Part shown: positions 1 through 64,000 of the stretch, piece by piece | How positions within the stretch are numbered: position 1 is the first letter of the stretch | How the letters are laid out: every line of letters starts with the position of its first letter | Source of the DNA: Paenibacillus sp. E222 | Lineage (GTDB): Bacteria > Bacillota > Bacilli > Paenibacillales > Paenibacillaceae | Assembly (NCBI RefSeq): GCF_013401555.1 | Contig: NZ_CP058552.1 | Span: 62,001-126,000, forward strand | DNA length: 64,000 nt | Direction: 5' to 3' | Notes under the pieces: generated by a model | Told to the model about the DNA's origin: nothing | Seen by the model: only the letters and a program-made list of their open reading frames with translations | Database searches by the model: none | Made by a program: the position numbers and the translations under genes

Positions 1-597
1 ATATTCACTTCCTTTGAGGGATTGCCGGATGTTATTAAACACGAAATAGAACAAAAAAAATCCATTGAACTTCTATTCAGATCGGATCAAGACACAACTA
101 AAGAGATTCAGCAGTTTATTTCAGAGGTACAGCGAATTACCCCTGAGGTTAGGGCAACGATTGAGAACATAACAAAGTCTTATGAGGTAGAAAAAAAATC
201 AAGGGCGGGTGTAAACGAAGTATTAAGTTATCCATATAAACTTTTTATCATTTCGCTCATTAACTGTATAAATATAAGCTATCTGTGGATTTACTTGAAG
301 CGAAAAGAAATCTCGTTGCGCAAAGCTTTGGGAGCTAGCCATTTGCAAATTATTGCTCACCTGTTCAGTCAACTGCTTGTGTGCGCAGTAGTGGCATCCG
401 GCTTTTCATTTTGTATTCAATGGGCCCTCAGCCGTACCAGTTTCGCTATCATTGATGCCACAAGTTACGATGTGCAGTTGAATTACATGCATATCATTCT
501 TGGCACATTCATCACCCTTGCTACGGCAGTCATTACTGCCATGATTCCGCTTCTGCTCATTCTCAGAACAGAACCAGCGCAAGCCTTAAAGGAGTAG
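1..597 (+). CDS. FtsX-like ABC exporter permease, C-terminal part (5' end outside window)
   Basis: The frame is open to the left edge, so only the last ~198 codons are visible. Three hydrophobic segments follow a soluble stretch (about residues 72-92, 112-136 and 154-181, counted from the TTG at 22). The cytoplasmic motif KEISLRKALGAS between the first two, and the ending PAQAL, are typical of the FtsX/MacB permease domain. It lies 6 nt before the next permease and is followed by an ATPase, so the three form one operon for a bacteriocin- or peptide-type exporter or immunity pump. That assignment is by architecture only; no precursor peptide is in the window. No damage is visible in this part. 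Confidence 0.75.
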   Translation: MFTSFEGLPDVIKHEIEQKKSIELLFRSDQDTTKEIQQFISEVQRITPEVRATIENITKSYEVEKKSRAGVNEVLSYPYKLFIISLINCINISYLWIYLKRKEISLRKALGASHLQIIAHLFSQLLVCAVVASGFSFCIQWALSRTSFAIIDATSYDVQLNYMHIILGTFITLATAVITAMIPLLLILRTEPAQALKE

Positions 598-603
598 ACC
601 CTC

Positions 604-1851
604 ATGTATAGAATCAAAGATGCGCTCAGAGCATTGAAAAACAGATGGGTGATATCCATACTTTTACTTATCCAGTTTACATATGGTTTGTCCACCATCA
701 CTGGAAGCAGCAATATCTTTTTAAATCTATATGACATGAACTTTAACTCCCTGCTCGATTTGAAAAGCACATATGTTGTTGTGCCTGCAAAAGGAAGTGC
801 TTCTGCTCATACACTATCTAAGGAACAAGTGGACAAGGTATACAGCCAATTGGAACAGCATCCCGACATCATTTCATTAGGTACGTACGCCGAGGAGATT
901 TTACTACTGGATACGTCTTCGAACCCTGACCGAAGGTTAATGGATCAGCTGACCCGGAGCTCTATGACATCGGGGCTGAACGAGCCCTTTATTACTGGAA
1001 TCATGATTGATGAGCAATATAATGAACTTCTTAATGGGCAATTTGCAGCTGGCACCGGATTTACTTCGCAGGATTTCAGAAAAAATAGTCAAGGGCAAAT
1101 GCCCATATTGGTCGGCTCCTTCTTCAAGTCGTATTACAGCCTCGGCGACCTCATCAATCATAAATACAAAATTGTCGGCTTCTTGCCTAATAAATACTTG
1201 GTGTATAGCAACACATCCAACGTCTACTTAAAGCTGGATAAGGCATTCATAATGCCTATGCCCACAGATCGTTTTGATAGTAATGATGCCATCTCATCAA
1301 GATTACAACAGACAACCATCCTCACGTTGAACCCTAACGCCAATGTGGATGAGTTAAATAACATCTTCAGTTCAAATCAAGTCAATCTGACTCTGAAGAA
1401 TTTGGGTGCATCCGTTCATGAAAACATCGAACAAAATATGTATCTGGAGACCTTTCAAACCATACTTGGATTGGCTTTTGTCCTGTTTTCAGTCACTGGA
1501 ATCGTGGTAACTACGATCGTCTCGCTGATGATTCGCAAAAGAGAATTTGGCATCAAACTCGCTTTGGGTGAACGTCCTTTAGGCATATTAGGTCAGATTA
1601 CGATTGAAAATATCCTGATCGGGGTTATTGGCTTCGGGTTGTCTCTAATCCATTTTCAATGGAAATATAAAGAACTGCTCCAAATCTCCAAATAGATAAA
1701 TATGCTTAGTCCGTTAGACTTCAAATTAGATGGTTCCATTCTATTCATCATTTTTATCATCTTTAGTTTCATTATCGTCGTTTCCAGTTTCATCATTTAT
1801 TTATATATACGAAAACAGGATATAAAATCGCTCATAGGAGGCATGGAATGA
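604..1851 (+). pseudogene. Second FtsX-like permease, interrupted by an in-frame TAG
   Basis: ATG at 604 opens a permease with one N-terminal membrane helix, a large extracytoplasmic part (~residues 35-285) and an FtsX domain (motif RKREFGIKLALGE). The frame meets TAG at 1693-1695, after 363 codons. The same frame stays open behind it, encoding a strongly hydrophobic helix (about 1735-1805) and a basic tail ending in SLIGGME, then TGA at 1849-1851. That TGA overlaps the ATPase start as ATGA, which is normal operon spacing. The gene therefore ended at 1851 and lost its last membrane helix to a nonsense change (for example CAG to TAG). Readthrough or a base-call error are the alternatives. Confidence 0.8.
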
Positions 1852-2545
1852 TGGAACTTATTCAATTAAAAAACATCACCAAAGCGTATCGTCGCCAATC
1901 CCCTGACGCCCCTGCCCTGGAAGATATCAATCTTACTATACACCGCGGAGAGTTGATTGCCATCATGGGACCCTCAGGCTCCGGTAAAAGTACCTTACTC
2001 AATATACTGGGGTTTATGGATCATCCTACCGAAGGCGAATATCTTTTTGACGCTCAACCTCTGCAACGAATCTCGTCTCGTCATATTCATAGGACAAGAA
2101 ATCAAATGGTTGGATTTGTTTTTCAACATTTTGCCCTGCTCAAAGATTATACAGTTCAGGATAATGTTATACTGCCGCTGACCTTTCGAAAAGGAAAACA
2201 TAAAGACAGAGTAGCCAAGCCACACATTATCTTGAAAAAGTCGGGTTAGCATCGCATCGTCTAAAAAAGGCAAATGAACTGTCCGGGGGCCAGCAACAGA
2301 GGGTGGCCATCGCCAGAGCCTTGGTGGGAGAGCCTGAATTGATCTTGGCCGATGAGCCCACTGGAAATTTGGATCGAAGAACCGGTGAAGAAATCATGGA
2401 TCTCCTGCAACAATTACACCATGAAGGTAGAACGATTATCATCGTGACGCATGATGATGAGGTTGCCAAGCGATGCAACCGCATCATTAGATTAGTTGAT
2501 GGAAAAGTCCTTACTGATCAGAATAACTATCAAAACCAAGTTTAA
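1848..2545 (+). pseudogene. ABC exporter ATPase (MacB/lactococcin-972 type), frameshifted
   Basis: The first part (1848-2249) carries Walker A GPSGSGKST and the Q-loop region VGFVFQHFALL, then ends early at TAG 2247. In another frame, without its own start, the text continues from about 2228 with YLEKVGLASHRLKKANELSGG (signature), then Walker B LILADEPTGNLD and the H-loop VTHD, to TAA at 2543. Joined, the two pieces give one normal ~230-residue ATPase. The change of frame fits loss of one base between about 2205 and 2228. It would power the two preceding permeases. As written, no complete nucleotide-binding domain can be made. Confidence 0.85.
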
Positions 2546-2617
2546 AATGAATCTGCAAAATGATGGGCCGAGTAACTCCGCTAATTAGCATTAGAGTTCA
2601 GTTTAGGACATCATACG

Positions 2618-2690
2618 TGGCTTGATAGACATCAAACTCATTAGGTGTATCAACTTTCCCGACAATTTTACCGTTAATATTTGGTATCCC
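2618..2690 (-). pseudogene. 73-bp remnant of an EndoU toxin domain
   Basis: This stretch matches 6233-6305 inside the EndoU toxin gene with about four mismatches (I compared the bases by eye). Read on the minus strand it gives the same GKIVGKVDTPNEF core. Similarity stops abruptly on both sides. It has no start and no complete domain, so it is a scrap left by recombination between toxin cassettes. Confidence 0.8.
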
Positions 2691-2953
2691 GGACCGCACG
2701 CATGCTGTTCAGCTTGGAATACACATGGGTCAATACTTCCCCCTGCTCATCCATCTGCAATTCGCTGTACTCTTCTTCTCCTAACGTGTCTTTCAGGGAG
2801 GCAATAATCTCATTACAGGTTCGAATCTGCTCTAATACGGCCATCTTATCTTCCGTCTGTTCCCGCACAATCTTGAGCGCTCGCCGGGTCCAGCGCCGAA
2901 ATCTCCTGCTTGGTGATGGTGTTGATAAGCTATTCATATATGCCTTGTTTCAT
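2691..2953 (-). pseudogene. N-terminal fragment of a probable PLD/DEAD-box helicase (DUF3427 type)
   Basis: ATG at 2951-2953, behind an AGGAAG ribosome site, begins MKQGIYE and then meets a TAG; the frame continues LINTITKQEISALDPAS. A second frame then carries RALKIVREQTEDKMAVLEQI and ends SKLNSMRAVRD. From memory these pieces resemble the extreme N-terminus of phospholipase-D/DEAD-box helicases with a DUF3427 tail, with an internal deletion between them. The fragment is fused at about 2690 to the EndoU scrap. The family assignment is from memory; the broken state is seen directly. Confidence 0.5.
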
Positions 2954-3039
2954 GAAAGTTCTTCCTATTGCCTCTAAACGGCAGGAGTATTCCACTTTGA
3001 ATGTGCATCTCATATCTAGTATCAATTAGCTCTTCTTCA

Positions 3040-3702
3040 TCATTCGTATCTTGGATTCAAAGCGTCTCTCCAAACGTCATCATCCACGAAATTAACCTTT
3101 TTCTCACTAAAATAAGCTCGTGTCACTTGCTCCAGATCATTCAAGATTTGGGGCCAATCATTCTCGTTAATTTCCTTGGATTCAAAGTCCCCAACAATGT
3201 TCAGCCATCGATGATTTAACTGCCGGTACTCCTCGATCCTGGCTTTAAGTTCAGCTGTTACAGGATAACTGTTTATATCCAGCCTCTCGAACGTCATTCG
3301 CATGCGGTGAAGTGTAGGTGGCAAAATGTCATCTTGGCCTAAGTCGTTTGTAAATAATGCTGCGGGTTGTAGCAGCCAGTTGGCTTCTTCGCTGAAACTT
3401 AGATTCATCAAGTTATACTTATCTATAATCTGCGTCATATCTGTAAAGTTGTAATAGAGCTGGCTGGCTTGTTCTCCATCCTCAACCATCTCGTTTGTTA
3501 TTATTTCATTCGTAAGTATTCGGTTAAATAAAATATCATTATTTATAATCGCACTCTTCATATCAACGATATCTTGGCGGACATTCATCGTTAGATACTC
3601 TTCATACATTCTTTTCTCTTTATAAAAGCTATAAGTTAGAACAAGTAAGATCACACAGGCAATACAACATCCGATCATTAAAAGTCGTTTTTTTAGTATC
3701 AT
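3040..3702 (-). CDS. Hypothetical membrane-anchored protein, 220 aa
   Basis: The N-terminus is basic (MILKKR) and followed by one hydrophobic helix (~residues 7-24), then a mostly helical, acidic soluble region. This predicts a single-pass or signal-anchored extracytoplasmic protein. The start follows AGGAG at an 11-nt distance. I do not recognise the family. It lies between toxin and helicase remnants, so it could be an accessory or immunity protein, but nothing in its sequence proves this. The gene appears intact. Confidence 0.6.
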   Translation of the reverse strand: MILKKRLLMIGCCIACVILLVLTYSFYKEKRMYEEYLTMNVRQDIVDMKSAIINNDILFNRILTNEIITNEMVEDGEQASQLYYNFTDMTQIIDKYNLMNLSFSEEANWLLQPAALFTNDLGQDDILPPTLHRMRMTFERLDINSYPVTAELKARIEEYRQLNHRWLNIVGDFESKEINENDWPQILNDLEQVTRAYFSEKKVNFVDDDVWRDALNPRYE

Positions 3703-3800
3703 GGCACTTTGTTCTCCTAAGATTTTATGGTAAAAGCACCTCTAGTTTGTGTGTAGAAGTGCTAACCCATGTTCCCTATTTATTAATAAATCCTCTTAAC

Positions 3801-4286
3801 TCATACAATCTTTTCGCTACACCACTTTGGGTTGTACGGCTTTTGACTTAATATCAAGATATCGTCAGCTGTATAATACCACTCAGCATCATCAAACCAT
3901 AGGTAATCTTCCGTGTTATCTTGAAAATACTCTACTACAAACCTATAAATAAATTTATATTCATGACTAATATTTACAACATCCGCTGCCCAAAAGTAAT
4001 CTGTTGATTCGGTGAGCCACGTAAAACTATCATATGAATTTTCGACAACTTTATTCACGTTAAAAGTGAAGTACCTAATAGTTTCTTCATCATCAGTATT
4101 TGATAGGGTCTCTTCATCCACTTCAGATAGCGTGCCTTCTGCAGATTGAAAGTTGTTATCTGTTTCATGATCAACTGTTAAATGAAAACAATACATATTC
4201 GCTCTCTGTGCTGCATGCTTAAAGTTCTCAAGAGTCTGCTCCGGAGAATAATTTGAGATTTTTTTTAGAATGATTACTGAACTCAT
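3801..4286 (-). CDS. Hypothetical acidic protein, possible orphan immunity protein
   Basis: 161 residues with a strong site (GGAGG, 8 nt before ATG). It is acidic and rich in aromatic residues, especially in the C-terminal half (YFWAADVV, WFDDAEWYYTADDILIL). There is no signal peptide or membrane segment, so it should be cytoplasmic. I do not recognise the family. Size, acidity, AT-rich codons and the setting beside toxin remnants fit an immunity protein whose toxin has been lost; that is inference from context. Confidence 0.6.
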   Translation of the reverse strand: MSSVIILKKISNYSPEQTLENFKHAAQRANMYCFHLTVDHETDNNFQSAEGTLSEVDEETLSNTDDEETIRYFTFNVNKVVENSYDSFTWLTESTDYFWAADVVNISHEYKFIYRFVVEYFQDNTEDYLWFDDAEWYYTADDILILSQKPYNPKWCSEKIV

Positions 4287-4600
4287 TTACTTATATCCTC
4301 CTTCAATTCGTCTAATGAGCTAATTTTATATTCTGATCTTTTAATTTTTCAACTGAGTCAGACTGAGTTTTATTTTTCACAGTTACATCTTCCATACTCG
4401 TGTGGCAGCGGGCTAAACCGCTGAAAGAAGATGCAGATTATGTCCGTAACCACTTGTAAAGGCTGATGGAACACTAGGAATACGAATATCCATTAAACCA
4501 AAAGACAATCTCCTGATGTTGAATAACGAAATAGGAATGTTATACTTGCTATAGTATATTAGTAGTATTTAGAATTAAAGTTTATTGGAGGGAAGTATTC
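4287..4600. other. AT-rich spacer with one copy of the 35-bp repeat
   Basis: No convincing gene. It holds the repeat at 4389-4423 and, towards its right end, an AT-rich stretch that probably contains the promoter of the GNAT gene at 4601; no clear -35/-10 pair could be assigned. Confidence 0.5.
4389..4423. repeat. 35-bp repeat, copy 1 (33/35 identical to 7561-7595)
   Basis: The segment beginning CTTCCATACTCGTGT recurs at 7561-7595 with two mismatches. Inside it CAGCGG and CCGCTG can form a small hairpin. Read on the minus strand both copies encode QR(Y/F)SPL(Q/P)HEYGR, so they may be debris of the same gene. The two copies flank the EndoU locus. Confidence 0.75.
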
Positions 4601-5122
4601 ATGAATATAGTAATTGAGAAGTTAAAAGACACTGATCTTGAAAGCTTGTATGAATTTGAGATTGAAAACAGAACTTTTTTCGAGGAAATGGTACCGTCTC
4701 GAGGAAATGATTATTACAAGCCTGAGGGTTTTAAAGTAAGGAATGAATCTCTGCTTGATGAACAAGCTAAAGGACTTTCCTTTTTTTATTTAATAAAAGA
4801 CGAAAATAATTCTATTCTTGGAAGAATAAATTTAGTTGATATTGATGATTCCGATAAAATAGGATTTCTCGGCTATAGAGTGGGACAAATTCACACTGGA
4901 AAAGGTATTGCTAAAAAAGCATTAAAATTATTTCTCAATACAATAGTTGATTTAGATATAAAAGAAGTTGAGGCAAAAACAACCACCAACAATATAGCAT
5001 CTCAGAAAGTTTTAGAGAAAAACGGATTCGAGCATACAGAAACTAGTGATAAAGAATTTGAAATGAATGGGCAAATGTTAAAATTCATTAGTTATAAATG
5101 GATAAATAAATCATTGTTTTAA
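4601..5122 (+). CDS. GNAT N-acetyltransferase (RimJ/RimL type)
   Basis: 173 residues, start behind TGGAGGG. The acetyl-CoA binding motif A is visible as VGQIHTGKGIAKKALKLFL (~residues 95-113), followed by the family pattern NNIASQKVLEKNGFE. It should transfer an acetyl group from acetyl-CoA to an amine, for example a ribosomal-protein N-terminus or a small molecule; the substrate cannot be told. The gene is intact and more AT-rich than the metabolic genes further right, in keeping with the accessory character of this region. Confidence 0.8.
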   Translation: MNIVIEKLKDTDLESLYEFEIENRTFFEEMVPSRGNDYYKPEGFKVRNESLLDEQAKGLSFFYLIKDENNSILGRINLVDIDDSDKIGFLGYRVGQIHTGKGIAKKALKLFLNTIVDLDIKEVEAKTTTNNIASQKVLEKNGFEHTETSDKEFEMNGQMLKFISYKWINKSLF

Positions 5123-5529
5123 TAACCAATGCCTTCTGCTTAACCTCTCCTCCATCATCTCTCTTGAATCATCTAGAAAACCACGATTCCAGGTCCACTG
5201 GTGAGTCTCCTATTATTCCTGGAACATATGGATTGGTGTAAAGAAAATCCTTATTTATTTTCAACCCACCTTTTTGAATGGCGTGTCACTAATATAGTCG
5301 AGTATATTTTAATGCTCCTTCGCTATTGTAAGTTTCTTCATCCTTATCAAAGAAAAGTTTCTCTTTTCTACATATGTTCCGAGCAGCACTCGATAAAAGA
5401 TAAGTCGGCATGCTCTTTCCAAGTCTAAATAGTATAAAAGATGATACCCATGAATTAAATCTCCCAATAATAAGATGATACAACTTTTCACTGCTTGTCG
5501 GCCATGATCAGGGATGAGCTTTATATCAG
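5123..5529. other. Gene-free stretch with decayed coding sequence
   Basis: Short overlapping open frames on the minus strand (about 5289-5491, e.g. LLLGDLIHGYHLLYYLDLERA) read like parts of one former protein split by frameshifts. None has a good start or ribosome site and I cannot name a family. Confidence 0.4.
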
Positions 5530-6003
5530 CTATTGTATAGATTCATTTTCTATACTCTCAACTTCTAACATCTTTTGTTTAACCCATTTCATAACCATTT
5601 CTGCCTCCTTTAAAGCAATCACTCCCTTTTTACTTTTAAATTTGTAAGTTTCGTAAGCCCATAGTAATATTACTTTTACGAATTCAACTGTCTCTAACTT
5701 ACAAATGGGTTCAATTTCATCTTCTTCCTCATCATAAAATGGATCTTCAATTATTGTGTAATCTTTATGTGATATGACGCTGGATGCATTTCCTCCATGT
5801 CTATATTCGGGGATTCCTCCCCTTAATAAATCAAAATAATTCTCAATATCTTTTCTCAAATCTTCAAATCTCCAAGGTATATCAGATCCTAAAGGATCAC
5901 TTATCATAGTGGCGAACTTAAGTGATTTTTCCTCGTCAAAATCCATTACAACCATATTAAATTCATCCATGTATTTCAATTTATAATTATATTTTATCTT
6001 CAC
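5530..6003 (-). CDS. Probable immunity protein of the EndoU toxin
   Basis: Starts at GTG (complement of 6001-6003) with GGAGG eight bases ahead; a TTG 15 nt further upstream overlaps that site and is unlikely. The product is ~157 residues, cytoplasmic and acidic, with the stretch FYDEEEDEIEPICKLE and a helical C-terminus. It lies ~100 nt downstream of the EndoU toxin gene on the same strand, the standard place for a cognate immunity gene in type VII-secreted polymorphic toxin loci. I do not recognise a named Imm family, so the role rests on position, size and acidity. Confidence 0.65.
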   Translation of the reverse strand: MKIKYNYKLKYMDEFNMVVMDFDEEKSLKFATMISDPLGSDIPWRFEDLRKDIENYFDLLRGGIPEYRHGGNASSVISHKDYTIIEDPFYDEEEDEIEPICKLETVEFVKVILLWAYETYKFKSKKGVIALKEAEMVMKWVKQKMLEVESIENESIQ

Positions 6004-6104
6004 TAATGTACCCTCCAATTCAGTATATTGGGTATGCTGAGATTATCTTATCATTTCTCAAAATAAGCTCTATTTCCATACCTGTGCTTGTTTTCCCTAT
6101 ATAT

Positions 6105-7157
6105 TTATTGTTTTTTTATATTTACTTTACTATTAAAAGCTTCATTTACTGAATCAATTACCTGTTGTGGTGTCCATTCCTTTGGAAAAAATGTGGATTT
6201 GGGTCCTTTTGGTACTCCATTAATTTCAACATTGGCTTGATAGACACCAAACTCATTAGGTGTATCAACTTTCCCGACAATTTTGCCGTTACTATTTGGC
6301 ATCCCTTCATAATGAAAACCATTGGCATTCCCATTTTTGAGTATTTCACCACCAAAAATATGGCTTAATCCGTTTTCTTTAGTTCCTGTTTTAAAGTTTT
6401 CTGTATTTTGTAGACTCCCGAGCCACCTCTCTTTATTTACAACAGGTTTACCATCTTGTCCAGCCCCTTCTTTACCCTTATCCGCTTCTTTCTTACCTCC
6501 CCCTAATCCCCCGCCCATATCTTCTTTCGAACGAAGCGCCCTGCCAACAAAGGCGTAGGCCAATACCTGACCCATCACAGAACCACTATAATAGCCTACC
6601 CCACTCTCATCCATCTGTTTCTTCTGCTCATCTACAAACTGCTCAATGTCAGACCTGGCTGTTCCTGTGCCCCAAGCGGCATCCCATGCGAATCCGATTC
6701 CTCGTCCAACATCGACCACTCTGCCCAAAGTCAGCCCATAGGCCACACTGGCGACCGTCCCGAATGGATCATAAAAGAGCGCCTCTGCTGTCTGTCCAAT
6801 TCCCGTTACGGTCTCTCCAACCGACTTGTCGAGCAGTCCAACACCGAAATTTCGTTTCAGTTCTTCCGGAATGTACAGTGCAACCTCACCCGAACCATCC
6901 GCTGTTCTAAAACTCTTCGCTATAAATATAAATTCATTCTGAATTTTATCCAATAGCCCAATTGTGGCTGGGAAAACTTCTTTCACCTGCATAAAATCCC
7001 AGAAGAACCGCTCTCCTGTGACACCAGACCATTCGGACTGCAACAGGTAAATTGATTTTTCCAGATCCCGTACCATTCGCTCCAATTCCAGCTTCTTCTG
7101 TTGAACCAATCGCGCTTTTTCCTCTAATTCATCGGGATGTACCTGAATACGCTGCAT
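6105..7157 (-). CDS. WXG100-EndoU polymorphic toxin (type VII secretion effector)
   Basis: 350 residues. Residues 1-85 are a helical WXG100-like domain with the turn E-W43-S-G45, the type VII secretion signal. Residues 90-215 form a glycine/alanine-rich pretoxin part, 215-240 a Gly/Lys linker. Residues 264-345 are a bacterial EndoU ribonuclease domain: SH266IFGGE, GFH282YEG and KGPKSTFFPKEW. The two histidines are 16 residues apart, the spacing of the catalytic pair in eukaryotic XendoU; a lysine near 317-320 would complete the site. EndoU toxins cleave RNA in competing cells. The immunity candidate follows at 5530-6003. No type VII machinery is in the window, so export must depend on genes elsewhere. 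Confidence 0.85.
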   Translation of the reverse strand: MQRIQVHPDELEEKARLVQQKKLELERMVRDLEKSIYLLQSEWSGVTGERFFWDFMQVKEVFPATIGLLDKIQNEFIFIAKSFRTADGSGEVALYIPEELKRNFGVGLLDKSVGETVTGIGQTAEALFYDPFGTVASVAYGLTLGRVVDVGRGIGFAWDAAWGTGTARSDIEQFVDEQKKQMDESGVGYYSGSVMGQVLAYAFVGRALRSKEDMGGGLGGGKKEADKGKEGAGQDGKPVVNKERWLGSLQNTENFKTGTKENGLSHIFGGEILKNGNANGFHYEGMPNSNGKIVGKVDTPNEFGVYQANVEINGVPKGPKSTFFPKEWTPQQVIDSVNEAFNSKVNIKKQ

Positions 7158-7812
7158 CTATCTTCACCGCCAACCTGACCGTAGTATATGTACCTAAATT
7201 TAACAAGTTAGAAGGGGGATTGGAATCAAACAGAGGATTCAATTTTTTATAAGTAGTCCGGTAGGTAGGAGATATCCTACAGGCAAGTATATTGCACATT
7301 AGTGCATGTTGAAGGCTAATATACTGAGCTTCTCTATCTTAAACGAAAGCGCCAGTCGATCAAATCGGCGGTCACGATCTTCTTTTGCAGCACCAATAAC
7401 ATACTCGTCTTAGACCTTGCGCCTGTGATTAATGAGCTTAGAGGTTCATAGAGTGTGGGGGAAAACATCTTCAACTTGGCCGGTAGAAACATCAGCGGAT
7501 TATACCAGTATGTCTAGGATCATAAAGAGCAGTATCCCGAAGTTCACATTACTCACCATTCTTCCATACTCGTGTTGCAGCGGGCTATACCGCTGGGCGG
7601 CGATGATGAGGTTGCGGCGGGTTCGTCGATACAGTGACGCTCGGCGTATAGCTGTTCCAGCACTCTGCCCGTGAGTTATATGACATTCACTACTCATGTA
7701 GCGAGGAGATGAAGATACAGCAGAAGGCCAATTCTTCTTGTTCTCCTATGAACCCAATCAAAATGAATTTAATAACATAACATAAACTATCACTTTTAGG
7801 AGGTTGATATGT
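7158..7812. other. 655-bp decayed region upstream of the toxin
   Basis: No intact gene. Both strands contain short coding-like pieces, on the minus strand for example IGAAKEDRDRRFDRLALSFK (7330-7400) and LIIAAQRYSPLQHEYGRMVS (7550-7620), in frames broken by stops. They look like remains of one or two genes, possibly mobile-element functions, but I cannot identify them. Repeat copy 2 lies at 7561-7595. Confidence 0.45.
7561..7595. repeat. 35-bp repeat, copy 2
   Basis: Second copy of the segment at 4389-4423, in the same orientation, differing at two positions. Confidence 0.75.
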
Positions 7813-8223
7813 ATGACATTAGTAAAATATTCTACTGGTCCAGTTGAAAATGCTATTAATACTGCAACAGTTCCCGGAGAGTCCAGAACTTTTTTCGCGA
7901 AGGCAGTTAATAATGGAAGTAGCAACGCTACGGTACGTGTTCGATTATTCCGTTTGAATGGAGCAAAAACTCTGGTTAGCACATTTACTTTCACTCTTGC
8001 ACCAGGCTCTTCTAGCTTCCGGGTTCTGAATGTTGCTAATTTGGTTCAATTTGAAGTTGAGTATACTACAAACAGCGAACATGTCCTTGTGTCAGGATGG
8101 GGTAAAAACGCAACTGGCCGACTGGTTGCAGCTCATCGCTTTTCACCTACAGAATTGGCTAAGAAAAGTTTCGGCAAGCACTCTAAGCATTATAAACACT
8201 ATAAACATTATAAAAAGCATTAA
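7813..8223 (+). CDS. Small protein with Lys/His/Tyr-rich tail, possible spore-surface protein
   Basis: ATG at 7813 is preceded by AGGAGG at 9-nt spacing; an in-frame TTG at 7804 sits on that site and was rejected. The 136-residue product has a beta-rich body (alternating hydrophobic residues, many Thr/Ser/Asn) and ends in KHSKHYKHYKHYKKH, made by a near-perfect 9-nt DNA repeat. There is no signal peptide. Lys/His/Tyr-rich tails are known in spore coat proteins, and DUF4183 spore-type genes lie 1.7 kb away, so a spore-surface role is plausible. The family is not recognised. Confidence 0.65.
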   Translation: MTLVKYSTGPVENAINTATVPGESRTFFAKAVNNGSSNATVRVRLFRLNGAKTLVSTFTFTLAPGSSSFRVLNVANLVQFEVEYTTNSEHVLVSGWGKNATGRLVAAHRFSPTELAKKSFGKHSKHYKHYKHYKKH

Positions 8224-8246
8224 TAATAATCAGTAGATTGGAGATC

Positions 8247-8274
8247 GACCTGCTTCTACAGAGGTGGGTCTTTT
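8247..8274 (+). terminator. Intrinsic terminator of the 7813 gene
   Basis: GACC-TG-CTTC, loop TACA, GAGG-TG-GGTC, then TTTT. Confidence 0.7.
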
Positions 8275-8354
8275 GGGTTTATGTTTCAGATTCTGCCGAC
8301 CTTCTATTATTTGTATTAAAGCTCTCTTGTTTTATCAATACATAAATCAAAAAA

Positions 8355-8391
8355 AGCCGCCATATAGCGACACAAAAAATACTCGGTGGCT
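8355..8391 (-). terminator. Terminator of the PadR-linked operon
   Basis: AGCCGCC pairs with GGTGGCT (one G-U); on the minus strand the stem is followed by a run of T. It ends 2 nt from the stop codon of the membrane-protein gene. Confidence 0.7.
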
Positions 8392-8392
8392 A

Positions 8393-9280
8393 TCAAGCTA
8401 AGTTCAACTTCCTTTTCGAAGTCCATTTCCCCCAGAGCATCAATAATACAAGCACTAATGCACCGATAACCAAATTAAGTCCGATCTCCATCAAACGCTG
8501 CACATTACCATCCAGGAAAACGCCATACCCCTGAGTTACCGAGGAACTAAACTGCTCTGACGTAAAGAATGCGTAATAGAGAGTGAACATCATCATATGA
8601 ACCAATGTATACATGGTGGAAAAGACAAACGGGAGTATGGATATATAACGATTTTTACTTACAGCAAAAAGGATGAGCACTTGTGTTACCAGGAACAAAT
8701 CGCCTATCAACATGACTTCAATCCGACCGGAAATATCATATGAACCACTGAAAAATAACTTTTCAAACATCGTAAACGATAATCCCTCACCCCAATAATC
8801 AACCAAGATTTGAAAGTAGGCTTGCAGATATCCTAAGGCAAATAACAGTGGCAGAGATAGCAGACAAAGTCGATCTACTCGTTTACGAGTTAAACATATA
8901 CAGATGCTTAATGCACTCACGGTAATCAAAACAACCGGCATAATCTCGATATATCGGTTATGTACACCGTATTGATTGGCTACTAGTCCAGCTACGAGTG
9001 TCACGATGAAAAGGATAAAACTTGCTAAAGCACAACCAAGTATCGTCCTCATATTGAATCCATATGTTTCTTTGGTTACCGTTCTGCGTAGTTCTGAAAT
9101 AGAGCCAAATTGTTGGATGCTGCGTTCCATAGCCTGTTCTTCAGAATATCCCTGACTTCTATAGTGATCGGTAGACGAATGGAGATGAGCGGCCATTTCT
9201 TCTCTCCACTCGGACTTTTCCCGTTTGGACAAAAACGTATAGCGGAGTACTTGATCTAAATATTGTTCAATGACTTCCAT
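8393..9280 (-). CDS. Membrane protein with permease-prefix-like N-terminal domain
   Basis: 295 residues. Residues 1-70 are a soluble helical domain (YLDQVLRYTFLSKREKSEWREEM, SEEQAMERSIQQFGS) of the kind placed ahead of small membrane proteins in PadR operons (DUF1700/permease-prefix group). About seven hydrophobic helices follow from residue 77 on. The start overlaps the end of the PadR gene by 14 nt, so the two are co-translated. In such pairs the regulator usually controls the membrane protein, whose own activity is generally unknown; I cannot say more here. Confidence 0.75.
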   Translation of the reverse strand: MEVIEQYLDQVLRYTFLSKREKSEWREEMAAHLHSSTDHYRSQGYSEEQAMERSIQQFGSISELRRTVTKETYGFNMRTILGCALASFILFIVTLVAGLVANQYGVHNRYIEIMPVVLITVSALSICICLTRKRVDRLCLLSLPLLFALGYLQAYFQILVDYWGEGLSFTMFEKLFFSGSYDISGRIEVMLIGDLFLVTQVLILFAVSKNRYISILPFVFSTMYTLVHMMMFTLYYAFFTSEQFSSSVTQGYGVFLDGNVQRLMEIGLNLVIGALVLVLLMLWGKWTSKRKLNLA

Positions 9281-9593
9281 GAAGACTCCCTCCCAAGAAA
9301 ATATTGATGATCTTTATGTTATCCGTCCAAGATGTTCTCAACTTGTCGAGCTGAGTCTGACCCTCGGAGGTCATTCGGTAATATCGTCGCCGTGGTCCTC
9401 CAATTTGCTCCCCCCAATAGCCCTCAATGTACCCATTAGCCTCCATTCGTTTGAGGGCGGGATATAACGTCCCTTCTTTCAGATCAAATTGACCGTTCGT
9501 CTCGTCATGTACCATTTTGGATATTTCATACCCGTATGCATCCTGCTTACTCAGAACAGACAGTACAATACCATCAATGTAACCTTTCATCAT
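9267..9593 (-). CDS. PadR-family transcriptional regulator
   Basis: 108 residues: a winged-helix PadR domain with the recognisable pieces ILSVLSKQDAYGYEI-type (here VLSVLSKQDAYGYEISKMV), LKEGTLYPALKRMEANGYI and GGPRRRYYRMTSEGQ. It is the first gene of a two-gene operon and probably represses its own promoter in the spacer to its right. Start behind GAGG. The effector is unknown. Confidence 0.9.
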   Translation of the reverse strand: MMKGYIDGIVLSVLSKQDAYGYEISKMVHDETNGQFDLKEGTLYPALKRMEANGYIEGYWGEQIGGPRRRYYRMTSEGQTQLDKLRTSWTDNIKIINIFLGGSLHGSH

Positions 9594-9809
9594 TTCATTC
9601 CTCAGTTCTCACACCACCTACTGTGTAATTCTATGTAGTCAGCATAACAAACAAATATTGTAAAAAGCAATACATAAAATCATTTGAGATTAATGTTCTC
9701 CCTCGAATTTAGGCATATCTAGAAGGTTTATTTCTTCCTATTGCCGAATTCGGCCGTTTGTTAAGTTCGTTAATACCCTTTAGAGTCGATTGGTGCCTTG
9801 TACAAAAAA

Positions 9810-9840
9810 GTCCGGCTTCTATCACAGATAGAAGCCGGAC
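9810..9840 (-). terminator. Strong terminator (14-bp perfect stem)
   Basis: GTCCGGCTTCTATC, loop ACA, GATAGAAGCCGGAC; on the minus strand it is followed by six T. It ends the DUF4183 gene at 9873. Confidence 0.9.
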
Positions 9841-9872
9841 AAGATAATGATGCAGCATGATTCAAGTAAACG

Positions 9873-10157
9873 TTAAGACACTACGAATTGTACTACGACT
9901 GGAATTCCAGCATTCAGCGCGTCTCCACCAGGAATCGTAATTGTAGTGGTTGTAACGGAGGAAGTATCTGCTGTCTGCATAATACCGTTAATATAAAGAT
10001 TGTAATAATTGAACGTGCCTGGAAATGCCGTTGCAGCTGTACCTGCGTCGTTTGTAAAAGCCGTCGCAGCAATCGCAAACGTCGCTCCGGTACCTGTTCC
10101 ATCGCCAATGGTTGCAGCATATCTTAAACTGTTCTGAAAGGGGGTCACGAGTGGCAT
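9873..10157 (-). CDS. DUF4183 protein (spore surface type), stand-alone
   Basis: 94 residues, start ATG with AGGAGG eight bases ahead (a GTG nine bases upstream is too close to the site). The central pattern [13 protein letters not shown] and the ending VVVQFVV match the C-terminal domain of the collagen-like protein at 10240-11154, so both carry DUF4183. In Bacillus and Paenibacillus this domain occurs on exosporium or spore-surface proteins. Low-complexity Ala/Thr/Gly composition and absence of a signal peptide suit assembly on the spore from the mother cell. The two DUF4183 genes are adjacent on the same strand. Confidence 0.75.
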   Translation of the reverse strand: MPLVTPFQNSLRYAATIGDGTGTGATFAIAATAFTNDAGTAATAFPGTFNYYNLYINGIMQTADTSSVTTTTITIPGGDALNAGIPVVVQFVVS

Positions 10158-10239
10158 GTTTCTCACCTCCTACCTGACATAGTATATGTGGTAGATTCGA
10201 GAGTCGTGAAGGCAAAGTCACGAGGAGGTTTGACTAATT

Positions 10240-11154
10240 TTAACCATTTATTATATTTACTGTTAGTTGGATAGTCTCCAAGATGATCGGCGTTTCTGCA
10301 AAAAGTACACCACCTTGCGAAGGAAAAAACAGCATAACCTTATTTACTTCATATGAGTTACCTGGCTGTACGATCCCGTTGATATAAAGATTGTAGAAAC
10401 TCGTAAGTCCTATTCCTGCAAATTCGGATACGATACCACCCTCATCATTCGCGAATTCCACGGCCGGAATCGTAACCGAGTCCAATAAATTCAGATCGGT
10501 GTCTGGAAAATAGAAGTAACGGTTTACCGTAGGAATGATCTCAATTCCGGGTACACTGCCCGGCGGACCTTGCTCACCTGGGGGACCCGTTGGTCCTTGT
10601 ACTCCGGGAATTCCTGGGAAACCCTGCTCGCCTTGGGAGCCAGCGGGACCCTGCGCTCCGGGCAGACCCGGTTCGCCTTGCTCACCCTGCGGGCCGACAG
10701 GACCCTGCGCTCCGGCAAGACCCGGTTCGCCTGGATCGCCGCGAAGGCCAGCAGGGCCTTGCGCTCCAAGTTGGCCCGGCTGCCCAGGCACACCGTGGGG
10801 ACCGACAGGGCCTTGGGGGCCTTGGGCACCTTGCTCCCCTACCAGACCTTGTGTTCCATGAGGTCCAACAGTCTGAGTTTCATGTTGTCTCACCGGAGCC
10901 AGCCGGGGCCTGGACTCCCGGCATGCCGGGTCGATGCCAATTCCCCTCGGCAAAGCAATGATTTTTTTGCCACAGACTACTTTCAGTTGTCTTATTGGAC
11001 GCTTCGGTCGGAGGTAGCGCCGCTTTTTCCGGCAAGGTTTACGGGTCATAGGGCAATTCCTGAGTTTTCCCAGGGATTTTTTTCTACATTTCGGTATTGA
11101 ACGTCTCGATCTTAATCGTTTGGGCGCAGCTCTTCTCTTATTCAGATACTTCAA
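10240..11154 (-). CDS. Collagen-like protein with C-terminal DUF4183 domain
   Basis: I choose TTG at 11152-11154, nine bases after AAGGAG; an upstream in-frame GTG at 11184 lies before that site. The ~304-residue product has three parts: a very basic, Arg/Lys/Cys-rich N-terminus (~1-75); 35 uninterrupted Gly-X-Y triplets (~97-201, units such as GEQ, GPA, GEP); and a DUF4183 head ([11 protein letters not shown]) corresponding to the 9873 gene. Bacillus BclA-like filaments use the same plan, with a trimerising globular head on a collagen stalk, so a hair-like spore-surface protein is likely. The basic N-terminus is unusual compared with BclA leaders. Confidence 0.8.
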
Positions 11155-11260
11155 AACGTTCACTCTCCTTAGGCCAAAGCACACAGTGTATATGCCCTAT
11201 TCTATGTCCTTGCCACATTCGGAGAGTGTGCGAATAACTATGAAGGATGCCCAATAAAAA

Positions 11261-11293
11261 AAGACAACAGCTCCTGCTGCAGTCCTTTGTCTT
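11261..11293 (-). terminator. Terminator downstream of the 11348 lipoprotein gene
   Basis: AAGACAA pairs with TTGTCTT around an inner CAGC/GCTG; a T run follows on the minus strand. Confidence 0.65.
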
Positions 11294-11347
11294 AGCCATA
11301 TGCTTTCATTGTTTGCTCATGAGGTTTTTTTTGGTGGACTCTTACCT

Positions 11348-11722
11348 CTACTCAAAATGCTGAACGATTTCTTCAGGTTTATGTGTCTCCAATGTAATCT
11401 GACCTTTCTCGAAGAGGATCATATACGGGTATGTTTCTAGTTCAAAAATCTTCTCAAATTTAAATTTATGTTCATCACGAATATTATAAAAAGTCACGTT
11501 GGTGATTGGGCCTTCCGCCCTCAGATTCTGGTTGTTCACTTCATTCAATTCTGTCTGTAAATCAACAATAAATGGCCGCTCCGCAGGGCGATCGGTAAAT
11601 ACAATTAGAGAAGCATCATTCCTCTGGTTTTGAGTCAAATGTTCAATGGCCTTCTCTCTATTGTTCTGACCACACCCTGTCAATAAGAGTATCAACACAC
11701 TCACTATCCAGAACCTCTTCAT
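11348..11722 (-). CDS. Small lipoprotein of unknown function
   Basis: ATG at 11722 has GGAGG eight bases ahead. The 124-residue product begins with a lipoprotein signal ending in LLTGC (Cys ~17), so it should be lipid-anchored on the outer face of the membrane. The rest is an alpha/beta fold of ~105 residues with FTDRPAERPFIVDLQTELN and YPYMILFEKGQITLET, faintly thioredoxin-like without a CXXC. Family not recognised. Confidence 0.7.
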   Translation of the reverse strand: MKRFWIVSVLILLLTGCGQNNREKAIEHLTQNQRNDASLIVFTDRPAERPFIVDLQTELNEVNNQNLRAEGPITNVTFYNIRDEHKFKFEKIFELETYPYMILFEKGQITLETHKPEEIVQHFE

Positions 11723-11788
11723 CAAACACGCCTCCAATATATGATATAAGTTAATTCATAATCACCATGAGTTAACTCTTTTGATTGT

Positions 11789-12712
11789 TTACACTAATGC
11801 TCTTTTCAATTGCTTATAAAACGTCAACGGGTCAGCATAATCCGGTAAACCCGCAACCTGTCCGTCACCTAGTTCGAGAATAATCCAGGATCCGCCTTCC
11901 ATCTTGGCAAAATCCATTGTGAAGAAACGACTTTGAATCGATTGGGCAATGTCCAGAAACGAAATAAATGCTTCCTTGAATGCTTCGTCCTGACCGTCAT
12001 CCCAATAGTTTGAAATGTATGCAGGCTTACCGTCCATCATAAACACACGCATCTCCCGGGACAACGGCATGCCGCTCTGATCGTGGTAGGATAGAAACTC
12101 CAACTGAACATACTCCCTGAACACAAGCCCTGCATTCAATTCCTCACCTTGTAACGTCACAAAGTTATGCACAATCTGCTTCATATGCTCCTCATCCGCA
12201 GCATCTGGGATGTAACAGGCTTCCTTCCACTCATGTTTACGAGATTTTACGTAATCCTTAACGATAATCGGCTGATTACCAAACTGGCGCGCGGCCTCCT
12301 TAACGGCATCTGGAGAAGCCTGGATATCTGACATAGGCACCCAGACGGAGCGCGGTGTATATCCTTTGATTACGTCATATGACTCGGGCAAGTAATGGCA
12401 ATGCTTATATTGCTCCGGTGTGTTAATGAGATATAGATTTTTTGACTCCAGGGCCTCATATAGTAGCTCATACTCTTCCGGTCTCAGCATCCAGCCGCGA
12501 TATAACACGTCCTCTCGTTCTGTTGCTTTCTTCAGCCGTCTCACCGCGAGATCCGGTCGCTGGTTCACTATTAGCTCTTCCAGATGAACTAATCCCAACT
12601 CAAATCCAAATTCCTTGGCACATATATACTCTTGTTCGTAGCTTTCGTCTACCTTCTTCTCATTCAGCGGTGAACTACAAAAATAATTTTCATATGTATC
12701 TCCTTTTTTCAT
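11789..12712 (-). CDS. ATP-grasp domain protein (DUF4343 type), 5' end probably frameshifted
   Basis: The body is an ATP-grasp enzyme of ~300 residues: PIIVKDYVKSRKHEW (nucleotide-binding region), REMRVFMMDGKPAYISNYW and the metal/ATP segment WIILELGDGQVAGLP. Such enzymes ligate a carboxylate to an amine using ATP; the substrate is unknown. The start looks damaged. The readable ATG at 12712 lies ahead of an AAGGAG site, whereas the ATG that site serves (12691-12693) encodes MKIIF and then runs into a stop. One more T in the T5 run (complement of 12679-12683) would give MKIIFCSSPLNEKK, the N-terminus I expect for this family. A one-base homopolymer deletion or sequencing error is likely. Confidence 0.75.
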   Translation of the reverse strand: MKKGDTYENYFCSSPLNEKKVDESYEQEYICAKEFGFELGLVHLEELIVNQRPDLAVRRLKKATEREDVLYRGWMLRPEEYELLYEALESKNLYLINTPEQYKHCHYLPESYDVIKGYTPRSVWVPMSDIQASPDAVKEAARQFGNQPIIVKDYVKSRKHEWKEACYIPDAADEEHMKQIVHNFVTLQGEELNAGLVFREYVQLEFLSYHDQSGMPLSREMRVFMMDGKPAYISNYWDDGQDEAFKEAFISFLDIAQSIQSRFFTMDFAKMEGGSWIILELGDGQVAGLPDYADPLTFYKQLKRALV

Positions 12713-12838
12713 TTTGCTTTATTGTGTTTCTCATACGATGTCGATCCAACTGAGCTCTAAGGTATAATAAACGAAATACTATTATATACAACCCTCGTTT
12801 TACAGGAGCTAATGATCCAATTCGAAGGAGGCTCATCC

Positions 12839-13225
12839 ATGAAATTAGAACGACTTGATCATCTCGTGTTAACCGTAGAGAATCTGGAAGCAACGATTGC
12901 ATTTTATACGAATGTATTAGGCATGCAGGTAGTTGAATTCGGCCAGGGCCGAAAAGCGTTACAGTTTGGACAGCAGAAAATCAATCTGCATGAGCGGGGC
13001 AAAGAGTTTGAACCGAAAGCTCATATCCCCACGCCGGGTTCAGCAGATCTTTGTTTTCTGGTCAGCACGCCGTTGGAGGAAGTCATTGCGCATTTAACAC
13101 AACAGAACACGAAGATCGAAGAAGGACCGGTAAAACGCACAGGTGCACTGGGGCCAATCTGTTCGGTGTATATACGTGACCCTAACGGTAATCTGATCGA
13201 ACTATCCAATGCTTTGTATGCATAA
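12839..13225 (+). CDS. VOC-family (glyoxalase-like) protein
   Basis: ATG at 12839 follows AAGGAGG at seven bases. The 128-residue product has the vicinal-oxygen-chelate pattern: RLDHLVLTVENLEATIAFYTNVLGM at the start and YIRDPNGNLIELSN at the end. H5-like and E-like metal ligands are therefore present, as in small dioxygenase/lactoylglutathione-lyase or virulence-protein-like members. The reaction cannot be deduced. Confidence 0.85.
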   Translation: MKLERLDHLVLTVENLEATIAFYTNVLGMQVVEFGQGRKALQFGQQKINLHERGKEFEPKAHIPTPGSADLCFLVSTPLEEVIAHLTQQNTKIEEGPVKRTGALGPICSVYIRDPNGNLIELSNALYA

Positions 13226-13255
13226 GCCATCAGCTCTCACTCTCCATATGGCAGT

Positions 13256-13295
13256 AAAAAGATCCTGAAAAGCCTCGGCTTCGCAGGTTCTTTTT
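13256..13295. terminator. Bidirectional terminator
   Basis: AAAAAGA-CCTG pairs with CAGG-TTCTTTTT, with a small inner AAGCC/GGCTT stem; A and T runs on both sides serve the converging genes at 13225 and 13352. Confidence 0.75.
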
Positions 13296-13351
13296 GGTTT
13301 ACAGCATGAATAGTTACATAGCTCAAATATTTACGGTTGATATCACTCTCA

Positions 13352-13822
13352 TCACTTGGGAATAGAAAAGGTGCTCCCTTCCTTCTCACAACCGGTTAAC
13401 ACGTAAAAAACACGTCCTTGCTCACTCTTCATCGTACCAATCCCTTTGCAGGTGTTGGTCGTCATCCCCTGTTTGGAGCCATAGGCATCCCTAGAGTTAT
13501 CATAAGTCGCTTGAATCGCTGAGCCATCGTAAATCAATTCATGGATAATGGCCCCACCTTCAAAGGTATACATTGTTACACGAACCTGATCCTGCTGCTT
13601 GTTCTTCACATTCTTCACAAATGTGTTCCACTTATCCTTGTTCCGCATGCCTTCGAGAAGTACAACGACATCCCCGCTTTGCTCCGCTTGCTCAGGGTTA
13701 TGTGGCTCAATAATTTCCGAAAATGAATTCATGATTACTGGAGAATCCACTGTCTGATCATTTGCCTCACAGGCTGTTAACATCATTAACGCTATCGAAA
13801 GCGTGAGCAGTACTCTTTTCAT
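13352..13822 (-). CDS. DUF4362-type lipoprotein
   Basis: 156 residues with a lipoprotein signal ending LTAC (Cys ~18). The soluble part contains VVVLLEGMRNKDKWNTFVKNV, VRVTMYTFEGGAIIHELIYDG and C-terminal CKGI...LTGCE, which I associate with DUF4362 of Bacillus-group lipoproteins. The function is unknown. It should sit on the outer face of the membrane. A single gene facing the VOC gene, with a shared terminator. Confidence 0.7.
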   Translation of the reverse strand: MKRVLLTLSIALMMLTACEANDQTVDSPVIMNSFSEIIEPHNPEQAEQSGDVVVLLEGMRNKDKWNTFVKNVKNKQQDQVRVTMYTFEGGAIIHELIYDGSAIQATYDNSRDAYGSKQGMTTNTCKGIGTMKSEQGRVFYVLTGCEKEGSTFSIPK

Positions 13823-13892
13823 CCTATCACCTCATGCTTAAGACGATAAAGTCGCTGTTCATGTTACATCTCTTTTCAAAACCCTGTTCCAA

Positions 13893-14369
13893 TCATTGTG
13901 TGCAAGCGCTAATGTACCTTTGTATCGACTGAATGTACCCCAGATGATACCACTCATGATAAAGCGTGCGCGGAATAATTTCCCCGATGGTGTTCATGCC
14001 AAGTTCACTCTCGCGTTGCAGCGGTTCTTCAAGACGACCGGAAAATTTGCGCTTTAGCACCTCTGGCTGCATCTTCAAACGCTCCATTAATTCCTCCCAC
14101 GTTGGCAGTTCTTCTGTCCATGTTGCAGGGCTTGTCCCGAATCCAAAAAATTTCTCATACGCCGTCGGAATTTCCGCCTCATCAGCAATCAGATAATGAA
14201 ACCACGTATCCTGATCCAAAATGATATGTCCCACATTCCATCGAATGGAATTGTTGAAACCCTGAGGAACCACATCTACTTGTTCCGGATTCATGGCCAC
14301 GCACACCTGCAACGTAAATTGCCTTACATCCTGCAGTTGATTCCAAAGAACATCCTCATTGAATTTCAT
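13893..14369 (-). CDS. DinB-family protein
   Basis: ATG at 14369 follows GAGGAGG at a normal distance; a longer frame to 14411 includes that site. The product (~158 residues) is a four-helix bundle of the DinB/YfiT group: GHIILDQDTWFHYLI in the second helix and HEWYHLGYIQSIQRYI near the end supply the histidines of the usual metal site. Such proteins act as thiol-dependent metalloenzymes or are of unknown role; here nothing narrows it. Confidence 0.85.
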   Translation of the reverse strand: MKFNEDVLWNQLQDVRQFTLQVCVAMNPEQVDVVPQGFNNSIRWNVGHIILDQDTWFHYLIADEAEIPTAYEKFFGFGTSPATWTEELPTWEELMERLKMQPEVLKRKFSGRLEEPLQRESELGMNTIGEIIPRTLYHEWYHLGYIQSIQRYISACTQ

Positions 14370-14544
14370 GATTGTTCCTCCTCTGTTTACTAATGGTAAT
14401 GACTGCTCCATAAGCTGAAACGGCGATTTCTATCTTCAATATAAAGGAAATTTTATCATTTGTATGTAACTTCGACTCTCCATAAAGTGTTTATATAGCA
14501 ATGCATCATTTACGTCCATCTCATCTGAAAAAGAGGCGATACCT

Positions 14545-16116
14545 ATGCGTTCGATTAACCCATCCAATAACATAGCAAAAGAAAAACGACGCTCTACTTC
14601 ACGCTTGAATCATAGACCCAATGGGAAAGGTAAAACGGCCCGCCGATTCGCCATTGCCATGGCTGCAGCATTAGTTGTATCAAGTCTGTTGATTGAGCTG
14701 GCAGATGAGCAAACGACTCACGCAGCCACTAACGTACAGCATTCCGCCAGTAACACTTCTGTTCCATCGAATGCAGCAAACGCAGAGAAGAAACTCCACT
14801 ATACCGCTGTAGAGGGGGCTTATTATTACACAGTCGCCTTAAGAAGTGATGGTTCGGTCTGGACCTGGGGCCGCAATCTCTTTGGAGAGCTGGGTGTGAG
14901 CGAGAACATTCGATATCGTCATACGTCTAGTCCAATCCGAATACCGGTACTATCTAATGTAACAGCTATTTCAGCCGCCGGTGGTGGAATCAACGCAGCC
15001 GTTCAGGCGGATGGAACGGTCTGGGAGTGGGGTGCTGGCAAACTACCAAGCAAAGTCGAAAGCATCAACTCTGCGAAGGATGTAGTGAGTGGTTCTTTTA
15101 CTGTCGCCCTTCTCCAGAACGGGACAGTCTGGTCATGGCAGCGCCCTAACGCTCAAGGAATCAATTCAGATGATCTCATACGTAAACCGCATGAGATTAA
15201 CGGACTGAAAGATGTTATCCAGGTTGGATCCGCAGGTCTCCATGGATATGCTCTGAAGAAAGATGGCTCCGTATGGACGTGGAACGAGCCCAACGAATCC
15301 GGTAAAATCCTGTCCAAACCTACCAAGATAAAAGGTCTGACCAACATATCTTCGATCACAAGTACAGATACGTCCCTGCTTGCACTGGATAAGAACGGGA
15401 AAGTCTGGGGTTTGGACGAGACAGGGAAAGCATTCGCCTTTCATTACGACTTCAAGGTGAAAAAGATGGATGGAAATTCGCAATATATGTTATTACTCAC
15501 GACATCCGGTGAGGTATATAGCTACGGAAGGAGCGTGAACGGCAAAGAAGGCAAAGTAAACCATTTATCCGGCATTACTGATATTTCAGCAGGATATTAC
15601 CACAGTCTTGCCTTATCCTCGGATGGAGCCGTCTGGGGCTGGGGAAGTGATAAATACGAGGAAGCGGGTGCACCTGCAACGTCATCTGGTGGCATGGTCT
15701 ACAAACCCGTTCAAGCCAAAATTGGCACAGATGTATATCTGAACGGTGAGTTGTTCCAGTCGATGTATGCCGCTGTTGAAACGGCTAAGACCGTGCAACT
15801 GCCCATCAAAGCCATCGCAGCAGCACTCGGAGCAGAATTTGAGATTCACCAGGTGGAAGGTAGCCTGAACCACTATACGTTAACATATGACAATCGGACA
15901 ATCACAATCCAACCTAACGAAACACAGTATGTTATAACTTCCGCAGATGTGTCTGGGGAGAGAGTCATGCAGCTGCCTGAACCCATAAATAACTACTCGG
16001 GAGCAACCACAGTGCCTTTTGAGGTATTGCGTGGTTTGGGATTGAACGTGTCCTGGGATTCAGAGAAAGCAATGCTGACCATTGACGATGCTGATAAAAA
16101 AGAGTCAGGAAGCTAA
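14545..16116 (+). CDS. Secreted RCC1-repeat protein with copper-amine-oxidase-type stalk domain
   Basis: 523 residues. A long basic N-region and hydrophobic helix (RFAIAMAAALVVSSLLIEL, ~34-52) form a signal peptide or anchor. Residues ~80-395 contain RCC1-like propeller repeats, each marked by a motif such as LRSDGSVWTWGRN, QADGTVWEWG, KKDGSVWTWNE or SSDGAVWGWGSD. Residues ~400-515 form the copper amine oxidase N-terminal-like stalk domain common in Paenibacillus surface proteins (VYLNGELFQSM, PIKAIAAALGAEF, VPFEVLRGLGLNVSWD). It is probably a wall- or matrix-associated protein; no enzymatic site is visible. Confidence 0.85.
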   Translation: MRSINPSNNIAKEKRRSTSRLNHRPNGKGKTARRFAIAMAAALVVSSLLIELADEQTTHAATNVQHSASNTSVPSNAANAEKKLHYTAVEGAYYYTVALRSDGSVWTWGRNLFGELGVSENIRYRHTSSPIRIPVLSNVTAISAAGGGINAAVQADGTVWEWGAGKLPSKVESINSAKDVVSGSFTVALLQNGTVWSWQRPNAQGINSDDLIRKPHEINGLKDVIQVGSAGLHGYALKKDGSVWTWNEPNESGKILSKPTKIKGLTNISSITSTDTSLLALDKNGKVWGLDETGKAFAFHYDFKVKKMDGNSQYMLLLTTSGEVYSYGRSVNGKEGKVNHLSGITDISAGYYHSLALSSDGAVWGWGSDKYEEAGAPATSSGGMVYKPVQAKIGTDVYLNGELFQSMYAAVETAKTVQLPIKAIAAALGAEFEIHQVEGSLNHYTLTYDNRTITIQPNETQYVITSADVSGERVMQLPEPINNYSGATTVPFEVLRGLGLNVSWDSEKAMLTIDDADKKESGS

Positions 16117-16259
16117 AAAAGTCCATTTCTTTCTAAAAACACGCGCTTCTTGTGACTTCTGCATTTTCTATTCTATATACAGCATCTCCTTTTTGGTTAC
16201 TAAGAGTCTAGCGTATGAATTGGATGAAAGAACTTCGTAAAGAATCTAATCTAAATAAA

Positions 16260-16285
16260 AAGAGTGACGGTTATCCGTCACTCTT
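16260..16285 (-). terminator. Terminator of the AbiC-like gene
   Basis: AAGAGTGACGG, loop TTAT, CCGTCACTCTT; followed by TTTTTA on the minus strand. Confidence 0.85.
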
Positions 16286-16291
16286 AAATAA

Positions 16292-17107
16292 CTAAGAAGT
16301 CATCCACTCATAATGATGCCGAGCGAAATGATTTAATTCACTTATATCAGTAAATTTCTCCAAAAATAATCTCGTCTCACTCTTGTATCCCAATGTATAG
16401 AAAATCAGAAATCGTTCGTCCTCTGATAATTGAGAGAGAGCAATACGGGTATAATTCGAATCTCTCAAATCTTCTTCTGTGTTCAGACCATGCTGCTCAA
16501 TCAATTCAAGTATACAATAATAGTTATTAAGGTAATGTTTAATATGCCGACCTTTAAGTCTAAGAAAATCTTCTATTGTTTTATTCAAATCACGCTTATG
16601 ATCAGCACGTTTCAATTCATCATAGAGAAACTCTCGTAGTTTCTCTATGGCTCTTCTTCCCTCATAAGGTTTATCATTCATTGATGCAATTAAATTGTGA
16701 TGGAGTTCGATCATTTTAAAAAAAGTGTTTTCAAAGCTTTGCTGTATCATTACATTTTTTTGTTGTTCTAATTGATCACCATTACGAGCCACTTCCAAAC
16801 GTTGCATCTCCAACTCTTTTCTTTGTAAACTCAACTCATATCTCTGAATGAAAAGAGTGTACACTAATCCTCCAAAAGCAAAAGCAGAGAAAAGTGCATT
16901 GATCGCTCCAAACATATCACCAAATGTTCCCCTGTCACTCCACTCCGAGAATGCATAGTAAATAATTACTCCTGATAGACACCAGATAACCAAAAATCCT
17001 AATAAAATTGCTTTAAAGTTCACAATAACATTCGGCTTGTCTTGTTTTTTAATTGAATCCAAATCTTCTAACATAAACTTTCTAACACTAGACTTAAGAC
17101 GATTCAT
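16292..17107 (-). CDS. AbiC-like phage abortive-infection protein
   Basis: 271 residues from ATG 17107 (GGAG upstream). Two membrane helices (~32-54 and ~67-88) with the motif GDMFGAINALFSAFAFGGLVY between and in them are followed by a coiled coil rich in Gln/Glu/Arg (~89-125). A helical C-terminal domain has FFKMIELHHNLI and HIKHYLNNYYCILELI. This order is typical of the putative phage abortive infection family (AbiC-related, PF16872). Such proteins are thought to sit in the inner membrane and halt growth after phage infection. It stands alone between a secreted protein and a glycoside hydrolase. Substrate and trigger are unknown. Confidence 0.75.
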   Translation of the reverse strand: MNRLKSSVRKFMLEDLDSIKKQDKPNVIVNFKAILLGFLVIWCLSGVIIYYAFSEWSDRGTFGDMFGAINALFSAFAFGGLVYTLFIQRYELSLQRKELEMQRLEVARNGDQLEQQKNVMIQQSFENTFFKMIELHHNLIASMNDKPYEGRRAIEKLREFLYDELKRADHKRDLNKTIEDFLRLKGRHIKHYLNNYYCILELIEQHGLNTEEDLRDSNYTRIALSQLSEDERFLIFYTLGYKSETRLFLEKFTDISELNHFARHHYEWMTS

Positions 17108-17295
17108 ATGTATATTTTCTCCTTTAGGTGACTTTCTCAGGAAAATTATACATAACAACAAGCAATGTGACCATCCTGAACAAAAGAGATTTAAAAAATC
17201 CCCTTCAGGTAAACGTCCTGTTCTGAATGAACACCGTTTACTTGAAGAGGATGGATATAAATCATCTCTAACCCTGAATTACTATATTTGGACTC

Positions 17296-20200
17296 CTACT
17301 TCTCGAACCGGAACCAGCCAAAGTCAAACTGACTACCCGGCAGGAAAATAAAGGTCACCTTCTGCACACCTTTAACTTGCTCAAGCTCAAACACCCGCTC
17401 CTCATATCCATCGGACTGTGTGAATTCGACCAGCTGATTGCTCTGTCCGTCCTCACCTGCAAAGCGGATATGAATCGTGTTTTTATCAATCGGCGAACGT
17501 CCATAGATCACAAGCTTGGACGAGCCGTCTGCCGTGAAGTCCATATTTTCAAACTCCAGCGACACATTGTTCCCGATCCCCTCAACATGATCACCCTCGA
17601 TCTTGAATGTATCCCCGTAGAGATGATCGCATGATGCAGCCGTATTCTGCTCAAATGCCCGGCTTTGGCGCTCGAACGAGAAGCCTTTGATATGAATCTT
17701 CTGCTTCAGTACAAAACAGATCGATGTAATCCCGCTCAGCCGCTTGGACAGATGATACGTCTCTTCCTGATATACATTCCATCTGGATTCTTTGTCATAC
17801 ACCACATCTGCCAGCAGTGTACTTCCCTCTTCATCCGGCATGCCTTCCCAGATCTGAATGAAGTACTCTTCACTGGACAGCGCAAAGATTGGAATCGTAA
17901 TGGTGTCAGATCCATAAGGCCCGAAGTCAATGTTGCGGAAGCCCACATGTGTCTCCCCGTCCCGGCTTGTCGCTACCCCGCGTTCATTGCCGTTGCCGAC
18001 ATCCCCTTTGGTGTAATCGTACAGCCCGCCAGTAATAAAGCCGTATGGATCTTTGTAAGCCGTACCTAGACCTGTTGCTTTGAACTCCAGTTGGGAAATC
18101 AGTTTCGTTTTATCGGTACCGTTACTGCTCGTCGCACGAAGACGGAATTCCCCATCGCCCAGAGCGGATACGTTGACTTCCAGACCGTTGGCTTCGACCT
18201 TGGCAATGTTGGATTCGATACCTGCGTCGTTCACAACTGCCCACTCAATATCCCGATAGGATGTGTTCTCCGGATACAGCTTGGCTTTCACCGTCATCTC
18301 CTGTTTCGATTCATCGAATAGCTGTCCACCTTCGCTGACAATCTCGATTTTTCGCAAAGGAATCTCCTGCACGTGGCCCGTCAGAACCGGACGTTCTGTA
18401 TTACTCATGAGTACGATATGCTCCTGACCTGCAGCGGCCTCGGAATCACCTAAGGTACGATCTCCTGCGCCTGCAACAGCTCGTGATTCGAACTCGGCAG
18501 CTGCACTTTCCAACCCTTCCGAAGTCACCTCGATGCGTACCGTTCCCGATTCGTTCGTTGCCCCGATGATTGCCATCAGCTTGCCGCTGAACAGCCTTCT
18601 GCTCAGTCCTTTATATGGATCATAGTCCGTGCTGTCCCCGTTATCGAGACCCAACAGACGACCTGCACCTGTCACTTGGACCTGCACACGGTTGTTTGCA
18701 TTTTGCACGGGATTGCCCGCTTCATCTTCCACTTGGATTTCCACGAAAATAAGATCCGTACCGTCCGCTTGCAGCTGCTCCCGATCGGCTTGCAGACGAA
18801 TCTTCTTCGCATCTGTATAGGATCGTTGCACATCCGTTGCAATTACGTTGCCGTTCTCATCATAAGCGATCGCTTTGAGCTCGCCTTCTTCATATGGCAC
18901 TTTCCACCAGCCTGCCAACTGGGTTCCCTTTGCATGGTCGATATCATGCGTGCCGATTGTCTTGCCATTCAGCTGCAATTCAATTTTCGGCGCATTACTG
19001 CACACGCGTACATCGATCAGCTGACCCGGGCTGAAATCCCAGTAAGGGAACAGGTGAACCATCGGGCTTTTCTTGTAATCCGTCCAGGCCGCTTGGTAGA
19101 TATAATAGGAATCCTTCGGGAACGTTGCTGTATCCAGCTGTCCAAAATACGAATTCTTCGTATGATACGGTGTTGGTTCTCCAATATAATCGAATCCCGT
19201 CCACAGGAACTGCCCCAAGGAATACGGCGTATCTCGTTCCGCCAAAATGCAATATTCTGCTGACTTTGCGCCCCAGCTTGTTGTACTGTTACCCAAAGCT
19301 GAGCACTGCTCGTCATCGTCGGCCAGAATGGATTGCTCGAACGGGAAGTGATAGATCCCACGGCTCTGCACCACAGACGACGTTTCACTACCATAGATAA
19401 TCCAGTCCGGATGTTCTTCGTGATGTTTGTCGTAGTATTTTTCCGCGTAGTTATAACCTGCGAGCTTCACGATATCGGCGCATTTTTGTGCGTTTTCCCA
19501 CGGCATGTAGTTCGAACCGATCGTCACGCCTGCATTCCCTTTTGGATCGAATTCCAGTACATACTCCATCAGCATCCGGGTTACTTCTTGGCCCCTCTCA
19601 TCCGCATGAGTGTCGTAAATTTCGTTACCGATACTCCACATGATCAGACTTGCATGGTTACGATCACGCTTGACCCAGCTCTTCACATCAGAATATGCCC
19701 ACTCCGGGAAAAATCTCGCATAATCGTAAGGGGTTTTGGCTCTCTCCCACATATCAAACGCTTCCGAAACGATCAGCATACCCATCTCATCCGCAAGTTC
19801 CATGAATTCTTTGGCAGGCATGTTATGAGCGGTCCGGATGGCATTGACGCCCATTTCCTTCAACAGAGTAAATCTTCTGCGCAGCGCCGTCAGGTTAAAA
19901 GCAGCCCCGAGCGCCCCGAGATCATGGTGTTCACACACACCGTTCAGCTTCATCTTGACCCCATTCAGGTGGAATCCTTCGTTTGCATCCAACTTGATAT
20001 CCCTGAAACCAATCCGCTGTGTGGCGGTCTCGATCGTCTCATAGCCCTGCTCACCTGTAGCTACTTGTAGTTCCGTTACCAGATCATACAGATTCGGTTC
20101 ATCCGGGCTCCATAACTTCGGAAGATCGACCGTCAGCTTTTGGCTGTTGGATTGTATCTCTCCATGTCCGGCGTCTTGACCCGCTGTAGCTGTAACGTCC

Positions 20201-20775
20201 TCTTTGCTGGATACGATCTGATTACCCTGATACCAAATCGTGTGCACAAGTTGTGCGTTCTGATTGAGACTCAGCTCTGTATCCACCTCAACCTGCCAGC
20301 CTTCTGTCTGCTGCTGAATCGATACATAGGTACCGTCTGTGACAATATGATTCCGATCTCTCGTTTTGAGCCACACATTGCGATAAATGCCAGCCCCCGA
20401 ATACCATCTGCTGTTGGGACTCTGATGCACAACCTTGACTACAATTTCATTGTCACCTTCCACCAAAGCACTCGTGATCTCATGCTCAAAAGCCGAATAA
20501 CCGTACTTCCACTCCCCCACAAGCTGACCGTTTACATATACGAAAGAATCCATATACACCCCGTCAAAGCAAAGCAGAAGCTGCTGCTCATCCTTCGTAT
20601 ACGGGAATGTCTTGCGATACCATCCGATGCTATCCTCATACAGATCGAGCGTATTATAGATCAGCCAATCATGAGGAAGCTCAACCGGTTCAAACGTTAA
20701 CCCCGCAGGCTCCGTAACCTCCAGCTTACTTTTCGCAAATTGCCATCCATCCGTAAAAAGCTTTTTCTGATTCAT
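17296..20775 (-). CDS. Glycoside hydrolase family 2 (beta-galactosidase-like), multidomain
   Basis: 1159 residues from ATG 20775; a GTG 12 nt upstream is possible, ribosome site weak either way. The sugar-binding domain (~1-140, HDWLIYNTLDLYEDSIGWYRK) and Ig-like domain precede the TIM barrel (~265-580) with acid/base WSIGNE385 and nucleophile GSE464TSS. Behind come Ig-like/DUF4982-type domains (~610-900) and two carbohydrate-binding-like modules (~905-1159) with repeated FxxIDFGxxGSD / FENMDFTADGSS motifs. There is no signal peptide, so it acts in the cytoplasm or leaves by another route. It releases non-reducing beta-linked sugars (galactose, glucuronate or mannose cannot be separated). A palindrome at 20837-20850 is the likely operator. 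Confidence 0.9.
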   Translation of the reverse strand: MNQKKLFTDGWQFAKSKLEVTEPAGLTFEPVELPHDWLIYNTLDLYEDSIGWYRKTFPYTKDEQQLLLCFDGVYMDSFVYVNGQLVGEWKYGYSAFEHEITSALVEGDNEIVVKVVHQSPNSRWYSGAGIYRNVWLKTRDRNHIVTDGTYVSIQQQTEGWQVEVDTELSLNQNAQLVHTIWYQGNQIVSSKEDVTATAGQDAGHGEIQSNSQKLTVDLPKLWSPDEPNLYDLVTELQVATGEQGYETIETATQRIGFRDIKLDANEGFHLNGVKMKLNGVCEHHDLGALGAAFNLTALRRRFTLLKEMGVNAIRTAHNMPAKEFMELADEMGMLIVSEAFDMWERAKTPYDYARFFPEWAYSDVKSWVKRDRNHASLIMWSIGNEIYDTHADERGQEVTRMLMEYVLEFDPKGNAGVTIGSNYMPWENAQKCADIVKLAGYNYAEKYYDKHHEEHPDWIIYGSETSSVVQSRGIYHFPFEQSILADDDEQCSALGNSTTSWGAKSAEYCILAERDTPYSLGQFLWTGFDYIGEPTPYHTKNSYFGQLDTATFPKDSYYIYQAAWTDYKKSPMVHLFPYWDFSPGQLIDVRVCSNAPKIELQLNGKTIGTHDIDHAKGTQLAGWWKVPYEEGELKAIAYDENGNVIATDVQRSYTDAKKIRLQADREQLQADGTDLIFVEIQVEDEAGNPVQNANNRVQVQVTGAGRLLGLDNGDSTDYDPYKGLSRRLFSGKLMAIIGATNESGTVRIEVTSEGLESAAAEFESRAVAGAGDRTLGDSEAAAGQEHIVLMSNTERPVLTGHVQEIPLRKIEIVSEGGQLFDESKQEMTVKAKLYPENTSYRDIEWAVVNDAGIESNIAKVEANGLEVNVSALGDGEFRLRATSSNGTDKTKLISQLEFKATGLGTAYKDPYGFITGGLYDYTKGDVGNGNERGVATSRDGETHVGFRNIDFGPYGSDTITIPIFALSSEEYFIQIWEGMPDEEGSTLLADVVYDKESRWNVYQEETYHLSKRLSGITSICFVLKQKIHIKGFSFERQSRAFEQNTAASCDHLYGDTFKIEGDHVEGIGNNVSLEFENMDFTADGSSKLVIYGRSPIDKNTIHIRFAGEDGQSNQLVEFTQSDGYEERVFELEQVKGVQKVTFIFLPGSQFDFGWFRFEK

Positions 20776-20836
20776 CTCAGCTCTCACTTTCTGTGTGTAT
20801 TATGATTGCGGTTACAAACAACAATAGACTACGTAC

Positions 20837-20850
20837 CGAAAACCTTTTCG
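20837..20850. promoter_or_regulatory. Candidate LacI/CcpA-type operator of the GH2 gene
   Basis: CGAAAA-CC-TTTTCG, an inverted repeat 62 bp ahead of the GH2 start. Its arms resemble cre and LacI-family half sites, but the centre is CC instead of CG. Confidence 0.45.
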
Positions 20851-20939
20851 AAAATAATTTGGTGAGACAATAACACTTGACCCGATTATACCATCTGACC
20901 GCCTCTGTACGTCACTTTTTGAACAGATTGAAGAAAAAA

Positions 20940-20969
20940 GGGCCCGCTTTAGATTTCCAAGTCGGGACC
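20940..20969 (-). terminator. Terminator of the epoxide hydrolase gene
   Basis: GG-CCCG-TT arm pairs with AA-CGGG-CC arm with two mismatches; CCTTTTTTC follows on the minus strand. Confidence 0.6.
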
Positions 20970-20998
20970 TTACGAATTCTACCAAATATATAACTGCA

Positions 20999-22156
20999 TT
21001 AATTATTCATAGCTCGAATCGGTCTGTAGAATGCCCGAATATCATCTGCCAGCAACTCCGGTTCTTCCAAAGCCGTAAAATGCCCTCCACTTGGCATGGA
21101 CGTCCAACGCGTTACGTTCAGGTTTTGCATCGCCCAAGACTTGGGCGGCAGCACGATATCCGCAGGAAATATGGCAATGCCTGTCGGAACATCTATCCGT
21201 CCCAATGGTGGCAAGGAATGTGAATTTTCGTAATACATACGTGTGGATGATCCTATCGTGTTTGTAACCCAATAGATCATAATATGAGTCAGCAATTCAT
21301 CCTTGCTAAATAGTTGATTAAGGTCGCCTTTACAGTCGCTCCAAGCACGAAATTTCTCAATGATCCAAGCGGCCAAACCTACTGGGGAATCGGAAAGTCC
21401 ATACGCAAGTGTCTGAGGTTTGGTTGATTGAATGGACATATAACCCCCCTCTTGTGAAATCCAGGTTGAAGCATTTTTCTTGTACTCTCGCTCTTCCTCT
21501 GAGCGTTCTCCTTCATCCTGGGAAGATAAGAGATCTCTTATGATACCAATATCCGTTAAGTGGATTCCAACTAGAAGTTCAGGATTATTCGATGCCAGAT
21601 AACGTGTAACGCCAGAGCCAATATCTCCACCTGCAGCAGCAAATTTGCTGTAGCCTAATTCTTTGGTCATTAGTTTGGCCCACATCTGGGAGACACCAGA
21701 GTTGTTGATTCCAGGTTGGTCAGGGCGACTAGAGAATCCAAATCCAGGCAGTGAAGGCACAATGACATCAAAAGAGTCCTCCGGATTACCTCCATGACTC
21801 GCGGGATCGGTCAGGAGAGGGATAATCTTTTGATAACGAAGATAGCTATCGGGCCAGCCATGGGTAAGAATAATCGGCAGAGGGTTAGGCCCTTTACCAC
21901 GTTCATGTACGAAGTGCACATCCACCCCATCCAACTGGCAACGAAACTGGGAAAATTGATTCAACCTGGACTCTTGTGCTCGCCAGTCATAATGATCTCT
22001 CCAATAAGAGACAAGTGATTTTAAATAACTAATATCTGTTCCTCGCTCCCAGCCGGAATCTACAAATTGATCTGGCCAACGGATGTGATGCAGCCGATAT
22101 TGCAAATCGTCCAGAATCTCATCGGAGACATGAATATGAAAACGTTCAACAGTCAT
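20999..22156 (-). CDS. Epoxide hydrolase (alpha/beta hydrolase, EHN domain)
   Basis: 385 residues from ATG 22156 (GGAGG eight bases ahead). The N-terminal EHN segment (~1-105: RLHHIRWPDQ, YWRDHYDWRAQE) leads into an alpha/beta hydrolase fold. It shows the oxyanion motif HGWP (~99-102), nucleophile GGD178IGSG, and C-terminal GGHFTALEEPELLADDIRAF carrying the catalytic histidine. This is the plan of microsomal/juvenile-hormone-type epoxide hydrolases, which open epoxides with water through an aspartyl ester. Cytoplasmic, monocistronic. Confidence 0.9.
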   Translation of the reverse strand: MTVERFHIHVSDEILDDLQYRLHHIRWPDQFVDSGWERGTDISYLKSLVSYWRDHYDWRAQESRLNQFSQFRCQLDGVDVHFVHERGKGPNPLPIILTHGWPDSYLRYQKIIPLLTDPASHGGNPEDSFDVIVPSLPGFGFSSRPDQPGINNSGVSQMWAKLMTKELGYSKFAAAGGDIGSGVTRYLASNNPELLVGIHLTDIGIIRDLLSSQDEGERSEEEREYKKNASTWISQEGGYMSIQSTKPQTLAYGLSDSPVGLAAWIIEKFRAWSDCKGDLNQLFSKDELLTHIMIYWVTNTIGSSTRMYYENSHSLPPLGRIDVPTGIAIFPADIVLPPKSWAMQNLNVTRWTSMPSGGHFTALEEPELLADDIRAFYRPIRAMNN

Positions 22157-22358
22157 CAAGATTTCCTCCCTTTTTGCTGATTCACAACGTTATTATATCC
22201 TTTTAAACTTGCATCTTGCACGGTTATAACTGAAGCAAACAACTTCATATTGATTCATAGATTCCATCTCTGTAAATCGATTCCTGTAATTTCTTGTCGT
22301 GCTATGTTAGATTATCCATTGGAATAATATCACATATATAGATAGGGGAAATTAGAAC

Positions 22359-22937
22359 GTGAAGAAATCATGGGTACTATCAATTATTATGAGTTTTGTT
22401 TTGCTCGGCGGGGTACTCGCACCTGCAGGGTCCTATGCCGCTGCGGCGGATGACTCAACCACTACATATTCGGATGATGCATACTCCGAGGTTGATACAA
22501 CAGAAGAAGAGCCGGAACTTACAGCCGATGAAGAGGATTTCTTGAACTACCTGGATCAACTGGATAGCGCATCTGTGTATGAGGAGAAAGCCTTCAATGC
22601 TTTGGTGGGCAGCTCATACATTACGTCTTCCAATCGCAAATCAGTTTTCCTGAAATTGACCAACACAGCGATTCCTAACTACACCAAATATGTATCTATG
22701 CTGAAGCTGATCAAGCCGCAAAATGCGGAACTGCAAAAAATTCATGCCAGCCTGATCAAAGGAAGCTACACACAGCTGGAAGGATTCCAACTGGCTAAAA
22801 AGGCTGTATCGAAAACAACGATAAACAGCGCTGTTCTGAAACAAGGTAACGCCAAAATCGATACGGGTAAGAAAAGCATTGAGAAGTATCAGAAAGAATT
22901 GTCCGCTTATGCTGATAAACTTGGGTATGAATTTTAA
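22359..22937 (+). CDS. Secreted helical protein of unknown function
   Basis: 192 residues from GTG 22359 behind AGGGGA. A classical signal peptide (KKSWVLSIIMSFVLLGGVLAP, cleavage after SYA ~27) is followed by a short acidic Ser/Thr/Asp/Glu linker (~30-55) and a ~135-residue helical domain with regular heptads (NYTKYVSMLKLIKPQNAELQ). Exported and probably soluble or wall-associated. Family not recognised. Confidence 0.75.
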   Translation: MKKSWVLSIIMSFVLLGGVLAPAGSYAAAADDSTTTYSDDAYSEVDTTEEEPELTADEEDFLNYLDQLDSASVYEEKAFNALVGSSYITSSNRKSVFLKLTNTAIPNYTKYVSMLKLIKPQNAELQKIHASLIKGSYTQLEGFQLAKKAVSKTTINSAVLKQGNAKIDTGKKSIEKYQKELSAYADKLGYEF

Positions 22938-23084
22938 AACAAAAACCCAAATTGAATGGTGACTCCAAAAATCATCCTTATCTCATAAATGAAGTGAAAG
23001 CGCAACTTGCGTTTTGAATTCGATAATTTGAGAATTAAGGAAAAAAAGTGTTTTCTTTTTCCAATTTAGTTCGTATAATAGCAC

Positions 23085-23090
23085 TATAAT
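23085..23090 (+). promoter_or_regulatory. Candidate -10 box (TATAAT) upstream of the neopullulanase gene
   Basis: Perfect TATAAT at 23085-23090, with a second at 23074-23079; no good -35 at 17 bp from either. A transcript from here would carry the hairpin at 23109-23148. Confidence 0.4.
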
Positions 23091-23108
23091 CAAAAGGCTA
23101 TGCTGCCG

Positions 23109-23148
23109 AAAGGTACAACCTCGTGAACATTGGGGTTGTGCCTTTTTT
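23109..23148 (+). terminator. Intrinsic terminator or attenuator ahead of the neopullulanase gene
   Basis: AAAGGTACAACC pairs with GGTTGTGCCTTT (one G-U), then TTTTTT. It lies 170 bp past the upstream gene but only 45 bp before the neopullulanase start and downstream of two TATAAT boxes, so it may act as an attenuator. Confidence 0.65.
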
Positions 23149-23192
23149 GCGTTTATAGCCATATTATCCATCCCAGATAAGGAGTGAATGCT

Positions 23193-24962
23193 ATGTTACT
23201 TGAAGCTATTTATCACCGTCCCAAAATGAATTGGTCCTACGTATATGACCGTTCCACCATGCACCTGAGACTCCGTTCCAAGCGGGGCGACCTGGATGCG
23301 GTTATTGCCATCATCGGGGATAAATATGCGTGGGATCGTACGGTCCTTCACCTTCCGATGCGAATCTTTGCCCGTGATGCCCTGTTCGATTATTGGGAAG
23401 TGGAAGCGCAACCACCTTACCGCAGATTGCGTTACGGCTTCCAACTGATCGAGGGAGAAGAATCGGTCTGGATGACGGAACGGGGATTCGAACAGGCTCT
23501 GCCTGATCATCCGCTGGAATTTTTCGATTTTCCATTTATGAATCCAGCAGATTTCTTCGAAACGCCTGCTTGGGTTAAGGATGCTGTGTTCTATCAGATC
23601 TTCCCTGAACGTTTTGCCAATGGTGATCCGTCGATCAGTCCAAAGAACGCTGAGCCCTGGGGTGGTGAACCGACTCCTGTCAATTTTTTCGGAGGTGATT
23701 TACAAGGCGTTTTGGACCATCTCGACCATCTGAGTGCGCTTGGCATTAACGCCATTTATTTCTGCCCAGTGTTCCAGGCTACAACCAACCATAAATACAA
23801 TACCGCAGACTACCTGAAGATCGATCCGCACTTTGGCACTAATGAGAAAATGAAGGAGCTTGTGGATGCATGCCATGCACGTGGGATACGGGTAGTTCTG
23901 GACGCGGTGTTTAACCACTCCGGCAGAGAGTTCCTTCCGTTTGCGGATGTGCTTGAAAAAGGGGCTGCTTCCCGTTATGCGGATTGGTTCCATGTCAGAG
24001 AATGGCCAGCACGTATCGAGGACGGTATTCCCACATATGATACGTTTGCCTTTGAACCCCTTATGCCCAAACTGAACACGGAGCATCCCGAGGTTAAGGA
24101 ATATTTGCTGGAGGTGGCCCGCTACTGGATTCAGGATATGGGAATCGACGGTTGGAGGCTGGATGTTGCCAATGAGGTAGACCATCAATTCTGGCGTGAA
24201 TTCCGGCAAACAGTCAAATCACTTAACCCGGATGCTTATCTGCTCGGCGAAATCTGGCATGATTCCATCATGTGGCTGCAGGGGGACCAATTCGATGCAG
24301 TCATGAACTATCCGTTCACGAATTCAGTCATGGATTACGCTGTGCTTGGCAAGCTGGACGGTCTCGGATTCGCCAACGAGGTTGGCAAACTGCTTGCTGC
24401 CTATTCACAGCCTGTAACCGAAGCGGCCTTCAACCTGCTCGGCAGTCATGACACGCCAAGACTGCTCACCCTATGTGAAGGGGATGTACGCAAAATGAAG
24501 CTGGCCGTCATTCTGCTGCTTACGTATCCAGGTGCTCCTTGTATTTACTATGGTGATGAGGTAGGACTTGATGGAGGCTATGATCCAGGTTGCCGCAAAT
24601 GTATGGAGTGGGACGAACAGAAGCAGAACAAGGATCTGCTCGATTTCTTCACCCAAGCCATTGCCCTGCGTAAACAACACGCTGCATTGCGCAGTGCGGA
24701 CATCACGATGATTTACGCGGAAGCCGGAGATCCGTGCATTGCCATCGGACGCAAGGATCAGGATAGCGGAGAACAATTCGTCCTTGTCCTGAATGCAAGT
24801 GAAGAACCGCGCAGTATGGAGCTGCCACTACATCAAGGAACTTGGCGTAATGTATTCTCAGCCACAACTCGGGAAACTCAGCAGAACAATCTGAAGCTGG
24901 ACTTGGAACCATACGGTTTCTCCCTGTTGCAGCTGGATGTCAAAGCACACGTGAAGGCATAA
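23193..24962 (+). CDS. Neopullulanase/cyclomaltodextrinase (GH13_20)
   Basis: 589 residues from ATG 23193 (GGAG eight bases ahead; the in-frame GTG at 23184 overlaps that site). A CBM34-type N-terminal domain (~1-120) precedes the GH13 barrel with D324 (DGWRLD), E353 (LGEIWH) and D420 (GSHD), and the subfamily-20 motif MPKLN at 291-295. There is no signal peptide, so it is cytoplasmic. The family hydrolyses cyclodextrins, pullulan and maltodextrins. Together with the CGTase at 29850 and the MdxEFG importer it forms a starch-to-cyclodextrin-to-maltose route. Confidence 0.92.
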   Translation: MLLEAIYHRPKMNWSYVYDRSTMHLRLRSKRGDLDAVIAIIGDKYAWDRTVLHLPMRIFARDALFDYWEVEAQPPYRRLRYGFQLIEGEESVWMTERGFEQALPDHPLEFFDFPFMNPADFFETPAWVKDAVFYQIFPERFANGDPSISPKNAEPWGGEPTPVNFFGGDLQGVLDHLDHLSALGINAIYFCPVFQATTNHKYNTADYLKIDPHFGTNEKMKELVDACHARGIRVVLDAVFNHSGREFLPFADVLEKGAASRYADWFHVREWPARIEDGIPTYDTFAFEPLMPKLNTEHPEVKEYLLEVARYWIQDMGIDGWRLDVANEVDHQFWREFRQTVKSLNPDAYLLGEIWHDSIMWLQGDQFDAVMNYPFTNSVMDYAVLGKLDGLGFANEVGKLLAAYSQPVTEAAFNLLGSHDTPRLLTLCEGDVRKMKLAVILLLTYPGAPCIYYGDEVGLDGGYDPGCRKCMEWDEQKQNKDLLDFFTQAIALRKQHAALRSADITMIYAEAGDPCIAIGRKDQDSGEQFVLVLNASEEPRSMELPLHQGTWRNVFSATTRETQQNNLKLDLEPYGFSLLQLDVKAHVKA

Positions 24963-25050
24963 CATTTACGTTAATCACAGCCCTTCTCAAAGCTTTCCTA
25001 AATCATTTGCAGCGAGAAGTTGTGTATGTTAATCTCTCAAAGTGAAAAAA

Positions 25051-25090
25051 AGGGGAACCCTCGGTGCATCATGTATCCAAAGGTTCCCCT
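25051..25090 (-). terminator. Terminator of the BtrH-ACP/AMP-ligase operon
   Basis: AGGGGAACC pairs perfectly with GGTTCCCCT over a ~22-nt loop; seven T follow on the minus strand. Confidence 0.8.
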
Positions 25091-25164
25091 CTCCTGTTAC
25101 AACTCATGATATCCCCTGCTGCATTGGCATTCATGAGTCACTTTATTCATTCGTTCATTCAGAT

Positions 25165-26580
25165 TCATTCAGTATTGTGTTCCTCCGAATGTTCCTCCTT
25201 GCTTGCCGCAACCTCATCTCGAACGGAGGAGCTTTGACCGGAATTTCTTATTTTCTTCATTCTTGGGCTTGTTAATGTATCCTGGGTGATCACGATTTTT
25301 TGCGGAATTTTGTACTGGGGCAGCTTGTCTCGGCAAAAGTCCCAGATTTGTCTGCGCAGTTCCGTAAGAGGCTGCTCACCTGTAAGTCTGACCGTGGCCT
25401 TTACCATCTGCCCCATAATTCCACTCGGCTCACCACTCACGATAGCCGTTTCAATGACTTCCATTTGCTCCAGAATACTCTCCACTTCCGCAGGATAAAC
25501 CTTACGTCCGCCTACATTAATGATCTCGGAGCGGCGACCCAAAATACGAATGTAACCATCCTCCATCTCCGCTTCATCCCCGGTCTGGAGCCAGCCATCT
25601 TCCGTGAACGGAGAAGGGGCGTTCAGATACCCGATCATGGCCGTTTTCGTTTGGATCTCTAACAGCCCGTCCACAATGCGATAACGGACTCCTCCGTCAC
25701 GAACCGTAAATAGCAATGAACCCGAATCCTTGGAGCGTGTCGGCAGAATGCCAAGCTCCGACATCCCATAAGCCTGCACCGTGCGCACATTCGGAAACTG
25801 TCTGTTCCATGCGGTAAGCATCGCCTCCGGCATAACCTCTGAACCATAGGAGACCACTTCGAGACTGGATAAATCGAATTCCCGATAGACTCCGCTAAGG
25901 AGCAGCAAATTCATGAACGTTGGTGAGACTGGCAGTGCCTGAACACGATACTTTTCAATGGTTTTGCATACTTCCAGGGGGGAGCGATCCGGTATGACAC
26001 ATAAACAGCCGCCGCTGGACAGGGATTGCAGCATTGTGTTTAACCCGCCAATGTGATCAAACATCATGAAAGGGATCGTACAGAGCGGCCGGACTTGCCG
26101 CCTGAACCCGTGCAACAGGCGATCCGCGCTGTGAACAGCAGCTTTGCTTCGTCCTGTCGATCCGGATGAGAAGATCACCAGACCTGCATTCTTTTTCTGA
26201 CTCAGCCTTGCCAATATCGGAGACCGAGAGCCTTGCACAGAGCAACGTCTGGCTATCGCTTCCCCTTCCCCAACACTCATACGCCATTCTGCCTGAGCGA
26301 GCGTTGTATACTCATTCCGTTTGGCCTCAACCAAGTGTCGATCCAGCGGAACCACAATACAATTCCGCTCCAGAAGTGCGATCAATGCCGCTGCGGCATA
26401 AGGAGAATAATCCTCTTCAAGCACAACAATCGCCTCTTCGAGCCCTTCTCTGGAAATCCACTGGCTAAAGGTCTGAATCTGATCCAATAACCAGTTATAA
26501 CTATATTGCTCGTCCTTCCATATCAACGCAGGGCGATGGTCATACGCGGCGAACCGTTCCAGAAGAAAAGTGATATTCAT
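25165..26580 (-). CDS. AMP-forming acid ligase (ANL family)
   Basis: 471 residues, short for the family. Adenylation motifs are complete: A3 FSSGSTGRSK (137-146), A5 YGMSE (271-275), A7 TGD (333-335), A8 GRRSEIINVGGRKVYP (348-363) and lysines K442/K443 in SPRMKKIRN near the end as the candidate A10 lysine. It activates a carboxylic acid as acyl-AMP. It overlaps the BtrH-ACP gene by 4 nt and has no carrier domain of its own, so the carrier fused to that protein is the obvious acceptor. Whether the acid is fatty, aryl or amino cannot be read from the sequence. Confidence 0.85.
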   Translation of the reverse strand: MNITFLLERFAAYDHRPALIWKDEQYSYNWLLDQIQTFSQWISREGLEEAIVVLEEDYSPYAAAALIALLERNCIVVPLDRHLVEAKRNEYTTLAQAEWRMSVGEGEAIARRCSVQGSRSPILARLSQKKNAGLVIFSSGSTGRSKAAVHSADRLLHGFRRQVRPLCTIPFMMFDHIGGLNTMLQSLSSGGCLCVIPDRSPLEVCKTIEKYRVQALPVSPTFMNLLLLSGVYREFDLSSLEVVSYGSEVMPEAMLTAWNRQFPNVRTVQAYGMSELGILPTRSKDSGSLLFTVRDGGVRYRIVDGLLEIQTKTAMIGYLNAPSPFTEDGWLQTGDEAEMEDGYIRILGRRSEIINVGGRKVYPAEVESILEQMEVIETAIVSGEPSGIMGQMVKATVRLTGEQPLTELRRQIWDFCRDKLPQYKIPQKIVITQDTLTSPRMKKIRNSGQSSSVRDEVAASKEEHSEEHNTE

Positions 26581-27992
26581 CCCTTATCATCCTTTGGGCA
26601 ATGTTTCAATTGCGCCTCCAGATATTCAACCAGCGATTCCACCGTTCGGTAAGGACTTTCTGGCATGGAAGCTGCCGCCATTTCCGCGAGGGTTATCCCT
26701 ACACCGAACGCATCTTCAACACTTTGCTCGACAACGGCAAGTAAAGTTACAAGTTCAAGGGAGTCCAGTCTCCCCCGACTTCCATATAGGGGTGCCTGCA
26801 AGCCATGCTCTAGTGGAATGGGCGCGTTATGGTACCGATTAAGCTCATCGCAGCTGTCCAGCACAATCCGCTCTATGACTTCCCGATGTGAAGGCGCGGG
26901 ATTTTCCACAGTCAATGAGGTCCGTCTGAAGCGATCAGCATGCTGATGTGTCGTCATTAGCGCTTCGTACCAGCCTAATTCGTCCGCCGCCAATTGTTGA
27001 ATAATAACCGTTAACTGCTCCCTCCATTCTGGGCTTCGTTTCATTCTGGCGATCTGCAGCAGCTTATGCGCCTGTTCCCACTGGGCAATCATTGCACCGA
27101 ATTCTGCAACATATTGATCATGGGGAGAATCGAGCCATTCGGCGGCCTCCTCCAGCAAATCGCGGAAAAAGTAGCGGCTCCAGCGCATGTCGAACAGGAA
27201 CGCGGAGATGGCTTTCTCCTGTTCCCGATCCACCTCGGCATCCGGGTGCAATCTTTGTAACAATTGTGATGTGACAGCCTGTCCAAAATAATAGCTTCGA
27301 TGGCCCTGCCAGATCGTTCTGCCCGTGATGAATTCATGCGCCTGCGTCGCCAGCGCAGAGCGCAGCATGGTTCGGTAGCCTGCGGCGTCGAGTGTCTCCA
27401 CAGCACGGATCTCCATCGTGCCATATGTCCGTAATGTTTCTTTGCGCCGGGCTATTTCGAGCTCGGAGATATTTTTGTTCCCTTTCCAGAACTCCTGGAA
27501 ATCAGTAGACGATACAGCTCCCATGTATTTGGAGGGAACGGGGTCATAGACATAGAACTGCTCCTCATCCATCCCGTACACAGCCAGCCAATGATCGACC
27601 AGATGAAGGCGCGAGCCTTGTTTAACGAGTTTATGAATATACTCGGGATTTCGATAATCCTCCCCGTAAGGCAAGCAATAACTTGTGCCTGTAACGACCA
27701 GAAGCCCCTCATTTTCAAGGCGTTCCCGAATATATGCCTTCCCTTGTTCGAAGCTGTCAAACTCCCGTTCTCCAAACACTTCCCACATCGGCTCCTCATA
27801 ATCCAGCTTATGAAAGTAAGGCTTGATCAGACCACGTTCCGAACAGGAAGGCAGACTATACAAACGGCTGGAAGCCAGCAAGCCCAGACTGCTTATTGAG
27901 CCCTGACGCTGAAGGATTTCGTGGATCAAAGGAAAATTGCAGGGATAATAATACGGAATATCCATCGTTGGTTGAAATGGTTGACTGATCAT
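26577..27992 (-). CDS. BtrH-like acyltransferase fused to an acyl carrier protein
   Basis: 471 residues from ATG 27992 (GGAGGT site, spacing 6), two bases after the esterase stop. Residues ~10-165 match the BtrH N-terminal domain (cysteine-peptidase-like fold). C18 in YYYPC18NFPLIHEIL, H134 in HLVDHWLAVYGM and D150 in FYVYDPVP form the likely triad. A helical middle part (~175-375) resembles the region that follows in BtrH-type proteins. Residues ~395-462 are an acyl carrier domain with phosphopantetheine serine S411 (GRLDSLELVTL). BtrH moves an acyl group from a carrier to an aminoglycoside amine; here carrier and transferase share one chain. The acceptor is unknown, and no phosphopantetheinyl transferase lies in the window. 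Confidence 0.75.
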   Translation of the reverse strand: MISQPFQPTMDIPYYYPCNFPLIHEILQRQGSISSLGLLASSRLYSLPSCSERGLIKPYFHKLDYEEPMWEVFGEREFDSFEQGKAYIRERLENEGLLVVTGTSYCLPYGEDYRNPEYIHKLVKQGSRLHLVDHWLAVYGMDEEQFYVYDPVPSKYMGAVSSTDFQEFWKGNKNISELEIARRKETLRTYGTMEIRAVETLDAAGYRTMLRSALATQAHEFITGRTIWQGHRSYYFGQAVTSQLLQRLHPDAEVDREQEKAISAFLFDMRWSRYFFRDLLEEAAEWLDSPHDQYVAEFGAMIAQWEQAHKLLQIARMKRSPEWREQLTVIIQQLAADELGWYEALMTTHQHADRFRRTSLTVENPAPSHREVIERIVLDSCDELNRYHNAPIPLEHGLQAPLYGSRGRLDSLELVTLLAVVEQSVEDAFGVGITLAEMAAASMPESPYRTVESLVEYLEAQLKHCPKDDKG

Positions 27993-27994
27993 GG

Positions 27995-29368
27995 CTACCT
28001 CCTGTTCCCGGCTTTGGCAGCCATGCTGCCCCAAGACTGGATTTTGTAATGAAGTGACAGGTTATCATGGGCACGAAACACCCGATTGGGAAGTGGCTTT
28101 CCATCTGCATCGGTTTCAAACTGCCGGAAGCCTCGAGTGAACCTGAACCGAAATCCGCTGTCACGTGGAACCTCGAAGCAGCCCTCATAATGGCCACCTC
28201 CGGTGTGCAGAAGCTTCATGCCCATGCCTCCGTAGATCGAGTCATCGTACATGTCTTGAAAGGGGGCCTCGGCACTCAGGCAGACTGTCACGTGACCCGA
28301 TAATTCTTCCACAACTGTGTACATTCGTGATGCCGACAGCTCTCCCACCGTGAGGGTGACCACTGCATTACCTATCTTGACAGGAACCAATTCCCCATTG
28401 GGTCGAACCTCAATAACATCGGGTTGATCGGAATGATATTCCCCTTCAAGCACACTCATGGTGAACCCGCTGTCGTAATGAAGCAGCGCATTGATGTGAC
28501 AGTTCATTCCGCCTTTCAATCCGATCATGTCCCTTCCCATCAGCTCCAGAGAAACCGGTTTGCCGATTCGGCCAAACATGTACAGTAGCGGAAGGTGAAC
28601 CCTCTCTCCCCAATCCGCTTCCTGATGACCTGCATCCGGCTGTTCCAGAAATGCGATGTCCTTGCCAGGCTTGTATCCCCGTTCAGTGATCTGACGGACT
28701 ACATTCCTTACCTGGGAAGGAAGAAATAATCCTTCTGCATCCCCAATATCTATCCACATTTGAATCGGAGCACTGCGCTCAGGCATGAGGTACATATCCT
28801 CCTCCTGTAAACTGCTCTCCGACGTTTCATCCAGCTGCACGTCCACGAAAAAGGGAGAGAGCATGATCAGTTTGCCAAAAATTTCAGGATGACGTGTTCC
28901 TATATGGAAGGTGCTGAGTGCCGCTGCGGAAGAACCAAGCAGTCCCGTATTGTCCTTGTCTGGAAGTGTGCGGTAATGCTCGTCAATGAACGGTTTCAGT
29001 TCATGAATGATAAAGTGTTCATAATCCAGGCCTGAGCAGCCCACACTCACCGCTTCTCTTGCAGGCGCAATGAAATGATAGAATTCATTGTGTGTAACTG
29101 GACGAACATGGGCAATTCCGACAATGATCAGCCCGTCCATCAAGCCTTGATCAATCAGTTGGTTTGCCGCCTGATCTACGTGCCACGTTTCATTTCCCGT
29201 AGTCGAAGGGCCGAAGGCCCTCTGACCCGCATGCATGTATAACACAGGATAGCGATGATCCACATGCTCCTTATAGCCTGGTGGCAAATAGACAAAAATC
29301 TTTCTCGTGTTGCCCAGCCTGGATGCCTTGAAACCTTCCACACATTCGATGACAGAATGAGTGTTCAC
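27995..29368 (-). CDS. Esterase of the enterochelin-esterase (Fes/IroE) type
   Basis: 457 residues from GTG 29368; the ribosome site AGGAGAGG is rather far (14 nt). The putative-esterase fold (~20-270) shows RKIFVYLPPGYKEH, nucleophile GLLGSS147AAALS, D210 (IDIGDAEG) and H248 (DAGHQEADW). A C-terminal part (~270-457) is beta-rich and ends in an E-set/CBM48-like module (YEGCFEVPRDSGFRFRFTRG). There is no signal peptide. First gene of a three-gene operon with BtrH-ACP and the AMP-ligase; it could trim or release the acylated product. Position between two amylolytic genes is noted, but a starch role is not shown. Confidence 0.8.
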   Translation of the reverse strand: MNTHSVIECVEGFKASRLGNTRKIFVYLPPGYKEHVDHRYPVLYMHAGQRAFGPSTTGNETWHVDQAANQLIDQGLMDGLIIVGIAHVRPVTHNEFYHFIAPAREAVSVGCSGLDYEHFIIHELKPFIDEHYRTLPDKDNTGLLGSSAAALSTFHIGTRHPEIFGKLIMLSPFFVDVQLDETSESSLQEEDMYLMPERSAPIQMWIDIGDAEGLFLPSQVRNVVRQITERGYKPGKDIAFLEQPDAGHQEADWGERVHLPLLYMFGRIGKPVSLELMGRDMIGLKGGMNCHINALLHYDSGFTMSVLEGEYHSDQPDVIEVRPNGELVPVKIGNAVVTLTVGELSASRMYTVVEELSGHVTVCLSAEAPFQDMYDDSIYGGMGMKLLHTGGGHYEGCFEVPRDSGFRFRFTRGFRQFETDADGKPLPNRVFRAHDNLSLHYKIQSWGSMAAKAGNRR

Positions 29369-29462
29369 TGAGCCATCAACCGCCTCTCCTATAGATTTCC
29401 CTTTTACAATACCGGGGTTTTCTTGTTAGTCTTGCTTCGTTCTTCCCTCGGCTACATCGACA

Positions 29463-29494
29463 AACAACCCCGTCTCTAAAGAGACGGGGTTGTT
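29463..29494. terminator. 14-bp perfect hairpin between divergent genes
   Basis: AACAACCCCGTCTC, loop TAAA, GAGACGGGGTTGTT. Only a short T run follows on the + strand. Its outer stem repeats that of the leader hairpin at 29699-29736. Confidence 0.65.
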
Positions 29495-29616
29495 TTAAAA
29501 CACCGAAATGTTCTAAAATGCATAGCCCTTATATTGGTGGGTCTGCGAATAGTTTAAATCTGTTGAGCCTGATTTGTAAATATAGAAATAGAAAAAAAAT
29601 GCTCAAGAAAAAGTTA

Positions 29617-29646
29617 TTGACAACCAAACCATTATTTAATTATCAT
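29617..29646 (+). promoter_or_regulatory. Promoter of the CGTase gene
   Basis: TTGACA (29617-29622), 18-bp spacer, TATCAT (29641-29646). A start near 29653 would give a ~195-nt leader. Confidence 0.65.
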
Positions 29647-29679
29647 AACGTTGTGATTATAACTAGAGGGCCATGCTTT

Positions 29680-29736
29680 TAAACCCAATCGGTTTAGGAC
29701 AACCCCGGTAACTCCAGCAGGAGGTGCCGGGGTTGT
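29680..29736 (+). promoter_or_regulatory. Structured 5' leader of the CGTase mRNA
   Basis: A small stem TAAACC/GGTTTA (29680-29696) is followed by a 10-bp perfect stem ACAACCCCGG/CCGGGGTTGT (29699-29736) with an 18-nt purine-rich loop. No T run follows, so it is not a simple terminator. It matches no riboswitch consensus I know. Confidence 0.5.
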
Positions 29737-29788
29737 TGGCGTTCATAAAGGGGGGGATATCTTAAGAATAACGAACCAGCGTCTAACT

Positions 29789-29802
29789 TGAAAGCGCTTT
29801 TC
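29789..29802. promoter_or_regulatory. cre-like (CcpA) site ahead of CGTase
   Basis: TGAAAGCGCTTTTC fits the catabolite-responsive consensus TGWAARCGYTWNCW at 12 of 14 positions. It lies downstream of the predicted promoter, where CcpA would act as a roadblock. Confidence 0.55.
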
Positions 29803-29849
29803 TAATCAAGAAGAGATTACACATCTAAACCACGAAGGGTGGATTATCA

Positions 29850-32009
29850 ATGTTCAAATGGACCAAGCGAATCATCCTCAGTACCACGCTGAGCTTCAGC
29901 TTGCTGGCCGGAAGTGCACTGCCACTATTCCCGGCGGCCTCCGTATTCGCAGATGCTGATACGGCTGTAACCAACAAGCAGAACTTCAGCACCGATGTTA
30001 TTTATCAAGTATTTACCGACCGTTTTCTGGACGGCAATCCCTCCAATAACCCTACTGGGGGAGCCTATGACGCCTCCTGTTCCAACCTGAAGCTCTATTG
30101 CGGGGGCGACTGGCAAGGACTGATCAATAAGATCAACGACAACTACTTTTCCGATCTCGGCATTACGGCACTCTGGATTTCCCAGCCTGTGGAGAACATT
30201 TACTCGCTGATTAACTATTCCGGTGTCAACAATACAGCTTATCACGGCTATTGGGCACGTGACTTCAAGAAGACCAATCCTGCTTTCGGTACGATGACCG
30301 ATTTCCAGAACCTGATCAATACGGCACATGCCAAAGGCATTAAAGTCATCATTGATTTTGCTCCTAACCATACCTCTCCTGCCATGGAAACCGATACCTC
30401 ATTCGCAGAGAATGGAAAGTTGTACAATAACGGCACTCTGCTTGGTGGCTACACCAATGATACGAACAAATTTTTCCACCACAATGGCGGCTCTGACTTC
30501 TCCACACTGGAGAACGGTATCTACAAAAATCTCTATGATCTCGCTGACCTGAACCACAATAACAGCACCATTGACACCTATTTCAAGGATGCGATCAAGC
30601 TCTGGCTGGATATGGGCATTGACGGAATCCGGGTGGATGCGGTGAAGCATATGCCGATGGGATGGCAAAAGAACTGGATGTCCTCCATCTATGGCTACAA
30701 ACCGGTATTCACGTTTGGTGAATGGTTCCTGGGTTCATCCGCATCCGATGCGGACAACACCAACTTCGCCAACCAGTCCGGCATGAGTCTGCTCGACTTC
30801 CGCTTCAACAATGAAGTACGTAACGTGTTCCGTGATAACACATCCACAATGGTTGCCCTGGATTCCATGATCACCAGCACTGCCGCTGATTATGCCCAGG
30901 TGAATGACCAAGTGACCTTCATTGATAACCATGACATGGATCGCTTCAAAACAAGTGCCGTTAACAACCGTCGCCTGGAACAAGCTCTTGCATTTACACT
31001 TACCTCGCGGGGCGTACCAGCCATCTATTATGGCACTGAGCAGTATTTGACAGGTAACGGCGACCCTAATAACCGTGCCAAAATGCCTTCGTTCTCCAAA
31101 ACAACAACCGCTTTTAACGTGATCAGCAAGCTGGCTCCATTGCGCAAAACCAATCCAGCCATAGCCTATGGAACAACCCAGCAGCGCTGGATTAACAACG
31201 ATGTGTATGTGTATGAGCGTAAATTCGGCAACAATGTGGCCGTCGTAGCGATTAACCGCAATCTTTCGACTTCCACATCTATCAGCGGTCTAACCACTTC
31301 ACTCCCTTCGGGTACATACAACGATGTTCTTGCAGGTGCATTAAGTGGTAATACCATTACCTCTACTGGAGGTAACGTCGCTAACTTCACTTTGGCAGCA
31401 GGAGCTACAGCAGTCTGGCAGTATACAGCCAATACCACTACACCAACCATCGGGCATGTGGGCCCTGTAATGGGTAAAGCGGGTAATACCGTTACCATTG
31501 ATGGTCGTGGATTCGGCACTACCAAAGGTACTGTTTATTTTGGTACAACCGCTGTTACCGGTTCAGCCATCACATCATGGGAAGATACTCAGATCAAAGT
31601 GACCATCCCTGCTGTTGCCGCCGGCAACTATGCAGTTAAAGTCGCAGCGAGTGGAGTCAACAGCAACACTTATAACAATTTCACGATTCTTAGTGGCAAC
31701 CAGGTTTCCGTTCGGTTTGTCATCAACAATGCATCCACGACACTCGGCCAGAATCTCTATCTGACGGGCAATGTTGCGGAGCTGGGTAACTGGTCCACAG
31801 GCCCTCTCGCCATTGGTCCGGCGTTCAATCAGGTGATCTATTCTTATCCAACCTGGTATTATGACGTGAGCGTGCCTGCCGGAACGAATCTGGAATTCAA
31901 GTTCTTCAAAAAGAACGGCTCTACGATTACGTGGGAAAATGGCAATAATCATACCTTCACCACACCAACCAGTGGAACCGCAACCGTTACAGTGGACTGG
32001 CAGCCTTAA
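29850..32009 (+). CDS. cgt: Cyclomaltodextrin glucanotransferase (CGTase)
   Basis: 719 residues, the normal precursor length. Signal peptide ~1-34 (cut after SVFA). Domains A/B hold D263, E291 and D362, which become D229, E257 and D328 after removing 34 residues, the standard CGTase numbering; Y229 corresponds to the central Tyr195. Domain C follows, then D ([20 protein letters not shown]) and E (CBM20 starch binding, [22 protein letters not shown]). The enzyme is secreted and turns starch into cyclodextrins by intramolecular transglycosylation. Sequence style is close to the P. macerans enzyme. Monocistronic with a strong terminator. Confidence 0.96.
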
Positions 32010-32031
32010 TTCCTTCACCGTCCTATCATTC

Positions 32032-32070
32032 AACCCGGAGTCAGACGCGATGTGCGTCTGCTTCCGGGTT
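32032..32070 (+). terminator. Terminator of the CGTase gene
   Basis: AACCCGG(A) outer stem with inner AGACGC/GCGTCT, then TTCTTTG. Confidence 0.85.
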
Positions 32071-32111
32071 CTTTGATTAGGCTCGCCCATACCTTTTGCA
32101 TGGTTGCTCTG

Positions 32112-33398
32112 CTATCGATAGGTCCGAATGGATTTTAATCCAGCTGAAGCAATCACTCCTACCACTAGCAGCAGCGCGCCCAAGCTCTCCAGCACGGTTT
32201 GGGCACCCCACTGATCAGCCAAAACGGAAACCACCGTTAATCCCAGAATCGGGGCTGTACTTGTTATGGTTCCGAGCACCCCGTAGATTCTCCCCTGCAG
32301 CTCATCGGGAACTTCGGCACGCATCATGATCTGGGTTAACATTGTACAGCACGCAAACATCGCTCCCCCCGCAATGATCAGCGGCAAGGCCACCAAAGGA
32401 GAAGATACATTGGCTAACAGCATATACAGTGGGCCGAGAACCAGCAGACCGATAAACACCCATCGCCCCTTTCGTTTCAGCCGGTTGCCTGAGGCAATCA
32501 GAATTCCGGAACCCAGCATGTACCCCAGTGGAATACATGTCTCGATCAGTCCGAACTGGACAGGATTCGCCTGCCATACGTTGACGGCCATGACTTGAAC
32601 AAGCATGATGGCTGACATGAAGAAAAGAATCAGCAGCGGATTAAGAATAACGATAGAGCGAATCAGGGGATGTGCAAAGATGTAGGAAAATGAACCGCCC
32701 CACTCCTTTACAAACGATCCTCTATGCATCGAAGAGCGTTGTACATCCGGAAAACGCCCAGCCAACATTACACATATCGCTGACAGCAGAAAGGTCACAC
32801 CTGTAATCATAATAGCCGTAAACCCTCCAAATGCTGAAACTGCAATCCCCGCTGCGGCCAGTCCGCTGATCCGGGCAATATTATCGACCAGATGAATGGT
32901 TCCTGTAGCTTGCTGCAGATGCTCCCTCCCTACAAGACTGGTTACCGAAGCATGAAAGGCAGGCGCCTGAAACAGGCTGGAGAACATCGAAAGGGAAAGC
33001 ATGAGCAGTACGATTGGAAAAGGAGCATGCAGCACAAACAGACTCACCGCGATGATAAACGCCATAGCACCACGAAACAAATCCGACGACAGCATCAATG
33101 TTCTGCGATCCAGCCTGTCGGCAAACGTACCCGCGAATGATCCGAACAGAAAACTGACGACCATATTACATACTTGTACAGCTGCCATGCTCTTCGCACT
33201 TCCCGTGGTCTGCAGCACCCACAGACTGATGGCAATGCCGTTGAAGCAATCACCAAATACGGAGATGCCGTAACCGCACAAAATTCTGCGATATGCAACA
33301 TTGCGCCAAAGCGCCCTGTTGGCCATTTTCGGACTTTCCGCGGCAGCGAGAGCCCCGTTCGGTCCTAATTCCGGTTCTGGGGACTGTAGCGTTCCCAT
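32112..33398 (-). CDS. MFS transporter (drug/efflux-type)
   Basis: 428 residues with a soluble N-terminal ~30 residues and about 12 hydrophobic segments. The cytoplasmic loop-2 motif appears as GTFADRLDRRTLML, and GRIYGVLGTI lies in the C-terminal half; both occur in the MFS_3/ErmB-like efflux group that resembles siderophore and macrolide exporters. Start after AGGAGG. It lies downstream of the mdxEFG genes on the same strand but is separated from them by a 156-bp spacer with a large hairpin, so co-transcription is uncertain. The substrate is unknown; a link to the BtrH-ACP product is speculative. Confidence 0.8.
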   Translation of the reverse strand: MGTLQSPEPELGPNGALAAAESPKMANRALWRNVAYRRILCGYGISVFGDCFNGIAISLWVLQTTGSAKSMAAVQVCNMVVSFLFGSFAGTFADRLDRRTLMLSSDLFRGAMAFIIAVSLFVLHAPFPIVLLMLSLSMFSSLFQAPAFHASVTSLVGREHLQQATGTIHLVDNIARISGLAAAGIAVSAFGGFTAIMITGVTFLLSAICVMLAGRFPDVQRSSMHRGSFVKEWGGSFSYIFAHPLIRSIVILNPLLILFFMSAIMLVQVMAVNVWQANPVQFGLIETCIPLGYMLGSGILIASGNRLKRKGRWVFIGLLVLGPLYMLLANVSSPLVALPLIIAGGAMFACCTMLTQIMMRAEVPDELQGRIYGVLGTITSTAPILGLTVVSVLADQWGAQTVLESLGALLLVVGVIASAGLKSIRTYR

Positions 33399-33440
33399 CG
33401 ATCTTTTCCTCCTCTTGTCATTCAGATCTCAAACAGCAGG

Positions 33441-33493
33441 CAGGCGCTTCCGGAGCAGTTCCAGCGATAAATGGAACCTCTCAGAAGCGCCTG
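33441..33493. repeat. Large two-stem hairpin between mdxG and the MFS gene
   Basis: CAGGCGCTTC/GAAGCGCCTG (10 bp perfect) encloses GTTCCA/TGGAAC. There is no T run on either strand; it may be an RNA-stabilising or attenuating element. Confidence 0.6.
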
Positions 33494-33554
33494 ATTGGTG
33501 GCCTGGATATGTTCTACAGGCTGTCTATGCGGTTAATGGTTTATCCTTTATCTT

Positions 33555-34391
33555 TTATCCTTTGGAGGCGCCAGAGGTCAGCCCCTGCACTAGGAAGCGC
33601 TGCAGGAATACAAACAACAACGTAATCGGAATGGCGATCAGTACCGCCCCGGCAGCAAACATGGTAAAGTTACTGTCCTGATAACGGCTAACCAGATCCC
33701 ACATGCCAACAGCAAGTGTCCAGTTCTCTTTCGTCCGAAGTACCAGCCGGGCAAAGATAAAGTCCATCCACGCTCCAGTGAAGCTGGTTAAGGCTACATA
33801 GGTCAGCATTGGCCGGGACAATGGCAAAATGATGCTGGTGAACACACGCAGATGACTGGCACCGTCAATTCGTGCGGCTTCATCCAAACTGCGCGGAATG
33901 GTATCAAAGAACCCTTTGACAATAAATCCACCTAGCACGGCCCCGGAAGAATAGACCAGAATCAACGCGGCATGAGTGTCCAGCAATTTGATCTGAAGCA
34001 AAATAATATAAATGGCAATCATGCTCATGAAGCTGGGGAACATCCCCAGAATCAGCATCGTGGATAGAATGGTCTTACGACCGCGAAAACGGAAACGGGA
34101 CAAAGCATACATGCCCAAAGTGACCATAAGCGTTGAGAAAATCATCGTGAAAAAGGCGATCTTCAACGTGTTCAGATACCATGTGCCATACATGAACGAC
34201 GGGTTGGTAAACAGTTCCCCGTAATGGGCCAGCGTGAACGCTTCAGGCCACAGACGTTCACTGTATAGCGCTGCCCCTGGACGCAGTGACGAGAGAAATA
34301 TCCACAAGACGGGATACACCGATACGATGGCAATGATGACCAGCAGCACATAACTGATCGCCAGACGCATGGGATTGTTGCGCTTTTTCAT
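33555..34391 (-). CDS. mdxG: Maltodextrin ABC importer permease MdxG/MalG
   Basis: 278 residues with six membrane helices and the inner-membrane coupling motif DEAARIDGASHLRVFTSIILP (EAA loop, ~residues 178-198) that docks on the ATPase. This is the MalG type: short, with no periplasmic insert. It overlaps mdxF by 4 nt. With MdxE and MdxF it takes up maltodextrins or cyclodextrins. No ATPase gene is present, as in B. subtilis, where the shared MsmX serves. Confidence 0.9.
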   Translation of the reverse strand: MKKRNNPMRLAISYVLLVIIAIVSVYPVLWIFLSSLRPGAALYSERLWPEAFTLAHYGELFTNPSFMYGTWYLNTLKIAFFTMIFSTLMVTLGMYALSRFRFRGRKTILSTMLILGMFPSFMSMIAIYIILLQIKLLDTHAALILVYSSGAVLGGFIVKGFFDTIPRSLDEAARIDGASHLRVFTSIILPLSRPMLTYVALTSFTGAWMDFIFARLVLRTKENWTLAVGMWDLVSRYQDSNFTMFAAGAVLIAIPITLLFVFLQRFLVQGLTSGASKG

Positions 34392-35743
34392 TGAATCATG
34401 TCCTCCTCCTTGAACGATTTGGAACGACGGAAATTCCAGATGGAGAACGACGCAATAATCAGGAAAATAATGATGCCGACCGCCGAAGCCATATTGAATT
34501 TGTTGTTATCCAACGTCAGTTTGTACAACCAGGTCACGAGGAGATCGGTTGATCCCGCGTATTGATAATCTCCACGCAGCGGATTCCCGTTCGTCAGCAG
34601 GAAGATGACATTGAAGTTGTTGAAATTCCCGGCAAATTGCATAATAAGCACCGGTGTCGTAGCGAACATGATAAAAGGAAGCGTAATGATGCGGAACTTC
34701 TGAAAGCCGGACGCACCGTCTACCTCAGCCGCTTCATACAAATCCCGTGGAATCGCCGTCAGCACGCCCAGGATGAGCACCATGCTGACCGGGATTCCGA
34801 TCCACATGTTTACAATAACGACTGTAACTTTTGCCCAGAATGGATCAGTTAACCACGGCAACCCCTCAAGGCCAAAAGCCTTCATATACGTATTAATCGG
34901 GCCAAACTGTCCGTTGAACAGGTTCCGCATCAGAAGCAGTGAGATAATCTGCGGAATGGCATAAGGAAGAATGAATATCGTCCGCCACACCTTTTTGAAG
35001 CGAATACCCTTCTGCTCGATGAGAAGTGCAACCAGCACCCCGCCGAAATACGTAGTGACCGTTGCCAGAATGGCCCAGATCACGGTCCATGTTAATACGC
35101 CAAAGAAGGTATGGCTCCACGATTTAAGCTGGACCAGATCCGTGAATGTCTTGAAGCCGACCCAGTCCACCAGCTTGGCGGGCGGAATATGATCCGGTGC
35201 CGAGTAATTGGTAAAGGCCAGGGTAATCGTAAACAAAATCGGCATAATGGTGAAAAACAGGATGCCGAGTGCAGGGATGGATAAGAAAAGATACGGGAAT
35301 TGTTTATCGAGCAGATATCTCAGGGAAGCAGAAGCTCCGGTGGCCTGCTTGCCTTCCTCTCTTAATTTTCCCGTGAGGTACGCATCCCGGATATTGAATA
35401 TATACAGAAGAAGAAAAACGAAAAATACCAGAAGTACTATGATTCCGTTGAGCAGTAAAAAGATGGAGTGGTCGCCCTGCTGGAGCACCGTTGATCCATT
35501 GACCTTGACGAAACGCTGCGTTTGCTCGCCCAGCGTCCATACTCCCCATACGGCCTGATTCAAACGGGGAATCAGATAGGCGAGTCCCACTGCCTCTAAG
35601 ATCAGAAAACAAATTCCCTTGATCCATTGACGGTTATACAATTGTCCAAGTCCTTGCAGGACAACGGACAACACAGCCGCTGTCATACGATGCTGTCTTT
35701 CTCGATTCGGCTTAACCGTGACTGGAACATGCTGTTGTTTCAT
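34388..35743 (-). CDS. mdxF: Maltodextrin ABC importer permease MdxF/MalF
   Basis: 451 residues from ATG 35743 (AAGGAG site). An N-terminal extension (~1-160) contains two to three additional helices and the stretch GLGQLYNRQWIKG. The permease core then has the EAA loop YEAAEVDGASGFQKFRIITLP (~residues 335-355). Middle gene of mdxE-mdxF-mdxG, forming the transmembrane channel with MdxG. The symbol is given by order and similarity of type to the B. subtilis operon. Confidence 0.9.
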   Translation of the reverse strand: MKQQHVPVTVKPNRERQHRMTAAVLSVVLQGLGQLYNRQWIKGICFLILEAVGLAYLIPRLNQAVWGVWTLGEQTQRFVKVNGSTVLQQGDHSIFLLLNGIIVLLVFFVFLLLYIFNIRDAYLTGKLREEGKQATGASASLRYLLDKQFPYLFLSIPALGILFFTIMPILFTITLAFTNYSAPDHIPPAKLVDWVGFKTFTDLVQLKSWSHTFFGVLTWTVIWAILATVTTYFGGVLVALLIEQKGIRFKKVWRTIFILPYAIPQIISLLLMRNLFNGQFGPINTYMKAFGLEGLPWLTDPFWAKVTVVIVNMWIGIPVSMVLILGVLTAIPRDLYEAAEVDGASGFQKFRIITLPFIMFATTPVLIMQFAGNFNNFNVIFLLTNGNPLRGDYQYAGSTDLLVTWLYKLTLDNNKFNMASAVGIIIFLIIASFSIWNFRRSKSFKEEDMIQ

Positions 35744-35839
35744 TCATTCCTACTCCTTCCCGGCAAGCGAAGTTACCGATCAGTTATAGCAGAGTGCAGA
35801 GGACATGTTGACTTCCTCTGCACCTGCTCATTTTTTATT

Positions 35840-37126
35840 TTATTGGGTGGTTGCAAGGCTCTCCTTGACTTGTTTGACTGCGTTATCCAGAGAGGTCTTT
35901 ACATCCTTGCCTCCATCCCATATGTCGGTAATCGCCGCGCTGATGGGACCCCACACGCTATCCATGGCAGGAAGCGAAGGCATAGGGGTGGAGTTGTTGA
36001 ATTGCTCAAGGAATGCCTTCGTGATTTCATCCCCTTGAATCTTCGGATCTGCCGCCACATCTTTATTGGCCGGGAGTGTTCCGTTCATCTCAAAGTTGAC
36101 CATCTGGGATTCGGCACTGGAGAGATAGGCCGCAAACAGCTTGGCAGCATTCGGATAGGTTGTAAATGCATTGACGTAATAGGCCTTAACTCCAGAGAAG
36201 GAGGTCATCGGTTTGCCTTCAATCGCCGGGAGTGGAGCCACACCGAAGTCAATGCCAGCATTGCGATAATCGGCGATGGACCAAGGTCCGTTAATATCCA
36301 TGGCCAGTTTCCCACTTGAAAATAGACCTTTTTTGATGTCATAGTTCACATCACCCATTTTCACAGGCAGTACTTCCGATTTCAGCGTTTGCAGGAACTG
36401 ACCGCCCTTGATGGCTCCCTCATTGTTAAGACCAATGTCCTCGCTGTTCATGCCTTCATCGCCGAAGATATATCCGCCCTGAGAAGCCAGATAAGCAAAG
36501 TTGTAATAAAATTGCTGGAGTTCCCACATCAGAGTGTACTTGTTGTTTTTGGGGTCATTAAAGGTTTTGGCAAAGCTGATAATGTCATCAAATGATTTTG
36601 GTGCTTCGGGATAAAGCTTTTTGTTATAAAACAACGCATAGGTTTCTACGCTGTAGGGATATCCATATAAGATGTCTTTGAAGGTTACGGCTTTAACCGC
36701 ATTGTCGCTGGTAGATTGCGTGGTCTGTTGCTCAAAAATATCGTTTGGCAAGATCAGTCCGGCCTCTGAAGCGCTACCAATCTTGTCATGCGGGAAAACG
36801 ACTACATCCGCAGCCAATCCTGCGGGTCCGTCCGTAGTGAGCTTGGTCACTTGGTCGGTAGGCGGCAATTCCTCGATCTTTACAGAGACGCCATACTCCT
36901 CTTCAAATTTCTTCGCCCGCTCCTCGATAAAGCTGCGTTGATTCTTATCCTCCCATATAACAAGGCTCGCGCCCTCTTCTGGCTGAATATTTTCCGCGGT
37001 CACTGTGGTTTCTCCAGTCTCACCGCTGTCTGTTGTGGTTGGCGCTGCGCCTCCACCTCCGCTTGAACATGCGGTAAGTGCAAGTGCCATGAAACCTGCA
37101 AGTGCTGCTTGCTGCCATTTTCTCAT
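35840..37126 (-). CDS. mdxE: Maltodextrin-binding lipoprotein MdxE/MalE
   Basis: 428 residues with a lipoprotein signal ending LALTAC (Cys ~20), a Gly/Thr-rich linker, and the MalE-type binding fold (SLVIWEDKNQRSFIEERAKKFEEEYG; AMDINGPWSIADYRNAGIDFGVAPLP; SAESQMVNFEMNGTLPANKD). It captures maltodextrins outside the membrane for MdxFG. First gene of the operon; LacI-type operators lie at 37241 and 37378, upstream of it. Confidence 0.92.
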   Translation of the reverse strand: MRKWQQAALAGFMALALTACSSGGGGAAPTTTDSGETGETTVTAENIQPEEGASLVIWEDKNQRSFIEERAKKFEEEYGVSVKIEELPPTDQVTKLTTDGPAGLAADVVVFPHDKIGSASEAGLILPNDIFEQQTTQSTSDNAVKAVTFKDILYGYPYSVETYALFYNKKLYPEAPKSFDDIISFAKTFNDPKNNKYTLMWELQQFYYNFAYLASQGGYIFGDEGMNSEDIGLNNEGAIKGGQFLQTLKSEVLPVKMGDVNYDIKKGLFSSGKLAMDINGPWSIADYRNAGIDFGVAPLPAIEGKPMTSFSGVKAYYVNAFTTYPNAAKLFAAYLSSAESQMVNFEMNGTLPANKDVAADPKIQGDEITKAFLEQFNNSTPMPSLPAMDSVWGPISAAITDIWDGGKDVKTSLDNAVKQVKESLATTQ

Positions 37127-37236
37127 TGAATTTCCCCCTTTTCGTAGTCTTGATCGATGCTGTACTCGCGCTTTTCACCCGTTATTCTGTGTACTGTTCC
37201 TGTACTCCGAAGTTCGCCGTGGTTCCGTTTGAAAGC

Positions 37237-37254
37237 AATACAAACGTTTGCTCA
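37237..37254. promoter_or_regulatory. LacI-type operator 1
   Basis: Core palindrome CAAACGTTTG at 37241-37250, ~115 bp upstream of the mdxE start. Confidence 0.7.
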
Positions 37255-37326
37255 TATTAACCTCAGACTGGTCCAATCCTTATGTAATCGGGATGAATAT
37301 TCTAGGAAGTATGTTGATTTAAGTTA

Positions 37327-37340
37327 TGTAAGCGCTATAA
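37327..37340. promoter_or_regulatory. cre-like (CcpA) site
   Basis: TGTAAGCGCTATAA matches the cre consensus at 13 of 14 positions. Confidence 0.55.
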
Positions 37341-37373
37341 TGACAATAACATCATACAACAGCAAACTTTGTT

Positions 37374-37391
37374 TGTACAAACGTTTGCACA
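37374..37391. promoter_or_regulatory. LacI-type operator 2
   Basis: TGTACAAACGTTTGCACA, an extended palindrome around CAAACGTTTG (37378-37387); the best of the three copies. Confidence 0.75.
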
Positions 37392-37584
37392 AGTCATTTT
37401 CGTTCATTTTCCGTCACTTTTGTGGTGTTTCTTTCTGTAATTTCCTATTTGCTTGATCTACCACCATCTTCCTTTATTTTTCTTTTTCCCTCTTCACCAT
37501 GATGCAGTTAGCAATTGATTTATCCAAGTCTTTGAATTAACATAGGAGACATGTTGAAATGCTTGTACAGAAGGGATTTTTCAC

Positions 37585-38613
37585 ATGATTACAATCAAAG
37601 ATATTGCCAAATTGGCGGGTGTATCCCCTTCTACGGTCTCACGGGTTATTTCCAACCATCCCAGAATCAGTTCGGAAACATCACTCAAAGTGAAGCAAAT
37701 CATGAAAGAAATGAATTATCATCCCAATATGATGGCCAAAAGCCTTGTTTCCAAAACGACTCAAACCCTGGGTATCATGCTGCCCCGACCTGCTGAAGAG
37801 CTGTTTCAGAACTACTTTTTCGGAGAATTGCTTCGGGGAATCATTACCCATGCCACCCGCATGAATTATGAACTTCTTCTCTCCACCGAAACGTCTTCCA
37901 GCGATGAATTGAATGCCATATCTCGCCTGGTACACGGGCGGCGCGTAGATGGAATTTTGCTGCTTGGTTCTAAACGGGAAGACCCGATTATTTCATTTTT
38001 GGAGGCGGAAAAGTTTCCTTTTGTACTGATTGGCCGCAGCGAAACGCATCCTGATGCCCCGATGGTGGACAATAACAATGTACAGACGGCTTTCGATGCA
38101 ACTACACATCTGATTGCCCAAGGGCATAAACGAGTCGGATTTGTTAGCGGACCACCAGATTTGACGTTGTCTCATGATCGCCTGCTTGGATACAAAAACG
38201 CGCTTGAAGAAGCGGGTCTTGATGCTAACAATGACTGGATCGTGGAGGGAGAATTCCTGCAGGAAAGCGGCTTCCGGTCGATGTCCCTGTTCATGTCGCT
38301 ACCCGACAGGCCTACCGCCCTCGTTGTCATCGACGACAATGTTGCCTTTGGCGTACTTCGCGCTCTGGCCGAGCTGGGATACAACGTTCCTGAAGATATA
38401 AGTGTTGTGAGCTTTAACAATATTGCCTTATCGGAACTCGCATCGCCTCCACTCAGTTCGATTGATATCGGAACCTATCAACTGGGCTATACCGCGGTTC
38501 AGGTACTGCTGAAAATTCTGAGTGGGGAGCAGTTGCCTCAGAATCCGGTCATTATTCCCCACCGCTTAATTGTTCGGGATTCGTCCTTGTTTACGCTGTC
38601 CGGGAATGTCTAG
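37585..38613 (+). CDS. LacI-family regulator of maltodextrin use (MalR-like)
   Basis: 342 residues. Helix-turn-helix and hinge at the N-terminus (TIKDIAKLAGVSPSTVSRVI, residues 3-22), followed by the periplasmic-binding-like effector domain (GILLLGSKREDP, FVSGPPDLTLSHDRLLGYKNAL, DISVVSFNN). Start behind AAGGGA. It is divergent from mdxEFG, and CAAACGTTTG palindromes lie on both sides of the gene (37241, 37378, 38625), so it probably represses both the importer and itself until a maltodextrin binds. The sensed sugar is inferred from the neighbours. Confidence 0.9.
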   Translation: MITIKDIAKLAGVSPSTVSRVISNHPRISSETSLKVKQIMKEMNYHPNMMAKSLVSKTTQTLGIMLPRPAEELFQNYFFGELLRGIITHATRMNYELLLSTETSSSDELNAISRLVHGRRVDGILLLGSKREDPIISFLEAEKFPFVLIGRSETHPDAPMVDNNNVQTAFDATTHLIAQGHKRVGFVSGPPDLTLSHDRLLGYKNALEEAGLDANNDWIVEGEFLQESGFRSMSLFMSLPDRPTALVVIDDNVAFGVLRALAELGYNVPEDISVVSFNNIALSELASPPLSSIDIGTYQLGYTAVQVLLKILSGEQLPQNPVIIPHRLIVRDSSLFTLSGNV

Positions 38614-38619
38614 ACACGT

Positions 38620-38637
38620 TTGTGCAAACGTTTGTCC
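38620..38637. promoter_or_regulatory. LacI-type operator 3, behind the regulator gene
   Basis: TTGTGCAAACGTTTGTCC, core at 38625-38634, only ~12 bp after the regulator stop codon. Its place suggests DNA looping with operators 1 and 2. Confidence 0.7.
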
Positions 38638-38676
38638 TACTGGTTTGAAGTGTCACATTCTCGCCTGTTGCAGACA

Positions 38677-38714
38677 TGCAAAAGAAGCCCATACAGCGGT
38701 ATGAGCTTCTTTGC
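38677..38714. terminator. Terminator between converging lacI-type and SDR genes
   Basis: GCAAA-GAAGC pairs with GCTTC-TTTGC, with an inner CATAC/GTATG stem. Confidence 0.75.
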
Positions 38715-38737
38715 ACATTTAAGTTATGAACGATGGA

Positions 38738-39499
38738 TTAGTAAGAGCTCCATCCTGCATCTGCCGTTACGACGGTTCCGTTCACAAAGCTGGATTCGTC
38801 TGAGCCTAAGAACAGAGCCACCTTAGCAATCTCTTCACTTGTTCCTATACGTGGGTTAATCGCCATACCCAATTGTTGTCTGCCCGCACCAAACTGACTT
38901 AACCCCGCCATGGATGAACTAATATTGGTTGCTACCGCCCCAGGAGCGATGGCGTTACAGCGAATGCCTTGCTCGGCGTACATGTAGCCTGTATTTTTGG
39001 TGAATCCAACCACAGCGTGTTTGGAAGCTGTGTAGGCTGCACCGGCCCGGCCACCGTTCAAGCCACCTGCTGATGCAATATTGACGATGACGCCTTTTTG
39101 TTTCTCCAGGAAGATTGGCAGCACCTTACGTGTTGCACGCATAACACTGGTCGTGTTGATTGCAAATACTCTCTCCCATTTGTCATCGGACACATCAGCA
39201 GCCGGCTCCATGCCATCCATAATGCCTGCATTGTTCACCAGAACATCCACTGTTCCGTATGTGCTCACCGCAGTATCAATCAGGTTCTGGATATCTTCTT
39301 CTTTTGCCACATTGGCAAGCACCACAATGGCTTCGCCGCCCTGTGCCTTAATCTCATCCACGACCGTCTGTGCTGTCTCCGCATTGATATCCGATACGAT
39401 TACCTTCGCTCCCTCCTGTGCGTACAATGTTGCAATCGCTCTACCCATACCGGAACCCGCACCTGTCACCACAGCCACTTTATCTTGAAGTTTCATCAT
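38738..39499 (-). CDS. Short-chain dehydrogenase/reductase (SDR)
   Basis: 253 residues, classical SDR: cofactor motif TGAGSGMG (~12-19), NNAG (~90), catalytic Ser in NIASAGG, Y-x-x-x-K in AYTASKHAV, and the ending FVNGTVVTADAGWSSY. Asp in VIVSDINAE, after the second strand, favours NAD(H). The substrate alcohol or ketone is unknown. Divergent from a TetR regulator that probably controls it. Confidence 0.92.
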   Translation of the reverse strand: MMKLQDKVAVVTGAGSGMGRAIATLYAQEGAKVIVSDINAETAQTVVDEIKAQGGEAIVVLANVAKEEDIQNLIDTAVSTYGTVDVLVNNAGIMDGMEPAADVSDDKWERVFAINTTSVMRATRKVLPIFLEKQKGVIVNIASAGGLNGGRAGAAYTASKHAVVGFTKNTGYMYAEQGIRCNAIAPGAVATNISSSMAGLSQFGAGRQQLGMAINPRIGTSEEIAKVALFLGSDESSFVNGTVVTADAGWSSY

Positions 39500-39530
39500 G
39501 TATCATCCTCCATGTATTCGTTTACAATAA

Positions 39531-39554
39531 GTTAACAAACAAATGTTCATTAAC
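39531..39554. promoter_or_regulatory. Candidate TetR operator in the SDR/TetR spacer
   Basis: Imperfect palindrome GTTAA(CA)...(TG)TTCATTAAC with arms GTTAA/TTAAC and AACA/TGTT, 31-54 bp ahead of the SDR start. Confidence 0.45.
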
Positions 39555-39686
39555 TCGTATCCTTAGTATAATAAGTCATAGCATTCCTGTTCAATCAGTA
39601 AAAGCATGCCCAAATGTACGTTAATCAACAATTTCCATGATGTATGTACTTTAACTTATAACTCGCTCTTCCAAGGAGGCTGTAGT

Positions 39687-40289
39687 ATGACTGAACTTCC
39701 GAACTCCATAGACCGAAGAATCAAGAAATCCAAAGCCGCGCTGAAGGATGCCCTCATCCAGTTAATGCAGAAGCAGCCGTTTAAGGAAATATCCATAACC
39801 GAGATCGTGCAGCTTGCGGATCTGAATCGAGGTACCTTTTACAGACATTATCAATACAAAGAAGACCTGTTCAATGAAATGATCGATGATGTGATCAAGG
39901 ATCTGGTGGCTTCTTTCCGTGAGCCTTATCAGGATATGGAACTATTCCGAGTAAGTCATATGCCTTCTTCCGCAATCAAAATATTTGAACATGTGCATCA
40001 ACATGCACCATTCTACACGCTTGTGGTGAAGTCCGAGGCCGCGTCCAACTTTCAACAAATGATCTGTGAGGTTCTTCGTAACCTTGCCTTGCAGGATCTC
40101 ACTGAGGTTTTTCCTTCTCACATCAACCAGGAACTGCTAGCCAGCTACCAGTCCCATGCGATCTTTGGCATGATCCTGGAGTGGATTCGGCAGGAATTCA
40201 AACACACCCCCGCCTATATGGCAGAGGAGTTATTCAAAATCATTAATTTCAAGCCTGCCAATGCGGTGGTCCAGTCCAATCTCAAATGA
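39687..40289 (+). CDS. TetR-family regulator
   Basis: 200 residues from ATG 39687 (AAGGAGG 7 nt ahead); a longer frame begins upstream of that site. The N-terminal helix-turn-helix is visible as FKEISITEIVQLADLNRGTFYRHYQYKEDL (~residues 29-58). The C-terminal domain (FEHVHQHAPFYTLVVKSEAA, SHAIFGMILEWIRQEFKHTP) is of the DhaS/TetR_C_7-8 kind. Divergent from the SDR gene, so a local repressor is likely. The ligand is unknown. Confidence 0.88.
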   Translation: MTELPNSIDRRIKKSKAALKDALIQLMQKQPFKEISITEIVQLADLNRGTFYRHYQYKEDLFNEMIDDVIKDLVASFREPYQDMELFRVSHMPSSAIKIFEHVHQHAPFYTLVVKSEAASNFQQMICEVLRNLALQDLTEVFPSHINQELLASYQSHAIFGMILEWIRQEFKHTPAYMAEELFKIINFKPANAVVQSNLK

Positions 40290-40332
40290 TCGATCCAGGC
40301 GTATTTATCCACGAATTCTGAATGAAAGTCAA

Positions 40333-40374
40333 AAAGCGACCGTTCCCCAATGATTAACAAGGAACGGCCGCTTT
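40333..40374 (-). terminator. Terminator of the VWA-TelA operon
   Basis: AAAGCG-CCGTTCC pairs with GGAACGG-CGCTTT (14 bp, one mismatch); T run on the minus strand. Confidence 0.85.
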
Positions 40375-40394
40375 GTATATTTATGAATGTCGAA

Positions 40395-41534
40395 CTACAG
40401 CCCCAGCTTCTGCCCTTTCTCCAACCGCTGAATCTGCTGCTCCCCGGTATCCGCCAGTTCACGGAACTGGTTAATGGTCTCCCGCATCCGTGGCAATGCC
40501 TCCTGCTTATATACACTGATGGAGTCGAGCGCGGACAGCACATCCGTGAACGCCTGCTTCATCGTATCGACCGAAATGCTGGCATCATAAGCTTGCTTCT
40601 GGATGGCAATGCCCTGATCTTTCAGCATTTTGGACGTACCTGCGATCAGGTCGTTGGTCGTCCGGTTAAGCAGTTCAATTTTCTGCAATACAATCTTCTG
40701 ATTGTAAAGTGCACTCGCAACGGTGACGGCAATTTTCAAGGCCGAGATCGTTACATTTTTGGCCCGATCCACACCACGGATCAATTCCTTGTTGTTGCGG
40801 ATGACAACTTCAATCGCCATAATGCCCTGCTGGTTCACCACCAGCATTTGCTGCAAATCCATGACCCGCTGACGAAGCGGGAACAGCACTTCTTCCGTTA
40901 TAAATCGGACTTTCTCCGGGTCCTCGTTGCGTACTTTGGCTGCTTCGATCTGTGCGTCAATCGACTCATCCATCAGCACCCCAAGCTGAATTTCCTTTTG
41001 CAGTCGTTTGGTGAGCTCCCGCAGATTTTGCTGTTCAATCTCCAGTGTAGTGTTATCATTTCTCAAGGTTGCTCTGCCTTTATCCAGCGAGGTCACAATA
41101 TCAGCGATGACCGCGTCAGCCTTCTGGTATTTCAGGAAATAGGCCCGCAGGGGATTAAACAATTTGCCAAGGAATCCGGTCTTGGCAAAGTCGACCACGC
41201 TGGGGTCGAGATCCTTCAGTTGCATATGCAGCTCGGCCAAGCCTTTGGCGACCTGTCCGCCCTCGTCTCCCGTCTTGGACAGATGTCCAACGGAGACTTG
41301 AAGCAACGCGTTTTTCTCGGAAGAAGATCTCATCGTGTTCATGCCAAAGCCGTCAATGGATTGCAGAATCTCCTTGCGTTTCTCCAACGATTCAAGATCG
41401 AGTGTCATGATCATCTCCACGTTGGCATTGGCGACTTGCTGCAGTTCCGCCACCTCGGCAGGTACGGGCTTTATTTCCTCCTCAATCACCTTCTGAATTT
41501 CCTTCTGGCTAGGTATCTCCATCGAAAACGACAT
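40395..41534 (-). CDS. TelA/KlaA-family toxic anion resistance protein
   Basis: 379 residues, all-helical, with the TelA hallmarks FLGKLFNPLRAYFLKYQKADAVI, LEIEQQNLRELTKRLQ and an Asn/Gln/Leu-rich C-terminus. The start follows AAGGGGGA. The family is annotated for tellurite and antimicrobial resistance, and in Firmicutes commonly accompanies VWA and stress-envelope genes. Here it is the last gene of an operon with a VWA protein and a two-helix membrane protein. Cytoplasmic, probably a scaffold; mechanism unknown. Confidence 0.88.
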   Translation of the reverse strand: MSFSMEIPSQKEIQKVIEEEIKPVPAEVAELQQVANANVEMIMTLDLESLEKRKEILQSIDGFGMNTMRSSSEKNALLQVSVGHLSKTGDEGGQVAKGLAELHMQLKDLDPSVVDFAKTGFLGKLFNPLRAYFLKYQKADAVIADIVTSLDKGRATLRNDNTTLEIEQQNLRELTKRLQKEIQLGVLMDESIDAQIEAAKVRNEDPEKVRFITEEVLFPLRQRVMDLQQMLVVNQQGIMAIEVVIRNNKELIRGVDRAKNVTISALKIAVTVASALYNQKIVLQKIELLNRTTNDLIAGTSKMLKDQGIAIQKQAYDASISVDTMKQAFTDVLSALDSISVYKQEALPRMRETINQFRELADTGEQQIQRLEKGQKLGL

Positions 41535-41615
41535 CCAAGTTCCCCCTTCAATTACGTGCTATATAAAATAGAATAATAAACTTTACATCAGGGCACTTCG
41601 AGCGCAGTCCCCGTG

Positions 41616-43304
41616 CTACATCTGCACGTTGAACAGGTTACCGATTTTGTATACCACATCGTCGGTATCCGCGTTAATGCTCGCTGCTTCGTTAATGCTG
41701 GAGATGCTCTCCAAAGCTTTGATGTCCGCGTTGTAACCAATCGTGTAGATCGGCACTTTGTACGTCTCGACCAGATCACGAATATCTTTCAGTGTATGTC
41801 CTTCATTGGTCTCTCCATCACTTAGGACAAAGATCAGTGGCTTCACATTCGGATTCGCAGCCATATAATCTTCCAGCATCTTCATTGCCACAACGATTCC
41901 ATCGAAGGTTGCCGTACCGCCACCCGCTTGCAGGCTATCCACCGTACCGACAAACATCGACTGCTGATTCGTATCATACTTGGCAATGGGCAGATTCACC
42001 GTTACTCCACTAGAGTAGGAGACGAGGCCAATACTGTTATCTGTGCCTAGGAACTTCTGGCCTTTGCGCAATGATTCCTTGAGTCGGTTCAGTGGTTCAC
42101 CATCCATACTCCCGGATACGTCGGTTACAAATACGGCTGCAATCGGTTTACTGCCGTTCTTTTTCTCTTTCCATACTTTCTGAGCGGACAACAAGGTGCC
42201 ACCATCCACTGTGTTCAATTCGGACTTGTAGTCTTGCAAGCCGTTGAAGCCGAACGCCTCAGCCGATTGCTGATACTTCGCTTGGGTTACGAACTCTGCA
42301 TACTTCTTGATAATCTCTTGCTTGTTCTGCGGCAGTTGCCCCAGTGCATACAGCGGGCTGTCATGTCTTACACCAAAAGGGGTAAAGACGTATCCGCTTT
42401 TCAGATCTGCGGTGTTTACGTAAGTCTGGTATTCCAGTACAAATGCGTCCAAACGGCCTGACTTGGCTGCCTCACGCATCTGAATGGTTGTGGACGCCGT
42501 AAACGGTACGTTAGCTTGAAACTTCTCAAAACCCTCAATCGCTTTCTCACCAAGCGGATTGGAGCTGTCGTATGTGTTGAGTGCCGTCACCAGAAAGTTC
42601 AGTCCCGTGGAACTGGCAAATGGATCGGTGTACCCCATCGCGAGTTCATTGTTGGCAATCGCTTCGGTCACGGTTTTTACATTAACTGAGCCGTACGTGT
42701 CGACCAGCGCATCATATTTGGCTTTCGAGATGACGATTCCGGGAACGTTCCCCACCAGTCTTTTGGATACCAGGTCTGTCTTCACTCCGCTTGCAGCTAC
42801 CATCTCGCCCCATAACTCATTGGAGGGAGTGTACGCATCAGGCACATATTTACCAGACTTGATATAATCGGCCGCCGTACCGGATGCGATATTGCGTAAC
42901 TTTACCGAAACCTGCTTGCCGCCAACGGTAATGTTAGCCTTGTTGAACTCTTCGGTGACCTCGGTTAACCAGCCATCTCCGCCAGTGCCTGCTTTCTCCG
43001 GGGATGAAAAGATTTCCACATAATCATTCGTTGTATTTTCGACCGTGATCGGAAATTTCGAGATGTCTGGAAGTGACTCTGCCACATCCACCGGATCGAG
43101 ATCAATCTGTCCCTTCACAGGTTCAGCCGTTGCCGGAGCAATGTCCGCATACAGCTTGCCTAACTCTTTGCCTGCATTCTCTGTCGTTACCTGTGTACTG
43201 GATTTACCCACGTTCGACGTCAGCGTGATACCTGCATATACGAGTCCAAACACAAGTACCAGCATTAAGATCGATATGAAAAAAAACTTTCCCTTCTTAG
43301 CCAT
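41616..43304 (-). CDS. Membrane-anchored fusion of substrate-binding-like and VWA domains
   Basis: 562 residues. An N-terminal membrane helix (~7-28) is followed by a periplasmic-binding-protein-like region (~85-360; e.g. VEIFSSPEKAGTGGDGW, LAMGYTDPFASSTGLNFL), then a von Willebrand A domain (~385-555). Its metal site is D395-V-S397-G-S399-M, with GGGTATFDG and LSDGETNEG completing the MIDAS. It should be exposed outside the cell and bind a partner through metal. It lies 81 bp ahead of TelA and 12 bp after the membrane-protein gene, so the three are one operon. Confidence 0.85.
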   Translation of the reverse strand: MAKKGKFFFISILMLVLVFGLVYAGITLTSNVGKSSTQVTTENAGKELGKLYADIAPATAEPVKGQIDLDPVDVAESLPDISKFPITVENTTNDYVEIFSSPEKAGTGGDGWLTEVTEEFNKANITVGGKQVSVKLRNIASGTAADYIKSGKYVPDAYTPSNELWGEMVAASGVKTDLVSKRLVGNVPGIVISKAKYDALVDTYGSVNVKTVTEAIANNELAMGYTDPFASSTGLNFLVTALNTYDSSNPLGEKAIEGFEKFQANVPFTASTTIQMREAAKSGRLDAFVLEYQTYVNTADLKSGYVFTPFGVRHDSPLYALGQLPQNKQEIIKKYAEFVTQAKYQQSAEAFGFNGLQDYKSELNTVDGGTLLSAQKVWKEKKNGSKPIAAVFVTDVSGSMDGEPLNRLKESLRKGQKFLGTDNSIGLVSYSSGVTVNLPIAKYDTNQQSMFVGTVDSLQAGGGTATFDGIVVAMKMLEDYMAANPNVKPLIFVLSDGETNEGHTLKDIRDLVETYKVPIYTIGYNADIKALESISSINEAASINADTDDVVYKIGNLFNVQM

Positions 43305-43316
43305 ACGTACAACCCC

Positions 43317-44057
43317 TCACTGTCTGTATAATTTGGTGTGCTTGATTAATTGGTCAATTTCTTGCATACAAGGCATCTGTTCAATATCTCCTGCTTCAAA
43401 GCTGTCCAGGCGGGAGATTTCCAGCATCAATTGGTCGAGCTTCAAAAGAATTTCCTCATTGGTATGAAGCGAGCTTTTCACATAGCTCAGATAGTCGTTA
43501 TATACTTTAGTCTTTTCCTGAAAGAGCTTCTGGGGAAGTGTTGCGGATTTGGACTTCATCAGGCTGGCGTACTCCGCTTCATCGAACACATTGAGTCGGT
43601 TAAGTACACTTCGGATGTTGAGGTATAACAGCTTCTCCACTTCGAGGGTGACCGAAGCAAATTTCTTGTAACTCAGTTCCCCCGGATCAAATCGCTGATT
43701 CAGCACGTTCAGGAGGGTTTCTTTCTTTTTCTTCATGCGACTTAGTTGAGATAATCCCAGTGTGATATCTTCCTCAAGCACTTTAATGCGTCGATAAAAG
43801 GATAACGCTTCCACATAATCATCATGGGTTTCGATATTTTTCACGGGCAAGACCACAGGCTGTTTGAACAACAAGGTGTAGCTTCCATAGAAGAGCGTCA
43901 TCACGCTGCCGAACAGAAATGTCACCGAGAGCGCTGTCGTAAATGCTCCCCCGCCAAACTCCAGTCCGATGAATCCTGGTGAGAACAACAGAACATTCAT
44001 GACCACAACGCCGAAGATTAGCCCCAGCAGTTTTATGTACTTTATCATGTAAATCAT
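43317..44057 (-). CDS. Two-helix membrane protein with coiled coil (XpaC-like context)
   Basis: 246 residues: two membrane helices (~7-28 and ~37-62), then a long charged helical region (~75-240) such as VLEEDITLGLSQLSRMKKKKETLL. This is the shape of XpaC-type proteins that often pair with TelA; that identity rests on shape and context. Start ATG 44057 sits four bases behind GGAGG, and a second in-frame ATG 9 nt on is possible. First gene of the operon. Confidence 0.65.
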   Translation of the reverse strand: MIYMIKYIKLLGLIFGVVVMNVLLFSPGFIGLEFGGGAFTTALSVTFLFGSVMTLFYGSYTLLFKQPVVLPVKNIETHDDYVEALSFYRRIKVLEEDITLGLSQLSRMKKKKETLLNVLNQRFDPGELSYKKFASVTLEVEKLLYLNIRSVLNRLNVFDEAEYASLMKSKSATLPQKLFQEKTKVYNDYLSYVKSSLHTNEEILLKLDQLMLEISRLDSFEAGDIEQMPCMQEIDQLIKHTKLYRQ

Positions 44058-44410
44058 CAGACCTCCTTTCGCGCTATGTGTTGGAGCTTTATGTCGATAT
44101 TTACCATTGGAACTTTATTTCATTGTACATGATGTTGCCGCATTCGGGTGGATTAATATGGATATTCATAATATACGTGGCTTGGGCTTATCCCATTTCA
44201 TCTTTAGAGGGACAACGTGGATAAGATTTTGTAACCTTTGGGAAGCGAGCCTGGTACCCTTGAACAATCGGTGGCGGAAAAAGAAATGTTATCAGGTAAT
44301 ACGTGGAAATTTGCTGTGCGTGTCATTTTTTATATAGAGCTTGTTTGATACGATAAAAATCAAAAAACACCCCGACGCCCGGCGCCGGAGTGATGATGAT
44401 GTTGTGTAAT
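44058..44410. other. Spacer with promoter region and terminator
   Basis: No gene seen. It should contain the promoter of the TelA operon (left end); the Uma2 terminator is at 44368-44392. Confidence 0.6.
44368..44392 (-). terminator. Terminator of the Uma2 gene
   Basis: CACTCCGGCGCC.. hairpin on the minus strand (GC-rich, ~11 bp with two wobbles or mismatches) followed by TTTTTTG. Confidence 0.8.
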
Positions 44411-44977
44411 CTAATTCAGCTTGAATAAATTCCGAAGCGGAATTTCCAATTCCGGATATAACACCGATTGAATCGTTTCTTGCTCCGTGTACAGATGACG
44501 GTTCTGGTAACTGCCTTCTTCCAATGTGTACACATGAACGGTCTGATTGCCAGGGTCAACAATCCAGTATTCATTCACACCGTATTTCTGATACAGATTA
44601 AACTTCTCGTTAAAATCCTTTAGCGCAGTTGAAGGAGACAGCACTTCTATGATTAGAGACGGCGCACCTTGACAGCCGTTTTTGGTTATTTGGTCTTTGG
44701 AACAAACCACCGATAAATCCGGTTGGACAACATGATCAGGTACGTCATACTGCTCATTCTCACTGAAATACACGTCAAAGGGGGCAACAAATACGATACA
44801 TTTCCGATTCTGAAAAAAAGTACGCAAGGAGAAGTGCAGCTCACCCACAATAAACTGGTGTAATGAGGTGGGTGCTGGAGACATATTGAATGCTTTGCCG
44901 TTAATTAACTCCCATGCCCCCTCCCAAGTTAACCAATCCTGAAAACTATAGATGCCTTTATTATCCGGTTTGGCCAC
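44411..44977 (-). CDS. Uma2-family (DUF820) PD-(D/E)XK endonuclease-like protein
   Basis: 188 residues from GTG 44977 (GAGGAGG eight bases ahead). The nuclease-like core shows YDVPDHVVQPDLSVVC and APSLIIEVLSPST, which give the D...E-x-(V/I) metal residues, then FNEKFNLYQKYGVNEYWIVDPGN. The family is very abundant in cyanobacteria and scattered in Firmicutes; its biological role is mostly unknown. Single gene with its own terminator. Confidence 0.88.
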   Translation of the reverse strand: MAKPDNKGIYSFQDWLTWEGAWELINGKAFNMSPAPTSLHQFIVGELHFSLRTFFQNRKCIVFVAPFDVYFSENEQYDVPDHVVQPDLSVVCSKDQITKNGCQGAPSLIIEVLSPSTALKDFNEKFNLYQKYGVNEYWIVDPGNQTVHVYTLEEGSYQNRHLYTEQETIQSVLYPELEIPLRNLFKLN

Positions 44978-45048
44978 ACTTCCAACCTCCTCTTTTACCT
45001 AATCAGCATTTTGCTATTATTATACCACTGTGTTTTCCCATTTTCATA

Positions 45049-47382
45049 TCATACCTCATTTTGCGAAAAGACGGTTTCCGGTTTACTCCGCGTTGTACGT
45101 ACCTCCACCACTTTCCCGGCACAACCATTGTCGTCCAACGCCTGGAATGCAACCCGAACGCTGTCTTTACCTGACGTTACCTTCTCAGGGATGTCATAGG
45201 TAACGTAGAACACTTCACCAATCTTGTTCATATGAATCCACTGTTCTCCGACCACATGTCCATCGACGGCGATACTAAATATTCTCTCATGCCGTGTTCC
45301 TTCCCGTACAAAAGGAGAATGATCGCCGCCCCAGTATGCCACGCATACATAGTTCGGTGCAGAACCATCCACCGCCAGCTGGTAGCTGAAGTAAGACCCG
45401 CTGACACCAAAAGCTTCCCGCCACATATGCAGCTTGTTGCGGCTGTCTGTATAGGAACCGTTATGATGTTCTGCGCGGCAATTGCTATCCAGATGATGTC
45501 CAATCTCATCCTGCTGACCGTCAGGCTGCACCCTGTCGATGGTGATATCATTCAATTCCTTCTCCAGCGCATCCCCTTCATCGTTGAACGGCCAATAGAC
45601 CGTATAGAACTCATGATGCACATCATAGAACGGAATTAGCTTCACCGGGTTACCGTCTGATGTGACATCCTTGCTGATCTCAAACGTCAACGTACTTGCG
45701 TCTATGACCTTGATCCACTCGTGCACATCCTCCTGCTCTGTCCATATAACAGGTACAGGTGCAGTTTTGGGGTTCAGTGCCGTTTCGTCCACAATGGTAT
45801 CCTCAGGCAGCCCTTCGCTTCCCAGAGCCCCTGCCAGCACAATCGGGCCATACAGGAATGCCACCTTGTGAGCATCATCCCGGGACGTATATTGGTGGAG
45901 CGACATCGGCAGCGTGATGGTGATGACATCGCCAGCGGTCCATGTGCGCTCGATGTCGAGGTATCCGGGTTCCATCCGGGTATGCGGATGGGCCGTATCC
46001 CCGTTGACCGTTGCCGTCATTGGCTCCTGCAGCCAGGAGGGCACGCGTAGTCTAAGATTGGCCGAGGCGCTGCCTTCGGTGATCGTAAGGGTACCCTTTT
46101 CCGAATAAGGAAAGTTGGTTTCGAGCTTCAGCGATATGCCTTGGGATCTCCAGTCCAATTGGGAAGCGATATACAGATTGACATACAGATCCTGCTCATC
46201 CTCGAAATAGATGGCCTCCGCGTATTTGCCCGGATTCTCCATGCCAGATCCTGTACAGCACCACCAGGCGGTATCGTGAGTACCGTAGATTTTGTAGTGG
46301 CCTTGCAGCGTTGATGCAAAATACGTTTTGTTGCCTGTGTCCGGGTCCTGTGTGCCCAGGATGTGGTTGTAGATCGCATTTTCATAATAGTCCATGTAGG
46401 CACTGTCCGGATTCCAGGTGTAGAGCTGCTTCGTCAGATGCATCATGTTGTGGGTACAGCAGCTCTCTCCGGTTTTAATGCCGAGACTCTCCATGCCTTT
46501 CGCTTCATAATGCTCCGAAATGCTCGTAGCACCAAATACATAAGACCGATGATGAATCGTAGTGTCCCAGAAAAACTCCGCTGCTGTCCGGTAACTCTCG
46601 TGATGATGGTCCTGATTGTAGATTTCGGCTGCACCGATGACTTTCGGAATCTGCGTATTCGCATGTTTGCCCTGAAGATCGTCCTGCTTGTGTTCCAACG
46701 GTTCGAGGATTAATTGATGTGTGAATTTGTTGGCTATATCAAGGTATACGGACTTCCCGGTGATTCCATACAAGTGTGCAAACACTTCGTTCATACCGCC
46801 GTGTTCACATTGAAGCATGATCTGCATCTGTTCTTCGGTCATCGGGCTTAGACCGTCCACCGCCCAATCCGCAAACCGTGTTACCACCTCAAGGGCCTGC
46901 CCGTTGCCCGTTAGTTTGTAAGCGTCAATTAGTCCGCGATAGATTTTGTGTATGCTGTACCAAGGCACCCAGTATTCACCGATGTTAAAACCACCAATAT
47001 GCTCTGCCCGAAATGCGATACGGAAAGCTTCTTCGGATAAGCCGCCGACATACCCGCTGCCCGTTGTCTGTTGAATGGATGCAAGCTCGCTGACGGCATA
47101 GTCCAGCGTTTGCTTTAACGTTTCATTACCTGTCGCCTGATAGGTCACTGCCAAGGCAGACAGATAGTGTCCAAGGGAATGCCCGCTAATCGAGCGTGCC
47201 TCCCAACCCGCGTATCGTTCCTTTTTCGCCGGTAACCCATGGGCCTCAAAACATGGTGCCAAAAAACGGTCAATGTCCAGTGATAACAAATACCGTTCTC
47301 CAACCTCCTGTGATGTTTGAAAGACGCCATTTAACAGCTCTACATGCTCAGGTCCCAGAAATCCCTTTTTGGTTTCAATCAT
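45049..47382 (-). CDS. GH127 beta-L-arabinofuranosidase
   Basis: 777 residues, no signal peptide. The barrel part carries the zinc-thiolate site of GH127: E306-S-C308 in TGESCCTHNM and C375-C376 in WWCCTGSGMEN, where one cysteine is the nucleophile. E290 in SISEHYE is 16 residues before E306, as acid/base E322 is before E338 in HypBA1. Beta-sandwich domains follow to the C-terminus. It removes beta-L-arabinofuranose from oligosaccharides (for example from hydroxyproline-rich plant glycoproteins) in the cytoplasm. An AraC regulator is divergent. Confidence 0.9.
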   Translation of the reverse strand: MIETKKGFLGPEHVELLNGVFQTSQEVGERYLLSLDIDRFLAPCFEAHGLPAKKERYAGWEARSISGHSLGHYLSALAVTYQATGNETLKQTLDYAVSELASIQQTTGSGYVGGLSEEAFRIAFRAEHIGGFNIGEYWVPWYSIHKIYRGLIDAYKLTGNGQALEVVTRFADWAVDGLSPMTEEQMQIMLQCEHGGMNEVFAHLYGITGKSVYLDIANKFTHQLILEPLEHKQDDLQGKHANTQIPKVIGAAEIYNQDHHHESYRTAAEFFWDTTIHHRSYVFGATSISEHYEAKGMESLGIKTGESCCTHNMMHLTKQLYTWNPDSAYMDYYENAIYNHILGTQDPDTGNKTYFASTLQGHYKIYGTHDTAWWCCTGSGMENPGKYAEAIYFEDEQDLYVNLYIASQLDWRSQGISLKLETNFPYSEKGTLTITEGSASANLRLRVPSWLQEPMTATVNGDTAHPHTRMEPGYLDIERTWTAGDVITITLPMSLHQYTSRDDAHKVAFLYGPIVLAGALGSEGLPEDTIVDETALNPKTAPVPVIWTEQEDVHEWIKVIDASTLTFEISKDVTSDGNPVKLIPFYDVHHEFYTVYWPFNDEGDALEKELNDITIDRVQPDGQQDEIGHHLDSNCRAEHHNGSYTDSRNKLHMWREAFGVSGSYFSYQLAVDGSAPNYVCVAYWGGDHSPFVREGTRHERIFSIAVDGHVVGEQWIHMNKIGEVFYVTYDIPEKVTSGKDSVRVAFQALDDNGCAGKVVEVRTTRSKPETVFSQNEV

Positions 47383-47576
47383 TCTGCTCGCTCCTCCTCG
47401 GTATGTAGTGGATATTTAGAAGCACTTATATCATTGTACAAAGGGTAAAATCCGTGTTTAAATTCATATGTCCCTTGCGATCTTTCTTCATACAGTCCTT
47501 GAATATCCTCATATTATCAAATAAAATACAACTACATCAGACTCATAATCCAAGAAAAGGTGGAGAAATCCGTCCT

Positions 47577-48344
47577 ATGCAAAAGCCATTGGAACATTAC
47601 TTGTGCGGCAAATTCATAACCGAGGGCAATTGGAGCCATATGAAGCGCAGCATGCCTGTTCACGAGATCATTTTGATGCTGGAGGGCGAGATGTACATTG
47701 CGGAGGAGGAAGAGCAGTTTGTGGTTCGTGCCAATGATCTGCTGTTTCTGAGGGCTGGACGCACCCATTATGGCTATCAGGTTAGCGATGCTCCCGTCAG
47801 CTTTTATTGGGTTCATTATGATTCAAATGAGAAAGAGTTCGACCAGTATCCCACCCATGCGACTATTCAGGTTCCGTCCACCGCCAATCAGCTGTTCAAG
47901 CAGCTGCTGCATAGTTCATCGTTTTCGCCGGAAGAAGCAGACGCAGCATTGCTGCTGCTGCTCAAAGAACTGGAACGCAATACACAGGCGGGTTATCGAC
48001 CGCACAATGCAATCGTTGACCACATCTGCAAGTGGGTGGATATTCATCTGCATACCGACATTACGGTGGGCAAGATTGCCGAGACTTTTAATTTTAACAA
48101 GGACTATATCTCCAAAATGGTGAAACGTGAGAAAGGCATTGGACTCAAAACCTATATCCTCACGGAACGGATTCGCCGGGCCAAGCAGATGCTGCTCAAT
48201 ACCAATGCCAGTGTGAAAGAAATTGCGGGGCAATGCGGTTTTTCGGATTACAAACTCTTCCTGCGCATGTTCAAACAATACGAAGGCAATACGCCCACCG
48301 AATATCGCAATAATTTGTATTCTACACAGCTCAATCGCCTATAA
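47577..48344 (+). CDS. AraC-family regulator
   Basis: 256 residues from ATG 47577 behind AGGTGGAG; the frame is open further upstream but without a site. The N-terminal cupin-like domain (MPVHEIILMLEGEMYIAEEEEQFVV, LLFLRAGRTHYGYQ) senses a ligand. The C-terminal double helix-turn-helix (DITVGKIAETFNFNKDYISKMVKREKG; ASVKEIAGQCGFSDYKLFLRMFKQYEG) binds DNA. Divergent from the GH127 gene, so it is probably its arabinoside-responsive activator. Confidence 0.9.
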   Translation: MQKPLEHYLCGKFITEGNWSHMKRSMPVHEIILMLEGEMYIAEEEEQFVVRANDLLFLRAGRTHYGYQVSDAPVSFYWVHYDSNEKEFDQYPTHATIQVPSTANQLFKQLLHSSSFSPEEADAALLLLLKELERNTQAGYRPHNAIVDHICKWVDIHLHTDITVGKIAETFNFNKDYISKMVKREKGIGLKTYILTERIRRAKQMLLNTNASVKEIAGQCGFSDYKLFLRMFKQYEGNTPTEYRNNLYSTQLNRL

Positions 48345-48515
48345 TGAACCTTATACGTGCGAACCTTGGATGTGCTTGTGCGGATATAACCACTCATAGA
48401 ATTTCATGAGTCATATATAGAAAATTTGAATGAATCCAGTACCATCAGGTGTGATACAATTCAAGTCAACTATATCTCTTATCAAACCAAGATCAAATCA
48501 GAAGGAGAACTTGAG

Positions 48516-49025
48516 ATGACAACGGCAGTAACGATTCATCCCGCTACAGAAGCTGACCATGAAGAAATTGTACATATTCTCATTGAAAGTTACTCCGAGT
48601 ACCGGGACACGTTCCAAACCCAGGAGCAATGGGAGCATTATTTGAAGGATATTCGGGAATCGCCGAGCAATCCTTATATCAAGCAATTATGGATTGCCAA
48701 AATAGATAATCAGATTGTTGGAACGGTCCAATTGTTTGAGACTGCACATAAGGCTTACCCGAACTTCGAGCTGCCTATTGATTATCCGTTTATTCGACTG
48801 TTGGGCGTTGATCCCAAGTGGAGAGGTCACGGTATTGCCAGAGAATTGCTTCAACAATGTGTTGAATCTGCCAAAGACATGGGCAAAAATACGGTGTATT
48901 TATATACGGGCGGCCAGATGGTCAACGCGATCCGATTATACGAGCGTTTCGGTTTTGTAGAAGACCCGGAATTCAGTTCCGAGAGTGGTGGAGGCAAAGC
49001 GATCTGCTACCGTTATGATTCATAA
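48516..49025 (+). CDS. GNAT N-acetyltransferase
   Basis: 169 residues from ATG 48516 (AAGGAGA site). Acetyl-CoA motif LLGVDPKWRGHGIARELLQQCVESAKDMG (~residues 95-123) and the C-terminal ALYERFGF-like IRLYERFGFVED are clear. The acceptor is unknown. Confidence 0.88.
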   Translation: MTTAVTIHPATEADHEEIVHILIESYSEYRDTFQTQEQWEHYLKDIRESPSNPYIKQLWIAKIDNQIVGTVQLFETAHKAYPNFELPIDYPFIRLLGVDPKWRGHGIARELLQQCVESAKDMGKNTVYLYTGGQMVNAIRLYERFGFVEDPEFSSESGGGKAICYRYDS

Positions 49026-49057
49026 TTCTCGCAAATGGTAATAAGTGTGGATAACAG

Positions 49058-49104
49058 AAAAAGGGATGTCCTAAGTCATTAATATGACGGAGGGTATCCC
49101 TTTT
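49058..49104. terminator. Terminator between converging GNAT and dehydrogenase genes
   Basis: AAAAGGGAT pairs with ATCCCTTTT around a second small stem (GTCAT/ATGAC). Confidence 0.75.
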
Positions 49105-49169
49105 AGCGTTATTCTGAGCTAAAGAATCGGAATCGAGCCGCAAATGCGATTCGCTCCATTTCCTCACTA

Positions 49170-50213
49170 TTAGCCGCCGATTTCTACCAGAATTTTCGCA
49201 TGGCTCTTGTCGGTCATGAGCAGTTCAAGACCTTCCTGAACGATGTCGTCCAGCTTGATTTTTCTGGTGATCACCTGCTTCACATCAAGTGCTCCCTCAG
49301 CAATCAAAGAGATGACTTCAGGGAAGATATGACGGTAGGCCAGCGTTGCTGTCAGGTTCGCTTCCTTCACCAACAGGTCGAAGAAATTCACCTGAAGTGG
49401 ATTCGGAATTGCTGCGATGACAACAACTTCTCCACCTTTTTTGATTACGGCTACGGCGCTGTCCATGGTTGGCTGCACACCTGCCGCTTCATATGCTACA
49501 TCTATTCCGCCAGACTGCTGCAAAATCACCTCAGTGGCATTAACTTTGGCACTATTCACCGGAATGGCTCCCAGCTTGGCAGCCAGGTTCAGGCGTTCTT
49601 CAAATACATCAACTGCATAGATCGTGGAAGCTCCGGCAGCTTTGGCTGACAGGATCGTCAGGAGTCCAATCGGACCTGCACCATATACAGCAACCTTCTG
49701 ACCTACTTTTAGTTTGCTATGGCGAACCGCATGAAAAGCTACCGCTGTAGGCTCAACCAGTGCGCCCTCTTCAAAGGAGACGTTGTCCGGCAATTTGTGC
49801 ACCATATACGCCTCAACCACAACGTATTCAGCAAAACCTCCGTCACCGTTCAGTCCCACAAATCCGAACTCGGTGCATTGGTTATAACGCCCCTGAATAC
49901 AGTACTCACACTGTCCGCAATGATACAGCGGTTCAACAACAACACGGTCTCCTACACTGATACCGTTTACATCACTTCCCAATTCACTGACGGTTCCAGC
50001 AAACTCATGACCAAGTGTCAGCGGTGCTTTCTGTCCTGAAAGCGGGTGGTTCTGCCCTTCCTGAATGCCTACGCCATGATGGTAAGCGTGCAAGTCACTA
50101 CCGCAGATTCCTGCGTACTCCACTTTAATTTTCACTTGTCCTGAATGGGCTACCGGTATTTCCCGTTCTTCGACCCGGACATCTTTTTTGGCATACCATA
50201 CTGCTGCTTTCAT
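49170..50213 (-). CDS. bdhA: Zinc alcohol dehydrogenase, 2,3-butanediol dehydrogenase type
   Basis: 347 residues from ATG 50213 (AAAGGGGA site). Catalytic zinc ligands C37 (GICGSDLH), H69-E70 (LGHEF) and E in GALVEPTAVA; NAD-binding GAGPIGLL and acidic D in YAVDVFEER, favouring NAD. It resembles B. subtilis BdhA (R,R-butanediol/acetoin) in GICGSDLH, NHPLS and LGHEF. Unlike that protein it keeps the four-cysteine structural lobe (CGQCEYCIQGRYNQC). Divergent from a LysR regulator. Confidence 0.8.
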   Translation of the reverse strand: MKAAVWYAKKDVRVEEREIPVAHSGQVKIKVEYAGICGSDLHAYHHGVGIQEGQNHPLSGQKAPLTLGHEFAGTVSELGSDVNGISVGDRVVVEPLYHCGQCEYCIQGRYNQCTEFGFVGLNGDGGFAEYVVVEAYMVHKLPDNVSFEEGALVEPTAVAFHAVRHSKLKVGQKVAVYGAGPIGLLTILSAKAAGASTIYAVDVFEERLNLAAKLGAIPVNSAKVNATEVILQQSGGIDVAYEAAGVQPTMDSAVAVIKKGGEVVVIAAIPNPLQVNFFDLLVKEANLTATLAYRHIFPEVISLIAEGALDVKQVITRKIKLDDIVQEGLELLMTDKSHAKILVEIGG

Positions 50214-50354
50214 AAGATACATCCCCTTTGGTTTATCTTGTCTACCTGAGATTCAACTACTGTCTATTAATTATATCGCTGTTCACGTATTATTCATATT
50301 TATAGATACTAATGTTAATATTACTTGTACTAATGCTAAAACGGAGATGAAACC

Positions 50355-51260
50355 ATGAATCTGGAACAGCTTGAATATGTCGTTGAAATTGCCAAAACCC
50401 AATCATTCTCGGCTGCCTCGGAGCACCTGCATGTCACTCAATCGGCGATCAGCCAATCTGTACATCGTCTTGAAAATGAGCTGGGTATGATCCTGTTCGA
50501 ACGCTCGCGGCATGGGACGTTTCCCACTCCTGAGGGCAAACAGTTTATTGCCAAGGCACTCGATATTTTGCAGCGAATTGATGAATTGAAATCACTGAAT
50601 GCCGAGACATCCTTGTTAACCGGAGACCTGCATGTTGCTACTTTTCCAAGTGTGATGCCTTACCTTGTACAGACGGCTGCAGATATGAAACGCGAGCACC
50701 CTCAATTGAATATTGCCATTGAAGAGAAAGGTTCCATGGAAATTATCGAGGACATCCGTAACAACAGAACCCACCTGGGTTTCATCGCCATCTACGCCAA
50801 ACAATTGCGGGAATTCGACGGACTGCATTTCAGTCCCATGTATTCAGGCAAACTGGTTGTGTGCACTCATCACCAATCCGAACTAGCCAAGCTTAACCGT
50901 GTTACTCCCGAACAATTAAAAGAACATAAGCTTGCTCTGTATCGTGATGGATTTATCGAAGATTTCCTGCAGGAGTTCACGTATGATTATGGCCCTCTGT
51001 CCATCCTGTTCAAAACGAACAACTCGGAAGCGATTAGCACCGTTCTAAGAAACAATATTGCTGCCACCATTGGTCATGACTTCTCCTTCCACCAACATCC
51101 GCTATGGAAAGAAGGTATTGCGAAAATGGTTGAGATCGCCTCGATCGACCAGCCTAAAATGCAAATCGGCTTCGTACAGACCGAGTCCAAGGAGGTTGCT
51201 GTATCTGCTGAGCGATTTGCCCAACGCTTCAGACAGGCGATTGAGCTGGATCAGTTATAA
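50355..51260 (+). CDS. LysR-family regulator
   Basis: 301 residues. N-terminal winged helix (MNLEQLEYVVEIAKTQSFSA; LHVTQSAISQSVHRLENELG) and the two-lobed effector domain (TGDLHVATFPSVMPYLVQTA onward). Divergent from bdhA with a 141-bp spacer; it probably activates bdhA. The effector is not evident. Confidence 0.92.
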   Translation: MNLEQLEYVVEIAKTQSFSAASEHLHVTQSAISQSVHRLENELGMILFERSRHGTFPTPEGKQFIAKALDILQRIDELKSLNAETSLLTGDLHVATFPSVMPYLVQTAADMKREHPQLNIAIEEKGSMEIIEDIRNNRTHLGFIAIYAKQLREFDGLHFSPMYSGKLVVCTHHQSELAKLNRVTPEQLKEHKLALYRDGFIEDFLQEFTYDYGPLSILFKTNNSEAISTVLRNNIAATIGHDFSFHQHPLWKEGIAKMVEIASIDQPKMQIGFVQTESKEVAVSAERFAQRFRQAIELDQL

Positions 51261-51295
51261 TGGCAGAGTCTAAGTCATCATCGGGGTGTCAAAAA

Positions 51296-51323
51296 AACAC
51301 TCCGGTGCTTGCACCAGAGTGTT
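51296..51323 (-). terminator. Terminator of the chemoreceptor gene
   Basis: AACACTC-GGTGC, loop TT, GCACC-GAGTGTT; T run on the minus strand. Confidence 0.85.
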
Positions 51324-51371
51324 CCACATTTGATGATAAGGATTCAACTTACTGCTTCCTGCTTACTTCCT

Positions 51372-53126
51372 TTATACCTTTACTTTTCTTACCGCTTCGC
51401 TCAACTCAATCGTTTGCTGTCTTAGCAGGGTGGACGTCTGTGCCACCTTCTGGAACATGCTCGACTGCTCCCCTGTCAAACGATAAATGTCATCCGAATG
51501 ATCTGAAACGCCGGATGAAATTTGCGAGATCGTATTGACCGATGCTGCCGCTTCCTCGGAACCCGCCGATATCTCCTCCGCTGCTGCGGATACCTCCTGG
51601 ATACGATGTGTTACCACACGAAAAGCCTCAACCATATGCGTGAAGGCAAGCTCTGCTTCTGCTGTGCTCGTTACTCCCTGGCCGATCTCTTGCGAGGTAA
51701 TATCCATCTGTGATCCGATGTTCTGGGACTCCTGCTGAATGCCGAGCAACAAATCCGATATCGTCTGCACGGATGTGCTTGATGCCTCCGCCAACTTCCG
51801 CACTTCATTCGCCACAACGGCAAATCCCTTCCCGTGCTCTCCTGCATGAGCGGCTTCAATCGAAGCATTCAGTGCCAGCAGCTTGGTCTGACTCGCAAAA
51901 TCCTGCACCGTATGAAGCGCACCGCCAATCTGCTTCGAGAAGTCGTTAAGCACTCGGACCATGGCTACAACTTCAGCAGATACAGCCGAAATGCTCTCCA
52001 TCTGTTTCTTCATTTGCGTCATGCTCTGCTTACCCGATTGTGCCATAGCAAGCGCAGTTGTTGCAGCGTCGGACACGGCTGTAGATGACTCTGAAATATC
52101 GGTAATCCCTTTAGCGATTTCTTCCATCGCATTGGCGCTGTCGCTAGCACCTTGCTTCTGGGTGTGTGCTCCCTGTCTGATCTGCTGCACGGACTGGTCA
52201 ACACTCTTATTCATCTCAAGCATGTCTTCTGCATCACGATTGAATTGCTCCGTTGATTCCGCGAGAATACCGGTGGTTACCGAGACACCCGCGACCATGT
52301 CACCGATCATTTGATTTAAGTCCCCGGACATATGAATCATCGCCTTGAATGTGCTGCCAATCTCATCCTCACTTTGCAGCCGATACGCGGTCAGGATTCG
52401 GTTGGCTTCCGCCAGTTCACCTTGCGCCATTTGTTCGACGCTTGCCTTCAGCGGTTTCAGCGGTCGCAGGCCTCTTACGATGAACCACAATACAACCGCG
52501 ATGCCTGCAAGCGTAATGAATAACAACAGGGCATACAACGGAATGCTGGATTTCATAATATCTGACTCAATACTTCCAATGACCGACACAGCTGTATCGA
52601 TTCCTATCACACCCGTTAAGGCTCCATTACTGTCCAAAATCGGAGCGTATGAGGAAATATATTCGCCATATTCCTCATTATGAATGATCGGAGAACTGGC
52701 CGTTTTCCCTTGCAGAAGCTTTTGGACTGCATCACCTGGGATATCCGTCACTTCATTGATCGGTGATGCTTTATCCGCATCTTTCATGCCGTCCACCATA
52801 ATGAGGGGCGTGCCTGAATCGTCTATTTTTACAAAATACACATACATCGCCCCGATGCTCACACGAAAATCATCCAGCTCATCACGAATCTTCAAGAACA
52901 CGTCATTTTCTTTGGGATCTTGGGCAAATTCCACATACGGTCCTGTATCCAGCTGTTTCACATAACTCTCGGCAATTTGAATATTGTAACTCGATATGGC
53001 CTCCTGCGCGGCAAGCTTCATATTCGCCAGCTGAAGCAGCATGCTTCCCGCAGATATAATCATAATGACCAATGTAACCATGGCAACAATGCGAACAACC
53101 AAACGTTTCTTGAAAAAACCGACCAT
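51372..53126 (-). CDS. Methyl-accepting chemotaxis protein with Cache sensor
   Basis: 584 residues: membrane helix ~11-31, extracellular dCache-like domain ~35-190 ([42 protein letters not shown]), helix ~195-217, HAMP, then the helical signalling domain with the CheA/CheW tip ([20 protein letters not shown]). It senses an unknown small molecule outside the cell and controls flagellar rotation. Single gene. Confidence 0.92.
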
Positions 53127-53310
53127 CCAATCCTCTTCCTCTCACGCCTGTATGTAAGCCTTTTCGACTACGCCCTACCCAAAAACTACATGCTCGAAGC
53201 ACTATGTAATGTGAAAATAGTATATGAAGTTGTCGAATTAGGCAAGAAAATATTGGGACGGAATTGGAACGCTATCATGAATGTGTTAGCTACTTTAAAA
53301 GCACTTTACA

Positions 53311-53343
53311 AAAACACCGTCAGCTCTTAACTGACGATGTTTT
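53311..53343. terminator. Terminator of the ECF sigma operon
   Basis: AAAACA-CGTCAG, loop CTCTTAA, CTGACG-TGTTTT; serves the minus-strand operon ending at 53371. Confidence 0.8.
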
Positions 53344-53370
53344 GAACTACAATTTACCGTTAACTCAAGC

Positions 53371-54381
53371 TTAAAATCGGTCTACCACTGCCCCCAAAGT
53401 TACACCTCTCACATAAGGCTGTCCACTTAACATTTGAAGTTCTTTTGCTGTTCCTGTAACCACTACTCCAAAAATACGAATATCACTCTCATTAGGTTTG
53501 GCCTTGTCTTTTTTTAAATAATTGTATATTCGGTTGAACTCATACTGATAATGTCCTTTCAGTTGAACTCCCTGTTCCAAGGCTTCCAAAAATGTTTTCT
53601 CGCTCACTTCGCTTGAATCGGGGTCCGAGTTCCCAAACCCTTTCACCCAATCTTCCGGGTCCGGTATTGCGTAACTCTTATTCCCATTGCCATCGATGTA
53701 CGGATCATAAAATGTTTTATTATCATAAGTATCCACCCAATACCACGTCTGGGTTAACTCATGAGGAAGCAGCTGCTTCACTTCATTTAAAGAGTAATCT
53801 TTGTCAAAGGATACTGCCATTTCTACAAGCTTATCTTGATCCAATTCATGAACTAATGGAAGATCATTCAGAATTTTGTCATTATAATTTACTTTCGGAA
53901 TGTAAAATAACATTTCTCTCTGCCCATTTAATCCATTGTAGCTACGTGTATACTTATAGCCTTGTTTTTTCATGTTCTCATCCTGCAACGAAACAGATTG
54001 TGACGTATATCCCCCAAAGGAAACAAAATTAATAAAGGGAAACACTTGATAATTGATTTTTTTATCTGCCCAAGGGATGGGTACGCCCTCTATCACTTTA
54101 ACTGTATAATACTGAAAGGAGCCGTTCAGGAAACCGCTGTAATTGACCTGTCCTATCTGCTTTTCATCAGGTCCGCTAATAAGGCTCATGATCCGCTCGC
54201 TATGGTCTGCACGATTGTAACTCCAGCTTGTCAAATAATGATTGCCCAGCAGTACTCCAAAAAATGCGATTAAAGACACAAGTAAGGAAATGACAACTGT
54301 GCGAATTGTTGATACCCGCTTTGCTTTCTTAACCATCTTGCTTATATTCACTGAATCTCCCTCTTTGTGCTGTCTTTTCAA
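53371..54381 (-). CDS. Sigma-factor regulator (Sigma_reg_N/C type anti-sigma)
   Basis: 336 residues from TTG 54381, overlapping the sigma gene by 4 nt; a GTG at 54351 behind AGAGGGAG is an equal candidate. A short cytoplasmic segment (ISKMVKKAKRVSTIRT) precedes one membrane helix (~29-48), then a large extracellular region with SYNRADHSERIMSLISGPDEKQIG, VSFDKDYSLNEVKQLLP and C-terminal IRIFGVVVTGTAKELQML. This matches the Sigma_reg_N and Sigma_reg_C pair. It should hold the co-encoded sigma factor inactive until an envelope signal arrives. Confidence 0.8.
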   Translation of the reverse strand: MKRQHKEGDSVNISKMVKKAKRVSTIRTVVISLLVSLIAFFGVLLGNHYLTSWSYNRADHSERIMSLISGPDEKQIGQVNYSGFLNGSFQYYTVKVIEGVPIPWADKKINYQVFPFINFVSFGGYTSQSVSLQDENMKKQGYKYTRSYNGLNGQREMLFYIPKVNYNDKILNDLPLVHELDQDKLVEMAVSFDKDYSLNEVKQLLPHELTQTWYWVDTYDNKTFYDPYIDGNGNKSYAIPDPEDWVKGFGNSDPDSSEVSEKTFLEALEQGVQLKGHYQYEFNRIYNYLKKDKAKPNESDIRIFGVVVTGTAKELQMLSGQPYVRGVTLGAVVDRF

Positions 54382-54869
54382 TTGACCTCACTCCCATACC
54401 TTTTTTTGAACTGCTGTCTAGCCTGATATAATGACGCTTTGACGTGTTCCATCCGAATTCCCATTAAATTCGCTATTTCTTGATACGAAAGATCCATCTC
54501 ATATTTCATAATTAGAAGTTGCTTATGCAGCGGAGTAAGCTGAGTGAGAACAGCCTCCACTTCCTCTTTCTTTTCCTGTTGTAGCAGAGCATCTTCAGGC
54601 AGTTTAGAATCCGGTATTTCCACAGTGTCGATTGGAACCATAGTCCATTTCTTTCGACGGCAAAGATCATAATAGCTGTTAATAGCTACTTTATACATCC
54701 ATGCACTTAACTTCCCGTTTTCTATTGAGTCTATGTATAAAAAAGCTTTATACACGGTCTCCTGCAAGATATCCTCTGCATCGGCTGGACAAGCACCAAG
54801 TCTAATCAAATAATGCCGGATTTCATTCAGCTTTGGCTGTAGCAATTCATTAATCTGTCCGGCGTCCAT
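54378..54869 (-). CDS. ECF-type RNA polymerase sigma factor
   Basis: 163 residues. Region 2: CPADAEDILQETVYKAFLYID and KLSAWMYKVAINSYYDLCRR. Region 4: LSYQEIANLMGIRMEHVKASLYQARQQFKKRY. Directs RNA polymerase to envelope-stress-type promoters. First gene of a two-gene operon with its membrane regulator. A candidate autoregulated promoter, GAACTTTT and CGT-containing -10 (complement of about 54893-54930), lies just upstream. Confidence 0.92.
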   Translation of the reverse strand: MDAGQINELLQPKLNEIRHYLIRLGACPADAEDILQETVYKAFLYIDSIENGKLSAWMYKVAINSYYDLCRRKKWTMVPIDTVEIPDSKLPEDALLQQEKKEEVEAVLTQLTPLHKQLLIMKYEMDLSYQEIANLMGIRMEHVKASLYQARQQFKKRYGSEVN

Positions 54870-55363
54870 GTTTCACCGCCTTTCACAGGTATAACGGACA
54901 GAAGTCGGAAATGTTAAAAGTTCAAAGAATTTTTTTTAAAAATTTAGGCATTTCGCCTACTACTTTCAGAACACTATTATTGCTGTATTAGCTTATTTTC
55001 GTAGAATTATATTCATGTTTTTTTCGATGAAACAGTTACAAAGTTATAAAATTTAAGCATTTCTGAGCAAAAAAAGATAGTGAGAAATCTTTTTACGAAT
55101 ATTACATGGGTTAAATGTATTAATGGTTGAATAATGGTTCATTCGACACTATGTAACCCTACAAAAAAAGAACCTTCAAAGGCTCTGAGCCAAAAAAGGT
55201 TCAAACAACTCTATTCTTTCAAAAATTCTACACTAATTCGGTCAACTTGGAATTCTACCACTTTGTCAGTCCCTATTAAAACTTTTCTTTCTCAAAAAAA
55301 CACCCCAGCGTGAACGCTGAGATGTCTTGTTACTGCGTAGCTATTATGATTCTTCTACAAACA
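54870..55363. other. 494-bp AT-rich spacer with two hairpins
   Basis: No gene seen. It contains the sigma operon promoter region at the left, a hairpin GAACCTT/AAGGTTC with inner GGCT/AGCC at 55170-55202, and the permease terminator at 55299-55326. Confidence 0.6.
55299..55326 (-). terminator. Terminator of the amino-acid permease gene
   Basis: ACA-C-CAGCGT, short loop, ACGCTG-G-TGT; T7 on the minus strand. Confidence 0.8.
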
Positions 55364-56715
55364 CTAAACTTCTTGCCCATGGTTCTTCCTGAATCGAATC
55401 AGAGACCAGAGGATCAGTAACACGAGTACAGTTAGACAGATGCTGATGCTAAAACGGTTGCCTTCATCAAATACGAACATGACTGCAATCACGCCAAGAC
55501 AGAGCACAGCAGCTCCAGTTACGTAAGGAAATCCCCAGACCTTAAATGTCGGCTGTACCGGATACCTCTTGCGCAGCTTCAGCTGTGAGGTGGCAATACA
55601 GATCCACACGAGCATCACGACAAACCCCGGAACCGCCAGCAGCACGCGGAAGAGCTGGTCTTGTGCGAACAGCCCCAGCATGGAGCCCCAAGCAGAATCA
55701 CAGCACATACCAGCAGTGTATTTACCGGACTGCCGTTGCGATTCGTTTGTGATAATGCCTTGGGAGCTTCACCACCTACCGCCATGGAATGCATCATACG
55801 GGATGCGCCGTAAATGCCCGAATTCGCAGCAGACAGCACAGCGGTTACCAAAATAAAGTTCATAATATGAGCGGCTCCGGGTAGTCCCGTGGAGGCAAGC
55901 ACCTGTACAAACGGACTGCTCTCCGGTCCAATTTCATTCCACGGAATGAGTCCACAGATGATGAGAATCGGCAGCGTGAAAAATAAAATAATTCTCAGCA
56001 TAAAGTTGCCCACAATCTTAGGCATCACCTTGTCCGCATTTTCCGTCTCCGTTAAGGTGAGTCCAATCAGCTCCGATCCTCCATACGAGAACATCACGAC
56101 CAATAATGCCGAGAAGACCGATGACCATCCATTAGGGAAGAAACCGCCTGCTTGCGTGTAATTATGCAGATAAGGCGTGTTGTCACTTGGAATGATTCCG
56201 AAGATCAGACCAGCACCAAGGATAATAAAAATAATAATCATGGCGATTTTAATGCCCGCCAGCCAAAATTCAAATTCCCCAAATACGCCCACACTCAACA
56301 GATTAATCAGTATAATAAACACCGCACATGCCAAGCTCAGCATCCACAGCGGCACTTCCGTGAACCAATACTGCAAAAAGCTCCCTGCTGCAATCACCTC
56401 AATTACACATACCGATAACCAGAGGAAACAATACATCCATCCCATGATAAAGGAGACTCTGCTGCCGAACGCTTCCTGCACAAAGTCTTTCATATTTTTG
56501 TTCTTGTATACCGTAGCCATCTCCGCCATCGCAGCCATGACAACCAGTAACAATAATCCTGCAAAAATGTACGTTACAATGACGCCTGGACCTGCAATTC
56601 CAATCGTTTCGGCGCTTCCTTTGAAAATGCCGGTTCCAATGACACCGCCCATAGCCATAAAGCTAATATGCCTTGGTTTGAGTTTCTTCTGCAATGTTCC
56701 TTCTGTCTGAGCCAA
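55364..56715 (-). pseudogene. APC-family amino-acid permease, frameshifted
   Basis: Two minus-strand frames make one ~450-residue permease. 55615-56715 encodes the first ten or so helices (KPRHISFMAMGGVIGTGIFKG, SYGGSELIGLTLTETENADK) and then drifts into nonsense (APCWGCSHKTSSS). 55364-55708 supplies the end (GSMLGLFAQDQLFRVLLAVPGF onward, three helices). The break lies at a run of four C on the + strand (55686-55689); a fifth would restore LLGGSMLGLF. It would import an amino acid with protons (AAT subfamily). A homopolymer sequencing error is as likely as real inactivation. Confidence 0.85.
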
Positions 56716-57072
56716 TTCAAATCCTCCTGATGTAAAAAACGTCTATAATCTTCTGTTATGTTTTCTAAAACATAACTTCCAGTATACCCTATTGTTCATG
56801 GATCAGCCCAGCAGTTCCTTAGGGCCAATTCATCCCAAACCGTCGCTGACATAACCTATGTTTAATACCCCACAATGATACATGGCAAACTGTATGCAAT
56901 CCCATTTGTTCATTTGAATACATTCTACTCTTCTTGCGATCTCCCATATGTATGATTTGTTGCAATCCACCACTTCGGACAACAATCATTAGACGCAAAA
57001 AACCAGCGTTCTGTCTGCAACAGAATGCCGGTTTCCTGTGTTCCTGCTATGTTGTTTTGCCTATCATGTAAT
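56716..57072. other. 357-bp spacer
   Basis: No gene seen. It contains the promoter region of the permease gene at the left and the GNAT terminator at 57000-57034 at the right. Confidence 0.55.
57000..57034 (-). terminator. Terminator of the 57073 GNAT gene
   Basis: AAACC-GC-TTCTGT pairs with ACAGAA-GC-GGTTT; TTTTTTG follows on the minus strand. Confidence 0.85.
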
Positions 57073-57528
57073 TTATAATTCCTTCGTCATAAAAGCGCTG
57101 TTCGGGTCCAAACTATAATCTGCAAATGGCTCACAGTATACAAACCCAAAGTCTTCATACAGTTTCCGCGCCGGAATAAAAGAATCCATCGAGCCTGTCT
57201 CCAAACTGATCCGTTTATATCCCCGATCCTTGGCAACCTCGATAATATGGGCAAGGATTTTTCTCGCTACGCCTTTTCTCAGGTGAGCCGATGCTGTACG
57301 CATCGATTTCAATTCTGCATGCTCCGAATTCAATTCCTTCATGGCGCCGCAGCCCAGCAACTCCTCCGCTTCCCATGCGCACCAGAAGGTAATCTCAGGT
57401 TTCTTTAACCCCTCCAGATCCAGAGCGTGAATGCTTTCCGGCGGCGAGTCTGCTGCCATGCCCTGCAAATGTTCTGCAATTAATCCAATGACCTGATGAC
57501 CGCTCAAATCGTCTACTTTGATCTCCAT
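57073..57528 (-). CDS. GNAT N-acetyltransferase
   Basis: 151 residues from ATG 57528 (GGAG eight bases ahead; an upstream GTG overlaps no site). Motif A: HLRKGVARKILAHIIEVAKDRGYKRISLETG; the ending KLYEDFGFVYCEPFADY resembles the PhnO/YkkB-like group. Acceptor unknown. Confidence 0.85.
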   Translation of the reverse strand: MEIKVDDLSGHQVIGLIAEHLQGMAADSPPESIHALDLEGLKKPEITFWCAWEAEELLGCGAMKELNSEHAELKSMRTASAHLRKGVARKILAHIIEVAKDRGYKRISLETGSMDSFIPARKLYEDFGFVYCEPFADYSLDPNSAFMTKEL

Positions 57529-57969
57529 ATCTACCACTCCTGCCGACATTTTGTTGTGTGTTATATCAATGAATACATGTCTATTATTTATATAGTACTA
57601 CCATGACAGGTTTTCTGACAACAACTTCAAAAACACAAACGAAATGTCTATTGTGATACCCTTAAATTTCCATTATAGTGAGGCTATCTGAAACCAAAAG
57701 GAGCGAAGAATATTGCGTAGCAGCCATATAGCTAAATTGATATTTACTCGAAAACGGAGAGGACAGAAATAACCTGAAGAAGCGGAGCGTTCGCCTTTAT
57801 CCCCGGATTTTCCCCTTTGAAAAAGGAATTCAAAAAATCTGGGGATAACAGCGATCGGAAGGTTGTTCTGTCATCGGAGTGGCATGTGTAAATATCTTTT
57901 TTAGTTCAATTTATATAGCTAATTGTCGTGCTAGGTGAAGCGAACTTAATTTGTGAATAGGAGATCATC
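57529..57969. other. 441-bp spacer holding structured repeat copy 1
   Basis: No gene seen between the divergent GNAT genes. The repeat hairpin and its conserved tail occupy 57762-57892; AT-rich sequence on both sides may hold promoters. Confidence 0.7.
57762..57892 (+). repeat. Structured repeat/ncRNA candidate, copy 1
   Basis: A 111-nt hairpin (57762-57872): terminal GACAGAA/TTCTGTC, ACCT/AGGT, an asymmetric internal loop containing CCTGAAGAAGCGGAGCG (57773-57789), stem GTTCGC/GCGATC, a 14-bp stem TATCCCCGGATTTT/AAAATCTGGGGATA (57798-57811 with 57834-57847), and a CCTTT/AAAGG tip. A tail ATCGGAGTGGC.A.GTGTAA follows. A second copy is at 61923-62091. There is no coding frame. It could be a MITE-like element with inverted ends or a structured RNA. 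Confidence 0.75.
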
Positions 57970-58545
57970 ATGACACTATCGACTGAAAATCTGTTTTATA
58001 GCAAACGATTGAAAATGACCCCGCCCCGTGCTGAAGACGTGCAAACCATGCTGCAATGGAATGAAGATCCCGAATATTTGCGAAATGTGGACACGGATAT
58101 TGCCATTCCTTATTCGGAAAAGCAGCTTGAAGATGAAGGCGAGACGAAGGACAAGGAAGTTTACTTCCGGCTTCGAACGCTTGAGGATGAACAACTGATC
58201 GGATTCGTTGTCATTCACAGTATTGAATGGAACAACCGCTGCGGACAGCTTGCCATTGGCATTGGACTCGCACAGCATCGCAACAAGGGGTACGGAACGG
58301 AAGCGTTGAATCTTATTTTGCGGTATGCCTTCCATGAATTGAATCTGGACCGGGTAGGTCTGGATGTCATCGCCTATAATGCCAAGGGCATCCGAGCCTA
58401 TGAGAAGGTCGGCTTTCAGTTGGAAGGTCGGGCTAGATCAGCCGTGTATCGTGATGGAAAACGCTATGATCGCTTATGGATGGGAATTCTAAGACCGGAA
58501 TGGGAAGCACACAATCAGATCAAATTGGAGGGTGGACAAGCATGA
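57970..58545 (+). CDS. GNAT N-acetyltransferase (RimJ/RimL type)
   Basis: 191 residues, start behind AGGAG. TPPRAEDVQTMLQWNEDPEYLRN opens the RimJ/L-type fold; motif A is GLAQHRNKGYGTEALNLILRYAF and the C-terminal pattern YNAKGIRAYEKVGFQLEGRARSAVYRDGKRYDRLWMG is diagnostic. It is the same operon as the DUF1801 gene, which starts in its stop codon. Acceptor unknown. Confidence 0.9.
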   Translation: MTLSTENLFYSKRLKMTPPRAEDVQTMLQWNEDPEYLRNVDTDIAIPYSEKQLEDEGETKDKEVYFRLRTLEDEQLIGFVVIHSIEWNNRCGQLAIGIGLAQHRNKGYGTEALNLILRYAFHELNLDRVGLDVIAYNAKGIRAYEKVGFQLEGRARSAVYRDGKRYDRLWMGILRPEWEAHNQIKLEGGQA

Positions 58546-58889
58546 ATAGGAATGAGGAAGTCACTGAATTTATCGAACAGATCACGGTACCATGGCAAGT
58601 CCAGGTTGCAAGTAAACTGCGGGAGTTGGTACATGAGTCCATCCCTGAAGTAGAGGAACGTGTGCAGTACAAAAAACCTCATTTCCTGAAAAACGGTAAA
58701 TATACGGCGGTCATCTCTCCTTCCAAGCCGGCTGTATCCTTCACGATCTTCAATGCAACCGGACTTGATCTGCCAGATGGGATATTTGAAGGCCCTGCGG
58801 AACGCAAAACCATCAAGATCAAGGAAAAAGATACGCCGGACTATGAGTGGCTCGCTGGCCTTCTGACACAGGCATCGGCAGAACTCTAA
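58542..58889 (+). CDS. DUF1801 (YdhG-like) protein
   Basis: 115 residues from ATG 58542, overlapping the GNAT stop as ATGA and preceded by GGAGGGTGG. Sequence VTEFIEQITVPWQVQVASKLRELVHESIPEVEERVQYKKPHF and the later TFTIFNATGLDLPDGIFEG-like pattern fit the DUF1801 fold (iron-chaperone-like or unknown). Cytoplasmic; function not established. Confidence 0.8.
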   Translation: MNRNEEVTEFIEQITVPWQVQVASKLRELVHESIPEVEERVQYKKPHFLKNGKYTAVISPSKPAVSFTIFNATGLDLPDGIFEGPAERKTIKIKEKDTPDYEWLAGLLTQASAEL

Positions 58890-58951
58890 GCTGGTATCGA
58901 GGATATAACATGTCATAGATTTTTCTAACCGACTATAGCAACTATTAAAAA

Positions 58952-58976
58952 GGCCAACCAGCATATCTGGTTGACC
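58952..58976 (-). terminator. Terminator, minus-strand direction
   Basis: GGCCAACCAG pairs with CTGGTTGACC; TTTTT on the minus strand, serving the gene at 59098. Confidence 0.75.
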
Positions 58977-58986
58977 TGATCATACG

Positions 58987-59029
58987 AAGGGGCTTCCTAT
59001 ACTGTTGAACACATATAGGATCGCCCCTT
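58987..59029 (+). terminator. Terminator of the GNAT-DUF1801 operon
   Basis: AAGGGGC-CCTAT pairs with ATAGG-GCCCCTT, then TTTGGG. Confidence 0.75.
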
Positions 59030-59097
59030 TTGGGTGTGCAGCATTTATTACAATTTAAATCGCATCTATGCAATAACAGATCATTAGAGTTCCCTCA

Positions 59098-60402
59098 TCA
59101 GGATTGTTGATAAGATACCGCAGTCATCTGACACGGCTCGCAAATGAACATGTAATACATGCCATCCCCGTATTCCTCAACCTCGCTCCAGTCTATTTGT
59201 CCAACGGCCCGCATCCTAGAAGAGCAGCATGGACAGTTCGGGTACTCCGCGTCCTGAACCCATCCGGGATGGCCCCCAATCTGGGAAGCAGAAGGCTCCA
59301 TCGCCCACTCACTGGCATGGAACGCATGACGTGGTGTGGTCGCAATCCGAAACTGCTGCCCTGCATCCGCTGCAAGCTGAACATCGTCGTCCGGGTCAAG
59401 ATTATCCGCTCCCATCGGCATCACATTATGCGCACTCCAGCACGGTTCACCTGCTGAATCCATCTCCATATAAACGACGCCATAACAACTACAACTAATG
59501 CAAGTCTGCACTTGAAGTCGTTCACTGTTCCAAGCAACGTCCTGCAGTGCTGGATGCCGTACATCCAAATCCATTAAGGTCGTTAACTGACTGCCACACC
59601 ACTCACAGGTATCGGCACTGGTCAGCAGCATGGAGATGGGATCGCCAATTGATGGGTCGTCTGCCCCTTCATTCCCTTTTACTTTATAGAGTGAATAACT
59701 TGGGGTGATGAATAAATCCCTGCGCTGACCTTCATTCGTTAACTCCCAACCGGCTTCGGTTGTATAGTACTCTGGTGCAACATGCAGCTGATCTGCCCAA
59801 TGAGGTGGCAACTGCCTCCATTGCTGGAACTGACGTACGACCACTTCATCTCCAATATAGGCGAGCATGAGCAACAGGTTATTCCGATTCTCATCATCGG
59901 TGTTCACCCGCTGCAAAAGTTGATCACGTACTTCGGGCGAGGCACTCTTATACAAAATGGCAGGGTAGTCAATTTCATGCTCCAGCAGCTCAGGAATCTG
60001 TGCAGACAACGAGGTATCATGGTAACAGACCAGATATACCAATATATCTTTACCTGTATCATCATCCCCTGAACGAATCAGCTGCATCGCATACTCAATC
60101 ATGAGGGCTTGCTGCTCCGCAGACAAGGACAGATATACTTCTTCTTTGGAATGATCGTATGCCACATAACGGATTAGCGGATCATGAACCTGGCGTGTAT
60201 GCATAACTTTCAAAATCTCCACAGGGTCCGTCATTCCCTCATACAAGTTCACGTCGCGCCGATTGGCTTCAATGTATCTTTGACGTGCCTCACGTTCCAT
60301 CTCCTGCTTGCAAGGCATACAGTACCCACCTGTTCGGGCAGCCGTTGCTGGCAAAATCGTATTTGGGCACCCCTCTCGTATGCACGGAATGCGTTCTGTC
60401 AT
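59098..60402 (-). CDS. Zinc-ribbon protein with DUF1963-like C-terminus
   Basis: 434 residues, strong GAGGAGGT site. The N-terminus has CIREGC...GGYCMPC (~6-31), a probable zinc knuckle. The middle is helical (HEAT-like, ~45-200) and the second half has CEWCG, CISCSC, SASQIGGHPGWVQDAEYPNCPCC and CEPC, making further zinc sites. The SQIGGHPxxVQ pattern recalls DUF1963 (YwqG) proteins. No signal peptide. Function unknown; two-domain metal-binding cytoplasmic protein by appearance. Confidence 0.65.
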   Translation of the reverse strand: MTERIPCIREGCPNTILPATAARTGGYCMPCKQEMEREARQRYIEANRRDVNLYEGMTDPVEILKVMHTRQVHDPLIRYVAYDHSKEEVYLSLSAEQQALMIEYAMQLIRSGDDDTGKDILVYLVCYHDTSLSAQIPELLEHEIDYPAILYKSASPEVRDQLLQRVNTDDENRNNLLLMLAYIGDEVVVRQFQQWRQLPPHWADQLHVAPEYYTTEAGWELTNEGQRRDLFITPSYSLYKVKGNEGADDPSIGDPISMLLTSADTCEWCGSQLTTLMDLDVRHPALQDVAWNSERLQVQTCISCSCYGVVYMEMDSAGEPCWSAHNVMPMGADNLDPDDDVQLAADAGQQFRIATTPRHAFHASEWAMEPSASQIGGHPGWVQDAEYPNCPCCSSRMRAVGQIDWSEVEEYGDGMYYMFICEPCQMTAVSYQQS

Positions 60403-60480
60403 CCGTTGGCACCTCCTCTGCTATTGATCACGCTTCACGATCCATCGAGTCCCATCCATATCGATCAGCGGGAAGGTAGA

Positions 60481-61659
60481 TTAGTGATGTCCCAGTTGCT
60501 CCTTCGTGAATTCATAAAATGCGAGCGCATCTTCGCTGCTGGCAAAGCCCGCCTGAGCCATCTTGTCGCTGCCGCCACCTTTGCCCTGGTAGGCTCCGAG
60601 ATTGCCCTTGAAGAAAGGTCCACAAGCCCACTCTGGCGGCTGCCCGTTCTGCGCCAATACAACCTTGGCCTCCGAGATGCTCGCAAAGAGTACAAGGCCT
60701 TCATGTTCTGATGTCAGCTTGGTTGCCAGACTCTGCATATCCTTGAGCGATTTGTCCTCAAAGATTTGGGCAATGACAAGCCCTTCCCGTGCAGATAAAA
60801 GCTCCTGCGCATAATAAGCGTCATTGGAAGCTTTCACCACGTTCAGCTCTGCTTGCAGCTGCTTTTGTTCTGCTTCCATTTTGTCGATCCGATCCGTCAG
60901 CTCTTCCCGGCTCGTCTTCAATTTGGCTGTAATTCCGGTCAGTACGCTTTGCGCGGCGTTGAACTCATTCAGTGCTCGGTATCCACATTTAAAATAAATC
61001 CGGGTGCCGCCCTTCACTTTCTCGGTTTTCAACAGTTTAATGATCCCGATCTCGCCAGTGGCTGACACATGTGTTCCACCACAAGCGTTATATTCCACAC
61101 CCTCGATTTCCACGATGCGAATATCTTCGGTGACGGAAGGCTGCTTCACCAGCGGCAGACGGGCCGCTTCTTCCGCTGTGACCCAGGAACTGCTGATTTT
61201 GGCATTTCGGTATATCTGCTGATTGACCTCCATTTCAATGGCAGCCAGTTGGTTCGCTCCCAATTCGGCTGCGGCCACATCAATCGTGATATAATCTGTG
61301 CCCAGATGAAAACTGAACGTCATCGCATCTGCCAGTTTCAGCGCAATAGCCGATAGCAAATGCTGCCCGCTATGCTGCTGCATATGATCGAATCTGCGCT
61401 GCCAATCGATGTGGCAATCCACGTCATTCTGCTCCGGCGCACGCTCCAGCTTGTGCAGCACCTCATCATTTTCACTAATTACATCCAACACATCCATGCC
61501 GCCGATCTGTCCCAGATCACAAGGCTGTCCACCCCCATGCGGATAAAAAGCCGTCTCTGCCAGCGTCACATATATACCGTCTTCCTTGTCCACTCTGCCT
61601 GTAATTTGTGTATGCCACTCGCGTGTGTATGCCGAGTCATAATAGATTTTTTGCGTCAT
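60481..61659 (-). CDS. Alanyl-tRNA editing protein (AlaX-L type) with DHHA1 domain
   Basis: 392 residues. Editing domain with zinc ligands H96-SGQ-H100 and C193-GGT-H197 and the usual FYPHGGGQPCD. A coiled coil (~240-285) follows, then a DHHA1 domain (GAYQGKGGGSDKMAQAGF, ~360-380). The protein hydrolyses mischarged Ser- or Gly-tRNA(Ala) in trans. The long form with DHHA1 is common in Bacilli. Single gene; the plus-direction spacer behind its start holds a terminator and repeat copy 2. Confidence 0.92.
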   Translation of the reverse strand: MTQKIYYDSAYTREWHTQITGRVDKEDGIYVTLAETAFYPHGGGQPCDLGQIGGMDVLDVISENDEVLHKLERAPEQNDVDCHIDWQRRFDHMQQHSGQHLLSAIALKLADAMTFSFHLGTDYITIDVAAAELGANQLAAIEMEVNQQIYRNAKISSSWVTAEEAARLPLVKQPSVTEDIRIVEIEGVEYNACGGTHVSATGEIGIIKLLKTEKVKGGTRIYFKCGYRALNEFNAAQSVLTGITAKLKTSREELTDRIDKMEAEQKQLQAELNVVKASNDAYYAQELLSAREGLVIAQIFEDKSLKDMQSLATKLTSEHEGLVLFASISEAKVVLAQNGQPPEWACGPFFKGNLGAYQGKGGGSDKMAQAGFASSEDALAFYEFTKEQLGHH

Positions 61660-61775
61660 CGAATCATCCCGATCCCTTCTCTTTCAAATGGCTGTCCATA
61701 CTCTCCAGATTACACTATCTGGAACCGCCAAGCCAAATTTTCCGACTCACATCTTCGCTTTTCCATATCAAAAAA

Positions 61776-61809
61776 AGACCGCTCTGTAAGCCAAGCTACA
61801 GAGCGGTCT
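61776..61809 (-). terminator. Strong terminator (13-bp perfect stem)
   Basis: AGACCGCTCTGTA, 8-nt loop, TACAGAGCGGTCT; T7 on the minus strand. It would end transcripts from the dhaKL gene after they pass the repeat. Confidence 0.85.
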
Positions 61810-61922
61810 CCTTACTTATATCCACTATCCACGTTTAATGAAACGTTGGATATGGTTTGTACCTATGATTACACCAAAACAAGATGCAGTCATATTAATT
61901 TGGTATAGACACAAGAGCGAAA

Positions 61923-62091
61923 CAGACAGAAAGGACCTGAAGAAGCGGAGCGTGCTCCTTTATCACCGGATTTCTCCCTTCAGGGGAAAATCATTGAAAT
62001 CCGGGGGTAAGAGAGATCGAAAGGTTTTCTGTCTGTGTAGTTCCTGAGTGTCAAATCAAGTATGGTCTGCAATCGGAGTGGCCAAGTGTAA
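61923..62091 (+). repeat. Structured repeat/ncRNA candidate, copy 2
   Basis: 113-nt hairpin (61923-62035) with CAGACAGAAA/TTTCTGTCTG ends, the identical internal segment CCTGAAGAAGCGGAGCG (61936-61952), stem GTGCTC/GAGATC, and stem TATCACCGGATTT/AAATCCGGGGGTA. Relative to copy 1, pair G57793-C57852 is replaced by T61956-A62014. The tail ATCGGAGTGGC.A.GTGTAA is at 62072-62091, here separated from the hairpin by 36 nt. Confidence 0.75.
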
Positions 62092-62109
62092 TCTCGTTGC
62101 ACTCCATAT

Positions 62110-63879
62110 TTATTTCATTGACTCAGATAGCTCTGTGAAAATAACACCCAGCGCATAGGCGCCAGCATCCGGGTATCCGAGACTGCGATCACCAACAGCA
62201 CCCGCGCGGCCCATGCGTGCCACAATGTCTTCTGTTTTCTTCGCGCCTTCTACCGCGGCTTCAGCACCTTTGGCAAACGCCGTTTGGAAGTTATCTCCAG
62301 ACTTCGCACTTTGCGTCCATGAATCTGCACAAGGAACAAGTGCGTCAATTAATGTCTTGTCACCTACAACGGCACCACGTCCGAAGGAGCGCTCCCCTGT
62401 AGATTGAATGCCTTGTACTGCCGCCTGCATCATGTCAGCGAACTCTGCAACGTTCAATTGCTGCTTGTCCCCAACGGCTTTGCCTGCCGCCCGGAATGCC
62501 GAACCCCAGATTGGACCGGAGGCACCGCCGCAGTATTCCATAATGACAAGAGAGCATGCATCGAGGAATGAACCGATATTCTTTTTCTCTTCATTCAAGA
62601 TATGGTTCCATTCACGCTTGAGCTGTCTGAAGCCCTTTGCTACGCTCATGCCAAAGTCGCCGTCACCCGCATGGGAATCCAGTTCACAGAACGGTACTTC
62701 GTTCTTAATGATGATCTCACTCATCTTATCGATCAGGTAGACGATATTTTCCAGGGAGAATTGATTGTTGTTGATTACAGCAGAAGATGCAGGTGTCTCC
62801 ACTTCATAGGATACTGGCGCATCTTCAGTCACGACGGCTTCCAACGCTTCGGAATATGTCACTTGTGCTACTGGAGGACCAGTCACTTTGAAAGCAGGTG
62901 TATCACTTTCCTTAAACAACAACGTTTTCAGTTCATCGTCCAGTTTCAGGATGGTTACCGATGCGCCTGCCATATCGATGCTCGTCATGTAATTGCCAAC
63001 AAACGTAGTGGCTACATTCAGTCCTGAATGCTGTGCCAGCTCACGCTGAACCGAGTTGTTGAGCAGATAGAGCTCCTGCAACGGTGTAGCGCCAAAGCCA
63101 TTGACGAGCACAGCAATCTCAGCAGAAGCATCGTTGTCCAGCTTCATATCTGCAAGCAGCGCTTCAACCATGCGTCCTGCAAGCTCATCCGCAGATACCA
63201 ATTTCTCGCGGCGAATACCTGGCTCACCATGAATGCCCACACCGAATTCCATCTCATCTTCAGCGATTTCAAATGTCGGTGTTCCTTTGGCAGGTACGGT
63301 ACAGGATGTGAATCCAAATCCGATGCTGCGTACGTTCAGGGCTGCTTTCTCAGCAACGGATTTCACCTCTGCCAGACTGCGGCCTTCTTCGGCAGCGGCA
63401 CCAGCGATTTTGTGAACCAGTACAGTTCCGGCAACGCCGCGGCGTCCTACCGTATACAAACTGTCTTGAACAGCAATATCATCCTCAACCCGTACATATT
63501 GCACGTCAATGCCATCTTCCTCGGCAAGATGCGCCGCGTTCTTGAAGTTCATCATATCTCCGCTGTAGTTTTTGATAATCAGCAGCGTGCCCTTCTTGCT
63601 AGCTGTGGCCTTGATCGCCTGATATACCTGAATCTGGGAAGGAGATGCGAATACATCTCCGCAGACCGCAGCATCCAGCATGCCTTTGCCAACGTAACCC
63701 GCATGAGCAGGTTCATGACCACTACCGCCGCCACTGATGAGGCTGACTTTATCCCCATTAATCTCTCTGCGTTTAATGACCTTATATTTTTTCAAAAATT
63801 CAAGCTCCGGGTGCGCCAGCGCAATTCCGTTGCACATTTCCATGACAACATTTTCAGCCTGATTGATGATTTTTTTCAT
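62110..63879 (-). CDS. dhaKL: Dihydroxyacetone kinase, fused DhaK-DhaL
   Basis: 589 residues. DhaK part (~1-330): SGGGSGHEPAHAGYVG, KNYSGDMMNF and the dihydroxyacetone-binding histidine GIH217GEPG. DhaL part (~375-585): HAGDGDFGMSVAKGF and CGGASGPIWGSAFRAAG for nucleotide and magnesium binding. It phosphorylates dihydroxyacetone to DHAP with ATP, without needing a phosphotransferase partner. Its ATG follows the preceding stop codon directly (TAAATG), with GGGAGG as ribosome site. The preceding gene ends like glycerol dehydrogenase, giving glycerol to DHA to DHAP in one operon. Confidence 0.92.
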   Translation of the reverse strand: MKKIINQAENVVMEMCNGIALAHPELEFLKKYKVIKRREINGDKVSLISGGGSGHEPAHAGYVGKGMLDAAVCGDVFASPSQIQVYQAIKATASKKGTLLIIKNYSGDMMNFKNAAHLAEEDGIDVQYVRVEDDIAVQDSLYTVGRRGVAGTVLVHKIAGAAAEEGRSLAEVKSVAEKAALNVRSIGFGFTSCTVPAKGTPTFEIAEDEMEFGVGIHGEPGIRREKLVSADELAGRMVEALLADMKLDNDASAEIAVLVNGFGATPLQELYLLNNSVQRELAQHSGLNVATTFVGNYMTSIDMAGASVTILKLDDELKTLLFKESDTPAFKVTGPPVAQVTYSEALEAVVTEDAPVSYEVETPASSAVINNNQFSLENIVYLIDKMSEIIIKNEVPFCELDSHAGDGDFGMSVAKGFRQLKREWNHILNEEKKNIGSFLDACSLVIMEYCGGASGPIWGSAFRAAGKAVGDKQQLNVAEFADMMQAAVQGIQSTGERSFGRGAVVGDKTLIDALVPCADSWTQSAKSGDNFQTAFAKGAEAAVEGAKKTEDIVARMGRAGAVGDRSLGYPDAGAYALGVIFTELSESMK

Positions 63880-64000
63880 TTATTTCGCCTCCCGGCGAGC
63901 TTTTTTGTAGTCCCGTCCCATCCGGTCAGCAGCCGCAATGGCAGCAGCCACTTCAGGAACAGTAATCGGGAACGGCATGGCGTGAATGGATTCTTCCGGA
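63880..64000 (-). CDS. gldA: C-terminal end of probable glycerol dehydrogenase (start outside window)
   Basis: Only the last 39 codons are visible, ending TAA at 63880-63882. The text ESIHAMPFPITVPEVAAAIAAADRMG resembles the C-terminus of GldA-type enzymes (ETIHNxPFxVTPE... AADALG). GldA oxidises glycerol to dihydroxyacetone with NAD, the substrate of the next gene. The identification is from a short segment plus context. Confidence 0.65.
   Translation of the reverse strand, partial: PEESIHAMPFPITVPEVAAAIAAADRMGRDYKKARREAK

Follow-up and report, generated by a model that had tools for sequence, protein, structure and literature searches.

BOX elements of Streptococcus pneumoniae are modular stem-loop repeats present in roughly a hundred copies per genome. 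Among the repeats of the Bacillus cereus group, bcr10 and bcr18 have been put forward as RNA elements, and bcr mobility has been linked to a TTTAT motif, according to the parts of the descriptions consulted (PMC3446304, PMC6542083). Here, we describe hairpins in a 64,000-nt stretch of the Paenibacillus sp. E222 genome (GCF_013401555.1, NZ_CP058552.1, positions 62,001-126,000 of the forward strand; hereafter, the window) that belong to a large, apparently undescribed family of structured RNA elements located between genes. The titles and abstract openings of the open-access papers listed in our searches do not describe the element in Paenibacillus.

The window contains two copies of the element (Table 1). 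A covariance model places the core of copy 1 at 57743-57891 (G000:119743-119891; E 6.6e-50) and that of copy 2 at 61906-62053 (G000:123906-124053; E 6.2e-28). Compared with dinucleotide-shuffled sequences, copy 1 folds better at z -2.92 and copy 2 at z -2.90, with 2 of 200 shuffles equally good. They share CCTGAAGAAGCGGAGCG exactly, as a sequence-only reading of this DNA had claimed, and the compensatory changes that it listed are right on reading the sequence: G57793-C57852 in copy 1 corresponds to T61956-A62014 in copy 2, and G57805.T57840 to G61968-C62002. The same reading took GACAGAA and TTCTGTC for inverted ends, which proved wrong because the hairpin runs ~25-40 nt past them on each side, through TTTACAC/GTGTAAA and then often through TTGAACT/AGTTCAA-like arms. 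The tail that it considered conserved, ATCGGAGTGGCCAAGTGTAAT, is indeed present in copy 2, but as part of an outer loop and arm opposite the outer left arm near 61868-61890, ~40 nt away from the core. This extended layout recurs in four other genomes (L257, L261, L262 and L265) and is altered in L259. Copy 2 might have been a nested pair, with one element inside another, but the layout that it shares with its orthologues weakens this possibility and identifies it as an extended form. Elsewhere in the genome, the argD copy (G000:2026559) suggests true nesting. Copy 2 is antisense to both neighbouring genes, the right one of which we take from its sequence to be dihydroxyacetone-kinase-like. An intrinsic terminator was rejected as an explanation, since no terminator-like site lies 3' of either window copy and the single one found precedes copy 2.

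Table 1 Features of the two window copies and their surroundings (window coordinates).
Feature	Position	Strand	Basis or remark
Copy 1, hairpin with outer arms	57730..57906 (ends approximate)	+	Outer arms from fold
Copy 1, P2 5' arm GACAGAA	57762..57768	+	Pairs with TTCTGTC 57866-57872; not the element end
Copy 1, near-invariant 17-nt segment CCTGAAGAAGCGGAGCG	57773..57789	+	P2 end, GAAGAA joining strand, P3 side hairpin (GCG-GAG-CG)
Copy 1, near-invariant right half AACAGCGATCGGAAGG	57847..57862	+	P4 3' arm, UCGGA joining strand, start of P2 3' arm
Copy 2 (extended; additional outer loop)	61868..62092 (approximate)	+	Outer arms present in relatives too
Copy 2, invariant 17-nt segment CCTGAAGAAGCGGAGCG	61936..61952	+	Exact sequence match
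Copy 2, outer loop right strand and arm, ATCGGAGTGGCCAAGTGTAAT	62072..62092	+	Sequence; layout in relatives
Weak promoter-like site 5' of copy 1	57651..57679	+	9/12 matches; region total 2 sites vs 1.6 by chance
Gene 3' of copy 1, GNAT-type acetyltransferase	57970..58545	+	Every NCBIfam match under its cut-off
Gene left of copy 2, AlaX-like	60481..61659	- (opposite copy 2)	AlaXM and AlaS models match below cut-off
Gene right of copy 2	62110..63879	- (opposite copy 2)	

The sequence-only reading had proposed a covariance-model search, which in the E222 genome returned 127 matches at E<=1. We kept the 122 copies with E below 1e-7 and dropped two opposite-strand shadows and three weak matches (E 7e-5 to 0.007). 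The copy number in this genome is far beyond chance. Across the order, the family was found in at least 189 of 246 genomes (E222 included) and at least 28 of 46 genera of Paenibacillales, with up to 12 candidates scored per genome; at least two g12 genomes (G035 and G096) gave no match in this search. In a class-wide search of 398 genomes with model R2 (up to seven candidates scored per genome), at least 38 had a match, and all 38 belong to Paenibacillales. The earlier statement that no named family matches was borne out, as Rfam 15 gave no match to the window at the gathering threshold, and the three weak matches obtained at E<=1 among 15 loci all lie off the element and below gathering; a known Rfam RNA was therefore rejected. 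In the hammerhead ribozyme, a CUGANGA strand stands beside a three-helix junction, and CUGAAGA in the element resembles it. A hammerhead was nevertheless rejected because the order of the GAA strand and cleavage site is wrong for the layout as generally described, and because the element has no Rfam match.

Every copy forms a long hairpin built on a nearly invariant junction core, which we model, partly by analogy with known junctions, as P2, GAAGAA, a 3-bp side hairpin (P3), P4 (UCGC/GCGA) and UCGGA. P3 can hold an additional ~38-nt domain. In an alignment of 113 copies fitted to this structure, both sides change in 43 of 45 pairs, and 510 double-change cells were counted, compared with 117.6 in shuffled alignments (0/500) and 63-110 in slid controls. 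Within P3 the true covariation is small, and the counted pattern fitted 85 of 153 sequences but not the other 68. In 113 of the 122 copies, an arm pairs better with its own partner than it does on average with swapped ones. Alignments of orthologous sites made with MAFFT, unfitted to the structure, supported covariation in part. Double changes occurred in 6 of 43 predicted pairs at the efp site (19 sequences; covariation term -1.19 kcal/mol), in 4 of 41 at citZ-icd and in 6 of 50 at ilvC-leuA (six sequences and -0.27 kcal/mol each); most pairs were invariant, and some apical pairs were broken in two of six sequences. Single mismatches were biased towards G.U over A.C (102:33; expected ratio 1.04, flank control 1.07), which demonstrates that the + strand is what folds. 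In 105 of 122 copies the minimum free energy likewise favoured the + strand, a direction in which flanking controls also lean (79-87 of 122).

Most copies lie on the same strand before or between co-directional genes, as expected of a structured cis-acting RNA. With genes called by a home-made ORF scorer, none of the 122 E222 copies falls inside a gene, the next gene is co-oriented for 102 (the other 20 are not) and 12 copies are antisense to both neighbours. Where the flanking genes are in tandem, 82 copies are co-oriented and 12 opposed. The median distance from the core end to the start codon is 66.5 nt. In genomes with few copies, by a crude ORF rule, the upstream gene was co-oriented at 25 of 29 loci and the downstream gene at 20, with three downstream genes uncalled. 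These are 29 of 30 low-copy loci (L364, a partial match, was omitted); L052 belongs to the same genus as the window, and L352 was miscalled '< EL' owing to a short antisense ORF.

Taken together, these observations make it somewhat more probable than not that the element is a new cis-acting intercistronic or leader RNA of Paenibacillales that spreads in a MITE-like manner in Paenibacillus. The element would be transcribed within leaders and intercistronic spacers, and the transcript would fold into one long hairpin around the conserved junction core. In Paenibacillus, it would also spread as a MITE-like non-autonomous element. Within the mRNA, the folded module would most likely mark the 5' boundary of the downstream cistron, a boundary that is structured, bound by a factor or processed and that would uncouple the stability and expression of that cistron from the rest of the operon upstream. 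The earlier suggestion of a selected RNA is supported by the covariation over 113 copies, by some compensatory changes in place in orthologous copies and by the wobble asymmetry, and selection probably acts on RNA rather than on a folded DNA strand.

A purely selfish MITE-like DNA element is a tentative alternative that we regard as possible. A transposase acting in trans would recognize the folded single strand, the structure would serve mobility alone, and orientation and position would reflect tolerated insertions. The copies are dispersed, polymorphic in their insertion and contain no gene, as MITEs do. Unlinked copies are up to 96.9% identical over 192 nt (another 94.3% over 230 nt), and even the youngest third of copies shows the orientation bias (37 of 42). 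The hisA site is filled in one P. taichungensis strain and empty in another (L147 vs L148; HisA of both 99% identical to the query), and among the named loci (the best 80 of 488; L198 has no more than 193 nt of upstream sequence), four have the element just upstream of hisA, so it is dispensable there. A look for target duplications at empty sites, also proposed earlier, found that the hisA comparison fits a TA duplication, at this one site and with an arm that itself starts TATA. Half copies and internally deleted derivatives also occur: of 12 further stretches, 10 were right halves or internally deleted (L315-L322, L324 and L325), one, L326, was a left half and the last, L323, matched unrelated coding sequence, and at least two more exact right-half matches (2464554 and 3803346) are among the matches listed. 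Truncation at the 5' side by reverse transcription would fit the excess of right halves; deletions and unequal motif conservation explain it equally well.

Against structure for mobility alone stand shared sites. In a distant genus (g34), seven genomes carrying one or two copies each have the element in common at citZ-icd (6/7) and ilvC-leuA (6/7), with some compensation. These seven are the g34 genomes with one match (of 16 listed, 15 have 1-3 matches and G128 has at least 12) and were examined closely among 18 genomes chosen for few matches in the order-wide search. The arms, the expected target of a transposase recognizing terminal inverted repeats, are moreover the least similar part of the element. 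Arms of the TATATAAATTGAACTAAA type are common to a young subfamily; in many copies the two arms are individual, pairing with each other yet not alike from copy to copy. Because arms differ between copies yet pair with their own partner, the element does not look like a fixed-TIR MITE; the earlier idea of a MITE-like mobile element is thus partly right, as to dispersal, gain and loss, and doubtful as to fixed ends. No autonomous partner was found in a search for Y1_Tnp, the sole transposase domain sought, which was absent from G003, G004, G008, G016 and G023 (each with at least 61-79 family matches, up to 79 candidates being scored).

It is improbable that the family is a riboswitch class that senses a metabolite or tRNA and controls an unusually large regulon. 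The purine-rich joining strands conserved inside variable helices and the leader or intercistronic position of the element would suit such a class. However, the downstream genes, which we take from their N-termini to include eno, efp, hisA, purC, secA-like and uvrC-like genes, have unrelated functions with no evident common pathway, the Shine-Dalgarno sequence lies outside the hairpin in the copies read by eye, and presence differs between close strains. More doubtful still is a DNA-level structure (a cruciform or single-stranded hairpin with, e.g., a nucleoid or replication function). The wobble asymmetry does not by itself establish RNA, and the leading strand, with replichores assigned from the GC skew of fetched loci, holds 77 of the 94 tandem-context copies. 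Yet in 82 of these 94 the element is oriented with the gene, as it is in seven of the nine cases (few) where tandem genes run against replication, and on this basis we rejected replication polarity as an explanation of orientation; a location just 5' of the Shine-Dalgarno sequence would also be unexpected. That the copies are independent small RNAs, each with a promoter and terminator of its own, is very unlikely, despite the weak promoter-like site before copy 1 and a terminator-like hairpin and T-run after some copies in other genera (e.g., L365 and L374), because in many cases the spacer between two co-directional genes is short (many with du 18-60, dd 40-70) and taken up by the element, leaving little promoter room.

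Returning to the cis-acting RNA, its bolder form is speculative: a portable cis-regulatory RNA, dispersed like a transposon and exchanging variants in place, that in more than 100 operons and leaders of one genome would set the stability or translation of mRNA segments genome-wide, through one trans factor or by being itself catalytic. Variant exchange is seen at efp, where element interiors were exchanged; by motif, 38 of 50 loci fall into variants A (5), B (24) and C (9), and the other 12 comprise three empty loci and nine not in the tally. If this form is true, few families of structured, co-oriented mRNA elements in a single bacterium would be as large. Rfam 15 has no match for an element that numbers at least 122 copies in one genome and extends over 28 genera. 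A family that is both mobile and pairing-constrained in operon spacers makes the question of how mobile DNA becomes regulatory RNA directly testable. Natural series are available at three sites: of alleles at efp, of presence and absence at hisA, and of conservation at ilvC-leuA.

Among known systems, BOX resembles the Paenibacillus family in its modular stem-loops and copy number, going by its general description. REP and BIME palindromes, which RAYT (Y1) transposases move, are likewise extragenic hairpins in high copy, but REPs measure 20-40 nt in the sections consulted (PMC3733652) against ~200 nt here, and a REP/RAYT system was rejected because several high-copy genomes of this family lack Y1_Tnp. 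Correia elements of Neisseria are also small repeats, often directly 5' of genes and able to affect expression; they are described with promoters in the parts of the source consulted (PMC10969869), whereas the Paenibacillus family is co-oriented with genes and covaries around a core that stays fixed. The bcr1-bcr3 repeats, as far as the consulted parts of their descriptions go (PMC3446304, PMC6542083), are similar in being high-copy, MITE-like intergenic hairpins of a Gram-positive genus, often in untranslated regions or operon spacers. By these descriptions the Paenibacillus family is set apart from bcr: its arms are unlike between copies yet complementary, and model R2, with up to seven candidates per genome, matches Paenibacillales alone within the class.

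The two hairpin elements of the window belong to a dispersed family whose plus strand folds under strong pairing constraint, lies mostly in sense orientation before genes or in spacers, and is gained and lost; in some lineages it is common to several species at fixed sites. Direct reading of the sequence confirmed the common 17-mer and both compensatory changes listed between the two copies by the sequence-only reading, and for each copy 198 of 200 dinucleotide shuffles fold less well. The motif GAAGAAGCGGAGCG occurs eight times in the 7.52-Mb genome containing the window; one locus with this motif, L005, was rejected as a family copy, being without the hairpin and looking like a coding coincidence. 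In a covariance-model search, as that reading had suggested, model R1, built on six copies, returned at least 127 matches in the window's own genome at E ≤ 1, a lower bound because 150 of 1343 candidates were scored. We retained 122 matches, all below 1e-7, after removal of two opposite-strand shadows and three weak matches. Among relatives, 28 of 39 genomes (own genome counted) had matches. Model R2, built from 113 genome copies, found the family in 189 of 246 genomes of the order, from 28 of the 46 genera covered (12 candidates scored per genome), and in 38 of 398 genomes across the class, all 38 from the window's order (seven candidates scored per genome, so weak or rare members could escape). 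A separate expansion was seen in a genome of another genus, G264 (12 matches), where the copies read (L361, L368 and L375) have long arms of the GGGAAGGGCTGTGGG/CCCACAGCCCTTCCC type.

Positions of elements and adjoining features (five-digit positions without prefix are window coordinates; G000 is the window's own genome)
Feature	Position	Description
Copy 1	about 57730..57906 (+)	
17-mer in copy 1	57773-57789	
Terminator-like hairpin	61776-61809	13 pairs, ~60 nt before copy 2
Copy 2	about 61868..62092 (+)	extended form
17-mer in copy 2	61936-61952	
Third copy	G000:C1:129604-129744	~3.6 kb past right window end, between converging genes
Locus L101	G000:C1:380059-381673	three copies, middle one in opposite orientation; nearby genes presumably purine genes
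Locus L326	G000:C1:3715062	left-half copy directly 5' of a full copy, same orientation
Examples of long cores	G000:206410; G000:2917576	

The arms GACAGAA/TTCTGTC (helix P2), initially taken as the limits of the hairpin, are not its ends. Alignment of seven motif copies revealed that it extends further outward, through an internal loop in which AACGGAGAG faces ATCGGAGTGG, followed by TTTACAC/GTGTAAA and finally by TTGAACT/AGTTCAA-type arms. From the core outward, the long apical stem comes first as the innermost part, followed by helix P4 (UCGC/GCGA; also CCGC/GCGG and UCGU/ACGA in other genera), the joining strands UCGGA on the right and GAAGAA on the left, and P3, a tiny side hairpin (GCG-NNN-CGY) between GAAGAA and P4 whose covariation is weak. 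Cores exceed 180 nt in 40 of the 122 genome copies; in the nine inspected, the length is explained by an optional ~38-nt domain, with its own hairpin and a ATCGGAAG-like segment, whose insertion point is at P3 or next to it and takes two slightly different positions. A motif rule separates two core types: type I (98 copies), the form in the window, and type II (24 copies), which has GTAGTGAAGGGG...GTAACGGTCAC outside the common junction.

In an alignment of 113 copies fitted to the structure, both sides change in 43 of 45 pairs, and double-change cells number 510, versus 117.6 ± 14 after shuffling (0 of 500 shuffles as high) and 63-110 with slid partners. Because this alignment was fitted to the structure, unfitted checks matter. 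In unfitted MAFFT alignments of orthologous sites, compensated double changes were found in 6 of 43 predicted pairs at efp, 4 of 41 at citZ-icd and 6 of 50 at ilvC-leuA; most remaining pairs are invariant, covariation contributes small terms, and at citZ-icd some of the apical pairs are broken in two of six sequences. The outer arms, which are unlike between copies, pair at a mean of -21.7 kcal/mol with their own partner versus -13.6 when swapped, the own partner being better in 113 of 122 copies. Single mismatches in helices otherwise of Watson-Crick pairs comprise 102 G.U and 33 A.C, versus a ratio of 1.04:1 predicted from composition and 32:30 in flank controls. This asymmetry identifies the plus strand as the folding strand; alone, it does not separate RNA from single-stranded DNA. 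Minimum energy also favours the plus strand (105 of 122), a preference we give little weight because the controls are biased in that direction too (79-87 of 122). The earlier suggestion of a selected RNA thus stands for pairing constraint on the folded plus strand, while transcription and action in mRNA are what we infer.

By our own ORF scoring, none of the 122 copies lies inside a called gene. Written with EL for the element and arrowheads for gene direction, the contexts are '> EL >' (82), '< EL >' (18), '< EL <' (12) and '> EL <' (8), and two copies have no called left gene and a co-oriented right gene; in total, 102 of 122 copies have a downstream gene in their own orientation. In these 102, a median of 66.5 nt separates core end from start codon, which leaves the arm and a Shine-Dalgarno sequence, and many copies fill short spacers between co-directional genes. 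With replichores assigned from GC skew of fetched loci, element orientation follows the gene in 7 of 9 tandem contexts with lagging-strand genes, a small sample. Many of the 83 downstream proteins inspected (≤160 nt from the element) look, from their N-termini, like core metabolic or housekeeping proteins, among them what we take to be PurC, PurS, enolase, HisA, HisF, ArgB, ArgD, CarA, EF-P, TrpE and ThyA. Copy 1 fits the pattern, with a weak promoter-like site on one side and an acetyltransferase gene on the other; copy 2 departs from it, being antisense to both neighbours. The terminator-like hairpin that precedes copy 2 recurs at another locus, L265, where it and the element are duplicated as one.

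The family is both mobile and retained. Unlinked copies reach 96.9% identity over 192 nt, and the orientation bias is already present in the youngest third (37 of 42). Among the best 80 of 488 hisA loci, the element lies directly before hisA in four (L147, L149, L151 and L197); Paenibacillus taichungensis DSM 19942 has it there, strain NC1 does not, and P. pabuli has a 5'-truncated copy. By its HisA, 98-99% identical to named records, the window's genome probably falls in the P. pabuli/taichungensis/xylanexedens group. At the efp site, flanks and an outermost stem are common, while three dissimilar forms of the interior occur; the window's genome and genome G001, which have the same EF-P at residues 2-185, differ in this respect. 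Ten of the copies read either consist of the right half or carry an internal deletion (L315-L322, L324 and L325); L317 and L319 have the same deletion junction and may represent a moving deletion derivative. At the AlaX site of copy 2, 6 of 10 loci read are occupied (own genome counted), one by a tandem pair and one by a copy that has lost its apex.

Dispersal of this kind is well explained by the main rival, a MITE-like selfish element that needs its fold for transposition alone. The MITE-like mobility proposed at the outset is partly borne out by dispersal, gain and loss, but some lineages keep the element at fixed sites across species. From a distant genus, g34, seven genomes were selected for one match each in the order-wide search and then closely searched; they carry one or two copies apiece. 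An element lies between the genes for citrate synthase and isocitrate dehydrogenase in six of these seven, and between ilvC and leuA likewise in six of the seven, always co-oriented. These sites fit a selfish element poorly, as do arms that are unlike between copies. One site is common to three genomes of another genus, g12, and two further g12 genomes gave no match in the order-wide R2 search. Y1 transposases, the transposase type examined, are unlikely to be a necessary mover.

The likeliest action, we infer, is a 5'-boundary role: the element would be transcribed with the mRNA and act there, where processing or a bound factor would set a structured 5' boundary for the downstream cistron, and this boundary could give operon segments different stability or translation. 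A specific partner is argued for because near-invariant joining strands sit in fast-changing helices.

The view that no named family matches agrees with Rfam 15, which gave no match for the element (window and 15 loci searched), and among titles and abstract openings of the open-access literature we found no description of it in Paenibacillus. The family is possibly a new class of cis-regulatory RNA. The bcr repeats of Bacillus cereus, compared by description in excerpts of PMC3446304 and PMC6542083, are its nearest published kind; Correia elements, from an excerpt of PMC10969869, are a further kind of repeat to set beside it.
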